From NCBI RefSeq assembly GCF_003086795.1, contig NZ_CP026003.1, positions 2,252,777-2,316,776 of the forward strand: DNA of 64,000 nucleotides, given 5' to 3'. The notes under the pieces are model-generated. The model searched no databases. It had not been told where the DNA came from and saw only the letters and a program-made list of their open reading frames with translations. The number at the start of each line of letters is the position of its first letter. Position 1 is the first letter of the stretch. A program made the position numbers and the translations under genes. Shown in pieces: positions 1 to 64,000 of the stretch. The stretch comes from Stenotrophomonas sp. SAU14A_NAIMI4_5. Lineage in GTDB: Bacteria; Pseudomonadota; Gammaproteobacteria; Xanthomonadales; Xanthomonadaceae.

Positions 1-722
1 GCCAGCTTGCGGATCTGTTCGTTGAAGGTGGTCGAGCGCTCGGACAGGTTGCGCACTTCGTCGGCCACCACCGCGAAGCCACGACCGGCTTCACCGGCAC
101 GGGCCGCTTCGATGGCCGCGTTCAGCGCCAGCAGGTTGGTCTGGTCGGCAATCGACTTGACGTCTTCAAGCAGGGCGAAGATGCCGTCCAGGTGCTGGGC
201 CATCTGGTCGATGTGCTGCACGGTGGTGCTGCTCTGGCCGCTCACCTGTTCCAGCGCTTCCACCAGCTGTTCCATGCGGTGGTTGGCGTGCTGGGCGAAG
301 CGGGCGACGTCGAGGCCGGCATTGCCTTCGTCACCGGCGCGGTCGACGATGCGCGACAGGGCCTGGCTCTGCTGGCGCGACTTGCGGTTCATCGCATCGA
401 AGCTGCCACCCAGGCTGGAGACGGCCTGGCGGATCAGGTCACGGGCGCGTTCGACTTCGCCACGCGAGCCGTCGATCTCGTTGCCGACGAAGCTGCGCAG
501 TTCGGTCAGCAGCTGGTCCTGCTCACGCAGGACACGGGCATGTTCCGGGGAACGCTGCGCCTGGGCGCGGGTGGTCCACCACGCAAAGCCCAGCCAGCTC
601 AGCGTCATCGTGGTCAGGATCGCCCAACGCAGGGCGGCCGGCCATTCGAAACCGATGGCGAAGGGGAGCAGCAGGGTCAAGGCCAGGGGGGCGGCCAGAC
701 GGATGAAAATGCGTGAGTACAT
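1..722 (-). CDS. Methyl-accepting chemotaxis protein, 5' part (runs off window start)
   Basis: Reading leftwards from the ATG at 722, the frame stays open to the window edge (240 codons). It starts with a hydrophobic segment of about 45 residues that looks like two short membrane passes, then a long helical stretch, then the chemoreceptor signalling signature around residues 190-230 ([19 protein letters not shown], then [16 protein letters not shown]). That hairpin tip binds CheA/CheW in the family. The cytoplasmic region starts soon after the membrane part, so there is little or no periplasmic sensor domain. The ligand is unknown. The 3' end lies outside the window. Confidence 0.9.
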
Positions 723-840
723 GGACGTTCTCGGGAGGTGCACGGAGGATGTATCGGCCGTACCCCCTTTCTCTTTAACGTCGATGTGGCTTCTGGATGC
801 GCCGGATTTCCGACGCCCCGGTGCGTCAGGGGTCAGCCGC

Positions 841-880
841 GGGGTCGGATCCCTTTTCCACGGAAAAGGGCTCTGACCCC
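841..880. repeat. GGGGTC...GACCCC palindromic repeat
   Basis: A 40-bp imperfect palindrome with GGGGTC/GACCCC ends and complementary CCCTTTTCC/GGAAAAGGG inner arms. The same unit in opposite orientation lies at 28268-28306. It sits just past the hflD stop codon and could act as its transcription terminator. It looks like a dispersed repetitive extragenic element. Confidence 0.7.
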
Positions 881-888
881 AAGGCCCC

Positions 889-1503
889 TCAGGCCAGCTG
901 CCGGTCCACGGCTTCGGTCATCGCCTTGCGGCTGAGCAGGAAGTCCCAGTAGCTGCCGCCCAGCTGCCGCCAGAGCACGGCCGCACGCACGGCGGCCAGC
1001 AGCAGCGCGCGGATCTCGGCCACCACCCCGGCCTGGCCCAGGTAGTGCGGGTTGCCCTGCACCATGACGCGCGGCTTGAGGTGGCTGATGGTGTCGGCGT
1101 AGAGGCCGCCCAGGCTGGCCAGCACGTCCGGGTGGCCGCTGTCGCCCAGCTCGGCGGCCTGGCGCTGGGCACGCTCGATGCCCGAGGCGACCTTGTTCAC
1201 GGTGGCGCCGTCCTGCACGAACCGCCGCTCCAGCTGCAGCACCGACAGGGCCAGCTTGGGCAGGATCGGGTCCTGGCCCTGGTTGCGGAAGTAGTTGTGC
1301 AGCAGGCGCAGGCCGGATTTCAGCGCGTCGCGGTCACCGAAGACCTCCTGCGGGGAGGCGGCATCGATGCGGAACACGCTGTCCACCGCGGTACGTACCG
1401 CCGCGGCGTCGGAATGGCCGGTATCGGCGATACGGCGTACCTGCTGCAGGGCCTGGGCAATGCCGGCCAGGGCCAGGACGCGGTCGTCGACAGTGAAACT
1501 CAT
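889..1503 (-). CDS. hflD: High frequency lysogenization protein HflD homologue
   Basis: A 204-residue protein, the usual length for the HflD family, rich in helix-forming residues with no signal peptide. The N-terminus ([20 protein letters not shown]) fits the family. E. coli HflD was named for its effect on lambda lysogenization through CII; its housekeeping role is less clear. Its start codon overlaps the mnmA stop as ATGA, so it is translationally coupled as the last gene of nudJ-mnmA-hflD, the same order as in E. coli. Confidence 0.9.
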
Positions 1504-2642
1504 GCAGCGATTACCTCAAAAGGAGAAGGGGTGGTGCGCAGGCGCTGTTCCAGCGGCGCATCGGTGGCGGCGATGACCGCGCCGCCCAGGCAGACGTCGC
1601 CGTCATACAGCACCAGCGACTGCCCCGGGGTCACGGCCCGCTGCGGGCGGGCGAAGGTCACCTGCACGCTGCCATCGTCCAGCACCTCGACCGTACACGG
1701 CTCGTCCGGCTGCCGGTAGCGGGTCTGTGCCGTGCACTCGAAGCGGCGGGCCGGCGGGGCCCCGGCAATCCAGTGCGCGGTTTCCGAGCGCAGGCGGTCG
1801 GACAGCATCCACTTGCTGTCCCGGTCCTGGTCCACGTACAGCACGTTACTGGCCACGTCCTTGCCGACCACGTACCACGGCGCCGCGGGGCGGCCGCGCA
1901 CGCCGCCGATGTTCAGGCCCTCGCGCTGGCCCAGGGTGAAATAGAACACGCCCGGGTGCTCGGCGATGACGCTGCCGTCGGCCGGGTCGAGTATCTGGCC
2001 GGTCTTCGCCGGCAGGTAGCGGCCGAGGAACTCGCGGAAGTCACGCTCGCCGATGAAGCAGATGCCGGTGGAATCCTTCTTGGCATGGGTCGGCAGGCTG
2101 ACGTCGCGGGCGATCCGGCGCAGGTCGCTCTTTTCCAGGTCACCAATCGGGAACAGGGTGGCGGCCAGCTGTTCCTGCCCCAGCTGGTGCAGGAAGTAGC
2201 TCTGGTCCTTGGAACGGTCGGCGCCGCGCAGCAGCAGCCACTGCTGGCCGCGCTGGGCGACCCGCGCGTAGTGGCCGGTCGCGATGCGCTCGGCCCCCAG
2301 CTCGCGGGCGGCGTCCAGGAAATGCTTGAACTTCACTTCGCGGTTGCACAGCACGTCCGGGTTGGGCGTGCGGCCGGCGGCGTACTCGGCCAGGAAGTGC
2401 TCGAATACGCCCTGCCAGTACTCGCTGGAAAAATCGCGGAAGTGGAACGGGATGCCGAGCAGACCGCAGACGGCCACCGCGTCGCGGCGGTCATCCTCGG
2501 CACGGCAGTCGCCGCTGCCATCGTCGGCCCAGTTCTGCATGAACAGGCCGGCCACGGCCTCGCCCTGCTGCACCAGGCGCCAGGCGGCCACGGACGAATC
2601 CACGCCGCCGGACACGCCGACCATCACCCGTGGGCTGCTCAT
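1500..2642 (-). CDS. mnmA: tRNA-specific 2-thiouridylase MnmA
   Basis: This enzyme installs the 2-thio group on U34 of tRNA-Lys, -Glu and -Gln. The 380-residue protein opens with the PP-loop GVSGGVDSS for ATP binding. It has both expected catalytic cysteines, in [12 protein letters not shown] and in [13 protein letters not shown]. An upstream in-frame start is possible, but the ATG at 2642 overlaps the nudJ stop as ATGA and matches the family N-terminus, so it was chosen. It is the middle gene of nudJ-mnmA-hflD. Confidence 0.96.
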
Positions 2643-3100
2643 GCGACCTCCTGGACCAGGGAAAGCGGATGGCGCTGGCCGGCCAGGTAGTCGGCCACCA
2701 CCTGCCAGACCAGCGGGCTGCGCAGGCGCGACCCGGCGGCCTGCAGCTCGGCCGGGTCCAGCCACAGGGCGCGGTCGATGCCGGTATCCAGCGGCTGCTC
2801 GGGGTCGTGCGAGAGCGGGCGGGCGGCGTAGCAGAAGCGCAGGAACGCCGTGCCGTCAGGCGCGGTCCACTGGTAGCAGCCGATGAAGGCGGTCAGTTCC
2901 ACCGTCCAGCCGGTTTCCTCGCGCGTCTCGCGCAGGGCGGCGGCGGCCAGGCTCTCGCCCGGTTCCAGGTGGCCGGCGGGCTGGTTCAGCACCTGCCGCC
3001 CCTCGATGGTTTCTTCCACCAGCAGCACGCGGCCGCCGTCGACCACCAAGGTGGCCACGGTGGCATGCGGTGCCCAGCGCGGGTCCTGCACAGCGTTCAA
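2639..3100 (-). CDS. nudJ: Nudix hydrolase, NudJ type
   Basis: A 153-residue Nudix protein with a complete Nudix box near residues 43-66 (GHLEPGE, then RETREETGW), which binds the metal needed to split nucleoside diphosphate-linked substrates. NudJ of E. coli acts on thiamine precursor pyrophosphates and NTPs; substrate here is inferred only from position and length. It is first in the coupled operon with mnmA and hflD, the arrangement known for nudJ. Confidence 0.85.
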
Positions 3101-3101
3101 C

Positions 3102-3590
3102 TCAGAGGTCGTCCTTCTTGGTCAGCTCCAGCTCCATCGCATCGGCGGTACGGATGGCCGCATCGATGGCGTCGCTGAGCTGGTCGGTGGTGGCATCGGC
3201 GTCGATTTTCACCACGAACATGGCGGTCTTGTCCTGCTTCACCCAGCCGCCCATCTTGGCGTCCTGGGAGTCTTCCAGCATGCGGTTGGCCACGGCTTCG
3301 GGGAACTGCGCGGTCTTGGACACATAGCCCGGCGACCAGATCTCACGGATGTTGTGGCTGCCGAAGTCCTCCACGGCCGAACGCACGTAGACGATCTGGG
3401 TGCGATCGCCTTCCACGTCGAACACCATCTGGTAATCGCCGTCCTCGTCCACCTCGAAGGTGTAGCCCAGCTTTTCCAGGTGGCGTGCGATGGCGGCGTC
3501 GGCCTTGCTGCTCTCTGCGGCGGTCGCGGCACCGGCACTGCCGGCGGCGGCCAGGGCGAACAGCAGAGCAGGCAGAAGGGTCCTTTTCAT
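3102..3590 (-). CDS. Exported YbjN-like protein
   Basis: A 162-residue protein whose first 24 residues form a signal peptide (MKRTLLPALLFALAAAGSAGA). The mature part alternates strand and helix with phrases like LEKLGYTFEVDEDGDYQ, which resemble the YbjN/sensory-transduction-regulator fold, but the match is by eye. The start is the ATG directly before the signal peptide. It lies one base before nudJ on the same strand, so it may be cotranscribed. Function unknown. Confidence 0.7.
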   Translation of the reverse strand: MKRTLLPALLFALAAAGSAGAATAAESSKADAAIARHLEKLGYTFEVDEDGDYQMVFDVEGDRTQIVYVRSAVEDFGSHNIREIWSPGYVSKTAQFPEAVANRMLEDSQDAKMGGWVKQDKTAMFVVKIDADATTDQLSDAIDAAIRTADAMELELTKKDDL

Positions 3591-3688
3591 GAAAATCCTG
3601 TGAAACGTGGGGGACAGGCGTTGATTGTGACGGCGGCCGTGCGTGCCGTCCATTCCGCGGCGGGCCGACGCAGGACCGTCGCACCCTC

Positions 3689-3701
3689 TATAATGTCCAG
3701 A
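3689..3701 (+). promoter_or_regulatory. Promoter -10 giving a probably leaderless clpS mRNA
   Basis: A perfect TATAAT lies at 3689-3694, exactly six bases before the clpS ATG at 3701. With normal -10 to start-site spacing, transcription would begin at or within a base of the A of the ATG. There is no Shine-Dalgarno sequence. The next in-frame ATG is inside the conserved ClpS core, so the start cannot easily be moved. The -35 region is weak. Confidence 0.6.
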
Positions 3702-4027
3702 TGCCCCGCGAGTCTTCCCCCGAATCCCATCACGATCACGGTATTGCCGTGGAGCCCGCGCGCCCGGAAGTGGCGCCGCCGCCGTTCTACCAGGTCATGA
3801 TCCTCAACGACGACTACACCCCGATGGATTTCGTGGTGGACGTCCTGCAGCAGTTCTTCAGCATGGACCTGGACAAGGCCACGCAGGTGATGCTGCACGT
3901 CCATACCCGCGGCCGCGGTGTCTGCGGGGTGTTCACCCGCGAAGTGGCCGAGACCAAGGTCGCCCAGGTCAACGAGTACTCGCGCATGAACCAGCATCCG
4001 CTGCTGTGCACGATGGAAAAGGCCTGA
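3701..4027 (+). CDS. clpS: ATP-dependent Clp protease adaptor ClpS
   Basis: A 108-residue ClpS. It recognises N-terminal Leu, Phe, Trp and Tyr degrons and delivers substrates to ClpAP. After a flexible 28-residue N-terminus comes the conserved core ([17 protein letters not shown]), the [19 protein letters not shown] segment that lines the binding pocket, and a C-terminal tail. clpA follows downstream on the same strand. aat, which makes N-degrons, lies about 4 kb further on. Confidence 0.97.
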
Positions 4028-4332
4028 CCCCGGCGCATCGCCGGTAATCCGCACTGTTCCAGCCATGGCCGTTCTCTGGCCCCGTCTGCGTGCTCACGTT
4101 CAATCCGCCTGCCTTGCCCGCAAAGAACCCGGGCGGGGCGCGTTGCGGGTCATCACGTGGCAATCGCTGGTGGCTCGGGTAGGGTTCGCCGAAGCTCCGG
4201 CGGGCGCCCCGGGCGTGAACGATGATCAAGCAATCCGCACTGCTAACGCCATCTGAACGCAGCAATCCGCTAGGGTGATGGAAATCGCGTAGTCAGGCCG
4301 CATATTGTCCCCATCTGCCGCCGGAGTAATCC
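4028..4332. other. clpS-clpA intergenic region
   Basis: About 300 bases without a convincing gene. Short open frames exist on both strands but lack ribosome sites and family features. It presumably holds the clpA promoter; no clear -35/-10 pair was seen. A short GGAG lies just before the clpA ATG. Confidence 0.5.
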
Positions 4333-6615
<2,283 letters not shown>

Positions 6616-6641
6616 GGGCTGGGTTTGATGGATGTTGCAGG

Positions 6642-6667
6642 ACAAGGGCGGCTTCGGCCGCCCTTGT
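6642..6667 (+). terminator. Hairpin terminator after clpA
   Basis: An inverted repeat with arms ACAAGGGCGGC and GCCGCCCTTGT around a TTCG loop, 26 bases past the clpA stop. A second, nearly identical copy lies at 7117-7143 after the next gene; the match extends beyond the hairpin for 34 bases in total (6643-6676 against 7117-7150, one mismatch). Confidence 0.75.
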
Positions 6668-6731
6668 TGTATCTGCTTGTCGCGCACGGCCTTGCATGTG
6701 CAGGGAATCAAGGCAGACGTCTGCCGTACAG

Positions 6732-6766
6732 CGATACGGGAACCGCAGTGTATCGCGCAACGATAC
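6732..6766. promoter_or_regulatory. Probable operator of the HigA-type gene
   Basis: Three copies of the hexamer CGATAC/GTATCG at 6732-6737, 6750-6755 (inverted) and 6761-6766, about 40-70 bases upstream of the antitoxin ATG. Antitoxins of this class usually repress their own promoter by binding such inverted half-sites. The assignment is inferred from the symmetry and position. Confidence 0.5.
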
Positions 6767-6804
6767 GGAATACAGTCGTGATCAGGACTATCACTGAGAG
6801 CCGC

Positions 6805-7095
6805 ATGATCCATCACCATCCCCATCCCGGCGAAACGCTGAAGGCCATGGTGTTTGACCCGGCCTCGCTATCCGTCACTGAGGCTGCCGACCGCTTGGCG
6901 ATGTCGCGCGTGGCGCTTTCCCGCGTCATCAACGGTAAGGCGGGCATAAGTCCGGACCTCGCCATCCGCCTGGAAATGGCGGGCGTGAGTACGGCTGTGT
7001 TCTGGATGGGGTTGCAGTCGAATTACGATCTCTGGCTTGCGCGGCAGCGCGGGCAGCCGACAGTGCAGTCGCTTCTCGCCGCGCGCGAAGGCTGA
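6805..7095 (+). CDS. higA: HigA-family antitoxin-like transcriptional regulator (no HigB seen)
   Basis: A 96-residue protein with the HigA layout: HPGETLKAMVFDP, a helix-turn-helix around residues 25-60 (SVTEAADRLAMSRVALSRVI), and the NGKAGISPDLAIRLE segment. HigA normally neutralises the HigB mRNA-cleaving toxin encoded just upstream. Here only 137 bases separate the clpA terminator from this start, too little for a HigB gene of about 270 bases. So it is an orphan antitoxin or a stand-alone regulator. The gene is bracketed by two near-identical terminator repeats. Confidence 0.88.
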   Translation: MIHHHPHPGETLKAMVFDPASLSVTEAADRLAMSRVALSRVINGKAGISPDLAIRLEMAGVSTAVFWMGLQSNYDLWLARQRGQPTVQSLLAAREG

Positions 7096-7116
7096 CATCT
7101 GCACCACCGGTTTCAA

Positions 7117-7143
7117 CAAGGGCGGCTTCGGCCGCCCTTGTTA
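7117..7143 (+). terminator. Hairpin terminator after the HigA-type gene
   Basis: A second copy of the clpA terminator (stem CAAGGGCGGC/GCCGCCCTTG, loop TTCG) 21 bases past the stop codon. The repeated sequence extends to 7150. Together with 6643-6676 it forms direct repeats around the antitoxin gene. Confidence 0.75.
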
Positions 7144-7152
7144 TATCTGCCA

Positions 7153-7545
7153 TCAACGGCTGCGTTGGCGTGCCTTCTGCTTGAAGGCCGTCGCATCGAT
7201 CGGCTCGACGCTGGCAACGGCGCAGTAACCGCCGTCGGTGCGCAGTTCGGTGCGCCCGGCGCCGCAGACCTGGCCCTGCTCGCCATCAGTCACGAACGTC
7301 AGCTTGCGCGAGTAGCCGGCCTTGCTGCAGTCATCCTTGAAGTGCACCACATAATGGTCCTGGCCATTGCGCAGCAGGATGTTGCGCGATGCGCCGGCGC
7401 GCACCAGCTGCAGGTCGCTGTCCAGCTGGATGCAGGCATCGGTTCCGGCCGGCGGAGTATCCGCGGCATGGGCGGGCGTCGCCAGGAGGGTGCTGGCAGA
7501 CAGCGCCAGCGCGGCGAACAGGGCGGGCAGGGAGTGCATGTTCAT
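7153..7545 (-). CDS. Exported DUF6491-like protein
   Basis: A 130-residue protein with a signal peptide (MNMHSLPALFAALALSAST, cleavage after AHA near residue 28). The mature domain has three cysteines that could form a disulfide (ACIQLD, DDCSKAGY, VCGAG) and resembles small periplasmic DUF6491 proteins of xanthomonads. A second ATG two codons later is an equally good start. It converges with the HigA-type gene. Function unknown. Confidence 0.65.
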   Translation of the reverse strand: MNMHSLPALFAALALSASTLLATPAHAADTPPAGTDACIQLDSDLQLVRAGASRNILLRNGQDHYVVHFKDDCSKAGYSRKLTFVTDGEQGQVCGAGRTELRTDGGYCAVASVEPIDATAFKQKARQRSR

Positions 7546-7693
7546 GGCGGGGCAGGGGATGGCGATCCGGACTGGATCGGGTACCACTTTGCCGCCACCG
7601 ATGCGAATGCGAATCTGCCTCAAGGCGGCCTGACCGATGCCACGGTGTGTTCGGTCAGGGTGACCTCCGGCAGGGTCGGATTGCAGGCATGAC

Positions 7694-7720
7694 AAAAGGC
7701 CAGCAAGCGACGCTGGCCTT
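7694..7720 (-). terminator. Terminator of infA
   Basis: On the minus strand the stem AAGGCCAGCG/CGCTTGCTGGCCTT is followed by a short T run. It starts about 28 bases past the infA stop. Confidence 0.75.
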
Positions 7721-7747
7721 GTCAGGATGGCGCAGAGCGCCGACCGC

Positions 7748-7966
7748 TTACTTCATGCGGTAGGTGATACGACCCTTGGTCAGGTCGTACGGGGTCATTT
7801 CAACCTTGACCCGGTCACCGGTGAGGATGCGGATGTAGTTCTTGCGCATGCGGCCGGAGATGTGGGCGATGATTTCGTGCCCATTTTCCAGACGAACGCG
7901 GAAAGTGGTGTTCGGCAGCGTCTCGCTGACGGTGCCCTCGAACTCGATGGAATCGTCTTTCGACAT
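7748..7966 (-). CDS. infA: Translation initiation factor IF-1
   Basis: A 72-residue S1/OB-fold protein that is essentially canonical: [19 protein letters not shown] at the start, [19 protein letters not shown] in the middle, GRITYR at the end. It binds the ribosomal A site with IF-2 and IF-3 during initiation. Its position between clpA and aat matches the order in other gammaproteobacteria. Confidence 0.98.
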
Positions 7967-8052
7967 GTAGTCCTGTGCGGTTCAGAAAACGGCCACGCTG
8001 GGCCTAAGGCGCGGTATTTTACGCGCCCTTCGCTCAGCTTGCAAAGATCTGG

Positions 8053-8793
8053 TTAATTGCCCGCAAGATCCCGGGCAGGCAGGCGTCCGACGGCCTGGGT
8101 CCAGGGGCCTTCACGGCCCTCTTCGCGCACCGCCTGGCGGACATGCTGCAGGAATTCCTCGCGCGGCAGGTGAACCGCCCCCATCCGCAGCAGGTGCGGG
8201 TTCTCCACCTGGGCATCGACCAGCGGCCAGCCCCAGCGGTGCAGGGTCGCGGCCAGCGCCGCCAGGGCGATCTTGGAACCGCCGCTGGCGCCGCTGAACA
8301 TGCTTTCGCCGAAGAACATCCGGCCGATGGCCACCCCGTAGATGCCGCCGACCAAGGTCTGCTGGTCCCAGACCTCGAACGAGTGGGCGAAGCCGAGATC
8401 GTGCAGGTGGCTGTACGCGTCCACCATCTCCGGACTGATCCAGGTGCCGTCCTGGCCCGGGCGAGGTGCGGCGGCGCAGGCCCGCATCACCCGATTGAAA
8501 GCGGTATCGGCGGTCACTTCCCAGGTGCTGGCGCGCAACTGGCGGCGGAAGCGGCTGGACAGGTGCACGCCATCGGTGCGGAAGACCATGCGCGGATCGG
8601 GCGACCACCACAGGATCGGCTCGCCCTCGCTGAACCACGGAAAGATGCCGCCGGCATAGGCGTTGAGCAGCCGCAACGGATGCAGGTCGCCCCCCACCGC
8701 CAGCAGCCCGTCGGGTTTGCGCAGCGCGGTTTCGGCTGGCGGGAAGGGCGAATCCGGCGCATCGGCCAGGCGCCAGGGCAGCGGGCGGGTCAT
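8053..8793 (-). CDS. aat: Leucyl/phenylalanyl-tRNA--protein transferase
   Basis: A 246-residue enzyme that adds Leu or Phe from aminoacyl-tRNA to proteins starting with Arg or Lys, creating degrons for ClpS-ClpAP. Family motifs are present: FPPAETALRKPDGLLAVGGD near the start, GIFPWFSEGEPILWWSPDPR, GGIYGVAIGRMFFGESMFS, and PLVDAQVENPHL. It lies upstream of infA on the same strand. Its pathway partners clpS and clpA are nearby on the opposite strand. Confidence 0.97.
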   Translation of the reverse strand: MTRPLPWRLADAPDSPFPPAETALRKPDGLLAVGGDLHPLRLLNAYAGGIFPWFSEGEPILWWSPDPRMVFRTDGVHLSSRFRRQLRASTWEVTADTAFNRVMRACAAAPRPGQDGTWISPEMVDAYSHLHDLGFAHSFEVWDQQTLVGGIYGVAIGRMFFGESMFSGASGGSKIALAALAATLHRWGWPLVDAQVENPHLLRMGAVHLPREEFLQHVRQAVREEGREGPWTQAVGRLPARDLAGN

Positions 8794-8842
8794 GCGGGCA
8801 TTGTATTCGTCGCGGCCCCGCGCGAATGCCTGGGTTGGCGCG

Positions 8843-9967
8843 TCATCCGTCCGCGCGAAACGGGCTGTGCCCCATCAATTCCTGCCGGTACCGACGCACG
8901 TCGCGCCGTTCCTGCCGGCACCACTCCAGCAGTGCCTCGGCAAAATCCGCGTCGGCCACCCAATGCCGGCTGCGCACCAGCGTAGGCAGGAATCCCCGCG
9001 CCAGTTTGTGTTCGCCTTGTGCGCCCGGCTCGAAACGCGCCAGTCCCTCGCGCAGGCAGTACTCGATGCCCTGGTAGTAGCAGGCCTCGAAGTGCAGGCC
9101 AGGCAGGGTGGCGCCGCCCCAGTAGCGGCCGTACAGCGTGTCGCCACCGCGCAGGCACAGCGCACCGGCAATGGGTTCGCCCTCGTACTCGGCCAGGAAC
9201 AGCACCAGCCCGCGCCCCAGCGAAATCGCAAGGTGGCGCAGGAACGCCTCGGTCAGCGCCGGTGCGTTGCCGTACTCGAGGAAGGTCTGCAGGTAGAAGC
9301 GGTACATCGCCTGCAGGTCGGCGCGGCTGGCCTCATCGCCATGCACCACCCGGAAGCTGATGCCCTGGCGGACGACCTTTGCCCGCTCCTGGCGGATGTT
9401 CTTGCGGCGCTTGTGATCCATCGCGCCGAGGAACTGCTCGAACGTGGTCCAGTCGCCCGGGTTCTGCCATTGGAACTGCACGTCCTCGCGCAACAGCCAA
9501 TCATCGCTGAAGGCCTGATCGTCGTCGGAGGTGTGGAAATTGATGTGCGCCGACGACACATCGAGCCCTGGTAGCTGCTCCCGGAGCGCTGAAAGCAGGG
9601 CGGGTCGATCTGAATCGTGACGGGTGAGCAGGCGAGGTCCGGTCACCGGCGAATACGGCACTGCGCCCAGCCACTTCGGGTAGTAGTCGCGACCATGCCG
9701 CGCGTAGGCATTGGCCCAGGCATGGTCGAACACGAACTCGCCATGGGAGTTGGTCTTCAGGTAGCCGGGGATGGCGCCGACCAGGGTGTCGCCGTCCCAC
9801 AGGGTGAAGTGCTGCGGCTGCCAGCCCCAGTCGTCGCGCAGGCAGCCGTGGGCTTCCAGTCCGGACAGGAAGGCGTGGCTGACGAAAGGGTTGCGGCCGT
9901 CGTGCAGCGCATCCCAGTCGGTGGCGGGAATGACCTGCAGGGAGTCGAGGAAGCGGGCGGAAGGCAT
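8843..9967 (-). CDS. GNAT-like protein of the COG3146/DUF482 family
   Basis: A 374-residue protein (start MPSARFLDSLQVIPATDWDA) with the double acyltransferase fold of COG3146. Conserved stretches include NPFVSHAFLSGLEAHG, a KRRKNIRQER basic segment near residue 200, and FEACYYQGIEYCLREGL near residue 315. Family members are predicted acyltransferases; the substrate is unknown. A frame extends upstream of this ATG, but that part is the divergent intergenic region. Part of its 5' end is copied at 11841-12100. Confidence 0.8.
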   Translation of the reverse strand: MPSARFLDSLQVIPATDWDALHDGRNPFVSHAFLSGLEAHGCLRDDWGWQPQHFTLWDGDTLVGAIPGYLKTNSHGEFVFDHAWANAYARHGRDYYPKWLGAVPYSPVTGPRLLTRHDSDRPALLSALREQLPGLDVSSAHINFHTSDDDQAFSDDWLLREDVQFQWQNPGDWTTFEQFLGAMDHKRRKNIRQERAKVVRQGISFRVVHGDEASRADLQAMYRFYLQTFLEYGNAPALTEAFLRHLAISLGRGLVLFLAEYEGEPIAGALCLRGGDTLYGRYWGGATLPGLHFEACYYQGIEYCLREGLARFEPGAQGEHKLARGFLPTLVRSRHWVADADFAEALLEWCRQERRDVRRYRQELMGHSPFRADG

Positions 9968-10157
9968 GGGGGAAAGGATAGGGCAGGTCGGGTGCGAACG
10001 GGGCTGGCGGATTCGGGTTGGTCTGTTTCGGGGCTGCCGTGAGGAAAGTTGGAAATCTCTGGTTGTGCGCAGCTGGTGGAGGTTCGGAAGAGCGGTGCCG
10101 CGCAGGGTGTGGGGGCGTTGCAGGAGCGGCGCATCCACTCCTAAGGAGAAATCAAAG

Positions 10158-12100
<1,943 letters not shown>

Positions 12101-12289
12101 GGGGGGAAAGGATGGGGTAGGTTGGATGCGAACGGGGCTGGCGGAATCGGCTGGTCTGTTTGGGAGGCTGCCGTAAGCAAACTTGTAAATCTTCGTTTGT
12201 GCGTGCCCGGTAGAGGAATTAAAGTGTGGTTCTGCGCAGGGTGTGGGGTGCCGCAGAAGCGGCGCATCCACTTCATGCGAGGAGTAGTC

Positions 12290-12835
12290 ATGATGACCCG
12301 GAATTCTCAGCGAATCGCCCTTCCTCTTCTGTTGGCAGTTCTTGGAAGCGCAGTCGTCCCCTTCCTTGTTCAAGCTGCCGATTCCCCTGGCATCGCCCAG
12401 CGCGATGCCGAGCTTGACAACCTGCTGACCCAGAAGGCGCGCGATATCTTTGAGCGTGTCAAGCTGGTGGATGGTCAGGCGCGAAGCCGTCGGGTCGATG
12501 TCGTTGCTGATATCGACAAGGGCGTCGTAACGATCTCGCTGGATCGATCATTCCTTCCTGACAACCATGGGCCGTCGTATGAGGACCAGACCAGCGAAAT
12601 CAACTTCGGGCTACTGCACTGGGCCGAGCAGGTGGCGCCCTTTAGTAGTGTCATCCACCTTTACGACGGGAAGCCCGCTGAGTACTACTTTCCTGAGATC
12701 AAGGCCCAGACGATGCGGCAAGAGAAGCAGGGGAGGAGCGACGGCGGGGGCGGCCTGCAGAGATTTGAGGAGGGGGCGGAGAGCGTGAGGAATAGGACCG
12801 ACATTCCTCAACGTGCAAGTCCCCGAGCGTCGTGA
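12290..12835 (+). CDS. Exported relative of the amidase N-terminal domain (copy 2)
   Basis: A 181-residue protein, ATG preceded by AGGAG. A signal peptide covers about 32 residues. The mature domain aligns with residues 25-145 of the upstream amidase and with the next gene: DAELDNLLTQKARDIFERV, LDRSFLPDNHGPSYEDQ, and HLYDGKPAEYYFPE. The amidase domain is absent; a polar, glycine/arginine-rich tail of 45 residues follows. Its leader is homologous to that of the amidase gene, so it arose by tandem duplication. Function unknown. Confidence 0.75.
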   Translation: MMTRNSQRIALPLLLAVLGSAVVPFLVQAADSPGIAQRDAELDNLLTQKARDIFERVKLVDGQARSRRVDVVADIDKGVVTISLDRSFLPDNHGPSYEDQTSEINFGLLHWAEQVAPFSSVIHLYDGKPAEYYFPEIKAQTMRQEKQGRSDGGGGLQRFEEGAESVRNRTDIPQRASPRAS

Positions 12836-12958
12836 ACGCCTTAAGGATTCTTGCAATTTCGTGAGTGCGTGAACTTCGTTTCGTTCTTCATCTCGGGCAG
12901 GTGTGACGTTGAGGGGGCAGCGCATGGGCTGCGAGGACCCAAATTGAAGGACAGGCAC

Positions 12959-13522
12959 ATGACACTGTCCTGGCTGTTTCGCTGCACGCCATACACTCTC
13001 CTTGCAATTGCGTTGCTTCTCGCCTCTCCGCCATCAATGGCGGATCCTGGATCGCTAGCGACGAGCGCCCCGCACAGCGACACACAGCTTGACGCGATGC
13101 TGACCCTCAAGGCGCAGGAAATCCTGGATCGAATGGAGCGGCTTGAGGGGCAGTCGACCGATATCCGTGTGCAGGCCTCATTCGACTTCAATGAGGCGGC
13201 GATTCAAGTTCATTTTGGTCCTGGGATCCTGCCGAATGACTACGGCGCCAGCTTTGAAGATCAGCATGACGAATTTCGTCATAGCTTGACGCGCATTGCG
13301 CAAAAGGCTGCGCCAGTAAAGAAAATTACATTCCGCTATGACGGTCGCGAGATCGAAGCGTACTTCCCGGAAGTCAGGCAGGAGGCGGAGGATGCTCAGA
13401 GGGCGCGCGAAAGGAGGTCGCGGGGCTTGGGCACTCCCGATGCGGAGCGCATCCGCGGGCCAGGAGGCGCGGTCGCCACACCCGATGTCCCCGCCGGAGT
13501 CGAGGCTGCGACAGCAGGATGA
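12959..13522 (+). CDS. Exported relative of the amidase N-terminal domain (copy 3)
   Basis: A 187-residue protein with GAAGGA ahead of the ATG and a signal peptide ending near PSMA. Its core matches copy 2 (DTQLDAMLTLKAQEILDRM, VHFGPGILPNDYGASFEDQ, FRYDGREIEAYFPEVR). A charged stretch and a Pro/Gly/Ala-rich tail follow. No enzymatic motif is visible. It lies 123 bases after copy 2 and ends in a strong terminator. Standing next to a peptidoglycan amidase, it could bind the wall or regulate the amidase; that is inference. Confidence 0.75.
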   Translation: MTLSWLFRCTPYTLLAIALLLASPPSMADPGSLATSAPHSDTQLDAMLTLKAQEILDRMERLEGQSTDIRVQASFDFNEAAIQVHFGPGILPNDYGASFEDQHDEFRHSLTRIAQKAAPVKKITFRYDGREIEAYFPEVRQEAEDAQRARERRSRGLGTPDAERIRGPGGAVATPDVPAGVEAATAG

Positions 13523-13550
13523 AAAAACGGGCGCTTGCGCGCCCGTTTTC
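13522..13550 (+). terminator. Rho-independent terminator, convergent with trxB
   Basis: AAAAAACGGGCGC, loop, GCGCCCGTTTTCC directly at the stop codon of copy 3. It has an A run on one side and a T run on the other, so it may serve both convergent genes. A decayed copy lies near 11640-11670. Confidence 0.8.
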
Positions 13551-13593
13551 CTCAGTCGAGCATGGTCGACGCTACAACCGTTGGGTCAAAGCC

Positions 13594-14658
<1,065 letters not shown>

Positions 14659-14798
14659 TCAAGCCGATGAACAGAACGCCGTCACCCACGGGTGGTTTTG
14701 GCGCCTGTCGGCACCCTGGATGGCCCCCGTGACTGAAAACTGACGCCGTGTCGTTTATTATCAAACACTAACAGCGCATTCCAAAGGTATGGTCTAAG

Positions 14799-17159
14799 GT
14801 GGCGAAGCAGGTGCCCGAACGCTCCAAGTCCGACGACAAAAAGGCGTCGCGTCGCTCGGCGGCAGCGGCCACGACCGACAATCCCCGCCGTCAGCGCCTC
14901 TGGCGCGACCTGGGCCTGATCGCCATCGCGCCGGCGCTGCTGTATCTGGCCGCCAGCCTGTTCACCTATTCAGCCAGTGATCCGGGCTGGTCTCACACCG
15001 GCAGCGTGGTCGCGCCCGTGCACAACATGGGCGGCCGCGCCGGTGCGTGGATCGCCGACGTGCTGCTGCAGCTGTTCGGCTACATCGCCTTCCTGCTGCC
15101 GGTCGTGCTCGGCGCGCTGGCGTGGATCGCCATGTTCGGCCTGAAGCGTGAGAGCAAGGGCGAGAACGATCTCGATCCGGCCCTGCGCCTGGTCGGTCTG
15201 GTCGGCTTCCTGATCGCCGGTACCGGCTTCCTGCACGTTCGACTGTTCAGTGGCGACGTGTCCAGCGCGGGCGGCATCCTCGGCAAACTGGTCGGCAGCT
15301 CGCTCACTGTCGGCTTCGGTGCGCTGGGTGCGAACCTGTTCGTGCTGGTGCTGCTGCTGGCCTCGATCACCCTGGCCACCGGCCTGTCGTGGTTCGCGGT
15401 GATGGAGAAGATCGGCCGTGGCGTGATGTCGCTGGCGCCGTTGCTGGAACGCAAGAAGGAGCAGGCCACCGAGTGGCAGCAGACCCGCGCCATGCGCGAG
15501 GAGCGCCAGGAAGTGCGCAAGGCCGATGCCGAGGTGCGCGCCAAGCGCGAGCCGGTGAAGATCGAGCCGCGCCCGGAGCCGGTGATCGAGAAGAGCGACC
15601 GGGCCAAGCGCGACACGCAGATTCCGATGTTCCGTGGCGTCAACGGCGATGGCTCGGACCTGCCGCCGCTGGCCCTGCTGGATGATCCGAAGCCGCAGCC
15701 TGTTGGCTACGACAAGGACACCCTGGATGCGCTGTCTCGGCAGATCGAGTTCAAGCTCAAGGATTTCCGCATTGACGCGCAGGTGGTCGGCGCCAATCCC
15801 GGCCCGGTCATCACCCGCTTCGAGATCGAGCCGGCACCAGGCATCAAGGTCAGCCAGATCAGCTCGCTGGACAAGGACATCGCCCGCGGCCTGTCGGTGA
15901 AGTCGGTGCGTGTGGTCGACGTCATTCCGGGCAAGTCGGTGATCGGCCTGGAAATCCCCAACGTCACCCGCGAGATGATCTACCTCTCCGAACTGCTGCG
16001 TTCGAAGGAGTACGACAAGTCGGCCAGCGTGCTGACCCTGGCGCTGGGCAAGGACATCGCCGGCCGGTCCACCGTGGCCGACCTGGCGCGCATGCCGCAC
16101 CTGCTGGTGGCCGGTACCACCGGTTCGGGCAAGTCGGTGGCGGTCAACGCCATGGTGCTCAGCCTGCTGTTCAAGGCCTCGCCGAAAGACCTGCGCATGC
16201 TGATGATCGACCCGAAGATGCTCGAACTGAGCGTCTACCAGGGCATCCCGCACCTGCTGGCGCCGGTGGTCACCGACATGAAGGAGGCCGCCAACGGCCT
16301 GCGCTGGTGCGTGGCCGAGATGGAGCGCCGCTACAAGCTGATGAGCGCGGTGGGCGTGCGCAACCTGGCCGGCTTCAACAAGAAGGTGAAGGACGCCCAG
16401 GACGCCGGCCAGCCGCTGATGGACCCGCTGTTCAAGCCGAACCCGGAGCTGGGCGAAGCCCCGCGCCCGCTGGAGACGCTGCCGTTCATCGTCATCTTCA
16501 TCGACGAATTCGCCGACATGATGATGATCGTCGGCAAGAAGGTGGAAGAGCTGATCGCGCGCCTGGCACAGAAGGCACGTGCGGCCGGCATCCACCTGAT
16601 CCTAGCGACCCAGCGCCCGTCGGTGGACGTCATCACCGGCCTGATCAAGGCCAACATCCCGACCCGCATCGCCTTCCAGGTCAGCTCGAAGATCGATTCG
16701 CGCACCATCCTCGACCAGTCCGGCGCGGAAACCCTGCTGGGCCACGGCGACATGCTGTACCTGCCGCCCGGCACCGCCATGCCCGAGCGCGTGCACGGCG
16801 CCTTCGTCTCCGACGATGAAGTGCATCGCGTGGTCGAGCACCTGAAGGCGATGGGCCCGGCCGACTATGTCGACGGCGTGCTGGACGAAGTGCAGACGAT
16901 GGGCGATGGCGTGGTGGTCGGTGCGACCGGCCTGCCGGAAACCAGTGCGGCAGGCGACGAGTCCGACCCGCTGTACGACGAGGCGCTGCGCGTGGTCACC
17001 GAGACCCGTCGCGCGTCCATTTCCGGCGTGCAGCGCCGCCTGAAGATCGGCTACAACCGTGCGGCACGACTGATCGAGGCCATGGAAGCGGCTGGCGTGG
17101 TCAGTGCTCCCGAACACAACGGCGACCGTACGGTGCTGGCACCGCCGCCGCCGAAGTAA
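14799..17159 (+). CDS. ftsK: DNA translocase FtsK
   Basis: A 786-residue FtsK. Several membrane helices span residues 40-210, then a charged linker, then the RecA-like motor with Walker [14 protein letters not shown] and Walker [15 protein letters not shown]-terminal gamma winged helix reads DNA polarity sequences. It segregates chromosome ends at the septum. The start is a GTG; the nearby upstream ATG is out of frame and closed by a stop. A TATGGT lies five bases before the GTG, hinting at a very short or absent leader. Confidence 0.97.
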
Positions 17160-17195
17160 GTCCCGCCACGCCTACGACGTCCAAGGATCCGACGC

Positions 17196-19133
17196 ATGTT
17201 CCGACCCGCTCCCTGCGCGCTGGTGCTGGCCTGTCTGCTTGCCGCCAGCCCGGCCCTGGCCGGGGCGTCCGCCTCGGCGCCGAACCCGGCGCCGCCCTCG
17301 GTCAGCAGCGATGCCGAGGCCAGCAACAACTTCAGCTTCGTCCGTTACCGCGCCGATTACGTGGTGCGGCCGGATGCCGGCAACGTGCAGACCGAGACCT
17401 ACGAGATCCTGCTCAAGACCAAGGCGGCGGTGGAGCAGTTCAGCCAGGTGCGGCTGAGCTATAGCGAGAAGATGGAAACCCTGGACGTGGTCAGCGCCTA
17501 CACCCTGACCGCCGATGGCCAGCGCCGTGATGTGCCGGCCGACCGCATCTACACCCAGGAAAGCTATTCCAGCGCGGCGGCGGCGATGTACGCCGACCGC
17601 AAGGTGCGGGTGATCGTGTTCCCGAACCTGGCGCCGGGCACGCGCCTGGTCTACCAGGTGCGCCGCACCCAGCAGACCCCGTATTTCCCCGGTTATTTCG
17701 GCCTGTGGGAGACCTTCAATGTGTTCACCCAGTACGACGATGCCGAGGTGACCCTGAGTGCGCCGGCCAGCCTGCCCATGTATGTGGACAGTCGTGGCGT
17801 GCAGGGCAGTGACACGCCGACGGTGAAGAACGGCCAGGCGCAGTGGCGCTGGCGCTACCAGCGCCGCGATCCGATGCAGGCGCAGAACTGGGCGGCGGCC
17901 GTCTGGGAGTTCGGCCCGAACATCATGGCCAGCACGTTCCGTGACTGGGCCCAGGTCGGGCACGCGTACCAGGTCAAGGCCAGCGAGGCGGCCCAGGTGA
18001 CACCGCAGATCCAGGCGCTGGCCGATGAGGTGACTGCCGGCATCAGCGACCGCAAGGCGCAGGCCGATGCGCTGTACCGCTGGGTGGCGCAGAACATCCG
18101 CTACGTGGCGGTGTACCTGGGCAATGGCGGGCTGGAGCCGAACAGCGCGCAGAGCATCCTCGACAACCACTATGGCGACTGCAAGGACCACGTGGTGATC
18201 CTGGAGGCGCTGCTGGCGGCGAAGGGCATTGCCAGCTCCCCGGTGCTGATCGGCGCGGGTGGTGGCCCGACGCTGCCGAAGATTCCGGTGCTGGGTCGCT
18301 TCAACCACGCCATCACCTACGTGCCCGAGTTCGATCTCTACCTGGATTCGACCAGCGCCTGGGCGCGCTTCGGCCAGCTGCCCGACGGCGACCTCGGCGC
18401 GCCGGTACTGCGCACCCGTGACGCGTCGTTGGCGCGTACGCCGGCCAACGATCCTCAGCGCAACGCCGCGGCGATGGACGTGCGCTTCACCTTCGATGCG
18501 CAGGGCAACCTGAGCGGCGAGACCGTGCCGCAGCTGAGCGACAACACCGAGATCGGCATGCGTGCGCAGTTCGCCCAGCTCAACGCGCAGAACCGCGCGC
18601 GTGCCGAGGAGTCGATCATGGCCGCCTCCGGCTTCGACGGGCGCGGCCAGCTGCAGCTGCAGGGCGTGCCGGTCGATTTGACCCATCCGTTCGGCTACCG
18701 CATGACCTTCCAGGCCGAGGACTACGTGGACTTCAGCGTGGCCGGCGGCATGGCTGTGCCCGACCCGCCGGGCGGCGAGTCGGTGCGTGGCCTGTACGCC
18801 ACGGCGTCGGCGCCTGCCAATGAAGCGCCGTTCTACTGCAATGCCAGCCTGCGCGAAGAGACCTACCGACTGCAGTTCCCGGGCAGCGTGCCGATCATCG
18901 CCATCCCGCAGAGCCAGCATTTCAGCAATGCCGCTGGTGACTACCGGGTGGACTGGGCGCGGGAAGGGCAGGAGGTGATCGTCCACCACCGCCTGCAGCA
19001 GAACGCCGTGCGCGGTGCCGATGCACTGTGCCAGCCGCAGGATTACCCGGCCTTCCGGGCGCTGTACCGCGAAGTGCGGCGTGGCTTCCGCGGGCAGGTG
19101 CTCTACGGCAGATTGCCAGGTGCGGCTGGCTGA
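17196..19133 (+). CDS. Exported DUF3857/transglutaminase-like protein
   Basis: A 645-residue protein with a signal peptide of about 23 residues. An N-terminal DUF3857 region (ETYEILLKTKAAVEQFSQVR, LVYQVRRTQQTPYFPGYF) is followed by a transglutaminase-like core with the catalytic-type cysteine in NHYGDCKDHVVILEALL near residue 330 and a later His in FNHAITYVPEFDLYLDST. A C-terminal DUF3858-like half follows. Such proteins are periplasmic in many bacteria, with unknown substrates. It starts 36 bases after ftsK, possibly cotranscribed. Confidence 0.85.
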   Translation: MFRPAPCALVLACLLAASPALAGASASAPNPAPPSVSSDAEASNNFSFVRYRADYVVRPDAGNVQTETYEILLKTKAAVEQFSQVRLSYSEKMETLDVVSAYTLTADGQRRDVPADRIYTQESYSSAAAAMYADRKVRVIVFPNLAPGTRLVYQVRRTQQTPYFPGYFGLWETFNVFTQYDDAEVTLSAPASLPMYVDSRGVQGSDTPTVKNGQAQWRWRYQRRDPMQAQNWAAAVWEFGPNIMASTFRDWAQVGHAYQVKASEAAQVTPQIQALADEVTAGISDRKAQADALYRWVAQNIRYVAVYLGNGGLEPNSAQSILDNHYGDCKDHVVILEALLAAKGIASSPVLIGAGGGPTLPKIPVLGRFNHAITYVPEFDLYLDSTSAWARFGQLPDGDLGAPVLRTRDASLARTPANDPQRNAAAMDVRFTFDAQGNLSGETVPQLSDNTEIGMRAQFAQLNAQNRARAEESIMAASGFDGRGQLQLQGVPVDLTHPFGYRMTFQAEDYVDFSVAGGMAVPDPPGGESVRGLYATASAPANEAPFYCNASLREETYRLQFPGSVPIIAIPQSQHFSNAAGDYRVDWAREGQEVIVHHRLQQNAVRGADALCQPQDYPAFRALYREVRRGFRGQVLYGRLPGAAG

Positions 19134-19244
19134 ATCGCCGATGCACGTGCGGGGCGGCATAATGTCGCCCTGATCGCCCATTCATCTTTGCCCGCGCACA
19201 CTGGCTCCCAACTTTCCTGGCGCATGCGCCCACAGGATTCCTGC

Positions 19245-19883
19245 ATGAACATCCGCTTCCGTCGTTTCCTTGCCACCACCACCCTGGCCGTGGCCTGCGC
19301 TGCTGCCGGCAGCGCCTGGGCTGGCGCCCGCGATGACCTGAAAACCTTTACCAGTGGCCTGAAGGGCCTGGATGGTCAGTTCAGCCAGCAGGTCTTCGAC
19401 AGCCGCGGCAAGGTGAAGGAATCGACCAGCGGCCGCGTGGCCCTGTCGGCGCCGCGCCTGTTCCGCTGGGAATACGTGCGCCCGCATGAACAGCTGATCG
19501 TGGCCGACGGCAAGAAAGTCTGGATGTACGAGCCGGACCTGGAGCAGGCCACCGTGCGCGAGCAGGGCAAGGAAGAGCAGAACAGCCCGCTGACCGCGCT
19601 GATCAACCCGGCACTGCTGGAGCAGCAGTACGACCTGAGCGAAGAGGCCGCCAAGCGTGACGGCCTGCAGTGGCTGTCGCTGTCGCCGAAGCGCGACACC
19701 GAAGCCAGCTTCCAGTACGCCGCGCTGGGCTTCAACGCACAGGGCCTGGCCAAGATGGAAATCACCGACGCCGTCGGCCAGCGCACCGTCATCACCTTCA
19801 GTGGCTGGAAGCGCAACCCGGGCTTCGCCGCCGGCACCTTCAGCTTCACCCCGCCGAAGGGCACCGACGTCATCGGCAATTGA
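19245..19883 (+). CDS. lolA: Outer-membrane lipoprotein carrier protein LolA
   Basis: A 212-residue periplasmic chaperone that ferries lipoproteins from LolCDE to LolB. The signal peptide ends at AWA (residue 27). The LolA core is clear: FTSGLKGLDGQFSQQVFD, RLFRWEYVRPHEQLIVADGK, VWMYEPDLEQATVR. The ATG at 19245 sits directly before the signal peptide. A CATAAT -10-like box lies at 19158-19163. Order ftsK-...-lolA-rarA is the usual one. Confidence 0.96.
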   Translation: MNIRFRRFLATTTLAVACAAAGSAWAGARDDLKTFTSGLKGLDGQFSQQVFDSRGKVKESTSGRVALSAPRLFRWEYVRPHEQLIVADGKKVWMYEPDLEQATVREQGKEEQNSPLTALINPALLEQQYDLSEEAAKRDGLQWLSLSPKRDTEASFQYAALGFNAQGLAKMEITDAVGQRTVITFSGWKRNPGFAAGTFSFTPPKGTDVIGN

Positions 19884-19890
19884 TAAGGGT

Positions 19891-20020
19891 CGCCGGGCAT
19901 GGCCCGGCGCTACCCGCTTTGGTGGGTGCCAACCGTTGGTTGGCACGCTTTTGCTCTGCTTTGGTAGGTGTCAACCTTGGTTGACACGCCGTTGATCCGC
20001 CGGGCATGGCCCGGCGCTAC
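19891..20020. repeat. Cluster of four SMAG/REP-type stem-loops
   Basis: Four short palindromes lie between lolA and rarA: 19891-19913 (CGCCGGGC/GCCCGGCG then CTAC), 19926-19946 (GTGCCAACC/GGTTGGCAC), 19964-19987 (GTAG then GTGTCAACC/GGTTGACAC), and 19998-20020, an exact repeat of the first. The GTAG/CTAC end is the hallmark of the S. maltophilia SMAG family. The last copy reaches to 16 bases before the rarA -10 box. Confidence 0.8.
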
Positions 20021-20035
20021 CAACGGGTGGCGCGG

Positions 20036-20050
20036 TACAATGATCCGGTG
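20036..20050 (+). promoter_or_regulatory. Promoter -10 giving a probably leaderless rarA mRNA
   Basis: TACAAT at 20036-20041 is followed six bases later by the GTG start of rarA. This is the same geometry as at clpS. No Shine-Dalgarno sequence precedes the GTG. An ATG 42 bases upstream in frame lies inside a SMAG stem-loop and upstream of this promoter, so it is unlikely to be used. Confidence 0.5.
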
Positions 20051-21409
20051 CCAAGACATCGTTCCACTTCATTCCCCGGCCCCGATCTGCTGAGCGTCGA
20101 TCGGGATCATCTGCGCCCGCTGGCCGAGCGCATGCGCCCGCGCACCCTCGACGAAATGGTCGGGCAGAAGCGCCTGCTGGCGCCTGAGAGCGCGCTGCGC
20201 CGTGCGGTCGAATCCGGCCGCGTGCACTCGATGATCCTGTGGGGTCCGCCGGGCTGCGGCAAGACCACGCTGGCGCTGCTGCTGGCCGAATACTCCGACG
20301 CCGAATTCCGCGCCATCTCCGCCGTGCTGTCCGGCCTGCCGGAAGTGCGCCAGGTGCTGGCCGAGGCGGCGCAGCGATTCGCTGAAGGCCGACGCACCGT
20401 GTTGTTCGTGGACGAAGTGCATCGCTTCAACAAGGCGCAGCAGGATGCGTTCCTGCCGCATATCGAGCGCGGCACCATCCTGTTCGTCGGTGCCACCACG
20501 GAGAACCCGTCGTTCGAGCTGAACTCGGCGCTGCTGTCGCGCTGCCGCGTGCACGTGCTGGAAGGCGTCTCGCCCACCGACATCGTCGAGGCGCTGGAGC
20601 GTGCGCTGGGTGATCGCGAGCGCGGCCTTGGCGAAGAGCGCATCGAAGTGGCGCCCGAGCTGCTGCTGGAAATCGCCACGGCTGCCGACGGCGACGTGCG
20701 CCGAGCGCTCACCCTGCTGGAAATCGCCGCCGAGCTGGCGGGCGGGGAGGGTGGTCGCATCACTCCGCAGACCCTGACCCAGGTGCTGGCTGACCGCACC
20801 CGCCGCTTCGACAAGGGCGGCGAGCAGTTCTACGACCAGATCTCGGCGCTGCACAAATCCGTGCGCAGTTCCAATCCGGATGCCGCGCTGTACTGGCTGA
20901 CCCGCATGCTCGATGGTGGCTGCGATCCGTCCTATCTGGCGCGCCGGCTGACCCGCATGGCCATCGAGGACATCGGCCTGGCCGACCCGCGCGCGCAGAG
21001 CATGGCGCTGGAAGCGTGGGATATCTACGAGCGCCTGGGCAGCCCGGAGGGCGAGCTCGCCTTCGCGCAGCTGGTGCTGTATCTGGCCAGTACCGCCAAG
21101 TCGAACGCCGGCTACGCGGCCTTCAACCAGGCCAAGGCCGACGTGCGCGAAAGCGGTACCGCAGAAGTGCCGCTGCACCTGCGCAACGCCCCGACCAAGC
21201 TGATGAAGGAGCTCGGCTACGGTGCCGAGTACCAGTACGACCATGATGCCGAAGGCGGTATCGCGCTGGACCAGACGGGTTTCCCGGACGCAATGGGCGA
21301 GCGGGTCTACTACAACCCGGTGCCGCGCGGGCTGGAGATCAAGTTGAAGGAAAAGCTGGACCGGCTGCGCGCAGAGCGCGAGGCGGCGAGGGCGGCGAAG
21401 GGGCGTTGA
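20048..21409 (+). CDS. rarA: Replication-associated recombination protein A (RarA/MgsA)
   Basis: A 453-residue AAA+ ATPase of the RarA/WRNIP1 family, acting at stalled replication forks. It has LAERMRPRTLDEMVGQ, Walker A GPPGCGKTTLA, Walker B LFVDEVHRFNKAQQD, sensor 1 GATTENPSFELN, and the C-terminal tetramerisation region (AIEDIGLADPRAQ, FPDAMGERVYYNP). The GTG at 20048 was preferred over an ATG inside the upstream repeat. Confidence 0.94.
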   Translation: MPRHRSTSFPGPDLLSVDRDHLRPLAERMRPRTLDEMVGQKRLLAPESALRRAVESGRVHSMILWGPPGCGKTTLALLLAEYSDAEFRAISAVLSGLPEVRQVLAEAAQRFAEGRRTVLFVDEVHRFNKAQQDAFLPHIERGTILFVGATTENPSFELNSALLSRCRVHVLEGVSPTDIVEALERALGDRERGLGEERIEVAPELLLEIATAADGDVRRALTLLEIAAELAGGEGGRITPQTLTQVLADRTRRFDKGGEQFYDQISALHKSVRSSNPDAALYWLTRMLDGGCDPSYLARRLTRMAIEDIGLADPRAQSMALEAWDIYERLGSPEGELAFAQLVLYLASTAKSNAGYAAFNQAKADVRESGTAEVPLHLRNAPTKLMKELGYGAEYQYDHDAEGGIALDQTGFPDAMGERVYYNPVPRGLEIKLKEKLDRLRAEREAARAAKGR

Positions 21410-21478
21410 TCGGGGGTTTGTCGCGCCTGCCGGCTTTTGGCACACTGCGCGCCTTCTTTTCCCAAGGACTTTCCTGCC

Positions 21479-21853
21479 ATGGACCAGCTCATCCTGCCGT
21501 TGAAGCGTTACGCCCAGTTTGAGGGCCGTGCCAATCGTCGCGAATACTGGATGTTCCAGCTGTTCATGCTGATCGTCTCGGTGGTGCTGATGGTGCCGAT
21601 GATCACCGCGCTGGTGATGCAGTCCGATGGCCTGGGCATCGCGTCGATCATCCTGTTTGTCCTGTTCTGGCTGGCCACCCTGCTGCCGGTCATCGCCGTC
21701 ACCGTGCGCCGCCTGCATGACTGCAACCAATCGGGCTGGCTGTACCTGCTGGCCCTCATCCCGTTTGGCGGCCTGGTGATCTTCGTGTTCACCCTGCTGC
21801 CGGGCACACCGGAAGCAAACCAGTACGGCCCGGTGCCGCCGGAATTCGGCTGA
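21479..21853 (+). CDS. DUF805 membrane protein
   Basis: A 124-residue inner-membrane protein with three to four hydrophobic helices and the DUF805 marks FEGRANRREYWMFQLF near the N-terminus and RRLHDCNQSGWLYLL near residue 85. AAGGA lies ahead of the ATG. Family function is unknown. Its stop is followed by a GCCGGGC/GCCCGGC hairpin. Confidence 0.88.
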   Translation: MDQLILPLKRYAQFEGRANRREYWMFQLFMLIVSVVLMVPMITALVMQSDGLGIASIILFVLFWLATLLPVIAVTVRRLHDCNQSGWLYLLALIPFGGLVIFVFTLLPGTPEANQYGPVPPEFG

Positions 21854-21861
21854 GTTCCTGC

Positions 21862-21897
21862 GTGGCGTGGTTGCCGGGCAATGCCCGGCGCCGCCAC
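21862..21897. repeat. REP-like hairpin after the DUF805 gene
   Basis: An inner stem GCCGGGC/GCCCGGC (21873-21889) with an outer GTGGC/GCCAC pair. It may terminate transcription of the DUF805 gene and resembles the arms of the SMAG-like elements before rarA. Confidence 0.5.
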
Positions 21898-21952
21898 CGG
21901 CGCGCGGCCCCAGGGTCGCGCGCGCGATACACAGCGTGACGTGTGATCGATG

Positions 21953-21971
21953 TGATAATCATTCGCGTTTA
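21953..21971 (+). promoter_or_regulatory. Fur-box-like site upstream of the iron/haem genes
   Basis: TGATAATCATTCGCGTTTA contains GATAAT and ATTCGC in the 6-1-6 arrangement of Fur sites. It lies just upstream of a -10-like TAGACT (21974-21979) and 57 bases before the first gene of the block. Iron repression of the downstream genes is inferred. Confidence 0.55.
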
Positions 21972-22027
21972 AGGTAGACTGCGGTCCCTTGATGAAGAGG
22001 CGGCAGTGCCCGCCGCATCCGTCACCC

Positions 22028-23038
22028 ATGATGTTTTCCGCACGCTCCTTCGGCTGCCTGGCCGCCCTGATGATGGGGGTCCTGATGGCCACGCCCTACG
22101 CCCATGCGCAACAGCGCAATCCGCAGCAGCTGATGGGCCGCACCGTGCTCGACGAGCCGGCGTCCAGCTATCGCTTCGAACGTTTCGTGATCGACAGCCC
22201 TGATCAGCAGCGCCGCTGGCGGGTGAACGTGGCGATCCCGGCGAAGGCCTCCAAGACCCCGTCGCCGGTGCTGTACGCACTGGATGGCAACGCCGTCGCC
22301 ATGGTGCTGGACCAGCCGCTGCTGGCCGAACTGGCCGCCACCAAGGCGCCGCCGGTGCTGGTGCTGATCGGCTACGACAACGAGCTGCGCATCGACTCGC
22401 CGGCCCGCACCCTGGATTACACCGCCTGGATCGACCGCGCCGATGACGAGGGCGGTACCACCCAGGCCGTCGGCGGTGGTGCCGACGTCTTTCTCGACCT
22501 GATCGAGCGCCGCATCAAGCCCGAAGTGGAGCGCCGCGCCAACATCGACACCCACCAGCAGTCGCTGTGGGGTCACTCGCTGGGCGGCCTGTTCGTGCTC
22601 AATGCGCTGTACACCCGACCCGCCGCGTTCCAGGCCTATCTGTCGGCCAGCCCGTCGCTGTGGTGGAGCCAGGGCGCCGCGCTGGGCGACCCGGAACAGC
22701 AGTTCCTGCAGAACGTGCATGGCCAGCCTGCCAAGGTCTGGTTGATGCTGGGCGGTGCCGAGCGTGTTGGCGACCGCGGCAAGCGTGACATGAGCAACCC
22801 GCGCGTGGTCGCGCATCTGCGCCGCATTGGGGGTGCCACCCCGGATGCCGCCATGCAGCTGTCCACGCGCCTGGCCAAGGTGCCCGGCCTGAGCGTGCAG
22901 TACCGCGAATTCCCCGGCCTCGGCCACGGCCCGATGCTGCCCGCGTCGTTCCACGCGGCCCTGCATGAGCTTTACGGTGTGACTGACCGCAGCGTGGATG
23001 ACGGCAAGGCGCCGCCGTCCGCCAACGCTGCCGAATGA
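22028..23038 (+). CDS. Exported alpha/beta hydrolase, siderophore-esterase (IroE/Fes) type
   Basis: A 336-residue protein with a signal peptide ending at AHA (about residue 27). It belongs to the esterase-D/IroE-like alpha/beta hydrolases: nucleophile elbow GHSLGGLFVL near residue 180, PVLYALDGNAV, and a C-terminal FPGLGHGPMLP carrying the probable catalytic His. Relatives hydrolyse trilactone siderophores. The Fur-like site upstream and the haem importer downstream support an iron role; the exact substrate is unknown. Confidence 0.82.
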   Translation: MMFSARSFGCLAALMMGVLMATPYAHAQQRNPQQLMGRTVLDEPASSYRFERFVIDSPDQQRRWRVNVAIPAKASKTPSPVLYALDGNAVAMVLDQPLLAELAATKAPPVLVLIGYDNELRIDSPARTLDYTAWIDRADDEGGTTQAVGGGADVFLDLIERRIKPEVERRANIDTHQQSLWGHSLGGLFVLNALYTRPAAFQAYLSASPSLWWSQGAALGDPEQQFLQNVHGQPAKVWLMLGGAERVGDRGKRDMSNPRVVAHLRRIGGATPDAAMQLSTRLAKVPGLSVQYREFPGLGHGPMLPASFHAALHELYGVTDRSVDDGKAPPSANAAE

Positions 23039-23159
23039 ATCCCCGCACGGCGTGGCCGTGCGACCCCACTACCCAAGCGTGACTGCCGATGTGCAGCGGC
23101 CCAGGCAACCGATGAATCCCGCGCCACGAGGCGCGGCCTACGTGTGCAAGGAGCCTTTC

Positions 23160-24539
23160 ATGTCGTTTCGTCCGTCCCTCCGCCTGACCTCCCTGGCCGC
23201 CGGCCTGCTGCTGGCAGTCACCGCCACCGCGCAGCCGGTGTTCGACCAGCCCGCCAGCGCCACGTTCAAGGGCACCGTGATCTCGCGCGGCGAGAACGTC
23301 GTCCCCGGCAGCACGGCCGAGGTCTTCGGCCGCGGCTTCGTGCCGGGCCAGCAGGTCAGCCTGGTGCGCGGTGACAGCGTGCTCAACGCGCAGCCGCTGG
23401 TAGTCGACGCCGATGGCAACTTCAAGACCCAGCTGGCGATCCCCGCCGATGCCGTGCCGGGCACGCATCCGGTGGTCGTCCGCGCCAGCCAGCCTTCGGC
23501 GGCCACCGTGCTGAAGCTGCGCGTCTCGCCGCAGCTGCCGCTGTCGGGCCAGCAGCAGTTCGCCACCCAGTCCAACAAGCTGGTGCCGGGTCTGTACCAG
23601 TCGGCCTACAGCGCTGCCAGCAACGCGGTGTTCGTCACCTCGTCGGTCGGCCGTCCGCCGGTCACCCAGTCGCAGCTGCTGAAGCTGGACCCGAAGACCC
23701 TGAAGGTGACCAAGGCGATCACCCCGGCGCAGGTCGCCGGCACCACCAATGGCGCGGTGTACGCGGTCTATGGCGTGGGCGTCGATGACACCAACGGCAA
23801 TGTCTGGGTGACCAACACCCGCCAGAACTCGATCGCGGTCTATCGCCAGAAGGATCTGTCGCTGGTCCACCAGTTCCCGGTCGACACCGTGCCGCATGCG
23901 CGCGACGTCGTGGTGGATGGAACGCACGGCAAGGTGTTTGCCTCGGCCACCGGCGAAGACCACCTGTCGGTGTTCGATGCGAAGACGCTGAAGGAACTGC
24001 CGTCGATCACCCTGGAGTCGGGCGTCGACGAAGGCAAGTTCACCCCGATGAGCCTGGTGCTGGACGAAAAGGCCGGCAAGCTGTTCACCGTCAGCATCGG
24101 CACGCCCGAAGCTGCGGTGATCGACGTCGCCACCGGTGAAGTCGACAAGGTCATCGACCTGGGCAACTCGATCAGCGCCTCGGGCGTGGCCTTCGATGCG
24201 CAGCAGAACCGCCTGTACGTGGCCTCGCAGGGCACCGACAACCTGCTGATCGTCGACGTCGCCAGCGGCAAGGTCGTGCACGATGTGCCGGTCGGTGCTG
24301 GTGCGCTGAACGTCGCCTTCGATGACAAGAGCGGGCTGGCCTATGTCACCAACCGCGGCGCCGGTACCGTCACCGTCGTTGATCGCGATGGCAAGGTGGT
24401 CGGCAACCTCGATGGTGGCACCTTCCCCAACCATGTGCGCGCCGATGGCAAGGGCAGCGTGTTCGCGGTGAACAAGTCGCGCGGCGCCGAAGACGCCAAG
24501 GGCGACCGCATCACCCGCATCACCCTGCGTCAGCCGTAA
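23160..24539 (+). CDS. Exported YncE-like beta-propeller protein
   Basis: A 459-residue protein with a signal peptide (cleavage after TAQ, residue 22). Residues 25-130 form an Ig-like domain (GSTAEVFGRGFVPGQQVSLV). The rest is a seven-bladed propeller with repeated units such as NGNVWVTNTRQNSIAVY and NRLYVASQGTDNLLIVD, as in YncE, which is iron-repressed in E. coli. AAGGAG precedes the start. Two hairpins (GCACGGC/GCCGTGC and CCGCGCC/GGCGCGG) occupy the gap to the preceding gene. Confidence 0.8.
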   Translation: MSFRPSLRLTSLAAGLLLAVTATAQPVFDQPASATFKGTVISRGENVVPGSTAEVFGRGFVPGQQVSLVRGDSVLNAQPLVVDADGNFKTQLAIPADAVPGTHPVVVRASQPSAATVLKLRVSPQLPLSGQQQFATQSNKLVPGLYQSAYSAASNAVFVTSSVGRPPVTQSQLLKLDPKTLKVTKAITPAQVAGTTNGAVYAVYGVGVDDTNGNVWVTNTRQNSIAVYRQKDLSLVHQFPVDTVPHARDVVVDGTHGKVFASATGEDHLSVFDAKTLKELPSITLESGVDEGKFTPMSLVLDEKAGKLFTVSIGTPEAAVIDVATGEVDKVIDLGNSISASGVAFDAQQNRLYVASQGTDNLLIVDVASGKVVHDVPVGAGALNVAFDDKSGLAYVTNRGAGTVTVVDRDGKVVGNLDGGTFPNHVRADGKGSVFAVNKSRGAEDAKGDRITRITLRQP

Positions 24540-24592
24540 CCCACGTGCCGGGCGAGGGTAGTGCCTTCGCCCGGCCAGCAAGGAGATTCCGC

Positions 24593-25639
24593 ATGAACAT
24601 CGCTTCCCGCCTGCGCCTGTGTGCGCTTCCGCTGGCCGTTTCGCTGGCACTGGCCGCCTGTGGCGGCACGTCTGCGCCGCCTGCGGCCAACGACGCCGCT
24701 GCGCCTGCCGCAGAAGGCGCCACGGCGGCCACCGAACTGCCGGCCGGTTGGCAGCGCGTGGCGGGCACCGATCTGCCGGCCCTGACCGGCCAGGTGCCGG
24801 TGCTGCCGGCCAAGGTGCGTTCTGACGACGGCGCCGACGCCGAAGTGACCGACACCAGTCGCATCATCGCCGGCGGTGACGATGTGATTGCCGTGCTGGA
24901 GGCGCTCGGCCTGGGCAAGCAGGTGTTTGCCGCGCCGACCAACACCACCACGCAGGCCGGCCAGGCCGCGCCGCACCAGTTCCTGTTCAACCGCACCACC
25001 GGCGTCGAGGGTGTAGTGAGCCTGCATGGCTCGCTGTTCCTCGGCAACAGCCTGCGCCGCCACACCGTGCTGGCTGGCAAGCTGCGCGAGGTGGGCGAAT
25101 CGGCCGTGGTGATCGATGACCTGCAGCCGGCGCCGGACAAGGTGCGCAAGGTGGCGGCCGCCGTCGGCCTGGCAGATGCCGGGCAGACGCTGGCCACGCA
25201 GGTGCAGCGTCAGCTGGATGAGGCGGCGGCACTGGGCAAGGGCCTGGCGCATGCGCCGCGCGTGATCCACGTGTCGGCCACCGGTGGCGGTGGCGCCCCG
25301 ACCGTGGCCGGCGCAGACAGTGCGTCGGCCGAGATGATCGCCCTGGCGGGCGGCGTCAACATCGGCAGCGAGGCAGGGGTCAAGAACTACTCGCAGCTGA
25401 GCAATGAAGGCGTGATCGCCGCAGCGCCGGAGGTCATCCTGGTGACCGAGCACGACCTGCAGCAGTTCGGGGGCGCCGACGGCCTGTGGAAGGCCTACCC
25501 GACCCTGAAGCAGACGCCGGCTGGCGCGGCCAACCGGGTCTGGGTGATGCCCGATGTGCAGCTGAAGTACACCAGCGTCGGCACCGGCGCGGGCGCTCTG
25601 GCCTTGGCCAAGGCTCTGGCGGCGCTGCCGCCGGCATGA
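24593..25639 (+). CDS. hmuT: Haem ABC transporter substrate-binding lipoprotein (HmuT-like)
   Basis: A 348-residue lipoprotein: signal ends with the lipobox SLALAAC (residues 17-23). A low-complexity Ala/Pro linker is followed by a class III binding-protein fold (RIIAGGDDVIAVLEALGLG, VVSLHGSLFLGN, EVILVTEHDLQQFGG). AAGGAG precedes the ATG. The stop overlaps the permease start as ATGA. Haem is inferred from overall similarity to HmuT and the gene set; no TonB receptor lies within the window. Confidence 0.85.
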   Translation: MNIASRLRLCALPLAVSLALAACGGTSAPPAANDAAAPAAEGATAATELPAGWQRVAGTDLPALTGQVPVLPAKVRSDDGADAEVTDTSRIIAGGDDVIAVLEALGLGKQVFAAPTNTTTQAGQAAPHQFLFNRTTGVEGVVSLHGSLFLGNSLRRHTVLAGKLREVGESAVVIDDLQPAPDKVRKVAAAVGLADAGQTLATQVQRQLDEAAALGKGLAHAPRVIHVSATGGGGAPTVAGADSASAEMIALAGGVNIGSEAGVKNYSQLSNEGVIAAAPEVILVTEHDLQQFGGADGLWKAYPTLKQTPAGAANRVWVMPDVQLKYTSVGTGAGALALAKALAALPPA

Positions 25640-26679
25640 GTCCGGCTGATCGGCGCCGCCGTCGCGGGCGGGTGATGCTGTTGGTGGCACTGCTGGCCCT
25701 GGTGGGCGCGGTGCTGGCGTCATTCGCGATGGGGCCGCTGCGCCTGCCGCCATTGGACGTTCTGCAGGCCCTGGGGGTGAAGCTGGGCCTGGTCGATCCG
25801 CAGGCGGTCAGCCGCCGCGACCTCGCCGTGGTGTGGCAGCTGCGCATTCCGCGCGCCCTGCTGGGGGCCATGGTGGGGGCGGCGTTGGCGATGGCCGGTG
25901 CGAGCCTGCAGGGATTGTTCGGCAATCCGCTGGCCGACCCCGGCATCGTCGGCGTCAGCCAGGGCGCGGCGCTGGGCGCCGTGGCGGCGATCGTCCTGGG
26001 GGCGGCAGGCGCAGCGGGCTGGCTGGTGCCGGTGGCTGCATTTGGCGGTGGCGCACTGGCCATCGGCCTGACCTACGCATTGGCGCGCCCGGGGAAGGGC
26101 AGCGGCAATGCGACCTTGCTGCTGGTGGGCATAGCGATGGCGGCGTTCTGCTCGGCGCTGATCGGCTTCCTCACCTACATCGCCAGCGAGAGCCAGCTTC
26201 AGTCGCTGGTGTTCTGGCAGATGGGCTCGTTGGCGCAGGCCAACTGGGCGGACGTCGCTGCCGTGGTGCCGCTGTTCGCCATTGGCGTGTTCGCGTTGCT
26301 GCGTTTGGCCACGCCGCTGGACATGCTGGCGCTGGGTGAGCGCCAGGCACAGCACCTGGGCCTGGATGTCGCGCGGACGCGGCGGATGCTGGTGGCCTTC
26401 AGTGCATTGCTGGTGGGTGCGGCGGTGGCGTTTGCCGGCTCGATCAGTTTCGTCGGCCTGGTGGTGCCGCACGTGGCGCGGCTGCTGGTCGGCCCGGGCC
26501 ATCGCTGGCTGCTGCCGGTGTCGGGCGTGCTGGGTGCGCTGTTGATCGTCATTGCCGATACCGCCGCGCGTACGCTGGATCCACCGGCAGAGATCCCGCT
26601 GGGCCTGTTCTCGGCCGCGCTGGGCGCGCCGTTCTTCCTGTGGCTGGTGCTGCAGCAGCGCCGCAAGGACACGCCATGA
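25636..26679 (+). CDS. hmuU: Haem/iron ABC transporter permease (HmuU-like, FecCD family)
   Basis: A 347-residue FecCD-type permease with about ten membrane helices. Family signatures: VWQLRIPRALLGAMVGAALA, AGASLQGLFGNPLADPGIVG, and FAGSISFVGLVVPHVARLL. Starts with ATGA overlap with hmuT and ends with ATGA overlap with hmuV, so the three are one translational unit. Confidence 0.92.
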   Translation: MSPADRRRRRGRVMLLVALLALVGAVLASFAMGPLRLPPLDVLQALGVKLGLVDPQAVSRRDLAVVWQLRIPRALLGAMVGAALAMAGASLQGLFGNPLADPGIVGVSQGAALGAVAAIVLGAAGAAGWLVPVAAFGGGALAIGLTYALARPGKGSGNATLLLVGIAMAAFCSALIGFLTYIASESQLQSLVFWQMGSLAQANWADVAAVVPLFAIGVFALLRLATPLDMLALGERQAQHLGLDVARTRRMLVAFSALLVGAAVAFAGSISFVGLVVPHVARLLVGPGHRWLLPVSGVLGALLIVIADTAARTLDPPAEIPLGLFSAALGAPFFLWLVLQQRRKDTP

Positions 26680-27437
26680 GCGACTTCCTGCAGTTGCGCG
26701 ATGTGGTGGTGCGCCGCCAGCAACGCGAGATCCTGCATGGCATCAACCTGGCGTTCGCGCCGGGCACGGTGACCGCGCTGGTGGGCCCGAACGGTGCCGG
26801 CAAATCGACCCTGCTGGCGGTGGCGGCCGGCGATCTGCGGCCTGACGTTGGCGAAGTGCAGCTGCATGGCGCGCCGCTGCGCAGCTACAAGTCCGGCCCG
26901 TTGGCACGCGAACGCGCAGTGATGCCGCAGGAACATGGCGTGCGCTTCGCCTTCAGCGTTGAAGAAGTGGTGGCGATGGGGCGGCTGCCGCATCCGCCGG
27001 ATCCCGCGGTGGATGATGCGCGGGTGGAAGCTGCCATCGACGCCGCCGAGCTGCAGGCGCTGCGCCTGCGCGAAGTACAACAGTTGTCCGGCGGTGAATC
27101 GGCACGCACCACGTTTGCGCGCGTGCTGGCGCAGGACACGCCGCTGCTGCTGTTGGATGAGCCGACCGCCGCGCTGGATCTTCGCCACCAGGAACGCACG
27201 CTGCGCAGCGTGCGCGCGTGTGCCGAAGCGGGCGCCTGTGTGATCGTGGTGCTGCATGATCTGAATCTTGCAGCCGGTTATGCCGATCGCATCGTGCTGC
27301 TGGAACAGGGCAGGGTGGCGGCCGACGGCACGCCTGCACAGGTGCTGACCGAAGCGAACCTGCAGCGCGTGTACCAGCAGGATGTGGTGGTGCTGCAGCA
27401 TCCTCGGCGCGGGGTGCCGCTGGTGGTGGTGACCTGA
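26676..27437 (+). CDS. hmuV: Haem/iron ABC transporter ATP-binding protein (HmuV-like)
   Basis: A 253-residue ABC ATPase: Walker A GPNGAGKSTLL, Q-loop around VMPQEHGVRF, a signature written LSGGESART in place of the usual LSGGQ, Walker B LLLLDEPTAALD, and switch His in VVLHDLNLA. It powers import through the HmuU permease. Coupled to hmuU by ATGA. Confidence 0.92.
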   Translation: MSDFLQLRDVVVRRQQREILHGINLAFAPGTVTALVGPNGAGKSTLLAVAAGDLRPDVGEVQLHGAPLRSYKSGPLARERAVMPQEHGVRFAFSVEEVVAMGRLPHPPDPAVDDARVEAAIDAAELQALRLREVQQLSGGESARTTFARVLAQDTPLLLLDEPTAALDLRHQERTLRSVRACAEAGACVIVVLHDLNLAAGYADRIVLLEQGRVAADGTPAQVLTEANLQRVYQQDVVVLQHPRRGVPLVVVT

Positions 27438-27506
27438 TGCGGTAAAGCGTCGTGTTGCATCGCGACGTATTATTGGCGGTTCGTTTTTCTCAACGGACTG
27501 ACCCTC

Positions 27507-28256
27507 ATGAAGCATCATTTCCCCCGCGCCGCACTGCTGGTTTCGTTGGCTGCAACAGCGTGCGCCGCGCATGCCGCCTCCACCCAAACGGTGTCGATCG
27601 AGAAGACGGCCGACCAGGCCACGTCGATCGAAACGCGGCATGCAAGCCGCGCAGGCGCCGCGCCTGATCTGTTCACCACGCACTACTTCAGCGGTGGCGC
27701 GATGATGATGGCCTGGGGCGATCAGCGCGTACTGCTGCTCTGCAAGAAGTCGGCGTATCTCAAGCTGCCGGGCATGAAGCCTGCGGCCAGCGAGTTGCCG
27801 CTGGAGAAGCGCCAGATGGTCGGCTACGAGGCCATGATGGCCGGCTACGGCGGCATCGCTGCCATTGTCGGGCTGGCAGATGGTTCGGTTGAAGTGGCTG
27901 ACGATGGCAGTGAAGTGCGTCGCCATGCCGAGCGCTCGTGGGCCTACGGCACTGAACGCTACGATGTGATCAGCCAGCGCATGCCGGGTGGCGCGCTGCG
28001 GGTACGCGCTCTGAAGACCGCAACGGTGAACACTGCGAAGCCGTCCAAGCCAGGCGCTACCTTCAGCAGCGATGAGGACCAGGCTGCACGTTTGGCTGAG
28101 CTGGGTGCGGTAGGTAGCTGGACCGAGATCACCCTGTACGACTCGCCCAAGCGTGGCGAGGTCGATCCTCAGTACCCGTTGAAGGACTGGGTGTCGGTGA
28201 CCGGTGACCATGCCGCGACCGTGGCTGAGGCGCGCCGGATCAACGGCTGCGAGTGA
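27507..28256 (+). CDS. Exported protein of unknown function
   Basis: A 249-residue protein with a signal peptide ending at AHA (residue 23). The mature part has two methionine-rich clusters, GGAMMMAWGDQ and GYEAMMAGYGG, and two cysteines (LLLCKKSAY and the third-last residue). No recognised domain. It follows hmuV by 69 bases on the same strand, so it may belong to the iron block. The Met clusters might bind a metal; that is speculation. Confidence 0.65.
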   Translation: MKHHFPRAALLVSLAATACAAHAASTQTVSIEKTADQATSIETRHASRAGAAPDLFTTHYFSGGAMMMAWGDQRVLLLCKKSAYLKLPGMKPAASELPLEKRQMVGYEAMMAGYGGIAAIVGLADGSVEVADDGSEVRRHAERSWAYGTERYDVISQRMPGGALRVRALKTATVNTAKPSKPGATFSSDEDQAARLAELGAVGSWTEITLYDSPKRGEVDPQYPLKDWVSVTGDHAATVAEARRINGCE

Positions 28257-28267
28257 GGCTCGTTGGA

Positions 28268-28306
28268 GGGGTCAGAGCCCTTGGCTTTGCCAAGGGATCC
28301 GACCCC
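28268..28306. repeat. GGGGTC...GACCCC palindromic repeat
   Basis: A 39-bp imperfect palindrome of the same kind as at 841-880, in opposite orientation. It starts 11 bases past the preceding stop and may act as its terminator. Confidence 0.7.
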
Positions 28307-28355
28307 GTCCTTGCCCATCAAGCCTCATCGTTCCACCCATGCGTGCAATAGCCAC

Positions 28356-28383
28356 TTGCGCGCGGGAATCACAGGTCTAGAAT
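28356..28383 (+). promoter_or_regulatory. Promoter of the EF-G paralogue leader
   Basis: TTGCGC at 28356-28361 and TAGAAT at 28378-28383 with a 16-base spacer. The predicted start, near 28390, falls at the ATG of the 29-codon leader ORF, so this RNA could again be nearly leaderless. Confidence 0.5.
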
Positions 28384-28390
28384 GCGCCCC

Positions 28391-28480
28391 ATGAACCGGA
28401 TGCCGCTCCTGAAGTTTTTCACCCTGACCCGCGCAAGCGCGGAACGGGCGTGTCTGCCTGGAGTGCCACGGGGCCGTTGA
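28391..28480 (+). CDS. 29-residue leader peptide upstream of the EF-G paralogue
   Basis: A 30-codon frame starting MNRMPLLKFFTL and ending in RGR. It is placed between a promoter and a strong terminator (28505-28531). Small stems inside and after it (CCGCG/CGCGG near 28430; GGCCG/CGGCC near 28472-28487) could give alternative folds. This is the layout of a transcription-attenuation leader peptide. There is no Shine-Dalgarno; translation would rely on leaderless initiation. Confidence 0.4.
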   Translation: MNRMPLLKFFTLTRASAERACLPGVPRGR

Positions 28481-28504
28481 TCCGGCCATCGATGGACCAT
28501 CCAC

Positions 28505-28531
28505 AGAGCGCCCTTCGGGGCGCTCTTTTTG
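28505..28531 (+). terminator. Intrinsic terminator between leader ORF and EF-G paralogue
   Basis: A stem AGAGCGCC/GGCGCTCT around a CTTCGG loop followed by five Ts. It lies 24 bases past the leader ORF stop and 200 bases before the EF-G-like gene, so it either ends a small RNA or attenuates the downstream gene. Confidence 0.85.
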
Positions 28532-28542
28532 TTTGAGATTTT

Positions 28543-28600
28543 GTAGAGTCGACCGTTGGTCGACTGATTGTTCCAGCAGTCGACCAACGGTCGACTCTAC
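28543..28600. repeat. Pair of inverted SMAG elements
   Basis: Two SMAG units face each other: GTAG-AGTCGACC/GGTCGACT at 28543-28565 and its inverse ending CTAC at 28578-28600. The whole can fold as one long hairpin. It lies between the leader terminator and the EF-G-like gene. Confidence 0.85.
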
Positions 28601-28637
28601 CCGGTCGCCTTTTTCAGTACCGCAAGGAGAACGTGCC

Positions 28638-28667
28638 ATGCACCAGATCGCCGAGACCGAACGCTAG
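28638..28667 (+). CDS. Nine-residue mini-ORF in the EF-G paralogue leader
   Basis: ATG to TAG frame encoding MHQIAETER. It has the best ribosome site in the region (AAGGAGA ending seven bases before the ATG). It is followed by an inverted repeat (CCGCGCGCCC with GGGGTGCGCGG, 28668-28699). The EF-G-like ATG comes 64 bases later with only a modest AGGA. This resembles translational attenuators, where a ribosome on a mini-ORF opens the next start. Confidence 0.4.
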   Translation: MHQIAETER

Positions 28668-28731
28668 CCGCGCGCCCTGTCGCCAACCGGGGTGCGCGGC
28701 CCCTGAAGTTGGCTTTGCAGGAACCTATCTC

Positions 28732-30768
28732 ATGAACACCCACGTCCTTTCCCGTCGTCGCAACCTCGGCATCATTGCCCACATCGACGCCGGCAAAACC
28801 ACGCTGACCGAACGCCTGCTGTGGAAAAGCGGTGAGATCCATCGCGTCGGCGAAGTGCACGACGGCAATGCGACCACCGATTTCTCGGCGATCGAGCGCG
28901 AACGCGGCATCACCATCGGCGCGGCCGCCGTGCAGGCGCAGTGGGCGCCGCGCGACCTGCCGCCGCATCGGCTGACCCTGATCGACACCCCCGGCCACAT
29001 CGACTTCGCCATTGAAGTCGAGCGCTCGCTGCGCGTGCTCGACGGTGCCGTGGCCGTCTTCTCGGCCGTCGATGGCGTGCAGCCGCAGTCGGAAACCGTG
29101 TGGCGCCAGGCGCGCCGGCATCGCGTGCCGCTCATTGCCTTCGTCAACAAGATGGACCGCGTCGGCGCATCGTTCGAGCGCGTGCTGGAGCAGCTGCAGG
29201 ACAAGCTGCAGGCGCGGCCTTGGGCGCTGGGTGTGCCGCTGGGCAGCGAGAGCGACTTCCATGGCTGGGTCGACCTGGTCGACGAGCGCGTGCTGCGTTG
29301 GCAGGACGGCGCTGCGGCGTCCATCACCCCCTGGGGCGAGGACGAGCGCGTGCAGTGGCAGGCGCAGCGGCAGGCGCTGATCGAGGCCGTGGCCGACCAT
29401 GACGACGTGCTGGCCACGGCGTGGCTGGAAGGTGCGGCGATCGATGCGGCGATGCTGCGCGCAGCGATCCGCCGGGCCACGCTGGCCGGTGCGGGCGTGC
29501 CGGTACTGGCGGGCGCGGCCTTCAAGGACAAGGGCATCGAAACGCTGCTGGATGCGGTGGTCGATTACCTGCCGTCGCCACTGGATCGCCCGGCCGTTAC
29601 TGCCGAAGCGGAACACGGCGAAGTGTCGCTGCCGCCGGATCCGGACGGTCCGCTGGCGGGCCTGCTGTTCAAGATCACCCACCAGCAGCACGGCGCGCTG
29701 AGCTTCGTGCGGTTGTACTCGGGCACCTTGAAGGTGGGCGATGCCATTGCCAGTTCGCAGCACCCGCAAGGGCGCCGCGTCAGCCGGCTGGTGCGCGTGC
29801 AGGCCGACCAGACCCACGACATCGAGCAGGCCGTGGCCGGCGACATCGTCGCGGTGCTGGGTTGGAAGGATGCCGTCAGCGGTGAAACGCTGAGCGGGCG
29901 AGGGCAGCCGTTGCGCCTGGAGAGCATCCAGTCGCAGGCGCCGGTGCTGGCCTGGCGGCTGGAGCCGGCACGCGCGGCCGACCTCATCCGCATGGCGCAG
30001 GGCTTGGCCAGCCTGGCCCAGGAAGACCCGTCGTTCAAGGTGGAAACCGAGCGCGACAGTGGTGAAACCCTGGTCTGGGGCATGGGTGAGCTGCACCTGG
30101 AGGTGATGGTCGAGCGCCTGCGCAGCGAGTGGAAGGTCGATGTCGGCGTTGGCGCGCCGCGCGTGGCCTACCAGGAAACGCCGTTGCGCGCGGTGTCCGG
30201 CGTGGTTGGCCGGGTCTCCAAGCAGAACGGCGGCCAGGGCCAGTTCGCCCATGTGGTGCTTGACGTGGTGCCGCGCGAGGACGACCAGGTCGTGTTCAAC
30301 GACCGCATCGTCGGTGGCGTGGTCCCGCGCGGCTTCATCGCTGCGGTGGAAAAGGGTGTGCGTGCGGCGCTGACGTCCGGGCCGCAGGGGCATCCGGTGG
30401 TGGGCATCGAGATCAGCCTGGTCGATGGGGAAACCCATGCCAAGGACTCCTCGGAGATGGCCTTCCACCGCGCCGGCGGCGAGGCGATCAAGGCCGCGCT
30501 GGCCGCAGGTGGTACGCAGCTGCTGGAGCCGGTGATGGCAGTGACGGTGCATTCGCCGTCGGCCTCGGTGGGTGATGTGGTGGGCGACCTCAACCGTCGC
30601 CACGGCCGCATCGCGCGCATCGACGACCAGGAAGGTCGCGCCGAAGTCAGCGGTTTTGCACCGCTGGCCAACCTGGTGGGTTACACCACTTCACTGCGCT
30701 CGCTCAGCCAGGGGCGTGCCAGCAGTGAAGCGCATCTGCACGGTTACGAGCCGGTGCGCGCTGCGTGA
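28732..30768 (+). CDS. Elongation factor G paralogue (translational GTPase)
   Basis: A 678-residue GTPase with the EF-G plan: G1 AHIDAGKTTLTE, switch region RERGITIG, G3 DTPGHIDFAIEVE, G4 NKMDR, then domains II-V (GELHLEVMVERL in domain III). It is somewhat shorter than main EF-G and sits apart from the rpsL-rpsG-fusA-tuf operon, so it is a secondary EF-G or a ribosome-rescue/protection-type factor. The stacked leader elements upstream suggest regulated expression. Which ribosomal step it serves cannot be told from sequence. Confidence 0.88.
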   Translation: MNTHVLSRRRNLGIIAHIDAGKTTLTERLLWKSGEIHRVGEVHDGNATTDFSAIERERGITIGAAAVQAQWAPRDLPPHRLTLIDTPGHIDFAIEVERSLRVLDGAVAVFSAVDGVQPQSETVWRQARRHRVPLIAFVNKMDRVGASFERVLEQLQDKLQARPWALGVPLGSESDFHGWVDLVDERVLRWQDGAAASITPWGEDERVQWQAQRQALIEAVADHDDVLATAWLEGAAIDAAMLRAAIRRATLAGAGVPVLAGAAFKDKGIETLLDAVVDYLPSPLDRPAVTAEAEHGEVSLPPDPDGPLAGLLFKITHQQHGALSFVRLYSGTLKVGDAIASSQHPQGRRVSRLVRVQADQTHDIEQAVAGDIVAVLGWKDAVSGETLSGRGQPLRLESIQSQAPVLAWRLEPARAADLIRMAQGLASLAQEDPSFKVETERDSGETLVWGMGELHLEVMVERLRSEWKVDVGVGAPRVAYQETPLRAVSGVVGRVSKQNGGQGQFAHVVLDVVPREDDQVVFNDRIVGGVVPRGFIAAVEKGVRAALTSGPQGHPVVGIEISLVDGETHAKDSSEMAFHRAGGEAIKAALAAGGTQLLEPVMAVTVHSPSASVGDVVGDLNRRHGRIARIDDQEGRAEVSGFAPLANLVGYTTSLRSLSQGRASSEAHLHGYEPVRAA

Positions 30769-30778
30769 TGCAAGGCAG

Positions 30779-30809
30779 GGGGAGCCCGTTCGCGGGCTCC
30801 CCTTTTTTT
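30779..30809 (+). terminator. Terminator of the EF-G paralogue
   Basis: Stem GGGGAGCCCG/CGGGCTCCCC with a TTCG loop and seven Ts, starting 11 bases past the stop codon. Confidence 0.9.
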
Positions 30810-30840
30810 GTGCGCACATGTTTTGCGGGTGTCATGCGCA

Positions 30841-30857
30841 TCCATGCATGGCATGGA
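30841..30857. promoter_or_regulatory. Palindromic operator-like site
   Basis: A perfect palindrome TCCATGC-ATG-GCATGGA, directly followed by TACAAT (30860-30865) as a likely -10 box. The palindrome would cover the promoter spacer, as expected for a repressor site. The next gene encodes a small basic protein with an AT-hook-like motif that could be its ligand. Confidence 0.5.
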
Positions 30858-30992
30858 TCTACAATGTGCCGGCGGCTTGATGCGCGCCGGCTTCCGCTGC
30901 AATGCAACAAAACTGCAGAAAAAGCTGGATTAAAGTGATGCCTCACGATAAATTGCGCACCCCCTGTTGATTTGCCGCCGATCGCACCCGCC

Positions 30993-31265
30993 ATGCGTGA
31001 TGACAACGACCCCGGAACCCTGGAGCTGACCCTGCCGCGCAAACGCGGTCGGCCGCCCAAGTTCGGGTACGCAATGAGCGATGCGCAGCGGGCTGCGCGC
31101 TATCGTGCGCGCAGGGCAGGGCAGGCCAACCACGCCGATGTGCGCTCGTGCAGCGACATGGTGCTGCTCGACAAGATCCGCGCGGCCGTCAGTGCCCGCG
31201 ACACCGAACTGGCCGGCTTCCTGGTCCACGTGCTGTGGCAACGCTACCCGCTGCAGCTGAAATAA
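30993..31265 (+). CDS. Small basic protein with AT-hook-like motif
   Basis: A 90-residue protein with KRGRPPKFG at residues 17-25, matching the GRP core of AT-hooks that bind the minor groove of AT-rich DNA. It continues with SDAQRAARYRARRAGQA, a basic helix. The C-terminal half is a plain amphipathic helix region. Not a known enzyme. A TTG 21 bases upstream is an alternative start. Its leader of about 120 bases follows the palindromic site at 30841. Confidence 0.65.
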   Translation: MRDDNDPGTLELTLPRKRGRPPKFGYAMSDAQRAARYRARRAGQANHADVRSCSDMVLLDKIRAAVSARDTELAGFLVHVLWQRYPLQLK

Positions 31266-31376
31266 ATCCGCGTCGGGGTGGCTCTTGTCACCCGGCTTGT
31301 TGATAATGCGGGGTTCAGGTTGTTCCCGCTGGCGCGCCCGGGATGGCAGGCGTGCATGTTCGACATGGCTTTGACG

Positions 31377-32132
31377 ATGACCACCACCAGCGACACCACC
31401 ACCGAAGCTGCACAGAGCGGCGCACCCCTGTTCTACACCCGTCCGGTGCCGCTGCAGGCCGACGTGCATGCCGATGTGCGCATCCTGCCGGGCAAGCTGG
31501 AGTTCGCTGCAGGCAGCAACTCGATCCCGCTGGTGCTCGGCGAATTCTCGCTGGCGCTGCACCATTTCCCGATTCTGTTCGCCGGCCCGACCGCCGTGCC
31601 GATGGCGGCCGTCGGCATCACCACCGAAAATCTGTTCATCACCGATGGCCTGTGGGCGGATGAGACCTACATCCCGGCCTACCTGCGTCGCCACCCCTTC
31701 ATCTTCATCGATACCGGCAAGGACAATGACTTCCTGCTGGGCATCGACGAAGAGAGCCCGCGCATCGTGCGTGGCGGCGAAGAAGGCCAGCCGCTGTTCG
31801 TCGATGGCAAGGCCACCGACATGGTGCAGCAGGCGCTGGAATTCTGCGGCCAGTTCACCCGCGAGCACGAACAGACCCAGGCCTTCTCCAAGGCGCTGCT
31901 GGAAAACAACCTGCTGGTCGAGCGCAACGCCACCATCCGCCTGCCCGATGGCCGTGAGTTCAACCTCAATGGCTTCTTCGTGGTGGACGTGGAGAAGTTC
32001 GTCGCGCTGCCGGACGCCACCGTGGTTGAATGGCACCGCAGCGGCTGGCTGGCGCTGATCCACCAGCACCTGATGTCGCTGGGTCGCTTCAACGACCTGA
32101 CCCGTCGCCAGGCTGAGCGCAACGCAGCCTGA
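31377..32132 (+). CDS. SapC family protein
   Basis: A 251-residue SapC-type protein: FYTRPVPLQADVHADVRIL near the start, FPILFAGPTAVPMAAVGI, PAYLRRHPFIFID and GFFVVDVEKF are typical. SapC was named for S-layer export in Campylobacter, but the family is widespread in proteobacteria lacking S-layers, and its function there is unclear. The start at 31377 (MTTTSDTTTE) was chosen; an ATG 21 bases upstream is possible. Confidence 0.82.
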   Translation: MTTTSDTTTEAAQSGAPLFYTRPVPLQADVHADVRILPGKLEFAAGSNSIPLVLGEFSLALHHFPILFAGPTAVPMAAVGITTENLFITDGLWADETYIPAYLRRHPFIFIDTGKDNDFLLGIDEESPRIVRGGEEGQPLFVDGKATDMVQQALEFCGQFTREHEQTQAFSKALLENNLLVERNATIRLPDGREFNLNGFFVVDVEKFVALPDATVVEWHRSGWLALIHQHLMSLGRFNDLTRRQAERNAA

Positions 32133-32133
32133 G

Positions 32134-34446
32134 TCAGGGCTCTGGCGCGGCGGGAAGATCGCCGCGCCAGACACGCAACACCCGCAGCAGCCGCTGCGCT
32201 TCGGGCCAGTCCGGGGCAGCGGCGTTGCCCACGCCCCACAGTTCACCCGACACGTCCTGCATGGCCGCGACGCCGCGCATCTGCAGGACGCCCTGCAGGC
32301 GGTGGGCATGATGGCGCAGCGCCGGTGCATCCCGCGCGTCCACGGCTTTCTGTAGCAGCGCCATTTCTGCGCGGATGTCCTGCTCGTAATCCGCGAGCAG
32401 CTGCGCCGACAGGTCGGTTGCGGGCGGCGAATCTGTGCCGCCCAGGTCCAGTGCCTCCAGCAGTCGTTCGATCTGCAGCGGCTTGACCAGCACATCATCG
32501 AAACCCGCACGCTGACAGCGCTGCAGGTGCTCATCACCGCTGTGCGCTGATAGCGCGAGCAGCCATGCCCGATTCGCCTGGTCGCGCTCCTGCGCGCGCA
32601 ACTGCGTGGCGAGCGCATAGCCATCCATCGCGTCCAGTTCTATGTCGAGCAGGACGACCGACGCGGGTGAGGCGGCCTGCTGGGCAAGCGCCGCGGCGGG
32701 GCCATCGGCCTCGCGCACGTCCGCGCCGAGCTGCTGAAGCTGTGCGGCAATGACCCGGCGATTGAGTACGTGATCGTCGACCAGCAGCACCTGCAAGCCG
32801 CTGAGTGGCATCGGCGTATCCTGCGCCTCCTGCGCAATCGCTTCCTCATCCAGCACCCGCACCGGCACGCGCAGGATGAAGCGGCTGCCGCGACCATGGA
32901 CGCTGTGTGCATCCAGGGTGCCGCCCATGGCCTGCGCCAGCTGACGGCAAATCGACAGGCCCAGCCCGCTGCCGCCGCGCTCATTGCCGCCGTCTGCCTG
33001 CCAATACGGCGCGAACAGCTCGGCCATCTGTGCGGGCGCAATGCCGATGCCACTGTCGACCACCTCGATCTGCAGCCGGGCAGGGTGCAGTGCGGCGTCC
33101 AGCTCCACGCGCAGATCCACGCCGCCCACGTCGGTGAACTTGAGTGCGTTGCCCAGCAGGTTGTCCAGGATCTGGCGCAGGCAGTCGGGATCGACCAGCA
33201 CCGGCGGCAGGGCTTCGTCCGCATGCAGTTGCAGCCGCAGGCCTCGCTGCTGGGCCTGCGGCGTCGCGGCCTGCACGGCCTGCGCGCATAGCGCAGCCGG
33301 CGCGCATGGCCGGGGCCGCGGCCGGAAGCTGCCGTCCGCCAGCCGGGAGAAATCCAGGGCGCGGTTGAGCAGTCTGCGCAGGGTCTGCCCGGCATTGGCG
33401 GCGATGGACGCGAGTTCATGCGCACCGGCCGGCAAGGCGCTCTGCTTGAGCAGATCGACCGCCGTCACCATGGCCTGCGCCGCATTGCGTACTTCGTGAT
33501 TGACCATGCCTGAGGCGTGGTTGCGCTCACGCTGCTGCGCCTGCAGGCGCCCGCGCCGGCGCCGGGATACGGCGAGCGAAACGAACAAGGCCAGCAGCGC
33601 CATGGAGATGACCGGCAGCACCCAGCGCGGAGTCCGGATGGTGGCATGGTGCCATCGGTCCGCCAGTGTCTGCCGGGCCCAGTGCTGCAGCAGCGCGGCG
33701 TGCTCATCGATACTGATCCGTGCCAGCGCATCTTCAATGCGGTCGATCAGCTGCTGGTCGCTGTGGCGTGCCAGCAGGTGCAGTTCGTGCGGGAAGTGGC
33801 CGCGCAGGGGCTGCACGCGCAGGCGTTTGTGGAAGTCGCGCCGGAACACCGGGCGCAGGCTGGCCTCCAGCCCGATGGCTGCATCTGCCGTGCCGGCATC
33901 GACCAGCGCCAGTGCCGCATGCATGTTGGGCGCAGCAAGAACCTGCGCCTGCGGATGGCGCGCGGCCAGCCAGGCGGGATAGGGGTCACCTTCCACCGCA
34001 GCAAGCTTGAGGCCGCTCAATCCGCTGGCGTCATGGGGCAGGGGAGTGCCCAGCGGGCCGGCCAGTACGGTGTCGCCACCGTGAAACGGGCGGGACTGGA
34101 TGAGACTAGTGCAGGGCAAAGGAAGGTCAGTGACCGCGCCTTGCACCAGCACCAGGTCGGCCTGCCGCGCGCAGACGGCTGCGATGGCGGCGAGGGTGCT
34201 GTCATGCGGCTGCTCGATGAAGGACAGGCCGGAGTGCTGGGCAACCAATTTCGCATAACGATGCGCAATGGTGGGCGGCGCGTCCGGCCGTGCCTGCTCG
34301 GGAAATGGTCGCAACATTGGCCCAGTTGCGACACGCACTGGGCGCCGTTGATGCCCGGATGGTTGCGGGCCATCCATGGTGGCGCTGGTCAGCAGGCAGG
34401 CCGCGAGTGACGCAACCGCCAGGCGCAGCCACATCGCCGCGATCAC
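32134..34446 (-). CDS. BvgS-like hybrid sensor histidine kinase
   Basis: A 770-residue multi-step phosphorelay kinase. A signal region is followed by a periplasmic solute-binding-protein-type sensor (residues 37-265), one membrane helix at 274-293, HisKA with phospho-acceptor His317 in MVNHEVRNAAQ, HATPase (DNLLGNALKF, GSGLGLSICRQLAQ), a receiver with acceptor Asp in VVLLDIELDAMDG near 600, and a C-terminal HPt domain with His in RHHAHRLQG near 720. The layout is that of BvgS/EvgS, compacted to one sensor module and no PAS domain. Coupled by ATGA with the upstream response regulator gene. Confidence 0.92.
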   Translation of the reverse strand: MIAAMWLRLAVASLAACLLTSATMDGPQPSGHQRRPVRVATGPMLRPFPEQARPDAPPTIAHRYAKLVAQHSGLSFIEQPHDSTLAAIAAVCARQADLVLVQGAVTDLPLPCTSLIQSRPFHGGDTVLAGPLGTPLPHDASGLSGLKLAAVEGDPYPAWLAARHPQAQVLAAPNMHAALALVDAGTADAAIGLEASLRPVFRRDFHKRLRVQPLRGHFPHELHLLARHSDQQLIDRIEDALARISIDEHAALLQHWARQTLADRWHHATIRTPRWVLPVISMALLALFVSLAVSRRRRGRLQAQQRERNHASGMVNHEVRNAAQAMVTAVDLLKQSALPAGAHELASIAANAGQTLRRLLNRALDFSRLADGSFRPRPRPCAPAALCAQAVQAATPQAQQRGLRLQLHADEALPPVLVDPDCLRQILDNLLGNALKFTDVGGVDLRVELDAALHPARLQIEVVDSGIGIAPAQMAELFAPYWQADGGNERGGSGLGLSICRQLAQAMGGTLDAHSVHGRGSRFILRVPVRVLDEEAIAQEAQDTPMPLSGLQVLLVDDHVLNRRVIAAQLQQLGADVREADGPAAALAQQAASPASVVLLDIELDAMDGYALATQLRAQERDQANRAWLLALSAHSGDEHLQRCQRAGFDDVLVKPLQIERLLEALDLGGTDSPPATDLSAQLLADYEQDIRAEMALLQKAVDARDAPALRHHAHRLQGVLQMRGVAAMQDVSGELWGVGNAAAPDWPEAQRLLRVLRVWRGDLPAAPEP
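32141..32171 (+). terminator. Hairpin at the convergent SapC/kinase ends
   Basis: A perfect 12-bp stem TCTGGCGCGGCG/CGCCGCGCCAGA with a seven-base loop, eight bases past the SapC stop. It lies inside the last codons of the convergent histidine kinase gene. Confidence 0.65.
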
Positions 34447-35069
34447 AGCGCCTCCAGCTGGGTGCGGAGTGCGTAGATTTCGGCGTCATTGCGCAGGCCC
34501 AGCTTGCGCAGCGCGGCGCTCTTCTGGGTGCTGATGGTCTTGATGCTGCGGTGGCGCTGCACTGCAATTTCCGACACCGTCATGCCATCCAGCAACAGAT
34601 GCAGCACCTCGCGTTCGTTGCGGCTGAGCGGCTCGCGCGTGGGCGGCAGCTTGCACCCGGGCGGAAGCCGGAACAGCCCCTGGGACACCCGGATTACTGC
34701 ATCGGAAAGCTCGGTCAGGGGCTCGCATTTGCTGACGTAGCCGCTGATTCCGGCATCCAACAGCACATGGATGCCGGCATTCGACGACTGCCCGGCAAAT
34801 GCCAGCAACGAGACCCGCGGCGCGCACTCGCGCAGCTTGAGCACCAGCTCCGGGCCGGTCAGATCGTCCATGCCCAGAGTGATGTCGATGATCGCCACAT
34901 CGACCGGGTGGTTCATCAGGTACTGCAGCAGTGGCGCGCTGTGGCCGTGGCTGGCGACGATCCTGAAGCGCGTATCGGTGCCGAGGTGCATGCCGACCCC
35001 GCGCCGGACGACATCATGATCGTCGAGCAGTGCCAGTCGAAGGCGACGCGGTGCAGGATATCCATTCAT
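34443..35069 (-). CDS. LuxR/NarL-type response regulator
   Basis: A 208-residue regulator: receiver with LALLDDHDVVRRGV at the N-terminus and probable acceptor Asp in VAIIDITLG near residue 62, then a LuxR helix-turn-helix (LSRNEREVLHLLLDGMTVSE, IKTISTQKSAALRKLG). It is BvgA/EvgA-like. Its stop overlaps the kinase start, so the two form a coupled pair. Target genes cannot be read here. Confidence 0.92.
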   Translation of the reverse strand: MNGYPAPRRLRLALLDDHDVVRRGVGMHLGTDTRFRIVASHGHSAPLLQYLMNHPVDVAIIDITLGMDDLTGPELVLKLRECAPRVSLLAFAGQSSNAGIHVLLDAGISGYVSKCEPLTELSDAVIRVSQGLFRLPPGCKLPPTREPLSRNEREVLHLLLDGMTVSEIAVQRHRSIKTISTQKSAALRKLGLRNDAEIYALRTQLEAL

Positions 35070-35197
35070 GCGCAGGGAGGTGATCGTCGCCCAGGGGCGT
35101 GGCGCTCATTCTGGCGCTGTCATCTGGGTGGTCATCGAATTCGTACGATTTTTGCGACTATTCCTAAACGGGGGTCGGACTGCTGGGTTTTGGGCTT

Positions 35198-35240
35198 TGA
35201 AATCTGAGGGTCAGGGCCTTGGTTGGGCGCTCAGATTTCA
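35198..35240. promoter_or_regulatory. Inverted repeat upstream of the response regulator
   Basis: Perfect 11-base arms TGAAATCTGAG (35198-35208) and CTCAGATTTCA (35230-35240) separated by 21 bases. It lies 130 bases upstream of the regulator start, at the edge of the accessory region. It could be an operator or a terminator remnant. Confidence 0.4.
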
Positions 35241-35262
35241 AGGGATTTGGGGGGGGTATTAA

Positions 35263-35276
35263 CGTGACGCGTCACG
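35263..35276. promoter_or_regulatory. 14-bp perfect palindrome CGTGACGCGTCACG
   Basis: A fully self-complementary 14-mer just upstream of the broken small gene that follows. Dimeric regulator sites often look like this. No regulator is assigned. Confidence 0.4.
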
Positions 35277-35300
35277 GTCGTTTGGTTGGGTGGCCCATGA

Positions 35301-35681
35301 GGAGGCCACGCGGGGGTCGCGTTCCTGTGGTGTGTTGCGGTCCTGGTGATGGCGCTGGCTGGTACCGGGGCTGGAATGGCGCTGGAGGCTCAGGTCAGCG
35401 AGCGCATCAAGGTTGCCGGTGTCATGACGATCGTTCTGGGCGGCCGGACGCTGGGATCCATCAGGCTGGATGATGGTCGGTGCTTTGACCTGGCGCTGCC
35501 GGAAGCGGTGTGTGAGCAGAGGTGGCGCTGACAGAGCAAGCGCGAGGTGGTGAGCGGGCCGTTGATGTCCTGGCCGAAGGGGTTGGTTGCCGGGTTGATG
35601 TGGATCGACATCAAGGACCGGAAGGTTGAGGGGGTCGGGAGGCTGACGATCCTGAGGCACCCCATCTTGATGCGAACATAA
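35301..35681 (+). pseudogene. Small exported protein gene with an in-frame stop
   Basis: One frame is open from 35301 to the TAA at 35681 except for a single TGA at 35529. Its start reads like a signal peptide (VAVLVMALAGTGAGMALEA). The following sequence is protein-like on both sides of the TGA (GGRTLGSIRLDDGRCFDLAL before; MWIDIKDRKVEGVG after). No clean start codon in frame was found upstream of 35346, so the 5' end may also be damaged. Family not recognised. Confidence 0.4.
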
Positions 35682-35774
35682 TATACATTATGCGAAATAC
35701 AGGTGCACTTGCTCCTATGCAGTTGGGCTCGCGTGTCGCCGCCCGTTTGGGATTTGGTTGCGGCGGCTTGTGAT

Positions 35775-38700
35775 CTACGCGCTACAGACGATATCTAGGT
35801 CACAGCCAATGGTCTCTTTCAAATAAGCTACGGCGGCCCCTAGAACCATGTTCTGGTCATCACTCCGTGCCGCCGCTGAAATGCCAGGCTGGATGATCAA
35901 GACTTCCGCCTCAACTGGCTTAAATCGGCTTGCACGTACAATTCTATTTAGATTAACGGCGCTGCCTTCCAAGAACCGGGTCGGGCGATTGTCCGACCTG
36001 AGACGATCCTCGCGGCGCAGGACGTGCTTGCCGAGGTCAACGAATCGCCATTTCCACTTTGCAGAGCGTATGGCCTGCGAGCACACTTCTACAGCGTCTT
36101 TGATGCGCGCACCCGCTTCAGCGTTGCCAGAGAACTTGCAGTGCACCAACGCCAAGCGGATCGCACCCTCCTCCTCCTTCAAGCAAATCAGATCCGCCGC
36201 TTCACCAGCAGCGTCATCGTCGAAAACGACTTCAAAGCCACCCTCAATGAAGTGTCGCGCTGCCTTCCATTGCACGGAATCGTGGCGCAGTGCCCCGTCC
36301 TTCCACATTGACTCCTTCGTGATATCAACGTCGGTCCAATCCCAAGGCTCGAACCGCGAGTCCTCGATCACCAAGTGCCGCGGATCTTGGGGGCGGATTA
36401 AAAGGTTGCCGTCCAGCTCGCACAAGTCGACGAATCGAAGCAGTGGCGGGCACTCGCACAGATAGGCATCTAGAGCGAGGGTCCGCCGACCGACGCTGAT
36501 CAGGACCTGCGCACCGCCGGTCTGTGTCACACTGTATCCACCCTCGCCGCCGACTGACAGCACCAACTCGGCCAGTGGGTCTTGATCATCTGTCGCAATG
36601 GAAAAGTGGACGTCGTTGCCTTGCCTGCCGTCGTAGTTGATGTCCACCAAGTACAACGGCCAGCCATCGGCCGGCTCAGCATCCGTTGCCAATACCACCC
36701 GCTCTTCGGCCATTGCCAAAAGCTCTGCCGGCCACTCCAGTGAGAGGATGACCTTGTCTGCCGGCAGGCCGTCAACCTCTTCCGGAATGAGAACGTTAGC
36801 GATAATCGTGGCGACGTCGATGCGGTCATCCAGCAGCTTCCTACCCATGGCCTTGCACCAACTGACCAACGCAGGCACTGTTCCTTGCTCTCGAGACCAC
36901 ACCCTACCCTTGTAGGAGCAGCCAACCGACACCTTTGCTCCTGCTTCCCAGCCAATGCCGCTAACGTTGTTCTTGACTGAGCCCTGACGCTCGGTCATTC
37001 CCAGGGCTTGAGCGACATCGCCGCCGGTGTACATGGCGTAGCTAAGGTTTCGTCGACCGTGCTTCTTGACCCCCATGCTCTGAAATACCAGTCGATTGAT
37101 ATTTCCCAGCACACGAAACATGGTCTCGCCTGAAATAAGCTCTGCTTCGCCACTGACTGCTTCGGCCAACTCGCCGAAAAGGGAGCTATGGTCGGTCGAT
37201 GACAGGAAAAGCAGTCCGATGGCGGGGTCGTAGTGGAGGACAAAAAGAGCCCATTCCCGATCACGCACTCCTTTGGCCTGGGTCCAGCGTACGCGTGGCT
37301 CGGTTCGAGTTACGAAGTACAGCGTGTGGGAGGCGTGATGCAACCAAACCGCGTGCACGTGGCGCGTCTTTGCAAGACCGCCATGGAAGCGCTCCGGTAA
37401 GAACCTAGGAACGCGATACACCGACGTGCTGAAAACCGGACGTAGCAGTTGTTGGGAAATGGCTACGTTAGATTCGTCGACCTCATCAAGCCGTTGGGAC
37501 GCCTGTAGGAACTCGACTAGCTCGGCATGGTCTCGTGCGGCCTCTGAACTAAGTTCGCTGAGCACCTGGTTCCAGTCTGCATCCTCACTATAGAGGCGTT
37601 CCAACGCGTAAGCGGCGCCGGGATCTGCGAGGTTGGCCAGAGCTGTTGCTTCACCGATACGTGCGCCCGCCACTCGGGTAAACCGTCCAACGAACTGCAG
37701 CAGAATGGCTAGGCTGCGGTGCATATCATGGATGGCAGCGACCTTGAGCTGCGGCAGGTCGAAGCCTTCGCCGAGCATGTCCACGCACACTACGATTCGT
37801 GCCTGCCCTGCTCGAAGTGCAGCTAGGCGCGTTGCGGCGTCTGACTGGTCTGAGTGGATCAGTACCGGACGCAAATCGGGTGAAAGGTTTCGATAAATCT
37901 GGTAGACCGTCGCGGCGCGGCCAATACTGGCACAACGCGCCATCATCAAGTGATCAAATCCTGCGGCTAGGTCCTGCCTAAGCTGTTGAACGGCGGCCGC
38001 GGCCAACGCTAGGTCAGATCGGGTGGTTCCGCCGACCTCATGAACTGATTCGAATCGTATGCGTTTGAAATAGCCGTCACGCTGCGCGGACGCCAAGGAG
38101 TAGTTGAATATGACACGACCGTCGACAAGTTGGCCATCACGACGGAACGGGGTCGCAGTGAACTGCAAGATGGGAACGGACTGAAACGCGGCTTTCAATC
38201 TGGCCCAGTTGGTGGCTGCAACGTGATGCGCCTCGTCCAGGATCAGCGCCTCGCACCGTTGCGCGATCGTTGTGAGCAATCGCGTGTCAACCCCGACCCC
38301 TACCGTGTGGATGGTGGCAACAATCACGTTGCACTCGTTGAACAGTTCCAGATCGTCCACACTAGTTGGCCGCTTTGTCATGATGCCTACGATCGGATTA
38401 GGCACATCATGAGGTAGCACTCCCAGCGCTCTCAGCAGGCCAAATGCCAGGAACTTATCGGCCGTCTGTTTCCGAAGTAGGTCCCACGGAACAACAACTA
38501 GGATCGGATTCCGTCCGTAGGCCGCCAGCGCTGCGAGCATCGTCTCGGTCTTGCCTGTACCGGTTGGCATAACCACTGTGGCTGGCCGCAGATCGAGACT
38601 CCAGTGCGCGCCGATCGCGTGTAGCGCGCCTAGCTGCGGAGGCCGCAACCCTTCCTCCCCTGCATTAACGCTGCCATCAGGCTGGCGAACCTCGGCACGG

Positions 38701-39050
38701 AACGAGAGTCGGCCCTTCCATGTGGCCGCAGTACGCCGGGCCTGCTCATGCCAGCCAATTTGCGCTGCTTGCCGGGCAAACTGTTCGATCAGGCGATGCG
38801 ACGCCCATGAAAATTCTCCGTCGCGTTCGCGCAAGACGCCGTCGGCCCCCTCCGGAATAGCCACGCCGCTGCGGCTGGTAACCACTATCCGCTCTCCAGT
38901 ATCCAGCTCCCAGAGGGGTTGCTCGACTCGAGGTGAGATCTTCACAGAGGTAACGGCGCGTACGGCGACATCAGAAGCCGGGCGCAGTTGGTGGCGTACA
39001 GTGCCTACTGGGTGCCGACGTTCCACAATCAAGGGGGGTAGATGGATCAT
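35775..39050 (-). CDS. Superfamily 2 helicase with C-terminal nuclease-like domain (candidate defence protein)
   Basis: A 1091-residue protein. The helicase core (about residues 140-520) has Walker A MPTGTGKTET (161-170), DEAH box LILDEAHHVA (270-279), motif III FTATPFRRD, and motif VI LLQFVGRFTRVAG. About 400 residues of unknown fold follow. Near residues 925-1000 is a PD-(D/E)XK-like pattern: VVFDDDAAGEAADLICL, then LVHCKFS, then a helix EVCSQAIRSAKWKW. The ATG at 39050 has AAGGA at ideal spacing; a GTG 36 codons upstream is the alternative. Base composition is less GC-rich than the flanks. Helicase-nuclease fusions of this kind occur in phage-defence islands; that role is inferred. Confidence 0.75.
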   Translation of the reverse strand: MIHLPPLIVERRHPVGTVRHQLRPASDVAVRAVTSVKISPRVEQPLWELDTGERIVVTSRSGVAIPEGADGVLRERDGEFSWASHRLIEQFARQAAQIGWHEQARRTAATWKGRLSFRAEVRQPDGSVNAGEEGLRPPQLGALHAIGAHWSLDLRPATVVMPTGTGKTETMLAALAAYGRNPILVVVPWDLLRKQTADKFLAFGLLRALGVLPHDVPNPIVGIMTKRPTSVDDLELFNECNVIVATIHTVGVGVDTRLLTTIAQRCEALILDEAHHVAATNWARLKAAFQSVPILQFTATPFRRDGQLVDGRVIFNYSLASAQRDGYFKRIRFESVHEVGGTTRSDLALAAAAVQQLRQDLAAGFDHLMMARCASIGRAATVYQIYRNLSPDLRPVLIHSDQSDAATRLAALRAGQARIVVCVDMLGEGFDLPQLKVAAIHDMHRSLAILLQFVGRFTRVAGARIGEATALANLADPGAAYALERLYSEDADWNQVLSELSSEAARDHAELVEFLQASQRLDEVDESNVAISQQLLRPVFSTSVYRVPRFLPERFHGGLAKTRHVHAVWLHHASHTLYFVTRTEPRVRWTQAKGVRDREWALFVLHYDPAIGLLFLSSTDHSSLFGELAEAVSGEAELISGETMFRVLGNINRLVFQSMGVKKHGRRNLSYAMYTGGDVAQALGMTERQGSVKNNVSGIGWEAGAKVSVGCSYKGRVWSREQGTVPALVSWCKAMGRKLLDDRIDVATIIANVLIPEEVDGLPADKVILSLEWPAELLAMAEERVVLATDAEPADGWPLYLVDINYDGRQGNDVHFSIATDDQDPLAELVLSVGGEGGYSVTQTGGAQVLISVGRRTLALDAYLCECPPLLRFVDLCELDGNLLIRPQDPRHLVIEDSRFEPWDWTDVDITKESMWKDGALRHDSVQWKAARHFIEGGFEVVFDDDAAGEAADLICLKEEEGAIRLALVHCKFSGNAEAGARIKDAVEVCSQAIRSAKWKWRFVDLGKHVLRREDRLRSDNRPTRFLEGSAVNLNRIVRASRFKPVEAEVLIIQPGISAAARSDDQNMVLGAAVAYLKETIGCDLDIVCSA

Positions 39051-39411
39051 CCTTATTCCTTCTGGCGCGCTTAAAGATGCTTCCCAGTCGATAGCGTGCC
39101 ATAGCCTGAGGGCTTCCGCAGTATCGGTTTGGGGCGCCGTCCTGGGTGGCGTAGGCACGGCCTCATGCCCCGGGGAAGAAAAGTGCGCCTACCAACTTGA
39201 GCGGGTCGCAAGGCATTGTTTTGATTGTTAATGTGGAGGGGGCGATGCTCGCAAAGTGTCGGCACTGGAACATTCTCCTCTACTGTCGTAATCGTTAGTA
39301 CGCCAGGTATGCGGATGTTTGCTTGGGGCTGCGTGGTCCCCCCTGGCCAGAAAGCGAAGTTCAAAGACTGACTTATGCGCGCGGCGACGCTGCGTCGGCT
39401 TGGATTAGTTG
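39051..39411. other. Helicase gene upstream region
   Basis: About 360 bases with no convincing gene. The first third could encode a 36-residue N-terminal extension of the helicase if the GTG at 39158 is used. The rest is comparatively AT-rich (around 39210-39230) and probably holds its promoter. Confidence 0.45.
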
Positions 39412-39825
39412 CTAGCCAGCATCAACGGACGCGCGTTTACGAGCTAGTCTGATGATATCCGAGCACCTGCTAGAGATCGCGCCGAGCACAAGGCCAATCG
39501 CGCATGCTGGCGAGAGAAATACTGCTTCTGCGAGTTTTGCGGAAAGCCCTAACGATTGTTGCAGGACGCCTGGGCGCATGAGGAGCAACGCAATTAACAG
39601 CAGGAAGAGCGTGATGCAAGATTTCCCCAGATAGGCAACAAAAGCTGCGGGCTGATCCAAATAGAGCTCTACCCGCTTCTGCTCGTTCTGCGCCCATGAC
39701 TTGGCCGTCGTGCCTCCGTACCTTGCGGCTCGGAGCAAAAGCGGCTTGAGTTGCTGCCAGGATGACAGAAGACCTAACGCAAGACTGATGAGGCTGATTA
39801 CAAGACTTAAGGTTTCAATAGACAC
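39412..39825 (-). CDS. Small membrane protein of unknown function
   Basis: A 137-residue protein; the GTG at 39825 has AGGAGG at good spacing and was preferred to an upstream ATG. An N-terminal hydrophobic helix (LSLVISLISLALGLLSS), a basic cytoplasmic stretch with KSWAQNEQKRVELYLDQP, and two further hydrophobic segments (ITLFLLLIALLLM; PACAIGLVLGAISS). It lies upstream of the helicase gene on the same strand, with similar lower-GC composition. Defence loci often carry small membrane proteins, but no family was recognised. Confidence 0.6.
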   Translation of the reverse strand: MSIETLSLVISLISLALGLLSSWQQLKPLLLRAARYGGTTAKSWAQNEQKRVELYLDQPAAFVAYLGKSCITLFLLLIALLLMRPGVLQQSLGLSAKLAEAVFLSPACAIGLVLGAISSRCSDIIRLARKRASVDAG

Positions 39826-40394
39826 GCAGCCCTCCTGTTGGCTAACGTCTGAGTTAAGCCCCGTCAGATGCATTGGCTTAAACGGATTGTCAGATCTCAA
39901 TCCAATCCCTCGAATTGTGCGGATTGAACAGTAGGATTTTGGCCCAGCCATCTTGGCACGGCAATTGAACGCCACCTATCCAACAGACGATCCGTGGATA
40001 TGGCGAGACTTCCCCTTGACGCATCTCGATCTTAGGGCGGCGGGCTCCGGCTAACAAGCTGGTGTATGCGCGGGTATCGCGGCCCGCCCGTTCCTCCTAA
40101 CGCAGATGGGCACATGTCCGTTTTCGGGGCGTCCGGTTCCCTCCCCTGATGACACTTCCTTTGTCACTTTTGTTGCGCACAGCGAAGTCGGATTGAAGCG
40201 CCCCAACTTCAGTACCAACCCAAACATGGCTGTCGCTTCTGCCCCGCGCGCGGGCGTGGCGGCTTGAGCTGGGTTGAATCTTACGCAAGGCCACCAACGC
40301 CGCCGGAACCTAGCTGCATCAACGTCTCACCGCCATTACGCCGTATGCAACGATTCTGAAAATGTCGACAACGGTGACGGCATCGCCCCTAATG
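39826..40394. other. Gene-poor region between the accessory genes and the first cassette
   Basis: Nearly 570 bases without a supportable gene. Short frames lack ribosome sites and protein-like composition. The last 100 bases (GCCGTATGCAACGATTCTGAAA around 40340) resemble the sequence at the same distance before the second cassette (near 44330) and may hold a shared promoter. Confidence 0.5.
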
Positions 40395-40427
40395 CCTTGG
40401 CATGGCGCTCAACCGGGCGTAATCCTA

Positions 40428-40635
40428 GCCGGGCCACCGAAAAAGGGTGGCCGGGCTTCGAAACCCCGGTAGTTCGCTGAAGTAAACGCTTGCCAGCCGG
40501 CATCACCCTGTGTGGTGCCGGCTGGCAATCCGTCGGCCGGCTATGGCGGGCGGTGCGTGGAGGCCTTGTGCCTGCCGGTTTAGCGAACACCGGGTTTCGA
40601 ACCACGCATCGTCCGCCACCTCTATCCGGTGGCGG
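40428..40635 (+). ncRNA. Structured RNA upstream of the 118-aa protein gene (copy 1)
   Basis: A long-range stem of 19 pairs joins 40457-40477 to 40583-40601. Inside it is a 17-bp hairpin at 40490-40528 (TTGCCAGCCGGCATCAC/GTGGTGCCGGCTGGCAA, loop CCTGT) and a GGCGGGC/GCCTGCC pairing. A hairpin lies on either side: 40428-40456 (GCCGGGCCACC/GGTGGCCGGGC) and 40613-40635 (CCGCCACC/GGTGGCGG). Compared with copy 2, five pairs of the long stem change on both sides and still pair. It ends 28 bases before the ATG of the next gene. It may be a leader, a cis-regulator or a separate RNA; no known family was recognised. Confidence 0.75.
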
Positions 40636-40663
40636 CTTCTGCCTGCACGTTAGGAGCCACGCC

Positions 40664-41020
40664 ATGACCAAGCCCTACTCCCCTGCCCCCACGCCCATCC
40701 AGGAAGCGCCCTCTTCCGCGCCGCGCCTGGACCCCAACAGCCTTATCGCCATTCTGCACGGCATCGGTGCCGGTGCGGCGTCCGATGGCCAGCCTTGGCC
40801 CGAGCGCAACCTGCTGCGTGGCCGGCAGATGGCCCTTGCCGATGCCGATTGCGCCTTGGCGGGCCAGCGCGTCATCCACGAGATCCTGCTGGCGGCCGAG
40901 CGCGCCCGCCAGAATGGCGACCCGGACCAGTACGTGGGCGATCGGGTGATGGAGGGTCTGGCCATGGCCTGCCTTGCCCTGACGGTCTTCATCCAGGAAC
41001 GTGTGCGGCCGGCGGCTTGA
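40664..41020 (+). CDS. 118-residue helical protein of the RNA cassette (copy 1)
   Basis: TAGGAG lies ahead of the ATG. Residues 1-25 are proline-rich (YSPAPTPIQEAPSSAPRLDP). The rest is predicted helical (LIAILHGIGAGAASDG, ALADADCALAGQRVIHEILL, DRVMEGLAMACLALTVFIQE). No signal peptide or enzymatic motif. It differs from copy 2 by one residue (Met to Ile) although the genes differ at 22 sites, 21 of them silent, so the protein is under strong constraint. The layout loosely recalls small DUF3077/DUF6124 proteins of Pseudomonas; this is a recollection, not a search result. Confidence 0.82.
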   Translation: MTKPYSPAPTPIQEAPSSAPRLDPNSLIAILHGIGAGAASDGQPWPERNLLRGRQMALADADCALAGQRVIHEILLAAERARQNGDPDQYVGDRVMEGLAMACLALTVFIQERVRPAA

Positions 41021-41021
41021 C

Positions 41022-41408
41022 GTGGCCGATCGCAAATTCTGGAGCAGTCGAGCGAGCTCGACTCTACTTGGTGTCGCGCTGTTGCTGACTTCGATGTTGG
41101 TTGAGGCTGGACCTGCGCCCGCGCAGGTTCAGACCTTCGAGGTGCTGCAGCCGCGGCAGTTTGAGATTCTGCGGAGCTACGCGCAGGCATTCGTCGATGC
41201 CAAAGAGCGGGCGGGATTCGCGCTGGATGCGAGCGAGGCGCCAGGCGCTTGGTTCCATGTCCGTTACCAGGGGCGCGCGGTGATGGCGGTGGAGAACACG
41301 TCGGCGGGGCTGGTGATCAGCATGCCGGTGGGTGTGGATCTGCTGGCGCCGGATGTCCTGCAGCTGCGGGATGAGTTCCGGCTTTGGTTGGAGTATGGCG
41401 AACGCTGA
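41022..41408 (+). CDS. Small exported protein starting inside a SMAG element (copy 1)
   Basis: A 128-residue frame starting at a GTG one base past the preceding stop. Codons 9-15 (SRASST) are written by the SMAG element at 41046-41067. The hydrophobic LLGVALLLTSMLVEAG then acts as a signal peptide. The mature part reads FEVLQPRQFEILRSYAQAF and LISMPVGVDLLAPDVLQLRDEF-like repeats of helix. It differs from copy 2 at 22 residues. No known domain. An ATG at 41092 would give a shorter, non-exported form. Confidence 0.65.
   Translation: MADRKFWSSRASSTLLGVALLLTSMLVEAGPAPAQVQTFEVLQPRQFEILRSYAQAFVDAKERAGFALDASEAPGAWFHVRYQGRAVMAVENTSAGLVISMPVGVDLLAPDVLQLRDEFRLWLEYGER
41046..41067. repeat. SMAG element inside a coding region
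   Basis: AGTCGAGC-GA-GCTCGACT-CTAC, the monomer form of the SMAG stem-loop with its CTAC (GTAG inverse) end. It encodes part of the N-terminus of the overlapping exported protein. Confidence 0.85.
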
Positions 41409-41421
41409 CGGGCCGACGAGT

Positions 41422-41443
41422 AGTCGAGCAAGCTCGACTCTAC
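41422..41443. repeat. SMAG element
   Basis: AGTCGAGC-AA-GCTCGACT-CTAC, 13 bases past the stop of the small exported protein. It is followed by a short stretch whose complement reads SLQEPAK-stop, as at the end of the gene at 46117-46818. Confidence 0.85.
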
Positions 41444-41511
41444 TTTGCGGGCTCCTGTAGGGAGGGATCTGGTGGCTGGTCCGCGCCGATTGGTGCCGCT
41501 AAGCTTCGCTA

Positions 41512-42156
41512 ATGATGATTCTGGTACGACATGCGGAAAGTGCGGCCAATGCGGGCCTGCGCACCAATAGCCCGGATGGCATTGCCCTGACAGACCTGGG
41601 GGTTCGGCAGGCTGAGGACCTTGCAGAAAGCTGGACCGGCCGGCCGGCGGCGATTGTGAGCTCCCCTTTTGTGCGTGCCAGGCAAACGGCGGAGCCACTC
41701 GCCCGCCGCTTTGGCATGCCGATAGGCACGGCTTCCGTGCAGGAGTTCACCTATCTATCGCCGCCGAAGTGCATGGGTACGACGGCCGCTTCCCGGCGTT
41801 CGTGGGTACTGGCGTATTGGGATCTCAGTGACCCTGACCACCGCGACGGTCCTGGCGCAGAAACCTTCCGGGAGTTTGTTGATAGGGCCAGGTGCTTGCT
41901 GGCTGATGCAACGTGGCGCGACCGTGGAGAGGTCGTTATCTTCTGCCATGGCCAGTTCATGCAGATGGTGCGCTGGCTCCAGGAGCATCCAGCGAGACCG
42001 GTGGATTCCGAGGCAATGCGCCACTTCAGAACTGTGGATCTGAAGCAGCCAATTGAGCATTGTCAGCAGTATCGGATCTGCGCCAGAGACGGCCACCTGC
42101 CCAGGCCTCGAGAGCGGCCCTCAGTCCATTCGCCCGATTTCAGGAATTCCAGATAG
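41512..42156 (+). CDS. Histidine phosphatase family protein (copy 1, altered C-terminus)
   Basis: A 214-residue phosphoglycerate-mutase-like phosphatase: the phosphohistidine motif LVRHAES at residues 4-10, an Arg in SSPFVRARQTAEPL, and the second catalytic His in VIFCHGQFMQM near residue 146. It acts through a phospho-His intermediate; the substrate is unknown. Up to residue 190 it matches copy 2 (about 10 changes). After QYRICA it diverges and gains a 23-residue basic tail, where the repeat ends. Confidence 0.85.
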   Translation: MMILVRHAESAANAGLRTNSPDGIALTDLGVRQAEDLAESWTGRPAAIVSSPFVRARQTAEPLARRFGMPIGTASVQEFTYLSPPKCMGTTAASRRSWVLAYWDLSDPDHRDGPGAETFREFVDRARCLLADATWRDRGEVVIFCHGQFMQMVRWLQEHPARPVDSEAMRHFRTVDLKQPIEHCQQYRICARDGHLPRPRERPSVHSPDFRNSR

Positions 42157-42219
42157 ACTCGCCTTGGGCTTCGGCCGCCGCCCAGGAAAGAAGGCAGCCC
42201 TCAGACCAGGAACGTCGCC

Positions 42220-43248
42220 ATGCGCTCACCCACCTCGCCGGTGCTCAGCCTCTCCATCACCTTGATCACGCTTGCTGGCTGGGCCGGTACCGCCCATGCC
42301 GGTCCGTCCCTGGGCTCGGCCGAGTACGCCGAACGCAACTTCATCCAGGAGCAGGTGGATGCCCTGCTACGCGATGAGGATTTCGATACGCTGGAAGCCT
42401 TGGCCAAGCGGTATCGCCGTTCCGGTGAGACCACAACCAGCGGGACGCCGAAGCTGACGCATTTTTACGACGGCTTTTCCAATCTGTACGAAGCAGAGAA
42501 GATTCCCGTGGGGCAGGATGACCCGGCGCGCGATCGGCTCACGCGCTGGGTGAAGAGGTACCCGCGGTCCCCCACCCCTCACCTGGCCCTGGCCAGCGCC
42601 TTGCTCGGCCGTGGCATGGCCTACCGTGGCTACGGCTATTCCAGCACGGTCAGCCCACAGGATTCTGCCCAGTTCCACGATTACACTGAAGCCGCCAGCG
42701 CCGTCCTGAAGGATTGCAGGAAGCAGTGCGCGAGCGACCCGAACTGGTACGCGCGGTCAGCTTTTGCGGGCATGCTGCTGGGTTGGGACGCCACTGACAT
42801 GCTGGCCGTGGTCGATGAGGGCATGGCCAGATACCCCGGCTACGTCAGCATTCCGTTCCAGGCTGCGCAGTATTTCTCGCCCAAGTGGGGTGGTACGCCC
42901 TATGCCGTGGAATCAACGGCGAGGCGCGCCCTCGAGACGGTGCCGGAGCGCGAGCGCCCTGCCCTGTATGCGCGCATCTACTGGTCCACGGCGGGGGGCT
43001 TCTACAAGAGCCCGTTTGCGGAAAAGCAGGTGGACTGGCCACTGATGAGCCAGGGTATCGACGATGTGCTGGCCACGTACCCTTCTGACTGGAATCTGCA
43101 GAACTTTGCCTACTTCGCGTGCCAGGCCAAGGACAAAGCCAAGACGCGCACCCTGATGGACCAGATCAAGCAGTCCATTGAAACGAATGTTTGGTGGGAG
43201 GATGAGGCATACTACGCCTGCTGGCGGTGGTCGCACGAGGCTTCGTGA
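42220..43248 (+). CDS. Exported DUF4034-like protein
   Basis: A 342-residue protein with a signal peptide ending at AHA (residue 27). Helical throughout, with DALLRDEDFDTLEALAKRYR near residue 47, WVKRYPRSPTPHLALASAL and a later WYARSAFAGMLLGWD, giving a TPR-like solenoid of the DUF4034 type. It sits between the two RNA cassettes and is not repeated. Function unknown. Confidence 0.72.
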   Translation: MRSPTSPVLSLSITLITLAGWAGTAHAGPSLGSAEYAERNFIQEQVDALLRDEDFDTLEALAKRYRRSGETTTSGTPKLTHFYDGFSNLYEAEKIPVGQDDPARDRLTRWVKRYPRSPTPHLALASALLGRGMAYRGYGYSSTVSPQDSAQFHDYTEAASAVLKDCRKQCASDPNWYARSAFAGMLLGWDATDMLAVVDEGMARYPGYVSIPFQAAQYFSPKWGGTPYAVESTARRALETVPERERPALYARIYWSTAGGFYKSPFAEKQVDWPLMSQGIDDVLATYPSDWNLQNFAYFACQAKDKAKTRTLMDQIKQSIETNVWWEDEAYYACWRWSHEAS

Positions 43249-43361
43249 GGGGCGCGTGGTTGGACGCTTGATCACGGCCGGTTCGAAGGTGCCCCTGTGG
43301 CGCTGCGAAGCGTCAACGTTCTTGATTGCGTACCCTCAAGCCGAACGTGCGTAGCGATGGG

Positions 43362-43976
43362 CTAGAAGTCCTCTTGTTCGTCTAGGAGGACGGGGCTCTG
43401 GGTGTTTGCGGAAGGCTGCCCGCCAACGTACACGTCCTCTTCTCGCAATCCCAAGACGTCTACCCACAGTGAGCGGGCAGCGCTGGCAATGCTGCCCTCA
43501 ATGCCCTTGAAAATGGAAGCGGCGTCTACGGCGTCCTGCGATCGGGCTCTATATGCACTGGTAAACGAAACCTCACCAGTGAAGTGAAGGACGAATATTG
43601 CATTGACGTCTGCGCTTTCAAGGAGAAACGTGGGCGTGGACAGATCATGCAGACGGATATGAGCGGGAGGCGAACTGGGCTCGTCACGCGACAACGCTAC
43701 GTCGACCCACTTCGCTTTGATACCCAAGTAGAGACGGTCGATCGTCCCAATTACAAGATGGCCATGGGTTGTAATGAAATCGATTTTTGCCTGGCCAATG
43801 AGTTCTCGTTTACCCACCATCACCAGCGCATTTGCCAAGGATGCTTCGCGCGTAATTGCATCGAAGGGATTGGCGTCATTCTGCTCAAGAACTGCAGCGG
43901 GCAAGATGACTTCATAAGCATCAAGGAACAAATGAAGCCTGCTCCTGTTGAGGCTGATCTTCGCCGTTGGCCGCAT
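43362..43976 (-). CDS. Protein of unknown function
   Basis: A 204-residue protein starting MRPTAKISLNRSRLHLFLDA. It appears alpha/beta, with no signal peptide, membrane helix or cysteine, and an acidic end (LLDEQEDF). Codon use is less GC-biased than in neighbouring core genes, suggesting acquisition. No family recognised. An upstream part may be missing, since the next 440 bases hold only fragments. Confidence 0.6.
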   Translation of the reverse strand: MRPTAKISLNRSRLHLFLDAYEVILPAAVLEQNDANPFDAITREASLANALVMVGKRELIGQAKIDFITTHGHLVIGTIDRLYLGIKAKWVDVALSRDEPSSPPAHIRLHDLSTPTFLLESADVNAIFVLHFTGEVSFTSAYRARSQDAVDAASIFKGIEGSIASAARSLWVDVLGLREEDVYVGGQPSANTQSPVLLDEQEDF

Positions 43977-44387
43977 ATGGTGCTCCTTTCAAATCCATGG
44001 CTGACGAATATGCCGCGATGACAGGAGAAGTCGCAAGTCATGCTTCTGCGACCCTGCTTGGCAGGGCGGGGGGGGGGGGCGCCGGAGTACAAGCACACTC
44101 TCGCAGCTCCAGCCTTACTTCGTCGCCTGTATGGAAGGCGTTCCACATGCACGCCAGCCATCGTTGGCCGGCCGCTGCACGCGGGTGTGTAGGCCTTGAA
44201 AGGTCACCTCCATCGAATTCGGTGTCGGTTTCGCCGCGTTCTCAATGCTGTGTAGCTGGTCTTTTAGTAGCGCGGACGCCGCCGCTTCAATGCCCTCAAG
44301 GGCCCGTGGCGCAGGCATCTCGCAACATCTTGCCGCTATGCGACAATTCCGAAAGCGACGCGGGAGTTGGCGGATTTGACCACGCCC
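43977..44387. other. Gene-poor region with a 12-G tract
   Basis: About 410 bases between the preceding gene and the second cassette. It holds an uninterrupted run of 12 Gs at 44068-44079 and a short minus-strand frame (44115-44213). A long plus-strand frame crosses it and joins the 118-aa gene, but it runs through the G tract and the structured RNA and lacks a ribosome site. Confidence 0.5.
44115..44213 (-). CDS. Short frame sharing the F-x-GLH-x-RVQ motif
   Basis: A 32-codon frame encoding MEVTFQGLHTRVQRPANDG and a short tail. Its VTFQGLHTRVQ resembles LTFHGLHSRVQ in the N-terminus of the membrane protein at 46117-46818, at DNA level as well. It has no clear ribosome site and may be a gene remnant; a longer in-frame version runs upstream into the second cassette. 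Confidence 0.3.
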   Translation of the reverse strand: MEVTFQGLHTRVQRPANDGWRACGTPSIQATK

Positions 44388-44420
44388 CCTTGGCATCGCG
44401 CACAACCGGGCGTAATCCTA

Positions 44421-44631
44421 GCCACGCCACCAAAAACGGGTGGTCGGGGCCTCGAAATCCCCGGTTGTGCAATTGTGAAAAGCGCTTGCCAGCCGGCATC
44501 ACTCTACGTGGTGCCGGCTGGCAATCCGTCGGCCGGCTATGGCGGGCGGTGCGTGGAGGCCTTGTGCCTGCCGGTCTGATTGCACACCGGATTTCGAGCC
44601 ACGCATCGTCCGCCACCTTTATCGGTGGCGG
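44421..44631 (+). ncRNA. Structured RNA upstream of the 118-aa protein gene (copy 2)
   Basis: Same fold as copy 1. The long stem joins 44451-44473 to 44579-44598 with 20 pairs and small bulges. The inner 17-bp hairpin is at 44486-44524 with a changed loop (TCTAC). The 3' hairpin CCGCCACC/GGTGGCGG is at 44610-44631. The 5' hairpin is weaker than in copy 1. Relative to copy 1 the changes in the long stem are T-A to C-G, C-G to T-A, T-A to G-C, G-C to A-T and C-G to A-T, all keeping pairing. Confidence 0.75.
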
Positions 44632-44659
44632 CTTCTGCCTGCACGTTAGGAGCCACGCC

Positions 44660-45016
44660 ATGACCAAGCCCTACTCCCCTGCCCCCACGCCCATCCAGGA
44701 AGCGCCCTCTTCCGCGCCCCGCCTGGACCCCAACAGCCTTATCGCCATCCTGCACGGCATCGGCGCCGGTGCCGCATCTGATGGCCAGCCCTGGCCCGAG
44801 CGAAACCTGCTGCGTGGTCGGCAGATTGCCCTGGCCGATGCTGACTGCGCCTTGGCGGGCCAGCGGGTCATCCACGAGATCCTGCTGGCGGCCGAGCGCG
44901 CCCGCCAGAATGGCGACCCGGACCAGTACGTGGGTGACCGGGTGATGGAAGGCCTGGCGATGGCCTGCCTGGCACTGACGGTCTTCATCCAGGAACGCGT
45001 GCGGCCGGCGGCTTGA
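44660..45016 (+). CDS. 118-residue helical protein of the RNA cassette (copy 2)
   Basis: Same length and ribosome site (TAGGAG) as copy 1. Only the residue after RGRQ differs (Ile for Met). The contrast with the freely changing neighbour genes in the same repeat points to this protein, with the RNA, as the conserved core of the cassette. No catalytic motif is visible; the helices could mediate RNA or protein binding. Confidence 0.82.
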   Translation: MTKPYSPAPTPIQEAPSSAPRLDPNSLIAILHGIGAGAASDGQPWPERNLLRGRQIALADADCALAGQRVIHEILLAAERARQNGDPDQYVGDRVMEGLAMACLALTVFIQERVRPAA

Positions 45017-45017
45017 C

Positions 45018-45404
45018 GTGGCTGTTCGCAAATTCTGGAGCAGTCGAGCGAGCTCGACTCTGCTTGGGATCGCGCTGCTGCTGCCTTCGATGTCGGTTGA
45101 GGCTGGACCTGCGCCCGCGCAGGTTCAGACCTTTGAGGTGCTGCAGCCGCGGCAGTTCGCGATTCTGCGTAGCCACGCGCAGGCATTCGTTAGCGCCAAG
45201 GAGTATGCGGGGTTTGCGTTGGACACGGGTGAGGTGCCAGACGCCTGGTTCCATATCCGTTACCAGGGCCAGGCGGCGATGGCGGTGGAGAACACGCCGG
45301 CGGGGTTGGTGATCAGCGTGCCGGCGGGTGTGGACCTGCTGGCGCCGGATGTCCTGTGGCTGCGGGATGAGTTCCGGATCTGGCTGGAGCATGATGAACG
45401 CTGA
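45018..45404 (+). CDS. Small exported protein starting inside a SMAG element (copy 2)
   Basis: 128 residues, GTG start, same layout as copy 1: SMAG-encoded SRASST at codons 9-15, then signal peptide LLGIALLLPSMSVEAG, then FEVLQPRQFAILRSHAQAF. It differs from copy 1 at 22 positions, mostly in the mature domain. Function unknown. Confidence 0.65.
   Translation: MAVRKFWSSRASSTLLGIALLLPSMSVEAGPAPAQVQTFEVLQPRQFAILRSHAQAFVSAKEYAGFALDTGEVPDAWFHIRYQGQAAMAVENTPAGLVISVPAGVDLLAPDVLWLRDEFRIWLEHDER
45042..45063. repeat. SMAG element inside a coding region, end mutated
   Basis: AGTCGAGC-GA-GCTCGACT-CTGC. The usual CTAC end has become CTGC, while the stem and the reading frame are intact. Confidence 0.8.
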
Positions 45405-45417
45405 CGGGCCGACGCGT

Positions 45418-45439
45418 AGTCGAGCAAGCTCGACTCTAC
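45418..45439. repeat. SMAG element
   Basis: AGTCGAGC-AA-GCTCGACT-CTAC at the same place as in copy 1. On the complement, a SLQEPAK-stop remnant directly precedes it, ending on the TAG supplied by the element. Confidence 0.85.
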
Positions 45440-45507
45440 TTAGCGGGCTCCTGTAGGGAGGCATCTGGTGGTTGGTCCGCGCTGCGTGGTACCGCTAAGC
45501 TTCTGAA

Positions 45508-46086
45508 ATGATGATTCTGGTACGACATGCGGAAAGTGCGGCCAATGCGGGCCTGCCCACCAATAGCCCGGATGGCATTGCCCTGACATACCTGGGGGTT
45601 CGGCAGGCAGAGGACCTTGCAGAAAACTGGACCGGCCGGCCGGCGGCGATTGTGAGCTCCCCTTTTGTGCGTGCCAGGCAAACGGCGGAGCCACTCGCCC
45701 GCCGGTTTGGCATACCGATAGACACGGCTTCCGTGCAGGAGTTCACCTACCTATCGCCGCCGAAGTGCGTGGGTACGACGGCGGCCTCCAGGCGTTCGTG
45801 GGTACTGGCGTATTGGGATCTCAGTGACCCTGACCACCGCGACGGTCCTGGAGCAGAAACCTTCCGGGAGTTTGTTGAAAGGGCCAGGCGCTTGCTGGCA
45901 GATGCAACGTGGCGCGACCGTGGAGAGGTCGTTGTCTTCTGCCATGGCCAGTTCATCCAGATGGTGCGCTGGCTCCAGGAGCATCCAGCTCGACCGGTGG
46001 ATTCCGAGGCAATGCGCCACTTCAGAACAGTGGATCTGAAGCAGCCAATTGAGCACTGCCAGCAGTATCGGATCTGCGCTGGCTGA
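45508..46086 (+). CDS. Histidine phosphatase family protein (copy 2)
   Basis: A 192-residue phosphatase with LVRHAES, SSPFVRARQTAEPL and VVFCHGQFIQM, ending QYRICAG. This is the normal length for the family and probably the ancestral form of the copy at 41512. Substrate unknown. The stop is 12 bases before another SMAG element. Confidence 0.87.
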   Translation: MMILVRHAESAANAGLPTNSPDGIALTYLGVRQAEDLAENWTGRPAAIVSSPFVRARQTAEPLARRFGIPIDTASVQEFTYLSPPKCVGTTAASRRSWVLAYWDLSDPDHRDGPGAETFREFVERARRLLADATWRDRGEVVVFCHGQFIQMVRWLQEHPARPVDSEAMRHFRTVDLKQPIEHCQQYRICAG

Positions 46087-46098
46087 GGTCGGGTTTGG

Positions 46099-46120
46099 AG
46101 TCGAGCAGGCTCGACTCTAC
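46099..46120. repeat. SMAG element providing a stop codon
   Basis: AGTCGAGC-AG-GCTCGACT-CTAC. Read from the minus strand its GTAG end supplies the TAG stop of the membrane-protein gene at 46117-46818. Confidence 0.85.
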
Positions 46121-46818
46121 TTTGCGGGTTCCTGGAGGGACGCTTCCAGCAACGCAACATAGGTATCAAGTCGGGTTCGCTGGGCGATCAGAACCCATCC
46201 GACCAGGTACAGCAGCACCAAGGCGAAGATCAGAATGGCGCCTGCCCAGCCGATGTCGAAGACTCCCGCCCAGTCGCCCCAGCGCCAGTTGCGGAACTGC
46301 AGGTACAGCGCGATCAGGAGCGGAAATGGACCGAGACGCTGCAGACCGCCGTACATGATGCCCATCCGTTCGGTCATGCGGGTGCGCAGCGCGCTGACGT
46401 AGCGGAGCCGCTGCTCTCTATCTTCGCGCGGGAACGTGCAGAGTTCGGCAATGACGGACTGCCAATGCAGGAAATCGTTGTCCATTTCCCTGGCATGGGA
46501 CAACCGGGGCTGGGAGTACTGGCGGTACTCCCGTCGCAGGCTCAGGAGCCCGCCAACCAGGAAGCCTCCGATTTCCACAACCAGGCAGGTAAGCGCAACC
46601 GGTAGGAGCACGCTCGCAGGTATCCAACGATCGAGGAGCAGGCCGCTGACCAGCCCGATCAGCGCCGCCCCGACGCCGACGCGGTACGACCATTTCTCAG
46701 CCGGGCCAGCCTTTGGGTAGATGGACTGGCTTCTCAGGCCCTGCACCCGGCTGTGCAGCCCATGGAACGTCAGGGCATCGCTCTGTTCCAGGCCCGGAAC
46801 CGGGGTGTCCTTGCCCAT
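46117..46818 (-). CDS. Multi-pass membrane protein of unknown function
   Basis: A 233-residue protein. The ATG at 46818 has GGAGGT just upstream and was preferred to longer versions. The N-terminus carries LTFHGLHSRVQG. Two membrane helices follow (GVGAALIGLVSGLLLD; LLPVALTCLVVEIGGFLVGG), then a cytoplasmic loop with SVIAELCTFPREDREQRLRY, and a C-terminal hydrophobic pair (IGWAGAILIFALVLLYLVGW). The last codons LQEPAK end on a TAG from a SMAG element. Short 3' remnants of the same gene lie after the SMAGs at 41422 and 45418. Confidence 0.68.
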   Translation of the reverse strand: MGKDTPVPGLEQSDALTFHGLHSRVQGLRSQSIYPKAGPAEKWSYRVGVGAALIGLVSGLLLDRWIPASVLLPVALTCLVVEIGGFLVGGLLSLRREYRQYSQPRLSHAREMDNDFLHWQSVIAELCTFPREDREQRLRYVSALRTRMTERMGIMYGGLQRLGPFPLLIALYLQFRNWRWGDWAGVFDIGWAGAILIFALVLLYLVGWVLIAQRTRLDTYVALLEASLQEPAK

Positions 46819-46867
46819 CTGCACCTCCATTGCCTGCCCTGCCCGACCAAGTGCCATGTGACGCCAC

Positions 46868-47389
46868 CTAATCCGAATCCCAGTAACGATTGAAGCGTCC
46901 CGTCTTTGTATCGTAGAGGAAGAACGAGGTGCTGCTTCCCTCTCGGAAGTAGTTGAGTCCCTGTGCCCGGCTGCAGATCCTTCCACTGGCATCAACAAGG
47001 TCGTTCATCGTGTTGTAGAGGTGACAGCCCGGGCCGCGGACATCCAGCCCCATGTCGTCATAGGAATCTTCCAGATCATCATCGACAAGAATGTGGCAGT
47101 TAGACGGCGATGTACGCTCCTTCTTCCCAAAGCAGACCCGCAGCCCTGAGTGGTGCCTGGCGCGGTCGATGACCAGCGTCGCTTCGTCTTTCAGGCCATC
47201 ACCGTTCATGTCGAGGCTTACTTTGGCGAAAGCGGTAGGCGACGTTCGTCGCCATTCGTCCTGCTTCTTGAGCGTTTCGAAATTGACCGTTTCCCACCGC
47301 GCCGGATGTTCGCCCGCGTCTGCTGGCAGGGCGGGGGCAAGCGCCACTGCAAGGGCCGCTGCTGCGCTCAGGAGAACAAATCGGCTCAT
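46868..47389 (-). CDS. Exported protein of unknown function with an EF-hand-like loop
   Basis: A 173-residue protein, signal peptide ending at ADA (residue 25). The mature part has LDMNGDGLKDEATLVID, which resembles the calcium-binding DxNxDGxxD loop of EF-hand/VCBS repeats, and three cysteines (RVCFGKK, SNCHILV, PGCHLYN) plus one in RICSRAQ. No further domain recognised. It is on the same strand as the membrane protein, 49 bases upstream of it. Confidence 0.65.
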   Translation of the reverse strand: MSRFVLLSAAAALAVALAPALPADAGEHPARWETVNFETLKKQDEWRRTSPTAFAKVSLDMNGDGLKDEATLVIDRARHHSGLRVCFGKKERTSPSNCHILVDDDLEDSYDDMGLDVRGPGCHLYNTMNDLVDASGRICSRAQGLNYFREGSSTSFFLYDTKTGRFNRYWDSD

Positions 47390-47500
47390 GGCTATCCGTG
47401 GCCTTCTTGAGGAATCTGGCTCCTGTCAGCATATACATCACGGGCCACGCCAATACCAGCATTCGGGCGCGGGTCCCCCGCGGGGCTGCGAGGGAAAAGC

Positions 47501-47522
47501 AGTCGAGCAAGCTCGACTCTAC
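47501..47522. repeat. SMAG element
   Basis: AGTCGAGC-AA-GCTCGACT-CTAC between a minus-strand hypothetical gene and the end of the LysR gene; it may end transcription of the latter. Confidence 0.85.
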
Positions 47523-47542
47523 GGTTTGGGGGCGGTGGGGGA

Positions 47543-48472
47543 TTAATCGGGTGAGGTATTCGGGTCGCTTGCGTAGCGCCAGGCGACAGTGCTCTGCAGG
47601 TGCCGCAGCAGATGGTCGAGGAACACGCGCACCCGAGGCGCGAGTTGCTTGCCCGGGCCATGCACGGCACTCAGGGGTGAGGTGGCCAGTGCGTGGTCGG
47701 GCAGCACCTCCACAAGCCGGCCGGCCTGCAGATCCTCTGCCACATCCCAGATGGACTTTCGCGCAATACCGGCGCCCTGCACGGCCATCAACTGCGCCAC
47801 TTCGCCGTCATCGCACAGCGTCGTGGCGTTGACCGGCACCGCAATAGTTCGGCCGCCCTCCAGGAAGCGCCAATGGCTGACAGGCGGGCTGCCGCTGGCG
47901 ATGCAGTCGTGCCCCTGCAGATCGGCAATGCGGCGCGGGACGCCCCGCCGCTGTAGATAATCGGGGGATGCACAGAGCACCCTTCGGTTGGGTGCCAGCT
48001 GCCGCGCTACCAAACGCGAATCGTCCAGCGTTCCGTAGCGCAGGGCGAGCTCGATGCCCTCGCCCACCAGGTCCACCACTTCATCGCGTAGTGAGAGGTG
48101 CACCCGCACCGCAGGATGGGCCTTCTGGAAGCTGCGCACCGCCGGCACCACGTGGCGACGGCCAAACCCGTTGGGCGCGGTCAGTCGCAGCACGCCGGCC
48201 ACCACATCCTGGCGTTGCTCCAGCGCCGCCTCCGCGGCCTCCACGGCATCCAGCACGTTCTGGCAATGCACCCGGAACAGTTGCCCCTCATCAGTCAGTG
48301 AGGCGCGCCGTGTACTGCGGTTGAGCAGCCGCACTTTCAGCCGGCGCTCAAGCGAGGTCAGCCGCTTGCTGACCACCGCCAGGGATACCCCCAGGTCGCG
48401 CGCAGCGGCAGAAAGGCTGCCGCCGTGGACGATGCGCTCGAAGGTACGCAGCTCGTGGAGGTCATCGATCAC
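47543..48472 (-). CDS. LysR-family transcriptional regulator
   Basis: A 309-residue LysR protein: winged helix at residues 5-62 (LRTFERIVHGGSLSAAARDLGV, SKRLTSLERRLKVRLLNRST) and a substrate-binding domain (LRLTAPNGFGRRHVVPAV, GIELALRYGTLDDSRLVARQL). It belongs to the CrgA/DsdC-like branch with a short linker. It is divergent from the dehydrogenase operon and probably controls it and itself through the inverted repeat in between. Confidence 0.92.
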   Translation of the reverse strand: MIDDLHELRTFERIVHGGSLSAAARDLGVSLAVVSKRLTSLERRLKVRLLNRSTRRASLTDEGQLFRVHCQNVLDAVEAAEAALEQRQDVVAGVLRLTAPNGFGRRHVVPAVRSFQKAHPAVRVHLSLRDEVVDLVGEGIELALRYGTLDDSRLVARQLAPNRRVLCASPDYLQRRGVPRRIADLQGHDCIASGSPPVSHWRFLEGGRTIAVPVNATTLCDDGEVAQLMAVQGAGIARKSIWDVAEDLQAGRLVEVLPDHALATSPLSAVHGPGKQLAPRVRVFLDHLLRHLQSTVAWRYASDPNTSPD

Positions 48473-48533
48473 AGCACTTCTTTCCGTTGGGGCAACAGTT
48501 CCTTTCCCATATTGCCATTACGGAAAGTGTGCT
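48473..48533. promoter_or_regulatory. Inverted repeat between LysR and the dehydrogenase operon
   Basis: AGCACTTCTTTCCGT (48473-48487) and ACGGAAAGTGTGCT (48520-48533) are imperfect inverted arms, the left one touching the LysR start codon. This is a likely LysR binding site for divergent control. Confidence 0.5.
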
Positions 48534-48626
48534 GCATCCACACAATGGGTTGATCGTGAATGCGCACGCGCTCGCGACAGCTCGCGCGCGATGCTTCATA
48601 ACAGCCACCCTGCAGGTAGCCAGACC

Positions 48627-49355
48627 ATGAAAGACGATTCCGACAAGACCCTGCCGGCGCTTACGCGCCGTCGCTTTTTCCAGGGCCTTACCCTTATTCC
48701 CGTCGCCGCGGCGCTGCCGGGCTGCTCCCCGGGCGATGCCCCCGGCCAGGCCGCGCCCCGCGCCGATGCGGGCACGCCATATGCCCCGCAGTTCTTCACA
48801 GCGGCTGAGTGGGCCTTCTTGGTGGCCGCCTGCGACCGGCTGATTCCCTCCGATGAGGTGGGGCCAGGCGCGGTGGAATCGGGCGTGCCCGAGTTCCTCG
48901 ACCGCCACATGCAGACGCCCTACGCCGCTGGGGACATCTGGTACATGCAGGGCCCCTTTCTGGAGGCACCCAGCGAATTTGGCTATCAAGGCAAGCTGGC
49001 GCTACGCGACATCCTGCGAGTGGGCATCGGCGCGCTTGATGCGCAGTGCCGCAAGCAGTACCAGGGCAAGACCTTCGCCCAACTGGACCACGCCGAGCAA
49101 GAAAGTCTGCTGAAGGCGGCCGAGGGCGGCAAGCTCGAACTGGAAGGCATTTCCAGCAAGTTGTTCTTCTCAAACCTGCTGGGTGAGGTGAAGAACGGCT
49201 ATTTCGCCGATCCCAAGTATGGCGCGAACAAGGACATGGGGGCCTGGAAGATGATCGGCTACCCCGGCATGCGCGCCGATTACCTGGATTGGATTGGTGT
49301 ACGGGACAAGGTCTACCCCTTGCCGCCCGTGGATCTGGCTGGACGGAGAGGCTGA
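48627..49355 (+). CDS. Gluconate 2-dehydrogenase subunit 3 family protein (Tat-exported)
   Basis: A 242-residue small subunit. A twin-arginine signal (LTRRRFFQGLTLIPVAAALPG) is at residues 10-32. The rest is the helical Gluconate_2-dh3 domain (FTAAEWAFLVAACDRLIPSDE, FLDRHMQTPYAAGDIWYM, GAWKMIGYPGMRADY). It is thought to escort the flavoprotein across the membrane. First gene of a tight three-gene operon. Confidence 0.9.
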   Translation: MKDDSDKTLPALTRRRFFQGLTLIPVAAALPGCSPGDAPGQAAPRADAGTPYAPQFFTAAEWAFLVAACDRLIPSDEVGPGAVESGVPEFLDRHMQTPYAAGDIWYMQGPFLEAPSEFGYQGKLALRDILRVGIGALDAQCRKQYQGKTFAQLDHAEQESLLKAAEGGKLELEGISSKLFFSNLLGEVKNGYFADPKYGANKDMGAWKMIGYPGMRADYLDWIGVRDKVYPLPPVDLAGRRG

Positions 49356-49360
49356 AGCAC

Positions 49361-51136
49361 ATGGCACTTGTGAAACCGAAGGTCGACGCGGTCATCGTTG
49401 GCATGGGCTGGACGGGCGCGATCCTGGCCAAGGAACTGACCGATGCCGGCCTGCACGTGGTGGCGCTGGAACGTGGCGGCGACCGCGATACCCAGCCTGA
49501 TTTTGCCTACCCCAATGTGGTGGATGAACTGGAGGGCTCGGTACACCGCCGCTACCTGCAGAGCCTATCGCAGGAAACGGTGACGATCCGCCACAAGACC
49601 TCCGATACGGCCGTGCCGTACCGGCAGATGGGCTCGTTCAAGCCGGGCACGGGCGTCGGCGGAGCGGGCAGCCACTGGTCGGGCGCGCATTTCCGCCCGC
49701 TTCCGGAGGACATGAAGCTGCGCAGCAACGTGGAAGAGCGGTATGGCAAGGCCTTCATTCCGGCCGACATGACCATCCACGATTTCCCGGTGACCTACGC
49801 CGAGCTGGAGCCGCACCTGCACATGTTCGAGCTGGTGTGCGGCACCTCCGGCAAGGCCGGTGTCATCAACGGCGTGGTACAGCACGGCGGCAACCCGTTC
49901 GAGGGCTCGCGTTCGGCCGAATACCCGCTTGGCCCCAACCCGAACTACCTGGGCGGCGAGCTGTTCTACAAGGCGGCCAAGGAGATGGGCTGGCACCCCT
50001 ACCCCATCCCGGCCTCCAATGCGTCCGGGCCCTACGTGAACCCCTATGGCTGCCAGCTGGGGCCGTGCAACGCCTGCGGCTTTTGCAGTGACTACGGCTG
50101 CCTGAATTATTCCAAGGCCAGCCCCAACGCCTGCATCCTGCCGGTGTTGCGCCAGCGCCCGAAGTTCGAGCTGCGCACCCATTCGCAGGTGCTGAAGGTG
50201 AACCTGGATGGCAGCCGCAGCAAGGCCACGGGCGTGACCTATCTGGATGCGCAGGGCCGCGAGGTGGAGCAGCCGGCTGACCTGGTGCTGCTGTGTGCGT
50301 TCCAGCTCTACAACGTGCACCTGATGCTGCTGTCGGGCATCGGCCAGCCGTATGACCCGGAAAGCAACACCGGCACCGTGGGCCGCAACTACTCCTACCA
50401 GAACCTCAACCGCGTGGTGCTGTTCTTCGACGAGACGGTGCAGGCCAACGGCTTCATCGGCATTGGCGGTGCCGGCACCACCATGGACGACCTCAACGGC
50501 AACCAGCTGGACAACGCGAAGGCTGGCTTTGTGGGTGGCGGCCTGGTGTGGGCGCGGCAGCCCGGTGCGGGCCCGGTGCGTGGCATCAACGTGCCCAGCG
50601 GTACGCCCGCCTGGGGCGCGAAGTGGAAGAAGGCGGCGGCGGACAACTTCCGCCACAACTTCTATTACGAGGTGCAGGGCGCGTGCATGTCCTACCGGCA
50701 GCACTACTTGAGCCTTGACCCAACCTACAAGGATGCCTTTGGCCGGCCGCTGCTGCGCATGACCTTCGATTGGCACCCCAACGAGATCAAGGCCTCGCAG
50801 TTCTTCGTGGACAAGGCCATGCAGATGAGCAAGGTGCTGGACCCGCTTTCGATGAGCGGCGATGCCAAGAAGGACGGCGAGCGCTACAACATCACCAAGT
50901 ACCAGAGCACGCACACCTGTGGCGGCGCGATTATGGGCGCGGACCCGAAGACCTCCGCCCTGAACCGCTACCTGCAGAGCTGGGATGTCTCCAATGTGTT
51001 CGTGATTGGCGCCAACGCCTTCCCGCAGAACAACGGCTACAACCCCACCGGCCTGGTGGGTGGGCTGGCGTACTGGGCGGCCACCGCCATCCGCGAAAAG
51101 TACCTGCCCGACCCGGGCCCGTTGGTGCAGGCCTGA
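49361..51136 (+). CDS. GMC-family flavoprotein dehydrogenase (gluconate 2-dehydrogenase large subunit type)
   Basis: A 591-residue FAD enzyme. The ADP-binding fold VIVGMGWTGAILAKELTDAG is at residues 11-30; GTGVGGAGSHWSG holds the FAD near residue 105. A cysteine cluster CQLGPCNACGFCSDYGC near 230-246 may ligate an Fe-S cluster. The C-terminal catalytic region has STHTCGGAIMG and NAFPQNNGYNPTGLVGGLAY. Substrate is inferred to be a sugar acid or alcohol. It starts 5 bases after the small subunit gene and feeds electrons to the cytochrome encoded next. Confidence 0.9.
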   Translation: MALVKPKVDAVIVGMGWTGAILAKELTDAGLHVVALERGGDRDTQPDFAYPNVVDELEGSVHRRYLQSLSQETVTIRHKTSDTAVPYRQMGSFKPGTGVGGAGSHWSGAHFRPLPEDMKLRSNVEERYGKAFIPADMTIHDFPVTYAELEPHLHMFELVCGTSGKAGVINGVVQHGGNPFEGSRSAEYPLGPNPNYLGGELFYKAAKEMGWHPYPIPASNASGPYVNPYGCQLGPCNACGFCSDYGCLNYSKASPNACILPVLRQRPKFELRTHSQVLKVNLDGSRSKATGVTYLDAQGREVEQPADLVLLCAFQLYNVHLMLLSGIGQPYDPESNTGTVGRNYSYQNLNRVVLFFDETVQANGFIGIGGAGTTMDDLNGNQLDNAKAGFVGGGLVWARQPGAGPVRGINVPSGTPAWGAKWKKAAADNFRHNFYYEVQGACMSYRQHYLSLDPTYKDAFGRPLLRMTFDWHPNEIKASQFFVDKAMQMSKVLDPLSMSGDAKKDGERYNITKYQSTHTCGGAIMGADPKTSALNRYLQSWDVSNVFVIGANAFPQNNGYNPTGLVGGLAYWAATAIREKYLPDPGPLVQA

Positions 51137-51146
51137 GGACGCGACG

Positions 51147-52535
51147 ATGAAGAAGCTGTTCCTCTGGATGGTGGCGGTTGGCCTGGTCGTGTTGCTGGCG
51201 GCCCTCGCCTACGCGTTTGTGCCGACCAAAACCCGTGTACTGGCCGATGGCCCTGCGCCCGATGCGGCCCTGATTGAACGCGGCCGCTACCTGGCGGCGG
51301 CGGGCGACTGCACCGCCTGCCACACCCGGCCCGGCGGAAAGCCGTTTGCCGGCGGGCTGCCGGTGGCCTCGCCGCTGGGCAACATCTACAGCACCAATAT
51401 CACCCCGGACAAGGACACCGGCATTGGTGGCTATTCGCTGGATGATTTTGACCGCGCGGTGCGGCATGGCATCGCGCCAGATGGCCGCACGTTGTACCCG
51501 GCCATGCCCTACCCCTCGTATGCGCACATCACCGATGAGGACGTGCGGGCGCTGCACGCGTACTTCCTGCATGGCGACATCGCGCCGGTGAAGGAGGCCA
51601 ACAAGCCGGTTGAGATTACCTGGCCGCTGTCGATGCGCTGGCCGCTGGCCATCTGGCGCAAGACCTTCGCGCCGGAGGCGGATGCGGTGGCCTTCGATGC
51701 CAGCCGCTACGGCGATGCGCAGCTGGCACGGGGCGCGTACCTGGTGCAGGGCCTGGGCCATTGCGGCAGCTGCCATACGCCGCGTGGGTTTGCGCTGCAG
51801 GAAGAGGCGCTGGATGAATCCGATACCGCTTACCTGAGTGGTGGCCAGATTATCGACGGCTGGAATGCGGTGAACCTGCGTGGCAACCCTGCCGACGGCC
51901 TGGGCCGCTGGAGCGAGCAGGACATCGTGGACACGCTGCAGACTGGCCGCAACGCGCACAGCACCGTGGTGGGCACGCCGATGTCCGACGTAGTGGTGCA
52001 CAGCACCCAGAAGCTGACCGAGGATGATCTGCGGGCGATGGCGGTGTACCTGAAGCAGCTGCCGGGCAGTGGCCACGATCCTTCCTCGTTTGCCGCCAGC
52101 GATGCCACCGCACGCAAGTTGCAGGCCGGCATCAACGACAGCCGCGGCGCAGAGCTGTTCGTGGACAACTGCGCGGCCTGCCACCGCACCGATGCCCACG
52201 GCTACAAGAACGTGTTCCCGGCCATTGCCGGCAACCCGACGGTGCTTGCTGACGACCCGACCTCGGTGGTGCGCCTGCTGCTGCACGGCAGTGAACTGCC
52301 TTCTACCGACAAACGTCCCTCCAACCTGGGCATGCCGGGCTTTGCGGACCGCCTGAGCGATGAGGAAATCGCCCAGCTGGCGACCTTCATTCGCCAGGAG
52401 TTCGGCAACACGGCATCTGCGGTGGATGCGGGCCAGGCCAGGAAGGTGCGGGCGCAGCTGCAGAAGGAGCAGAAACACGCTGCGGCGGCGCACGACCCGA
52501 CCGATGCGTCCGACGATGAGGCTTCTGCTAAGTAG
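51147..52535 (+). CDS. Tri-haem cytochrome c subunit
   Basis: A 462-residue membrane-anchored cytochrome. An uncleaved or signal helix (LFLWMVAVGLVVLLAALAYAF) is followed by three CxxCH haem sites: CTACH (near 58), CGSCH (near 208) and CAACH (near 345). Distal Met candidates lie in YPAMPYPSY, TPMSDVVV and LGMPGFADRL. It passes electrons from the flavoprotein to the quinone pool in related dehydrogenases. The acidic and Ala-rich C-terminal tail is unremarkable. Confidence 0.93.
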   Translation: MKKLFLWMVAVGLVVLLAALAYAFVPTKTRVLADGPAPDAALIERGRYLAAAGDCTACHTRPGGKPFAGGLPVASPLGNIYSTNITPDKDTGIGGYSLDDFDRAVRHGIAPDGRTLYPAMPYPSYAHITDEDVRALHAYFLHGDIAPVKEANKPVEITWPLSMRWPLAIWRKTFAPEADAVAFDASRYGDAQLARGAYLVQGLGHCGSCHTPRGFALQEEALDESDTAYLSGGQIIDGWNAVNLRGNPADGLGRWSEQDIVDTLQTGRNAHSTVVGTPMSDVVVHSTQKLTEDDLRAMAVYLKQLPGSGHDPSSFAASDATARKLQAGINDSRGAELFVDNCAACHRTDAHGYKNVFPAIAGNPTVLADDPTSVVRLLLHGSELPSTDKRPSNLGMPGFADRLSDEEIAQLATFIRQEFGNTASAVDAGQARKVRAQLQKEQKHAAAAHDPTDASDDEASAK

Positions 52536-52547
52536 GCGTATGTGGAA

Positions 52548-52569
52548 CGGCGCGCCATCAGGCGCGCCG
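52548..52569. terminator. Bidirectional terminator between cytochrome and porin genes
   Basis: Perfect 9-bp stem CGGCGCGCC/GGCGCGCCG with an ATCA loop in the gap between two convergent genes; no strong T run. Confidence 0.6.
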
Positions 52570-52571
52570 GG

Positions 52572-53669
52572 TCAGAAGTAGAACCCGACGTTCACGTTCA
52601 GCCGGGAATGCCATTGCGAGGGGCCTCCCTCGTTGATGCCGATGCCATCGCCACCGGCAAACCACATGTTGCGACCCGCAATCCAGTCGACGTAGGTGGT
52701 CATGATGCCCTTCTGCAGGCTGCAGCCGGTGGCGTTTTGCCACGAATCCCGCACGCCTGCGCTATGCCCCACCGGGCGGGTCATGCTGAGGTTGTTGTAG
52801 CAGGTCAGATTATCCAGCTTGCCCTTGCGTGCAAACGAATAGGCGACGTTGGCGCTCGGCACATCGGCCTGCGCGGCAATCTCAAAGGGTGCCTGGAAGG
52901 CTGACATCGCAATGCGCTGTCCTGGGACGTCATATCGGTAGCGCGCCCACTGCAGCTGCGTGGTCCAGCCATCGCGCTTCCACTGTGCATGGACGGCTGC
53001 GCCCTGGTGGCCATAATCGCGACGCGTCTGCGTGTTCTGGACCCTGCCTGCAAAGGCTGATGCGCCAAGAAGCAGTTCGCCCTCTGCCCAGCTGCGCGCC
53101 TGCTCTACCCGCGCATGAAGCCGCTGCCGCTCGCGATATGGCAGCGCGTCTGTCTGCGCCACATCGAACGAGTAACGGTCGTAGCGGGCCCCGGTGCCAT
53201 ATTCATCGCCGGAGAACCAGCCAACATGCCAAGTGGTGTCGCCACGGGTGTGGGTCAGCACCAACCCGGGATCGTAGTCATCCTCGATACCCAGGTAATA
53301 GCCTGACCCGAACCAGAAACTCTGCGATGCCGTGGGAAGCAACCCGAACGGCACATGCTGGATGCCGGCCTTCAGCTGGGTCTGCTCGGAGAACTGCCAG
53401 CCAGCATAGGCATGGTGCACGGCATGGAAGCCGTCATACCAGCGGTACTGGGCCGAAAACGAGAACGGGCCGGTTCCCGTGTCGATGTCTGCCTGCAGCA
53501 GCTCCAGCTGCAGGCGGCTGGTAGGCGCGTAATCGAGCCAGCCATAATTGAATCGCACGGCACCGCCGGGCTCGAAATAGGGCGCTGCATCCGGGCCGCG
53601 CTCTGATGCGCTGGCCTGAAATGCGGTACCTGCCAGCACGGTAGCGGCAATAAAGGAAAGAGCTCTCAC
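52572..53669 (-). CDS. Outer-membrane beta-barrel (porin-like) protein
   Basis: A 365-residue protein with a signal peptide ending ASA. The mature part alternates aromatic/polar strands (FSFSAQYRWYDGFHAVHHAY, TTWHVGWFSGDEYGTG, WTTQLQWARYRYD) and ends in VNVGFYF with the C-terminal Phe used for BAM insertion. It is not a classical trimeric porin by eye. The GTG at 53669 was chosen; another GTG 13 codons upstream is in frame. It may let substrate in for the neighbouring dehydrogenase. Confidence 0.75.
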   Translation of the reverse strand: MRALSFIAATVLAGTAFQASASERGPDAAPYFEPGGAVRFNYGWLDYAPTSRLQLELLQADIDTGTGPFSFSAQYRWYDGFHAVHHAYAGWQFSEQTQLKAGIQHVPFGLLPTASQSFWFGSGYYLGIEDDYDPGLVLTHTRGDTTWHVGWFSGDEYGTGARYDRYSFDVAQTDALPYRERQRLHARVEQARSWAEGELLLGASAFAGRVQNTQTRRDYGHQGAAVHAQWKRDGWTTQLQWARYRYDVPGQRIAMSAFQAPFEIAAQADVPSANVAYSFARKGKLDNLTCYNNLSMTRPVGHSAGVRDSWQNATGCSLQKGIMTTYVDWIAGRNMWFAGGDGIGINEGGPSQWHSRLNVNVGFYF

Positions 53670-53758
53670 GATGGCGCCACCTGCCTCCCTGTTCTGCTGG
53701 GAAAGCACGCTATTGTGCTGTGTTCGCGATGAAGGGCGCGTCTGCCGCCAGAATTCGG

Positions 53759-53914
53759 CTAGGCGCCCGACCGCCCACGATGGTCACGGCAGCGGTCCGA
53801 ACAGTAACGCACGTGCTCCCAATCACGCGCCCATTTGCGGCGCCACGCGAATGGCCGACCACAGGTCGCGCAGATTTTCTGCGGCAGGTCTGCTCGCTTT
53901 TTCATCTTTGCCAT
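53759..53914 (-). CDS. DUF2256 zinc-finger-like protein
   Basis: A 51-residue protein with KKRADLPQKICATCGRPF and YCSDRCR, giving two CxxC-type pairs typical of DUF2256, with a tryptophan-rich WRRKWARDWEHVRYC between. Very short and basic. It is divergent from the photolyase gene next door; DUF2256 genes are commonly found beside such photolyase/cryptochrome genes. Confidence 0.85.
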   Translation of the reverse strand: MAKMKKRADLPQKICATCGRPFAWRRKWARDWEHVRYCSDRCRDHRGRSGA

Positions 53915-54005
53915 AGTCCCTCGCCTACGCGGTGAGCGCGGAATCGGATGCATCCAGAGCGGCCTCCGCGGCGTAGACGTTCAGGTAATCAACACCCCTT
54001 CCGCC

Positions 54006-55586
54006 ATGAACCCGATGTCCCTGCCCTCGCCCGCGCCAATGATGCCGCCTGTGACCTGCCTGCGCCTCGTGCTGGGCGACCAGCTCAATCCTGCCCACCC
54101 GTGGTTTGCCGAACGGTCGGACGATGTGGCGTATGTGCTGATGGAGATCCGCGAGGAGACGGATTATGTGCTGCATCACGCGCAGAAGATCCTGGCCATC
54201 TTCGCTGCGATGCGCCGCTTTGCCGAGCAGTTGCGCGAGGCTGGGCACCGGGTCTGCTACCTGGCTATCGATGACCCTGCAAACCGGCAATCATTGCCCG
54301 CCAATCTGAGCCTGATGTTGCAGCAGCACGGGTCCAGCCAGCTGGAATATCAGGCGCCGGACGAATGGCGATTGGATCAGCAGCTGCGCCAGTACGCGGC
54401 GGAGCAGGCCATCGCAGCGCGTTGCGTGGACAGCGAGCACTTCCTGACCACTCGCGATGAAGTGGCGCAATTCTTCGGCAACCGAGGTGGCGAGCGCTGG
54501 ACGATGGAGGTGTTCTACCGCTACATGCGGCGCCGCCACGGCGTGCTGCTTGAGCCAGATGGCGCGCCGTTGGGCGGTCGCTGGAACTTCGATGCGGAGA
54601 ACCGCAAGCCGTGGCCGGGCGACCCACCCGAGCCGCCGGACCTGCGGCCCACCCACGATCACAGCGCGCTGTGGCAGACGATCCACGATGCCGGCGTGGC
54701 GAGCTTTGGCGATCCCAATGCGCATGCGCTGCGATGGCCGCTGGACCGGGCCGAGGCACTGCTGCAGCTCGACGCCTTCCTTGAACATGGCCTGCCGCAT
54801 TTTGGCGACTACCAGGATGCGATCAGCGCGCAGGCGTCGCGCCTGTTCCATTCGCTGCTGTCGTTTGCCCTGAACGTGAAGATGCTCTCGCCCCGGGAGG
54901 TGATTGCCCGGGTGGAGCTGGCGGGGCGTGAAGGTCGTGCGCCGCTCGCCTCGGTGGAGGGCTTCATCCGCCAGATTCTGGGATGGCGCGAATATGTCCG
55001 CGGCGTGTACTGGGCACAGATGCCGGGCTACGAGCACAACAACAGCTTCGGCCATGCCCGTCCTTTGCCGGAATGGTTCTGGACCGGCAACACACGCATG
55101 GCGTGCGTGCGCGCTGCGATTGGCCGCTCGCTGGCCAATGCCCACGCCCACCATATCGAACGCCTGATGGTGATCGGTAACTTTGCCCTGCTCGCCGGGC
55201 TGGATCCGCACGCCTTGCACCAGTGGTACCTGGGCATCTACATCGATGCGTTCGAGTGGGTAGAGCTGCCCAACACGGTGGGCATGAGCCAGTTCGCCGA
55301 TGGAGGCCTCCTGGCGACGAAACCCTACGGCTCTGCCGCGGCCTATCTGCACCGCATGGGCGACCATTGCGGCCGATGCCCGTACCGCCACGACCAGCCC
55401 ACCGGGCCAAGGGCCTGCCCTTTCAATGCGCTGTACTGGGACTTCCTGGCACGGAATGCGGATCAACTGAGTGGCAACCCTCGCCTGGAGATGCCCTACC
55501 GGCAGCTGGCGCGGATGCCCGCCAGCAAGCGCGATGCCATTGCCCAGCAGGCTGATGCTCTCCTTCGTAACCTGGACGCGTTGTAG
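54006..55586 (+). CDS. Fe-S bacterial cryptochrome/(6-4) photolyase family protein
   Basis: A 526-residue protein of the FeS-BCP (PhrB-like) group. The N-terminal DPRP/Rossmann domain starts LRLVLGDQLNPAHPWF. The FAD-binding helical half contains EGFIRQILGWREYVRGVYW and NYxM-type segments. The C-terminal cysteines in CGRCPYRHDQ and RACPFNALYWDF, with an earlier one, would hold the [4Fe-4S] cluster. Repairs UV (6-4) photoproducts or acts as a light sensor. The ATG at 54006 opens the conserved domain. Confidence 0.9.
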   Translation: MNPMSLPSPAPMMPPVTCLRLVLGDQLNPAHPWFAERSDDVAYVLMEIREETDYVLHHAQKILAIFAAMRRFAEQLREAGHRVCYLAIDDPANRQSLPANLSLMLQQHGSSQLEYQAPDEWRLDQQLRQYAAEQAIAARCVDSEHFLTTRDEVAQFFGNRGGERWTMEVFYRYMRRRHGVLLEPDGAPLGGRWNFDAENRKPWPGDPPEPPDLRPTHDHSALWQTIHDAGVASFGDPNAHALRWPLDRAEALLQLDAFLEHGLPHFGDYQDAISAQASRLFHSLLSFALNVKMLSPREVIARVELAGREGRAPLASVEGFIRQILGWREYVRGVYWAQMPGYEHNNSFGHARPLPEWFWTGNTRMACVRAAIGRSLANAHAHHIERLMVIGNFALLAGLDPHALHQWYLGIYIDAFEWVELPNTVGMSQFADGGLLATKPYGSAAAYLHRMGDHCGRCPYRHDQPTGPRACPFNALYWDFLARNADQLSGNPRLEMPYRQLARMPASKRDAIAQQADALLRNLDAL

Positions 55587-55680
55587 CCCCACTGAAGCGT
55601 TCAGCGCCTTTATGCACCTGCACTCCGCCTTGTCGCGACCGCCAGTAGGCTGATGGCTCCTGCCGTATGAGGTGGCACGC

Positions 55681-56445
55681 ATGCCCTCGCCCGACCGACC
55701 TGCCGGATGTGCCCTCTGCCGGGATGCGGCGCCGTTGCCATTCGAGTTCAGCTACGCATTCCAGCCTATCGTGGACATCCGTGCGCGCAGGATCTTCGCG
55801 CACGAAGCGCTGGTACGCGGTCCGGCCGGCGAGTCTGCCCATTCGGTGCTTTCGCAGGTAGTCGCTGAGAACCAGTACTCGTTTGACCAGGCCTGCCGCG
55901 AAAAGGCGATACGGATTGCAGCCATGCTGCAGATGCAGTCGCATCTGTCGATCAACTTCCTGCCCAATGCGATTTATCGGCCAGAGGTGTGCATCCGCTC
56001 CACGCTGGAGGCTGCGCGCCGGTATGGCTTCCCGATCGAGCGGATCATCTTCGAGACGGTGGAGGGCGAGAAGATCGACGATGGCAAATGGCTGGCGGAG
56101 ATTCTTACGGAATACAAGCGCATCGGATTCAAGACGGCCATCGATGACTTCGGTGCGGGATTCGCAGGCCTGAACCTTCTTGCCGACTTCCAGCCCGACA
56201 TCGTCAAGCTGGATATGGCCTTGATCCAAGGTGTTGACCGCAGTCCTTCGCGGCGCGCGATCATTGCCGGGGTGGTGGCCATGTGCAGCCAGCTGTCCAT
56301 CGAGGTAATTGCCGAGGGCATAGAGACGGCTGACGAAGCACGCTGCCTGTCTGACCTTGGCATCCACCTGATGCAGGGTTACTGGTTCGCACGGCCGAAG
56401 TTCGAGGCGGCTGCCAGCGACAGGGACATCAGCTGGGGAGGCTGA
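55681..56445 (+). CDS. EAL-domain cyclic-di-GMP phosphodiesterase
   Basis: A 254-residue, almost stand-alone EAL domain. Seen: AHEALVRGP (EAL motif), SINFLPNAIY, IIFETVEGE, AIDDFGAGFAGLNLL, EVIAEGIET, MQGYWFA. These are the metal and substrate residues expected of an active c-di-GMP hydrolase. A short N-terminal CALCRD pair of cysteines precedes the domain and may be a redox or metal switch. GAGGTGG lies before the ATG. No membrane helix. Confidence 0.9.
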   Translation: MPSPDRPAGCALCRDAAPLPFEFSYAFQPIVDIRARRIFAHEALVRGPAGESAHSVLSQVVAENQYSFDQACREKAIRIAAMLQMQSHLSINFLPNAIYRPEVCIRSTLEAARRYGFPIERIIFETVEGEKIDDGKWLAEILTEYKRIGFKTAIDDFGAGFAGLNLLADFQPDIVKLDMALIQGVDRSPSRRAIIAGVVAMCSQLSIEVIAEGIETADEARCLSDLGIHLMQGYWFARPKFEAAASDRDISWGG

Positions 56446-56460
56446 GCCGCGGGCGGCCAC

Positions 56461-57885
56461 TCATCCTATTGCGCTTGATGCCGCCTCTGCCGAGCGTGGG
56501 GCACTAAGGAACGCGGCGGTCGCCATCGCGATGGCGATCATTGCGCACGCCACCGCAAAGGCGATGCTGACCTGGCGGGCCCCTGCCCCATCCGGCGCCA
56601 GTGCGAAGAACACCCCGCCCACCAGTGCGACGGAAAGCGCGGCACCCATCTGCATGGCCGCGGTGATCGCGCCAGCGGCGAGGCCTGCCCAGCGAGGCTC
56701 AACCCTGTCAACATTGAGGCGCACCAGCGCCGGCAAGGCAATGCCCTGCCCGATGCCCAGGAGAAGCAGCGGCCCGACAAGCCAGCCTGGCTTGCCGGCC
56801 ACGGCGAGGCCGGCAACTGCCAGCAGGGCCAGCGCTTCCACGCCCATGCCGAGCGCCGCTACCCGCGTGCCCAGCCAGCGCGACAGGCGAATCCCACAGC
56901 TCGGGCCAAGCAGTTGCCCGATGCCCAGCGGCAGGATGGCCAGGCCTGCGGAAAGCGCGTCGCGGTGCAGGCCGGCTTGCTGATACACCGCGAATGTCAG
57001 GAAGAATGCGGCCAATGCGTAGAAGCACACGGCGGCAAGCAGTCCGCGCGGCAGCCCCGAGGCGATGGTGAGGGCCGACGGTGGCACCAGGGGTGATGCG
57101 CCCATGCGCTCCAGATGTTTCTGGTACCGCCAGAATGCCGTGATCAGTGCCGGACTGGCTGCCAGCAGAGCCAGGCTCCACCATGGCCAGCCCCGCTCGC
57201 GGCCTTCAATGAGGGGAACCACCAGCGCGAGTGCGGCCAGCGCCATCAGCACGGCACCCCGGTAGTCCATCGTGCGCGCGTGTTCTGCCCGCGTTTCGCG
57301 AACCAGCAGCAGGGCTGCGGGAACGGAAAACACAATGACCGGAAGGTTGATGAGGAAGACGCTGCGCCAGCCGAGGTCCAGTACATTCACCGAGACCAGC
57401 CAGCCGCCAAGCAACTGCCCGCCAACCGAAGCGATACCGAAGGTGGCGCCGTACAGCCCCAGCGCGCGCCCCTTCTCCGCCGACGGAAACAGTGCGTGGA
57501 TGGAGGCGAGTGACTGCGGCGCCATGACTGCTGCGGAAATGCCCTGCAGCAACCTGCCGGCCACCAGCATGGCGGCGGAGTCAGCCAGCCCGCAGATGGC
57601 CGACGCGAGCCCGAACCCCAGCATGCCACCGACGAAGGCGCGCCGACGCCCATGGATGTCACCCAGGCGCCCACCCAGGATGAGCGTGACGGCGTACGCC
57701 ATGGCATATACCGACACGACCAGTTGGGTGACATCTGCTGATGCATGCAGATCGTTTCGGATGGTAGGCAGCGCTACGTTGACGATGAAGAAGTCCAGCG
57801 GCGGCAACAGCGTGCCTGTCAACAGCACCGCCAGGGCTGGCCAGCGCCGCGCGTCATGCACGACCGGGGTCTGATCCACGTTCAT
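56461..57885 (-). CDS. MFS drug/metabolite exporter, DHA2 type
   Basis: A 474-residue transporter with about 14 membrane helices. Family motifs: LDFFIVNVALPTIRNDL in helix 1, LGGRLGDIHGRRRAFVGG (motif A), and GRLLQGISAAVMAPQSLA (motif B), plus GGWLVSVNVLDLGWRSVFLIN. Proton-driven export is inferred. It lies 34 bases past the SDR start region on the same strand and may be cotranscribed downstream of nothing else. Confidence 0.9.
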   Translation of the reverse strand: MNVDQTPVVHDARRWPALAVLLTGTLLPPLDFFIVNVALPTIRNDLHASADVTQLVVSVYAMAYAVTLILGGRLGDIHGRRRAFVGGMLGFGLASAICGLADSAAMLVAGRLLQGISAAVMAPQSLASIHALFPSAEKGRALGLYGATFGIASVGGQLLGGWLVSVNVLDLGWRSVFLINLPVIVFSVPAALLLVRETRAEHARTMDYRGAVLMALAALALVVPLIEGRERGWPWWSLALLAASPALITAFWRYQKHLERMGASPLVPPSALTIASGLPRGLLAAVCFYALAAFFLTFAVYQQAGLHRDALSAGLAILPLGIGQLLGPSCGIRLSRWLGTRVAALGMGVEALALLAVAGLAVAGKPGWLVGPLLLLGIGQGIALPALVRLNVDRVEPRWAGLAAGAITAAMQMGAALSVALVGGVFFALAPDGAGARQVSIAFAVACAMIAIAMATAAFLSAPRSAEAASSAIG

Positions 57886-57919
57886 CGGTTTCTCCTTGGG
57901 TCATTCAGACCTGCGCGTA

Positions 57920-58666
57920 TCAGCGCATGCCGCCCGAGCCGAGAATGGTTTCGCCCGTCACCCAGTCCGCGTCCGCCGATGCGAGGAAGGCAACGATCGA
58001 GGCGATGTCGGCCGCCTGGCCGATCCGGCCCAGTGGTGTCTGCTGCTCGTTCCAGGTCTGGAACTCCGAGCCCATCACGCCATTGGCATGCGTACCCTCG
58101 GTCTCGATCAGCCCGGGATTGACCGAGTTGACGCGGATGCCGCGTGGGCCCAGTTCGCGGGACAACACGCCGGTGATGGCATCGATGGCGCCCTTGGTGC
58201 CGGTATAGATGGCGCTTTCTACCGGCAGCACGCGGGTCACCACCGAACCGATATTGATGATGCTGCTGCCCTCGCCAAGGAACGGTATGGAGGCCCCGGT
58301 TACCAGCAGCGTGCCGAGCACGTTGAGGTCAAACTGTTGGCGATACAGCTCCTCGGTTGTTTCCTCGATTTTTGCGAACTGATACATGCCGGCGTTGTTG
58401 ACCACGATGTCCAATCTGCCGAACGTTTCAACTGTGGCCGCGATCAGTGCGTCCACCTCTGCCTGGCGGCGGATGTCGGCGCGCACTGCCACGGCTTTCC
58501 CGCCCGCCGCTACGATCTCAGCGACCACGGCGGCGGCCGCACCTTCAGCGGATGCGTAATTGACCACCACGTGGGCGCCGTCGTGGGCCAAGCGGCGGGC
58601 GATGCCTGCGCCGATGCCCTTCGACGCGCCGGTGACCAGCGCCACCCTTCCATTCAGTGTGTCCAT
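57920..58666 (-). CDS. Short-chain dehydrogenase/reductase
   Basis: A 248-residue SDR. Cofactor motif TGASKGIGAGIARRL at residues 12-26, NNAG near 90, catalytic Ser in NIGSVVT and YTGTK pair near 155, and PG segment NPGLIETEGTH. Prefers NADP(H) or NAD(H) cannot be told. It is divergent from a LysR gene and lies ahead of the MFS exporter on the same strand, so the LysR protein probably controls both. Confidence 0.92.
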   Translation of the reverse strand: MDTLNGRVALVTGASKGIGAGIARRLAHDGAHVVVNYASAEGAAAAVVAEIVAAGGKAVAVRADIRRQAEVDALIAATVETFGRLDIVVNNAGMYQFAKIEETTEELYRQQFDLNVLGTLLVTGASIPFLGEGSSIINIGSVVTRVLPVESAIYTGTKGAIDAITGVLSRELGPRGIRVNSVNPGLIETEGTHANGVMGSEFQTWNEQQTPLGRIGQAADIASIVAFLASADADWVTGETILGSGGMR

Positions 58667-58792
58667 TGCGTGCAAGTCCGGCTCTGATTGCCCTGGTGTG
58701 GGGCGGGAGTGCATGTTGACCCCAGCAGGATTGTCTGGGGACTGTCATTGCTGCATAGTTTTCGTGCATTTTTGAACGGGCGCACGTTGGCG

Positions 58793-59662
58793 ATGGAATG
58801 GAGTGATATCCGAATATTTCTGGCGGTGGTTCGTGGCAGGTCGCTTGGGGAGGCCGCGCGCCGCCTGGGCGTCAGTCATCCCACGGTGGGCCGGCGGGTC
58901 AAGGTGCTGGAAGACGAAGCCGAGCAGCCGCTGTTCCGCAGGACAAAGGACGGCCTGGTCCTGACCGATGCTGGCGATGCGGTACTTGCGCTGGCCGAGT
59001 CGATGGAGGCGTCCGCACTTGCAATGGAAAGGCGCTTGGCGGGACGCCAGGAGCGACTGGAGGGAGTCCTGCGGATCTCTTCGGCCGACTGGTTTGCCGC
59101 CTATGTGCTCGCGCCCAGTCTGGCCGAGCTGGCGCTGCTCCACCCGGGCGTGGTGCCGGAAGTCATCGCCAGCTACCGGCTGCTCGATCTATCCCGCCGC
59201 GAGGCGGATGTTGCCTTCCGCATCGTGCCGTTCAGCGAGCCGGATATCGTACAGCGTCGGCTGATGACCATGCCCTATGGGCTGTATGGCTCAGAGGCGA
59301 CGGTGCGCGCGGTGATGGATGATCCGCGCGCGGCACGGCTGATTCTGATGAACTCGGCGCAGGCCCACTTCCCGGACGTGAAATGGCTGATCGAGACCTT
59401 TCCGCAGTCGAAACCGGCGTTCTCCAGTACCAGCCGCAGCGTCCAGGCGCAGATGTGCGCCCGCGGCCTTGGTCTTGCGGTGTTGCCCCGGCCGCTGGGT
59501 GAGCAGCTGGGCGGGTTGCATCGCATCGACGCCTTCGGGCAGCCCCCCGGGCGTGACATCTGGGTGGGCTACCACCAGGATCTGCGCCATATGGATCGGT
59601 TGCGGGCGCTGCTGGAAATTGCCGAGAAGATGCTGCCGCACTCGCCGTCGCTGGAGAAATGA
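58793..59662 (+). CDS. LysR-family transcriptional regulator
   Basis: A 289-residue LysR protein: winged helix at 1-60 (SDIRIFLAVVRGRSLGEAAR, SHPTVGRRVKVLEDEAEQPL) and a binding domain (GVLRISSADWFAAYVLAPSL, READVAFRIVPF). Divergent from the SDR gene with 126 bases between; TGCATAG...CGTGCA near 58752-58768 could be part of its site. Confidence 0.92.
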   Translation: MEWSDIRIFLAVVRGRSLGEAARRLGVSHPTVGRRVKVLEDEAEQPLFRRTKDGLVLTDAGDAVLALAESMEASALAMERRLAGRQERLEGVLRISSADWFAAYVLAPSLAELALLHPGVVPEVIASYRLLDLSRREADVAFRIVPFSEPDIVQRRLMTMPYGLYGSEATVRAVMDDPRAARLILMNSAQAHFPDVKWLIETFPQSKPAFSSTSRSVQAQMCARGLGLAVLPRPLGEQLGGLHRIDAFGQPPGRDIWVGYHQDLRHMDRLRALLEIAEKMLPHSPSLEK

Positions 59663-59754
59663 CCTTGCAGCGCTGACTGCCACGTCGCGGCGCCACATCG
59701 CCATCACGGCGAGGCGCGCATAACACTGGCGGCCTTCCCCCTTCCAGCAGCCCC

Positions 59755-60990
59755 GTGATCGACCCCACCCCCGATGCCCCCGCGCGCCGGCGCGCCGAGC
59801 GCGGCCTGGATGGCCTGAATTTCTTCCTGGCAGATGTACGCGATGGACTGGGCCCCTATCTGGCCATCTATCTGCTGTCGGTACACCACTGGCAGCCGGC
59901 CAGCATCGGTGCGGTCATGACGGTGTCGGCGATCATCGGGCTGATGACCCAGACACCTGCCGGGGCGTTGATGGACCGGCTGCACGCCAAGCGGATGACA
60001 CTGGCCATCGCTGCGGTGCTGGTGACCGCGACGTGTCTGCTGCTGCCTTGGACGCAGAGCTTCGCGGTAGTGGCATCCACCCAGGCGTTGAGTGCCGTGG
60101 CGGCCTCGGTGATTGCGCCGGCCATTGCGGCCATTTCGCTGGGCGTCAGCGGGCCGCGCGCGTTCGCGCGGCGCATGGGGCGCAACGAGACCTTCAACCA
60201 TGCCGGCAACGTCGTGGCGGCCCTGCTGGCCGGTGGCCTGGCCTACCTGTGGGGACCGACGGTGGTGTTCTACCTGATGGCAGCGATGACACTGGCAAGC
60301 GTGGCCGCCACGGCTGCGATTCCGGGAGCGGCCATTGACGATGCGCGGGCGCGCGGCCTGGTTGACGAGCCAAGGCAGGCGCACGCCCCCTCCCCCGCGC
60401 GGTTGCTGTTGCGGGATCGCCGGTTGCTGCTGCTGGCCGCGTGCAGCTGCCTGTTCCACCTCGCCAACGCGGCGATGCTGCCGCTGGTCGGGCAGAAACT
60501 GGCGTTGAGCAGCCCGGCCCTCGCGACCACACTGACCGCCGGGTGCATCGTGGCCGCGCAGCTGGTGATGATTCCGCTGGCGTGGCTGGTGGGGGCGCGG
60601 GCGGACCGGTGGGGGCGGCGGCCGCTGCTGCTGGCGGGTTTTCTGATCCTGCCGATCCGTGCTGCGCTCTATCCTCTGTCCGATGCCCCGGCCTGGCTGT
60701 TGAGCGTGCAGCTGCTGGATGGCGTGGGTGCCGGCATTTTTGGTGCACTGATCCCCATCATGGTGAGGGACCTGAGCGAAGGGAGCGGGCGCTTCAATGT
60801 CACCTTGGGCGCGGTCACGACCGTGTTCGGGGTGGGCGGCGCGCTCAGTCCCGCTCTGGCGGGCTTCATCGTGCAGCGCGCAGGCTATGATGCCGCCTTT
60901 CTGGTCCTGGCGGTCGTTGCCACGGCGGCAGTGCTGCTGGCGCTGAAGGTGCCGGAGACACGGGATACGCCGGCAATTGAGCATTCATGA
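59755..60990 (+). CDS. MFS transporter
   Basis: A 411-residue protein with about 12 membrane helices. It starts at a GTG; FFLADVRDGLGPYLAIYLLS and MTQTPAGALMDRLHAKR are at the N-terminal half, LVGARADRWGRRPLLLAGF (motif A-like) in the second half. Substrate unknown. Followed after 14 bases by the ArsB/NhaD-type gene, so the two are probably cotranscribed. Confidence 0.88.
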   Translation: MIDPTPDAPARRRAERGLDGLNFFLADVRDGLGPYLAIYLLSVHHWQPASIGAVMTVSAIIGLMTQTPAGALMDRLHAKRMTLAIAAVLVTATCLLLPWTQSFAVVASTQALSAVAASVIAPAIAAISLGVSGPRAFARRMGRNETFNHAGNVVAALLAGGLAYLWGPTVVFYLMAAMTLASVAATAAIPGAAIDDARARGLVDEPRQAHAPSPARLLLRDRRLLLLAACSCLFHLANAAMLPLVGQKLALSSPALATTLTAGCIVAAQLVMIPLAWLVGARADRWGRRPLLLAGFLILPIRAALYPLSDAPAWLLSVQLLDGVGAGIFGALIPIMVRDLSEGSGRFNVTLGAVTTVFGVGGALSPALAGFIVQRAGYDAAFLVLAVVATAAVLLALKVPETRDTPAIEHS

Positions 60991-61004
60991 GGTTTGGGTA
61001 GTAC

Positions 61005-62252
61005 ATGCACGTTGAAGCTTCGTCGATGATCATCTGGGCGGCCGTGGCGGCGACCATTGTCGGCCTGCTGTTCCGCCCTTTCCGCATTCCCGAATATGTC
61101 TGGGCTGTGGCCGCCGCGCTGCTGCTGCCACTGGCCGGGGCCGTGCCGGTCGCAACCTTCGTGGGCGCGGTGGCCGAGGGCCAGGATGTCTACCTGTTCC
61201 TGGTGGGCATGATGCTGCTGGCCGAGCTGGCGCGGCGCGAAGGGGTGTTCGACTGGATGGCGCTGTACGCGGTACAGCACGCGGCCGGCTCGGGGCGGCG
61301 CCTGTTCGATCTGGTATTCCTGGTCGGCACGGTGGTGACGGTCCTTCTGTCCAACGATGCCACGGCGGTTGTGCTCACCCCTGCGGTGTACGCGGCATGC
61401 CGGGTGGCCGGGGTCACGCCCCTGCCCTATCTGTTTGTCTGTGCATTCATCGCCAATGCCGCCAGTTTCGTGCTGCCCATTTCCAACCCTGCCAATCTGG
61501 TGGTATTTGGCGCACACATGCCGCCATTGCTGGAATGGCTGAAGCAGTTCGCGCTGCCTTCGCTGGCCGCCATCGCCGCCACATATGCCGTGCTGAGGCT
61601 GCTGTACCGCCGTGAGATTGCCCAGCCGATCTCGGTTTCGCCACAACAGCAGCCGCTGTCCCCTGGAGGCCGCTTGGCAGCTGGGGGTGTGGTGTTCACC
61701 GGAACGGTGCTGGTGGTCACCTCCGCACTGAATGGTCGTCTGGGGCTGATGACATTCTGTGCCGGGCTGCTGAGCGTGGCCGCCGTAGCCCTGGCGCAAC
61801 GGCGCAGCCCCCTGCCGCTGCTGCGCCATGTTTCCTGGAGCGTGCTGCCGCTGGTGGCGGGGCTTTTCGTGCTGGTGGAGGCAGTCGCGCAGACCGGGGT
61901 GATCCAGCAGGCGGCGGACGCGCTGGAAGCACTGGCGCGCAGCTCGACCAGCCACGCTGGCTGGGTTGCGGGCATTGCCTCCGCCCTGCTGAGCAATGTG
62001 GCCAATAATCTGCCGGTAGGCCTGGCGGCCGGGTCCGTGGCGCAGGTGGCGGATCTGCCCGCGCAGGTGCGGGCCGCATTGCTGGTCGGCGTCGACCTGG
62101 GGCCCAACCTGTCCGTGACCGGTTCACTGGCGACGCTGTTGTGGCTGGTGGCGCTGCGACGTGAGGGCGAGCACGTAGGCGCCCTCGATTTCCTGCGTGT
62201 AGGGATCCTGGTGATGCCCCCCGCCCTGATCGGTGCGTTGCTGCTGCTGTAA
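61005..62252 (+). CDS. ArsB/NhaD-type ion transporter
   Basis: A 415-residue membrane protein of the arsenite-pump/NhaD superfamily, with about 11 helices: VYLFLVGMMLLAELARREGVFDW, VTVLLSNDATAVVLTPAVY, and PISNPANLVVFG, with the mirrored SNVANNLPVGLAAG and GPNLSVTGSLATLLW in the second half. These NDATA/NxP motifs match ArsB. No arsR or arsC is nearby, so arsenite export is only one possibility. Confidence 0.85.
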   Translation: MHVEASSMIIWAAVAATIVGLLFRPFRIPEYVWAVAAALLLPLAGAVPVATFVGAVAEGQDVYLFLVGMMLLAELARREGVFDWMALYAVQHAAGSGRRLFDLVFLVGTVVTVLLSNDATAVVLTPAVYAACRVAGVTPLPYLFVCAFIANAASFVLPISNPANLVVFGAHMPPLLEWLKQFALPSLAAIAATYAVLRLLYRREIAQPISVSPQQQPLSPGGRLAAGGVVFTGTVLVVTSALNGRLGLMTFCAGLLSVAAVALAQRRSPLPLLRHVSWSVLPLVAGLFVLVEAVAQTGVIQQAADALEALARSSTSHAGWVAGIASALLSNVANNLPVGLAAGSVAQVADLPAQVRAALLVGVDLGPNLSVTGSLATLLWLVALRREGEHVGALDFLRVGILVMPPALIGALLLL

Positions 62253-62263
62253 CTGTGGGTGAT

Positions 62264-62689
62264 TCAGCGCGGCTTCGGCGGAGTAATGGTCACCCACGCA
62301 TGGCCACCGACCTGCCGCTGTTCGAGGTACCGCTGTAAGGCGCCCATCCCACGCACCATGCGCTCGATCAGGGCGATATCCGCGGTATCGTCGGTACCCG
62401 CGTACTGCTCAGGGTCCCGATTGATCTCCGCGCTGACGGCATGCAGTCTGTCGCCTTCTGACACGAAGTGAACCCGGGCAATGCAGACGCCGGTCCAGCT
62501 ACGGTGCATGTAAAGCGTACTCCCCTCGTAGTAAAGGAACCACTTGTCCTCCATTTCCAAGGGCAGCAGGCCATGCCGCACGCAGGCGGACTCTGCGGCA
62601 TCGAGGTGGAAGTCGAGTTTCAGCGCGATATGGTGGGCGGGGAGCGGCTTGGTTTTCCAGTCAGCAGCGGTGGCGATGGTGGGCATCAT
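62264..62689 (-). CDS. Protein of unknown function
   Basis: A 141-residue cytosolic protein with AAGG ahead of the start; two adjacent ATGs are possible. It reads LPAHHIALKLDFHLDAAES, EDKWFLYYEGSTLYMHRSWTG and IERMVRGMGALQRYLEQRQ. It is compact alpha/beta with conserved-looking aromatic and His residues. No family recognised with certainty. It converges with the ArsB/NhaD-type gene. Confidence 0.65.
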   Translation of the reverse strand: MMPTIATAADWKTKPLPAHHIALKLDFHLDAAESACVRHGLLPLEMEDKWFLYYEGSTLYMHRSWTGVCIARVHFVSEGDRLHAVSAEINRDPEQYAGTDDTADIALIERMVRGMGALQRYLEQRQVGGHAWVTITPPKPR

Positions 62690-62701
62690 GAACCTTGAGA
62701 G

Positions 62702-62725
62702 GTGCCGGCCAGCGGCCGGCACTAC
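62702..62725. repeat. SMAG-like element
   Basis: GTGCCGGCC-AGC-GGCCGGCAC-TAC between two minus-strand genes; it may terminate the SDR transcript. Confidence 0.7.
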
Positions 62726-62743
62726 CTGGGCCGGCGATGGGTT

Positions 62744-63547
62744 TTACCCGGCCAGGGTGAAGACCGAGCCCGAGTCTACGCGGATGTTGGCGCCGTTGAT
62801 GAAGCTGGCGCGTTCGGAGCACAGCAGGAGCACAGCGGCGGCGACCTCTTCGGGCCGGCCGCGGCGCTTGAGCACCATGCCGGGGCGCTCCTCATCGAGG
62901 AAGGTGCGGATGGCCTCCTCGAACGACATGCCCTTTTCCTTGGCGCGCTTGTGCATCATGGCGTCTGTCATCGGCGTATGGATGAAGGCCGGTGAGACGG
63001 TATTGATCATGATGTTGTCCTTGCCGTACTGCTTGGACAGGCCCTTGGCCAGGCTCAGCACACCCGCCTTCGAGGCGCAGTACGGCAGCTCGTCGGTATA
63101 CGGCTGTACGGCATCTTCCGAGGCGAACAGGACGATGCGACCCCAGCCCTTTGCACGCATTGCGGGAATGGCCTGGCGGCACATGCGCACCGCACCCATC
63201 AGGTTGATATCCAGCGTGCGCAGCCAACCGTTGTCGTCCACATCAAGGAAATCGCCGGTGGCACCGGTGACACCCGCAGCGTTGACGTAGATGTCGGGGT
63301 CACCAAGTTCGCTGCGTACCGAGGCCCAGATGTGTTCCACATCCTTGGCATCGGTGACATCACCGGCAACGGCCATCACTTCGCCCAGCGGCGACAGTTC
63401 CTGCAGGGCTTCGTCGAGGGTGCCATCGGGTACATCGGTGATGGCCACGCGTACCCCGGCCTGCAGCAGTTCGCGTGCGGTCTGCTTGCCCATGCCCGAA
63501 TCGGCGCCACTGACCAGGGCGATGCGCCCTGCTATTCCGAGATCCAT
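62744..63547 (-). CDS. Short-chain dehydrogenase/reductase
   Basis: A 267-residue SDR: SGADSGMGKQTARELLQAG at 12-30, NAAGVTGATGDF near 92, FASEDAVQPYTDELPYCASKAG with the Ser-Tyr-Lys set near 145-165, and PAFIHTPMTDAMM. Start MDLGIAGRIA overlaps the end of the upstream GMC oxidoreductase gene by 16 bases, so the two are one operon and may oxidise successive steps of the same substrate. Confidence 0.92.
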   Translation of the reverse strand: MDLGIAGRIALVSGADSGMGKQTARELLQAGVRVAITDVPDGTLDEALQELSPLGEVMAVAGDVTDAKDVEHIWASVRSELGDPDIYVNAAGVTGATGDFLDVDDNGWLRTLDINLMGAVRMCRQAIPAMRAKGWGRIVLFASEDAVQPYTDELPYCASKAGVLSLAKGLSKQYGKDNIMINTVSPAFIHTPMTDAMMHKRAKEKGMSFEEAIRTFLDEERPGMVLKRRGRPEEVAAAVLLLCSERASFINGANIRVDSGSVFTLAG

Positions 63548-64000
63548 GATGTGTCCTTGGTTGGGGAGGAAGTGGTGCTGCGCGGTGGCAGCGTCTGCAG
63601 GAACCGCTCGGCGGTGCGCAGGCCCAGTGCCATCTGGGTCAGCGCCGGGTTGGCGGCCAGGGCACTGGGGAAGATGGAGTTGTCGCAGATGAAGAGATTG
63701 GGGATGTCGAAGCTGCGGCCGTCGGCATCTACGACAGCGGTGTCGGCCGAGTCGCCCATGCGGCACGTACCCAGGGTGTGGGCCGAGCGCGCGGCGACGA
63801 AGATTCCGGTGGCACCTGCAGCTTCCCAGATGCGGGTCAGCTGGCTCTGGGCGTGCGCGTCCAGTGCCTTTTCGTTGGCGCCATAGCTGAAATCCACCCG
63901 CGCGCGGCGCATGCCGAAGGCATCGCGCTCATCACTGAGGGTGAGTTGGTTCCCGTCCTGCGGCAGGCACTCGCCGTTGATGCCGATGCCGGCCAGGTGC
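63532..64000 (-). CDS. GMC-family oxidoreductase, 3' part (runs off window end)
   Basis: The frame is open from the window edge to the stop at 63532 and encodes the C-terminal catalytic region of a GMC flavoenzyme: ARSAHTLGTCRMGDSADTA with the active-site His, LFICDNSIFPSALAANPALT with the second catalytic position, and a final helix RTAERFL. The FAD-binding N-terminus lies outside. Overlaps the downstream SDR start. Confidence 0.9.
   Translation of the reverse strand, partial: HLAGIGINGECLPQDGNQLTLSDERDAFGMRRARVDFSYGANEKALDAHAQSQLTRIWEAAGATGIFVAARSAHTLGTCRMGDSADTAVVDADGRSFDIPNLFICDNSIFPSALAANPALTQMALGLRTAERFLQTLPPRSTTSSPTKDTSWISE

Follow-up and report, generated by a model that had tools for sequence, protein, structure and literature searches.

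Two leader units in the window

The window, i.e. the whole stretch of 64,000 nucleotides of Stenotrophomonas sp. SAU14A_NAIMI4_5 that was analysed, contains two copies of a unit composed of a promoter-like element, a structured RNA, a ribosome site and a gene for a protein of 118 amino acids (Table 1). The putative promoter element is common to both copies, and similar ones were seen by eye 5' of other units; a strict scan of positions 40300-41100 (copy 1) for promoters and terminators found neither. As predicted, the gene starts 28 bases after the end of the RNA in both copies (ATG 40664 after 40635 and ATG 44660 after 44631). The two genes differ in 21 synonymous codons and one non-synonymous codon, and to judge from this comparison of sequences the downstream gene is under purifying selection.

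The encoded proteins belong to an uncharacterised Stenotrophomonas family. The window proteins scanned against Pfam, NCBIfam and PHROGs gave no match at E <= 0.1, and no antirepressor was among them; a Pfam scan of 34 relatives gave weak matches only, the best being DUF6461 at 0.038 in six of the 34. No relative of solved structure was found at E <= 1, and no defence family among five proteins scanned. Homology to DUF6124 or DUF3077 was rejected by profile comparison.

Table 1. Positions in the window of the parts of the two units.
Feature	Copy	Position	Strand	Remarks
Promoter-like TTGGCA-17-TAATCC	1	40397..40425	+	putative, read from sequence; directly 5' of H1
Hairpin H1	1	40432..40452	+	folding
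Target arm b1a1	1	40452..40481	+	5' strand of long stem; pairs with 40579-40606
Hairpin H2	1	40490..40528	+	17 bp, loop CCTGT; no T run 3' of it
C4 antisense RNA (RF01695)	1	40539..40623	+	61.7 bits, model 1-87
Antisense stretch of C4 (a' loop and b' strand)	1	40579..40606	+	pairs with arm
Hairpin H3	1	40616..40634	+	bases shared with 3' strand of C4 stem P1
Ribosome site AGGAG	1	40652..40656	+	read from sequence
118-aa gene	1	40664..41020	+	uncharacterised Stenotrophomonas family
Promoter-like TTGGCA-17-TAATCC	2	44390..44418	+	putative, read from sequence
Target arm b1a1	2	44445..44474	+	pairs with 44578-44603
Hairpin H2	2	44486..44524	+	17 bp, loop TCTAC
C4 antisense RNA (RF01695)	2	44535..44620	+	58.6 bits, model 1-87
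Antisense stretch of C4	2	44578..44603	+	pairs with arm
Hairpin H3	2	44612..44629	+	folding
Ribosome site AGGAG	2	44648..44652	+	read from sequence
118-aa gene	2	44660..45016	+	family as in copy 1

Both copies are real structured RNAs, with folding z scores of -6.8 (copy 1) and -5.1 (copy 2) which none of 200 shuffles each could reach. The long stem proposed in the original prediction comprises 27 pairs in copy 1 and 25 in copy 2, and the five double changes between the copies are all confirmed and all still pair (copy 1/copy 2: T40457-A40601/C44451-G44598, C40465-G40594/T44458-A44591, T40474-A40586/G44469-C44583, G40476-C40584/A44471-T44581 and C40477-G40583/A44472-T44580). The hairpin inside the long stem has an identical stem and a different loop in the two copies, and a hairpin on either side of the long stem is seen in the fold of copy 1. 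That the same fold can be drawn for both copies holds with one correction: the long stem belongs to the minimum-energy fold of copy 1, whereas copy 2 takes up the native C4 fold at its energy minimum and shows the long stem in the centroid. The long stem and the native C4 fold draw on the same bases and compete for them.

Identity and distribution of the C4 units

The 3' half of each copy matches the C4 antisense RNA (RF01695) over the full model and above the cut-off of 45 bits, and the GG of C4 stem P1 can be read in the window copies. The claim that the fold belongs to no named family is ruled out by this Rfam match, an outcome which the original prediction had itself set against the claim beforehand. 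What speaks for a structured RNA outside any named family is the upstream arm, since the c4-a1b1 model (RF03163) matches copy 1 at 40420-40472 with 18.6 bits, below its cut-off of 46.7, but in phage-type units c4-a1b1 is found at the position of this arm and, given a full-length C4 downstream, we hold such an RNA to be next to impossible. The arm of L009 reaches 21.9 bits against the same cut-off of 46.7, and weak RF03163 matches are also present in nine out of 14 control genomes. The pairs of the long stem are real, but rather than one static structure the stem is better read as the C4 antisense stretch paired with an upstream target arm (a1b1 by position), in competition with the C4 fold.

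The two copies are part of a larger set, the genome carrying 18 chromosomal C4 copies in total, 17 of which lie upstream of a gene from the one protein family; at L017 arm and C4 are present and no family gene. Nearly every copy has upstream of it a matching sequence of its own. Out of 61 sampled Stenotrophomonas genomes C4 was present in 39 and the protein in 35, all of which also have C4, and many C4 paralogues per genome are found in this sample. The units used in the comparisons were read from the fetched loci among the matches listed in the 61-genome C4 search. A set of 85 units leaves aside L032 and L034, on short contigs (the arm of L034 is mismatched); setting apart by reading the phage-type units L033, L036, L037, L042 and L093 gives 80 units, and leaving out 11 with arms off the strict pattern (L006, L007, L009, L016, L017, L018, L035, L076, L086, L104 and L108) gives 69. 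Most of these 11 arms still form strong duplexes; L035 has no arm. The phage collection (protein and DNA) and the plasmid collection (DNA) gave no match to the unit.

Targets and loop-arm codes

A second target and a terminator in the leader, as phage C4 units have them, are missing here, which leaves the 5' arm as the one target found. In a search for a2b2 at the ribosome site, the longest downstream complement measured 4-7 nt in the 80 units, with shuffle means of about 5, and for the 18 units of the genome the downstream pairing energy was -21.6 versus -22.6 for shuffled sequences (mononucleotide shuffles in both tests) and -35.3 at the upstream arm. The T run after the arm has a mean of 2.7 and a maximum of 5 in the 80 units, i.e. 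no terminator. The contrast with the five phage-type units in T runs and downstream target is partly circular, as those units were set apart by reading. Of 40 IMG/VR contigs with a C4 core, 17 carry the family gene and 23 are of phage type, and T runs and downstream target follow the same division; this split was made on protein presence and is the independent test. The 17 contigs with the family gene possibly carry it in host flanks, and the 23 phage-type contigs include near-duplicates.

In the 69 units there are 52 distinct loops, of which 43 pair best with their own arm and the remaining nine better with another arm. The own pairings sum to -744.7 compared to a permutation mean of -290.7 (sd 17.5), in a test which ignores relatedness. 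L083 and L089 have loops with hardly any pairing to the own arm, the long loop of L018 pairs with many arms, and in the reverse ranking of the genome's 18 units the own loop is best for only four arms. As far as pairing energies can tell, loops are private and paralogues in one genome should therefore not cross-regulate. A search for a trans regulon with the model R1, whose 25 source arms include ten of this genome, gave 15 matches at E <= 0.0064, none of them outside the units of this genome, and the next five at E 0.13-0.91; this is a weak search, and arms of the L009/L018 subtype could escape it since R1 missed both L009 and L018.

One orthologous site could be followed through 20 genomes, grouped by upstream flank with single linkage (downstream flanks group only subsets of them); without L035 this gives 19 aligned units. 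In the variable helix seven out of ten pairs changed on both sides, and in the whole stem 25 cells did so versus 9.9 (sd 2.4) after shuffling, the observed count being reached in none of 500 shuffles. A further measure, the number of further pair types, was not above shuffles in the same alignment. At this site the code changed repeatedly with compensation, the arm following the loop, and this covariation sustains the earlier proposal of selection on RNA pairing tied to the small gene.

Proposed mechanism, rival explanations and known systems

The explanation we prefer, with somewhat better than even confidence and on sequence grounds, is an autogenous C4 leader acting via its 5' arm in the manner of P4 CI and seqA, with codes that separate paralogues. 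Each copy would be the 5' leader of the small-gene transcript, starting near H1 and carrying its own antisense RNA. The first segment would be the target arm b1a1, to which the a' loop and b' strand of the C4 further on are complementary. C4 would be cut out of the transcript, probably at the GG of stem P1 and by RNase P as is the case in P1/P7 (processing of the C4 region is reported in Acinetobacter baumannii in the portion of PMC5320573 available to us), and the free C4 would pair in trans with the arm of new transcripts from the same locus. Expression of the downstream gene may then be lowered by leader decay or by premature transcription termination, the latter being described for P4 CI RNA pairing at the 5' arm of seqA (PMC4825925, available portion). 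The arm could also pair with its own C4 in cis, and this competing fold could hold C4 inactive. What speaks against this explanation is that, with a2b2 and terminator both missing, the sequence does not show how pairing at the arm would reach the gene.

In a switch acting in cis only no free C4 would act, and each transcript, by adopting either the arm-C4 stem or the native C4 fold, would set its own processing or translation. The minimum-energy folds of the two copies, one of each kind, are as such a switch would have them, and as the weak R1 search found no further arm above noise in the genome the own leader may be the only one that a C4 meets. However, the C4 keeps a full fold above cut-off and the paralogues keep unlike loops, neither of which a cis stem requires, and in A. 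baumannii RNAs from the C4 region build up as separate species (PMC5320573, available portion), so that we consider this unlikely. More doubtful still is activation of the IsrK type, where a released 5' arm fragment, an activator instead of a target, would sequester C4 in trans or open the mRNA. According to the available part of PMC4825925, IsrK is described as a structural homologue of the P4 seqA RNA and does activate its own downstream gene in trans, and the Rfam isrK model overlaps the phage-type arms of L048 and L059 above cut-off; yet IsrK ends at an intrinsic terminator, and a T run at this place is missing from the 80 chromosomal units.

Immunity, with chromosomal C4 RNAs repressing matching sites on incoming phages, appears very improbable. 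C4 units with both a1b1 and a2b2 do occur in phages, and for two of the 18 chromosomal C4 (L003 and L018), or three by loop alone (L003, L007 and L018), a site on one of 23 phage-type contigs is a stronger partner than the own arm. For the other 16 the own arm is better, in a comparison limited to these 23 contigs, many of them alike; the promiscuous loop of L018 weakens that case, and immunity alone would not require that, across 19 genomes, the arm at one site tracks its loop.

Returning to the autogenous leader, a broader reading is put forward tentatively, at less than even confidence: Stenotrophomonas would carry up to about two dozen domesticated C4 leaders, each of them self-addressed and with the ribosome-site target given up, in which C4 recognises nothing but the 5' end of the transcript it comes from, through a private code that was rewritten repeatedly, with compensation, at a fixed site. 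These would be orthogonal RNA addresses for paralogous genes, with a parallel set in Pseudomonas having its target on the other side. If true, the address system would be comparable to the incompatibility groups of plasmid antisense RNAs. The findings as such lend non-phage C4-type RNAs a definite anatomy of private upstream target, C4 and conserved gene, and they link uncharacterised families, in Stenotrophomonas the one described here and in Pseudomonas-type genomes DUF6124 and DUF3077, to likely antisense control. The units also provide naturally occurring pairs of antisense RNA and target, many of which have diverged at a single orthologous site, and swaps between them could be used to test how RNA recognition codes evolve.

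Known systems share parts of this arrangement. In the C4 of P1/P7 the fold with a' loop and b' strand and the complementary target upstream in the same leader are the same; the Stenotrophomonas units differ by having no second target at the ribosome site, many paralogues per genome, and as next gene a small uncharacterised one and not an antirepressor (P1/P7 details from the available portion of PMC5320573). With c4-a1b1 (RF03163), P4 seqA and IsrK (RF01394) they share the order of 5' hairpin, b1, a1 and then C4; the arm of copy 1 is below the RF03163 cut-off and no terminator follows the arm. The 'Group 1' C4-like sRNAs of A. baumannii, present in 21 chromosomal copies whose a' loops vary and which have a Region 1 upstream, are a partial precedent; in the portion of PMC5320573 available to us Region 1 is not described as target of the loop of the same RNA, nor is a linked protein family. 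A further chromosomal set is formed by the Pseudomonas-type C4 units before DUF6124 and DUF3077 genes, for which ten proteins picked by eye from 20 loci were scanned. They likewise have differing loops and small uncharacterised proteins, but keep a2b2 as the best match to the loop (own best in nine out of 14, upstream in four out of 14) and encode proteins without detectable similarity to the Stenotrophomonas family.

C4 antisense RNAs in the window and their upstream arms

The original prediction held that the window carries two copies of one structured RNA, with five pairs of a long stem changed on both strands. Both copies are real: each stretch folds far more stably than its shuffles (z of -6.8 for copy 1 and -5.1 for copy 2, with none of 200 shuffles as good in either case), and all five double changes are found in the long stems, of 27 and 25 pairs. 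Each copy contains a C4 antisense RNA (Rfam RF01695, cut-off 45 bits) matching the full model. C4's antisense stretch, composed of the a' loop and the b' strand, supplies the 3' arm of the long stem, and its target supplies the 5' arm. The long stem is within the best fold of copy 1; copy 2 folds best into native C4, and its long stem appears in the centroid. Identity between the copies is 100% in the 5' part of C4, 67% in the loop region and 61% in the arm region. Both units are held in a duplicated block with the same order, namely the unit, an ORF of 128-135 amino acids and a histidine phosphatase gene, and unrelated genes lie between the blocks. Upstream of copy 2 lies a tract of 12 G, a type of sequence that could be length-variable.

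Positions of the features in the window and in the source genome (contig G000:C1)
Feature	Sequence	Position	Bit score
C4 RNA, copy 1	window	40539-40623	61.7
C4 RNA, copy 2	window	44535-44620	58.6
Long stem, copy 1	window	40452-40481 with 40579-40606	
Long stem, copy 2	window	44445-44474 with 44578-44603	
Duplicated block, first	window	40664-42156	
Duplicated block, second	window	44660-46086	
12-G run	window	44068-44079	
C4 without family gene (L017)	G000:C1	1149695-1149784	
Family gene without C4 match (L156)	source genome	3181642-3181935	
Family gene without C4 match (L157)	source genome	3500167-3500538	
Best c4-a1b1 match, sub-threshold	G000:C1	4176406-4176456	24.9

The c4 and c4-a1b1 motifs were listed by Weinberg et al. 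2010 (PMC2864571). In four phage-type units (L033, L036, L048 and L050) the arm position matches c4-a1b1 (RF03163) above cut-off, and in locus L059 it reaches 40.0 bits against a cut-off of 46.7. The chromosomal arms of the source genome are all below this cut-off. Four weak matches occur genome-wide, of which two coincide with C4 units (18.6 bits at window copy 1, 21.9 bits at L009), and weak matches are found in 9 of 14 control genomes too; the best match of the genome lies away from any C4 unit. The chromosomal arm thus counts as a diverged a1b1 on the grounds of its position, layout and pairing; on score it is no member of RF03163.

Private pairing of loop and arm

The leader of a conserved gene contains the C4 RNA and, at its 5' end, a partner that is private to this RNA and covaries with it. 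Pairing was analysed in the 69 of 80 chromosomal-type units whose arm fits a strict pattern. These carry 52 distinct loops, and 43 of them pair better with their own arm than with any other of the 52; in the reverse direction, after normalisation, 39 of 52 arms have their own loop as the best partner. The summed energy of own pairs is -744.7 kcal/mol, whereas 20000 permutations average -290.7 (sd 17.5) and reach -373.9 at the lowest. Within the source genome 16 of 18 loops pair best with their own arm; in reverse, unnormalised, just 4 of 18 arms pair best with their own loop, a low figure due in part to the long loop of L018, which pairs with many arms. Among 12 loops of this genome identity is almost as low as among shuffled ones (0.27 versus 0.23), in contrast to 0.81 for the first 40 bases of C4. 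Exceptions are L083 and L089, with barely any pairing to their own arm, L034, whose arm is mismatched, and L035, which has no arm.

One site, defined by its upstream flank, is common to 20 genomes and shows 14 distinct loops among the 19 genomes with an arm, some only 1-2 bases apart. Mean pairwise identity is 0.49 for a1, 0.60 for the loop and 0.88 for all other columns. Both-side changes occur in 7 of 10 pairs of the variable helix; over the whole stem 25 cells are changed on both sides versus 9.9 (sd 2.4) in shuffles, and the covariation score is 0.171 versus 0.108 (0 of 500 each), with slid pairings giving at most 14 cells and a score of 0.070. A measure of further pair types is not above shuffles (18 versus 18.3). 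Turnover is not found at every site, since a second site holds the same loop in 10 of 11 genomes.

The downstream gene and its distribution

All 18 C4 matches of the source genome (4.57 Mb, one contig) are above cut-off, and in 17 of the 18, all of which were read, an ORF of one family begins 34-47 bases 3' of C4, with the start placed at the second in-frame ATG for L004 and L008. The L017 locus has a C4 RNA and a matching upstream arm without the family gene downstream. A protein profile search gives 19 family copies; of the two without a C4 match, L156 has by reading an apparent 3' remnant of C4, and none was found at L157. The product is 116-146 amino acids long in the loci read, with a pI of 5.6 for the window copies. 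The window protein has no match at E <= 0.1 in Pfam, NCBIfam, PHROGs or PADLOC, nor the family profile at E <= 1 in PDB. The encoded protein is under selection, since the codon differences between the window copies are 21 synonymous and one non-synonymous.

In the named genome collection all 35 of 35 loci with close relatives belong to Stenotrophomonas, counting [Pseudomonas] hibiscicola, and among the named proteins in the best 120 of 263 matches a single one carries another genus name, Acinetobacter, and comes from a 511-base contig. The host was taken as Stenotrophomonas. In 61 sampled Stenotrophomonas genomes C4 is present in 39, with up to 26 copies per genome, the protein in 35, all with C4, and neither in 22. 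The four C4-only genomes have one copy each, and the two read (L032, L042) are of phage type. C4 matches far outnumber protein matches in G003 (20 versus 8), G029 (19 versus 3) and G051 (8 versus 1), so that in these genomes the protein after C4 may be diverged or replaced. The protein was found in 4 of 119 genomes of the taxonomic family (three Stenotrophomonas and one weaker match), and C4 in 42 of 299 genomes of the phylum. In a different genus, a distant homologue (L158, genome G371) is preceded by a c4-a1b1 match that stays below threshold (24.2 bits), and no C4 match is present there at E <= 5; this leader resembles a target that lacks its antisense RNA.

Proposed working and comparison with known C4 systems

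Transcription would start near H1, the first hairpin of the leader; a promoter-like element, TTGGCA-17-TAATCC, is present in both window copies, and a strict promoter scan of copy 1 found none. C4 would then be cut out of the transcript, an excision reported for P1/P7 and also suggested in A. baumannii (PMC5320573). It would pair with the arm of new transcripts and lower expression, most simply in the way P4 CI RNA acts on seqA (see the summary in PMC4825925). We consider this working moderately probable. Alternatives are a switch acting only in cis, activation by the arm of the IsrK type, and anti-phage immunity. Immunity would fit with two of the 18 chromosomal C4 (L003 and L018), which pair better with a site in the 23 phage-type contigs described below than with their own arm, and with three of 18 that favour such a site by loop alone.

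Phage-type C4 units differ from the chromosomal ones in two features: a further target, a2b2, lies at the ribosome site, and in most of them a T-run terminator separates the arm from C4. No C4 partner was found at the ribosome site of chromosomal-type leaders. Complementarity downstream extends over at most 4-7 nt per unit in the 80 chromosomal-type units (shuffle means about 5) and 7-10 nt in five phage-type Stenotrophomonas units; the longest T run has a mean of 2.7 and a maximum of 5 in the former and is 6 in all five of the latter. T runs of at least 5 occur at 17 of 24 loci checked in other genera. An independent set of 40 IMG/VR contigs bearing the exact C4 core agrees with this difference: the 17 with the protein have T runs of 2-4 and complements of 4-6 nt, and in the 23 without it both are longer (6-7 and 7-10 nt, respectively). 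For the 18 units of the source genome the pairing energy of C4 with the downstream 70 bases is no better than shuffled (-21.6 versus -22.6), and that with the arm is -35.3.

In the literature on Stenotrophomonas C4, c4-a1b1, RF01695, DUF6124 and DUF3077, which included few subscription journals, we did not find these units reported. C4 is listed twice for a Xylella genome (PMC12189769) and once for Burkholderia (PMC4603805). The chromosome of A. baumannii encodes 21 C4-like RNAs whose a' loops vary and whose upstream Region 1 is regarded as perhaps auxiliary (PMC5320573). A parallel was observed in 20 C4 loci (L136-L155) of two genomes of one genus (G344 and G188), taken as Pseudomonas from the best named protein matches, in which C4 has targets both upstream and downstream and is followed by a DUF6124 or DUF3077 gene. 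Among ten downstream proteins picked by eye, seven match DUF6124 and one DUF3077 above cut-off, and two weakly; the Stenotrophomonas family has no detectable similarity to this group. In the genome with 14 of these loci the downstream site is the best match of the loop (own best in 9 of 14; 0 of 20000 permutations), and the upstream site is matched less (4 of 14; 8 of 20000).
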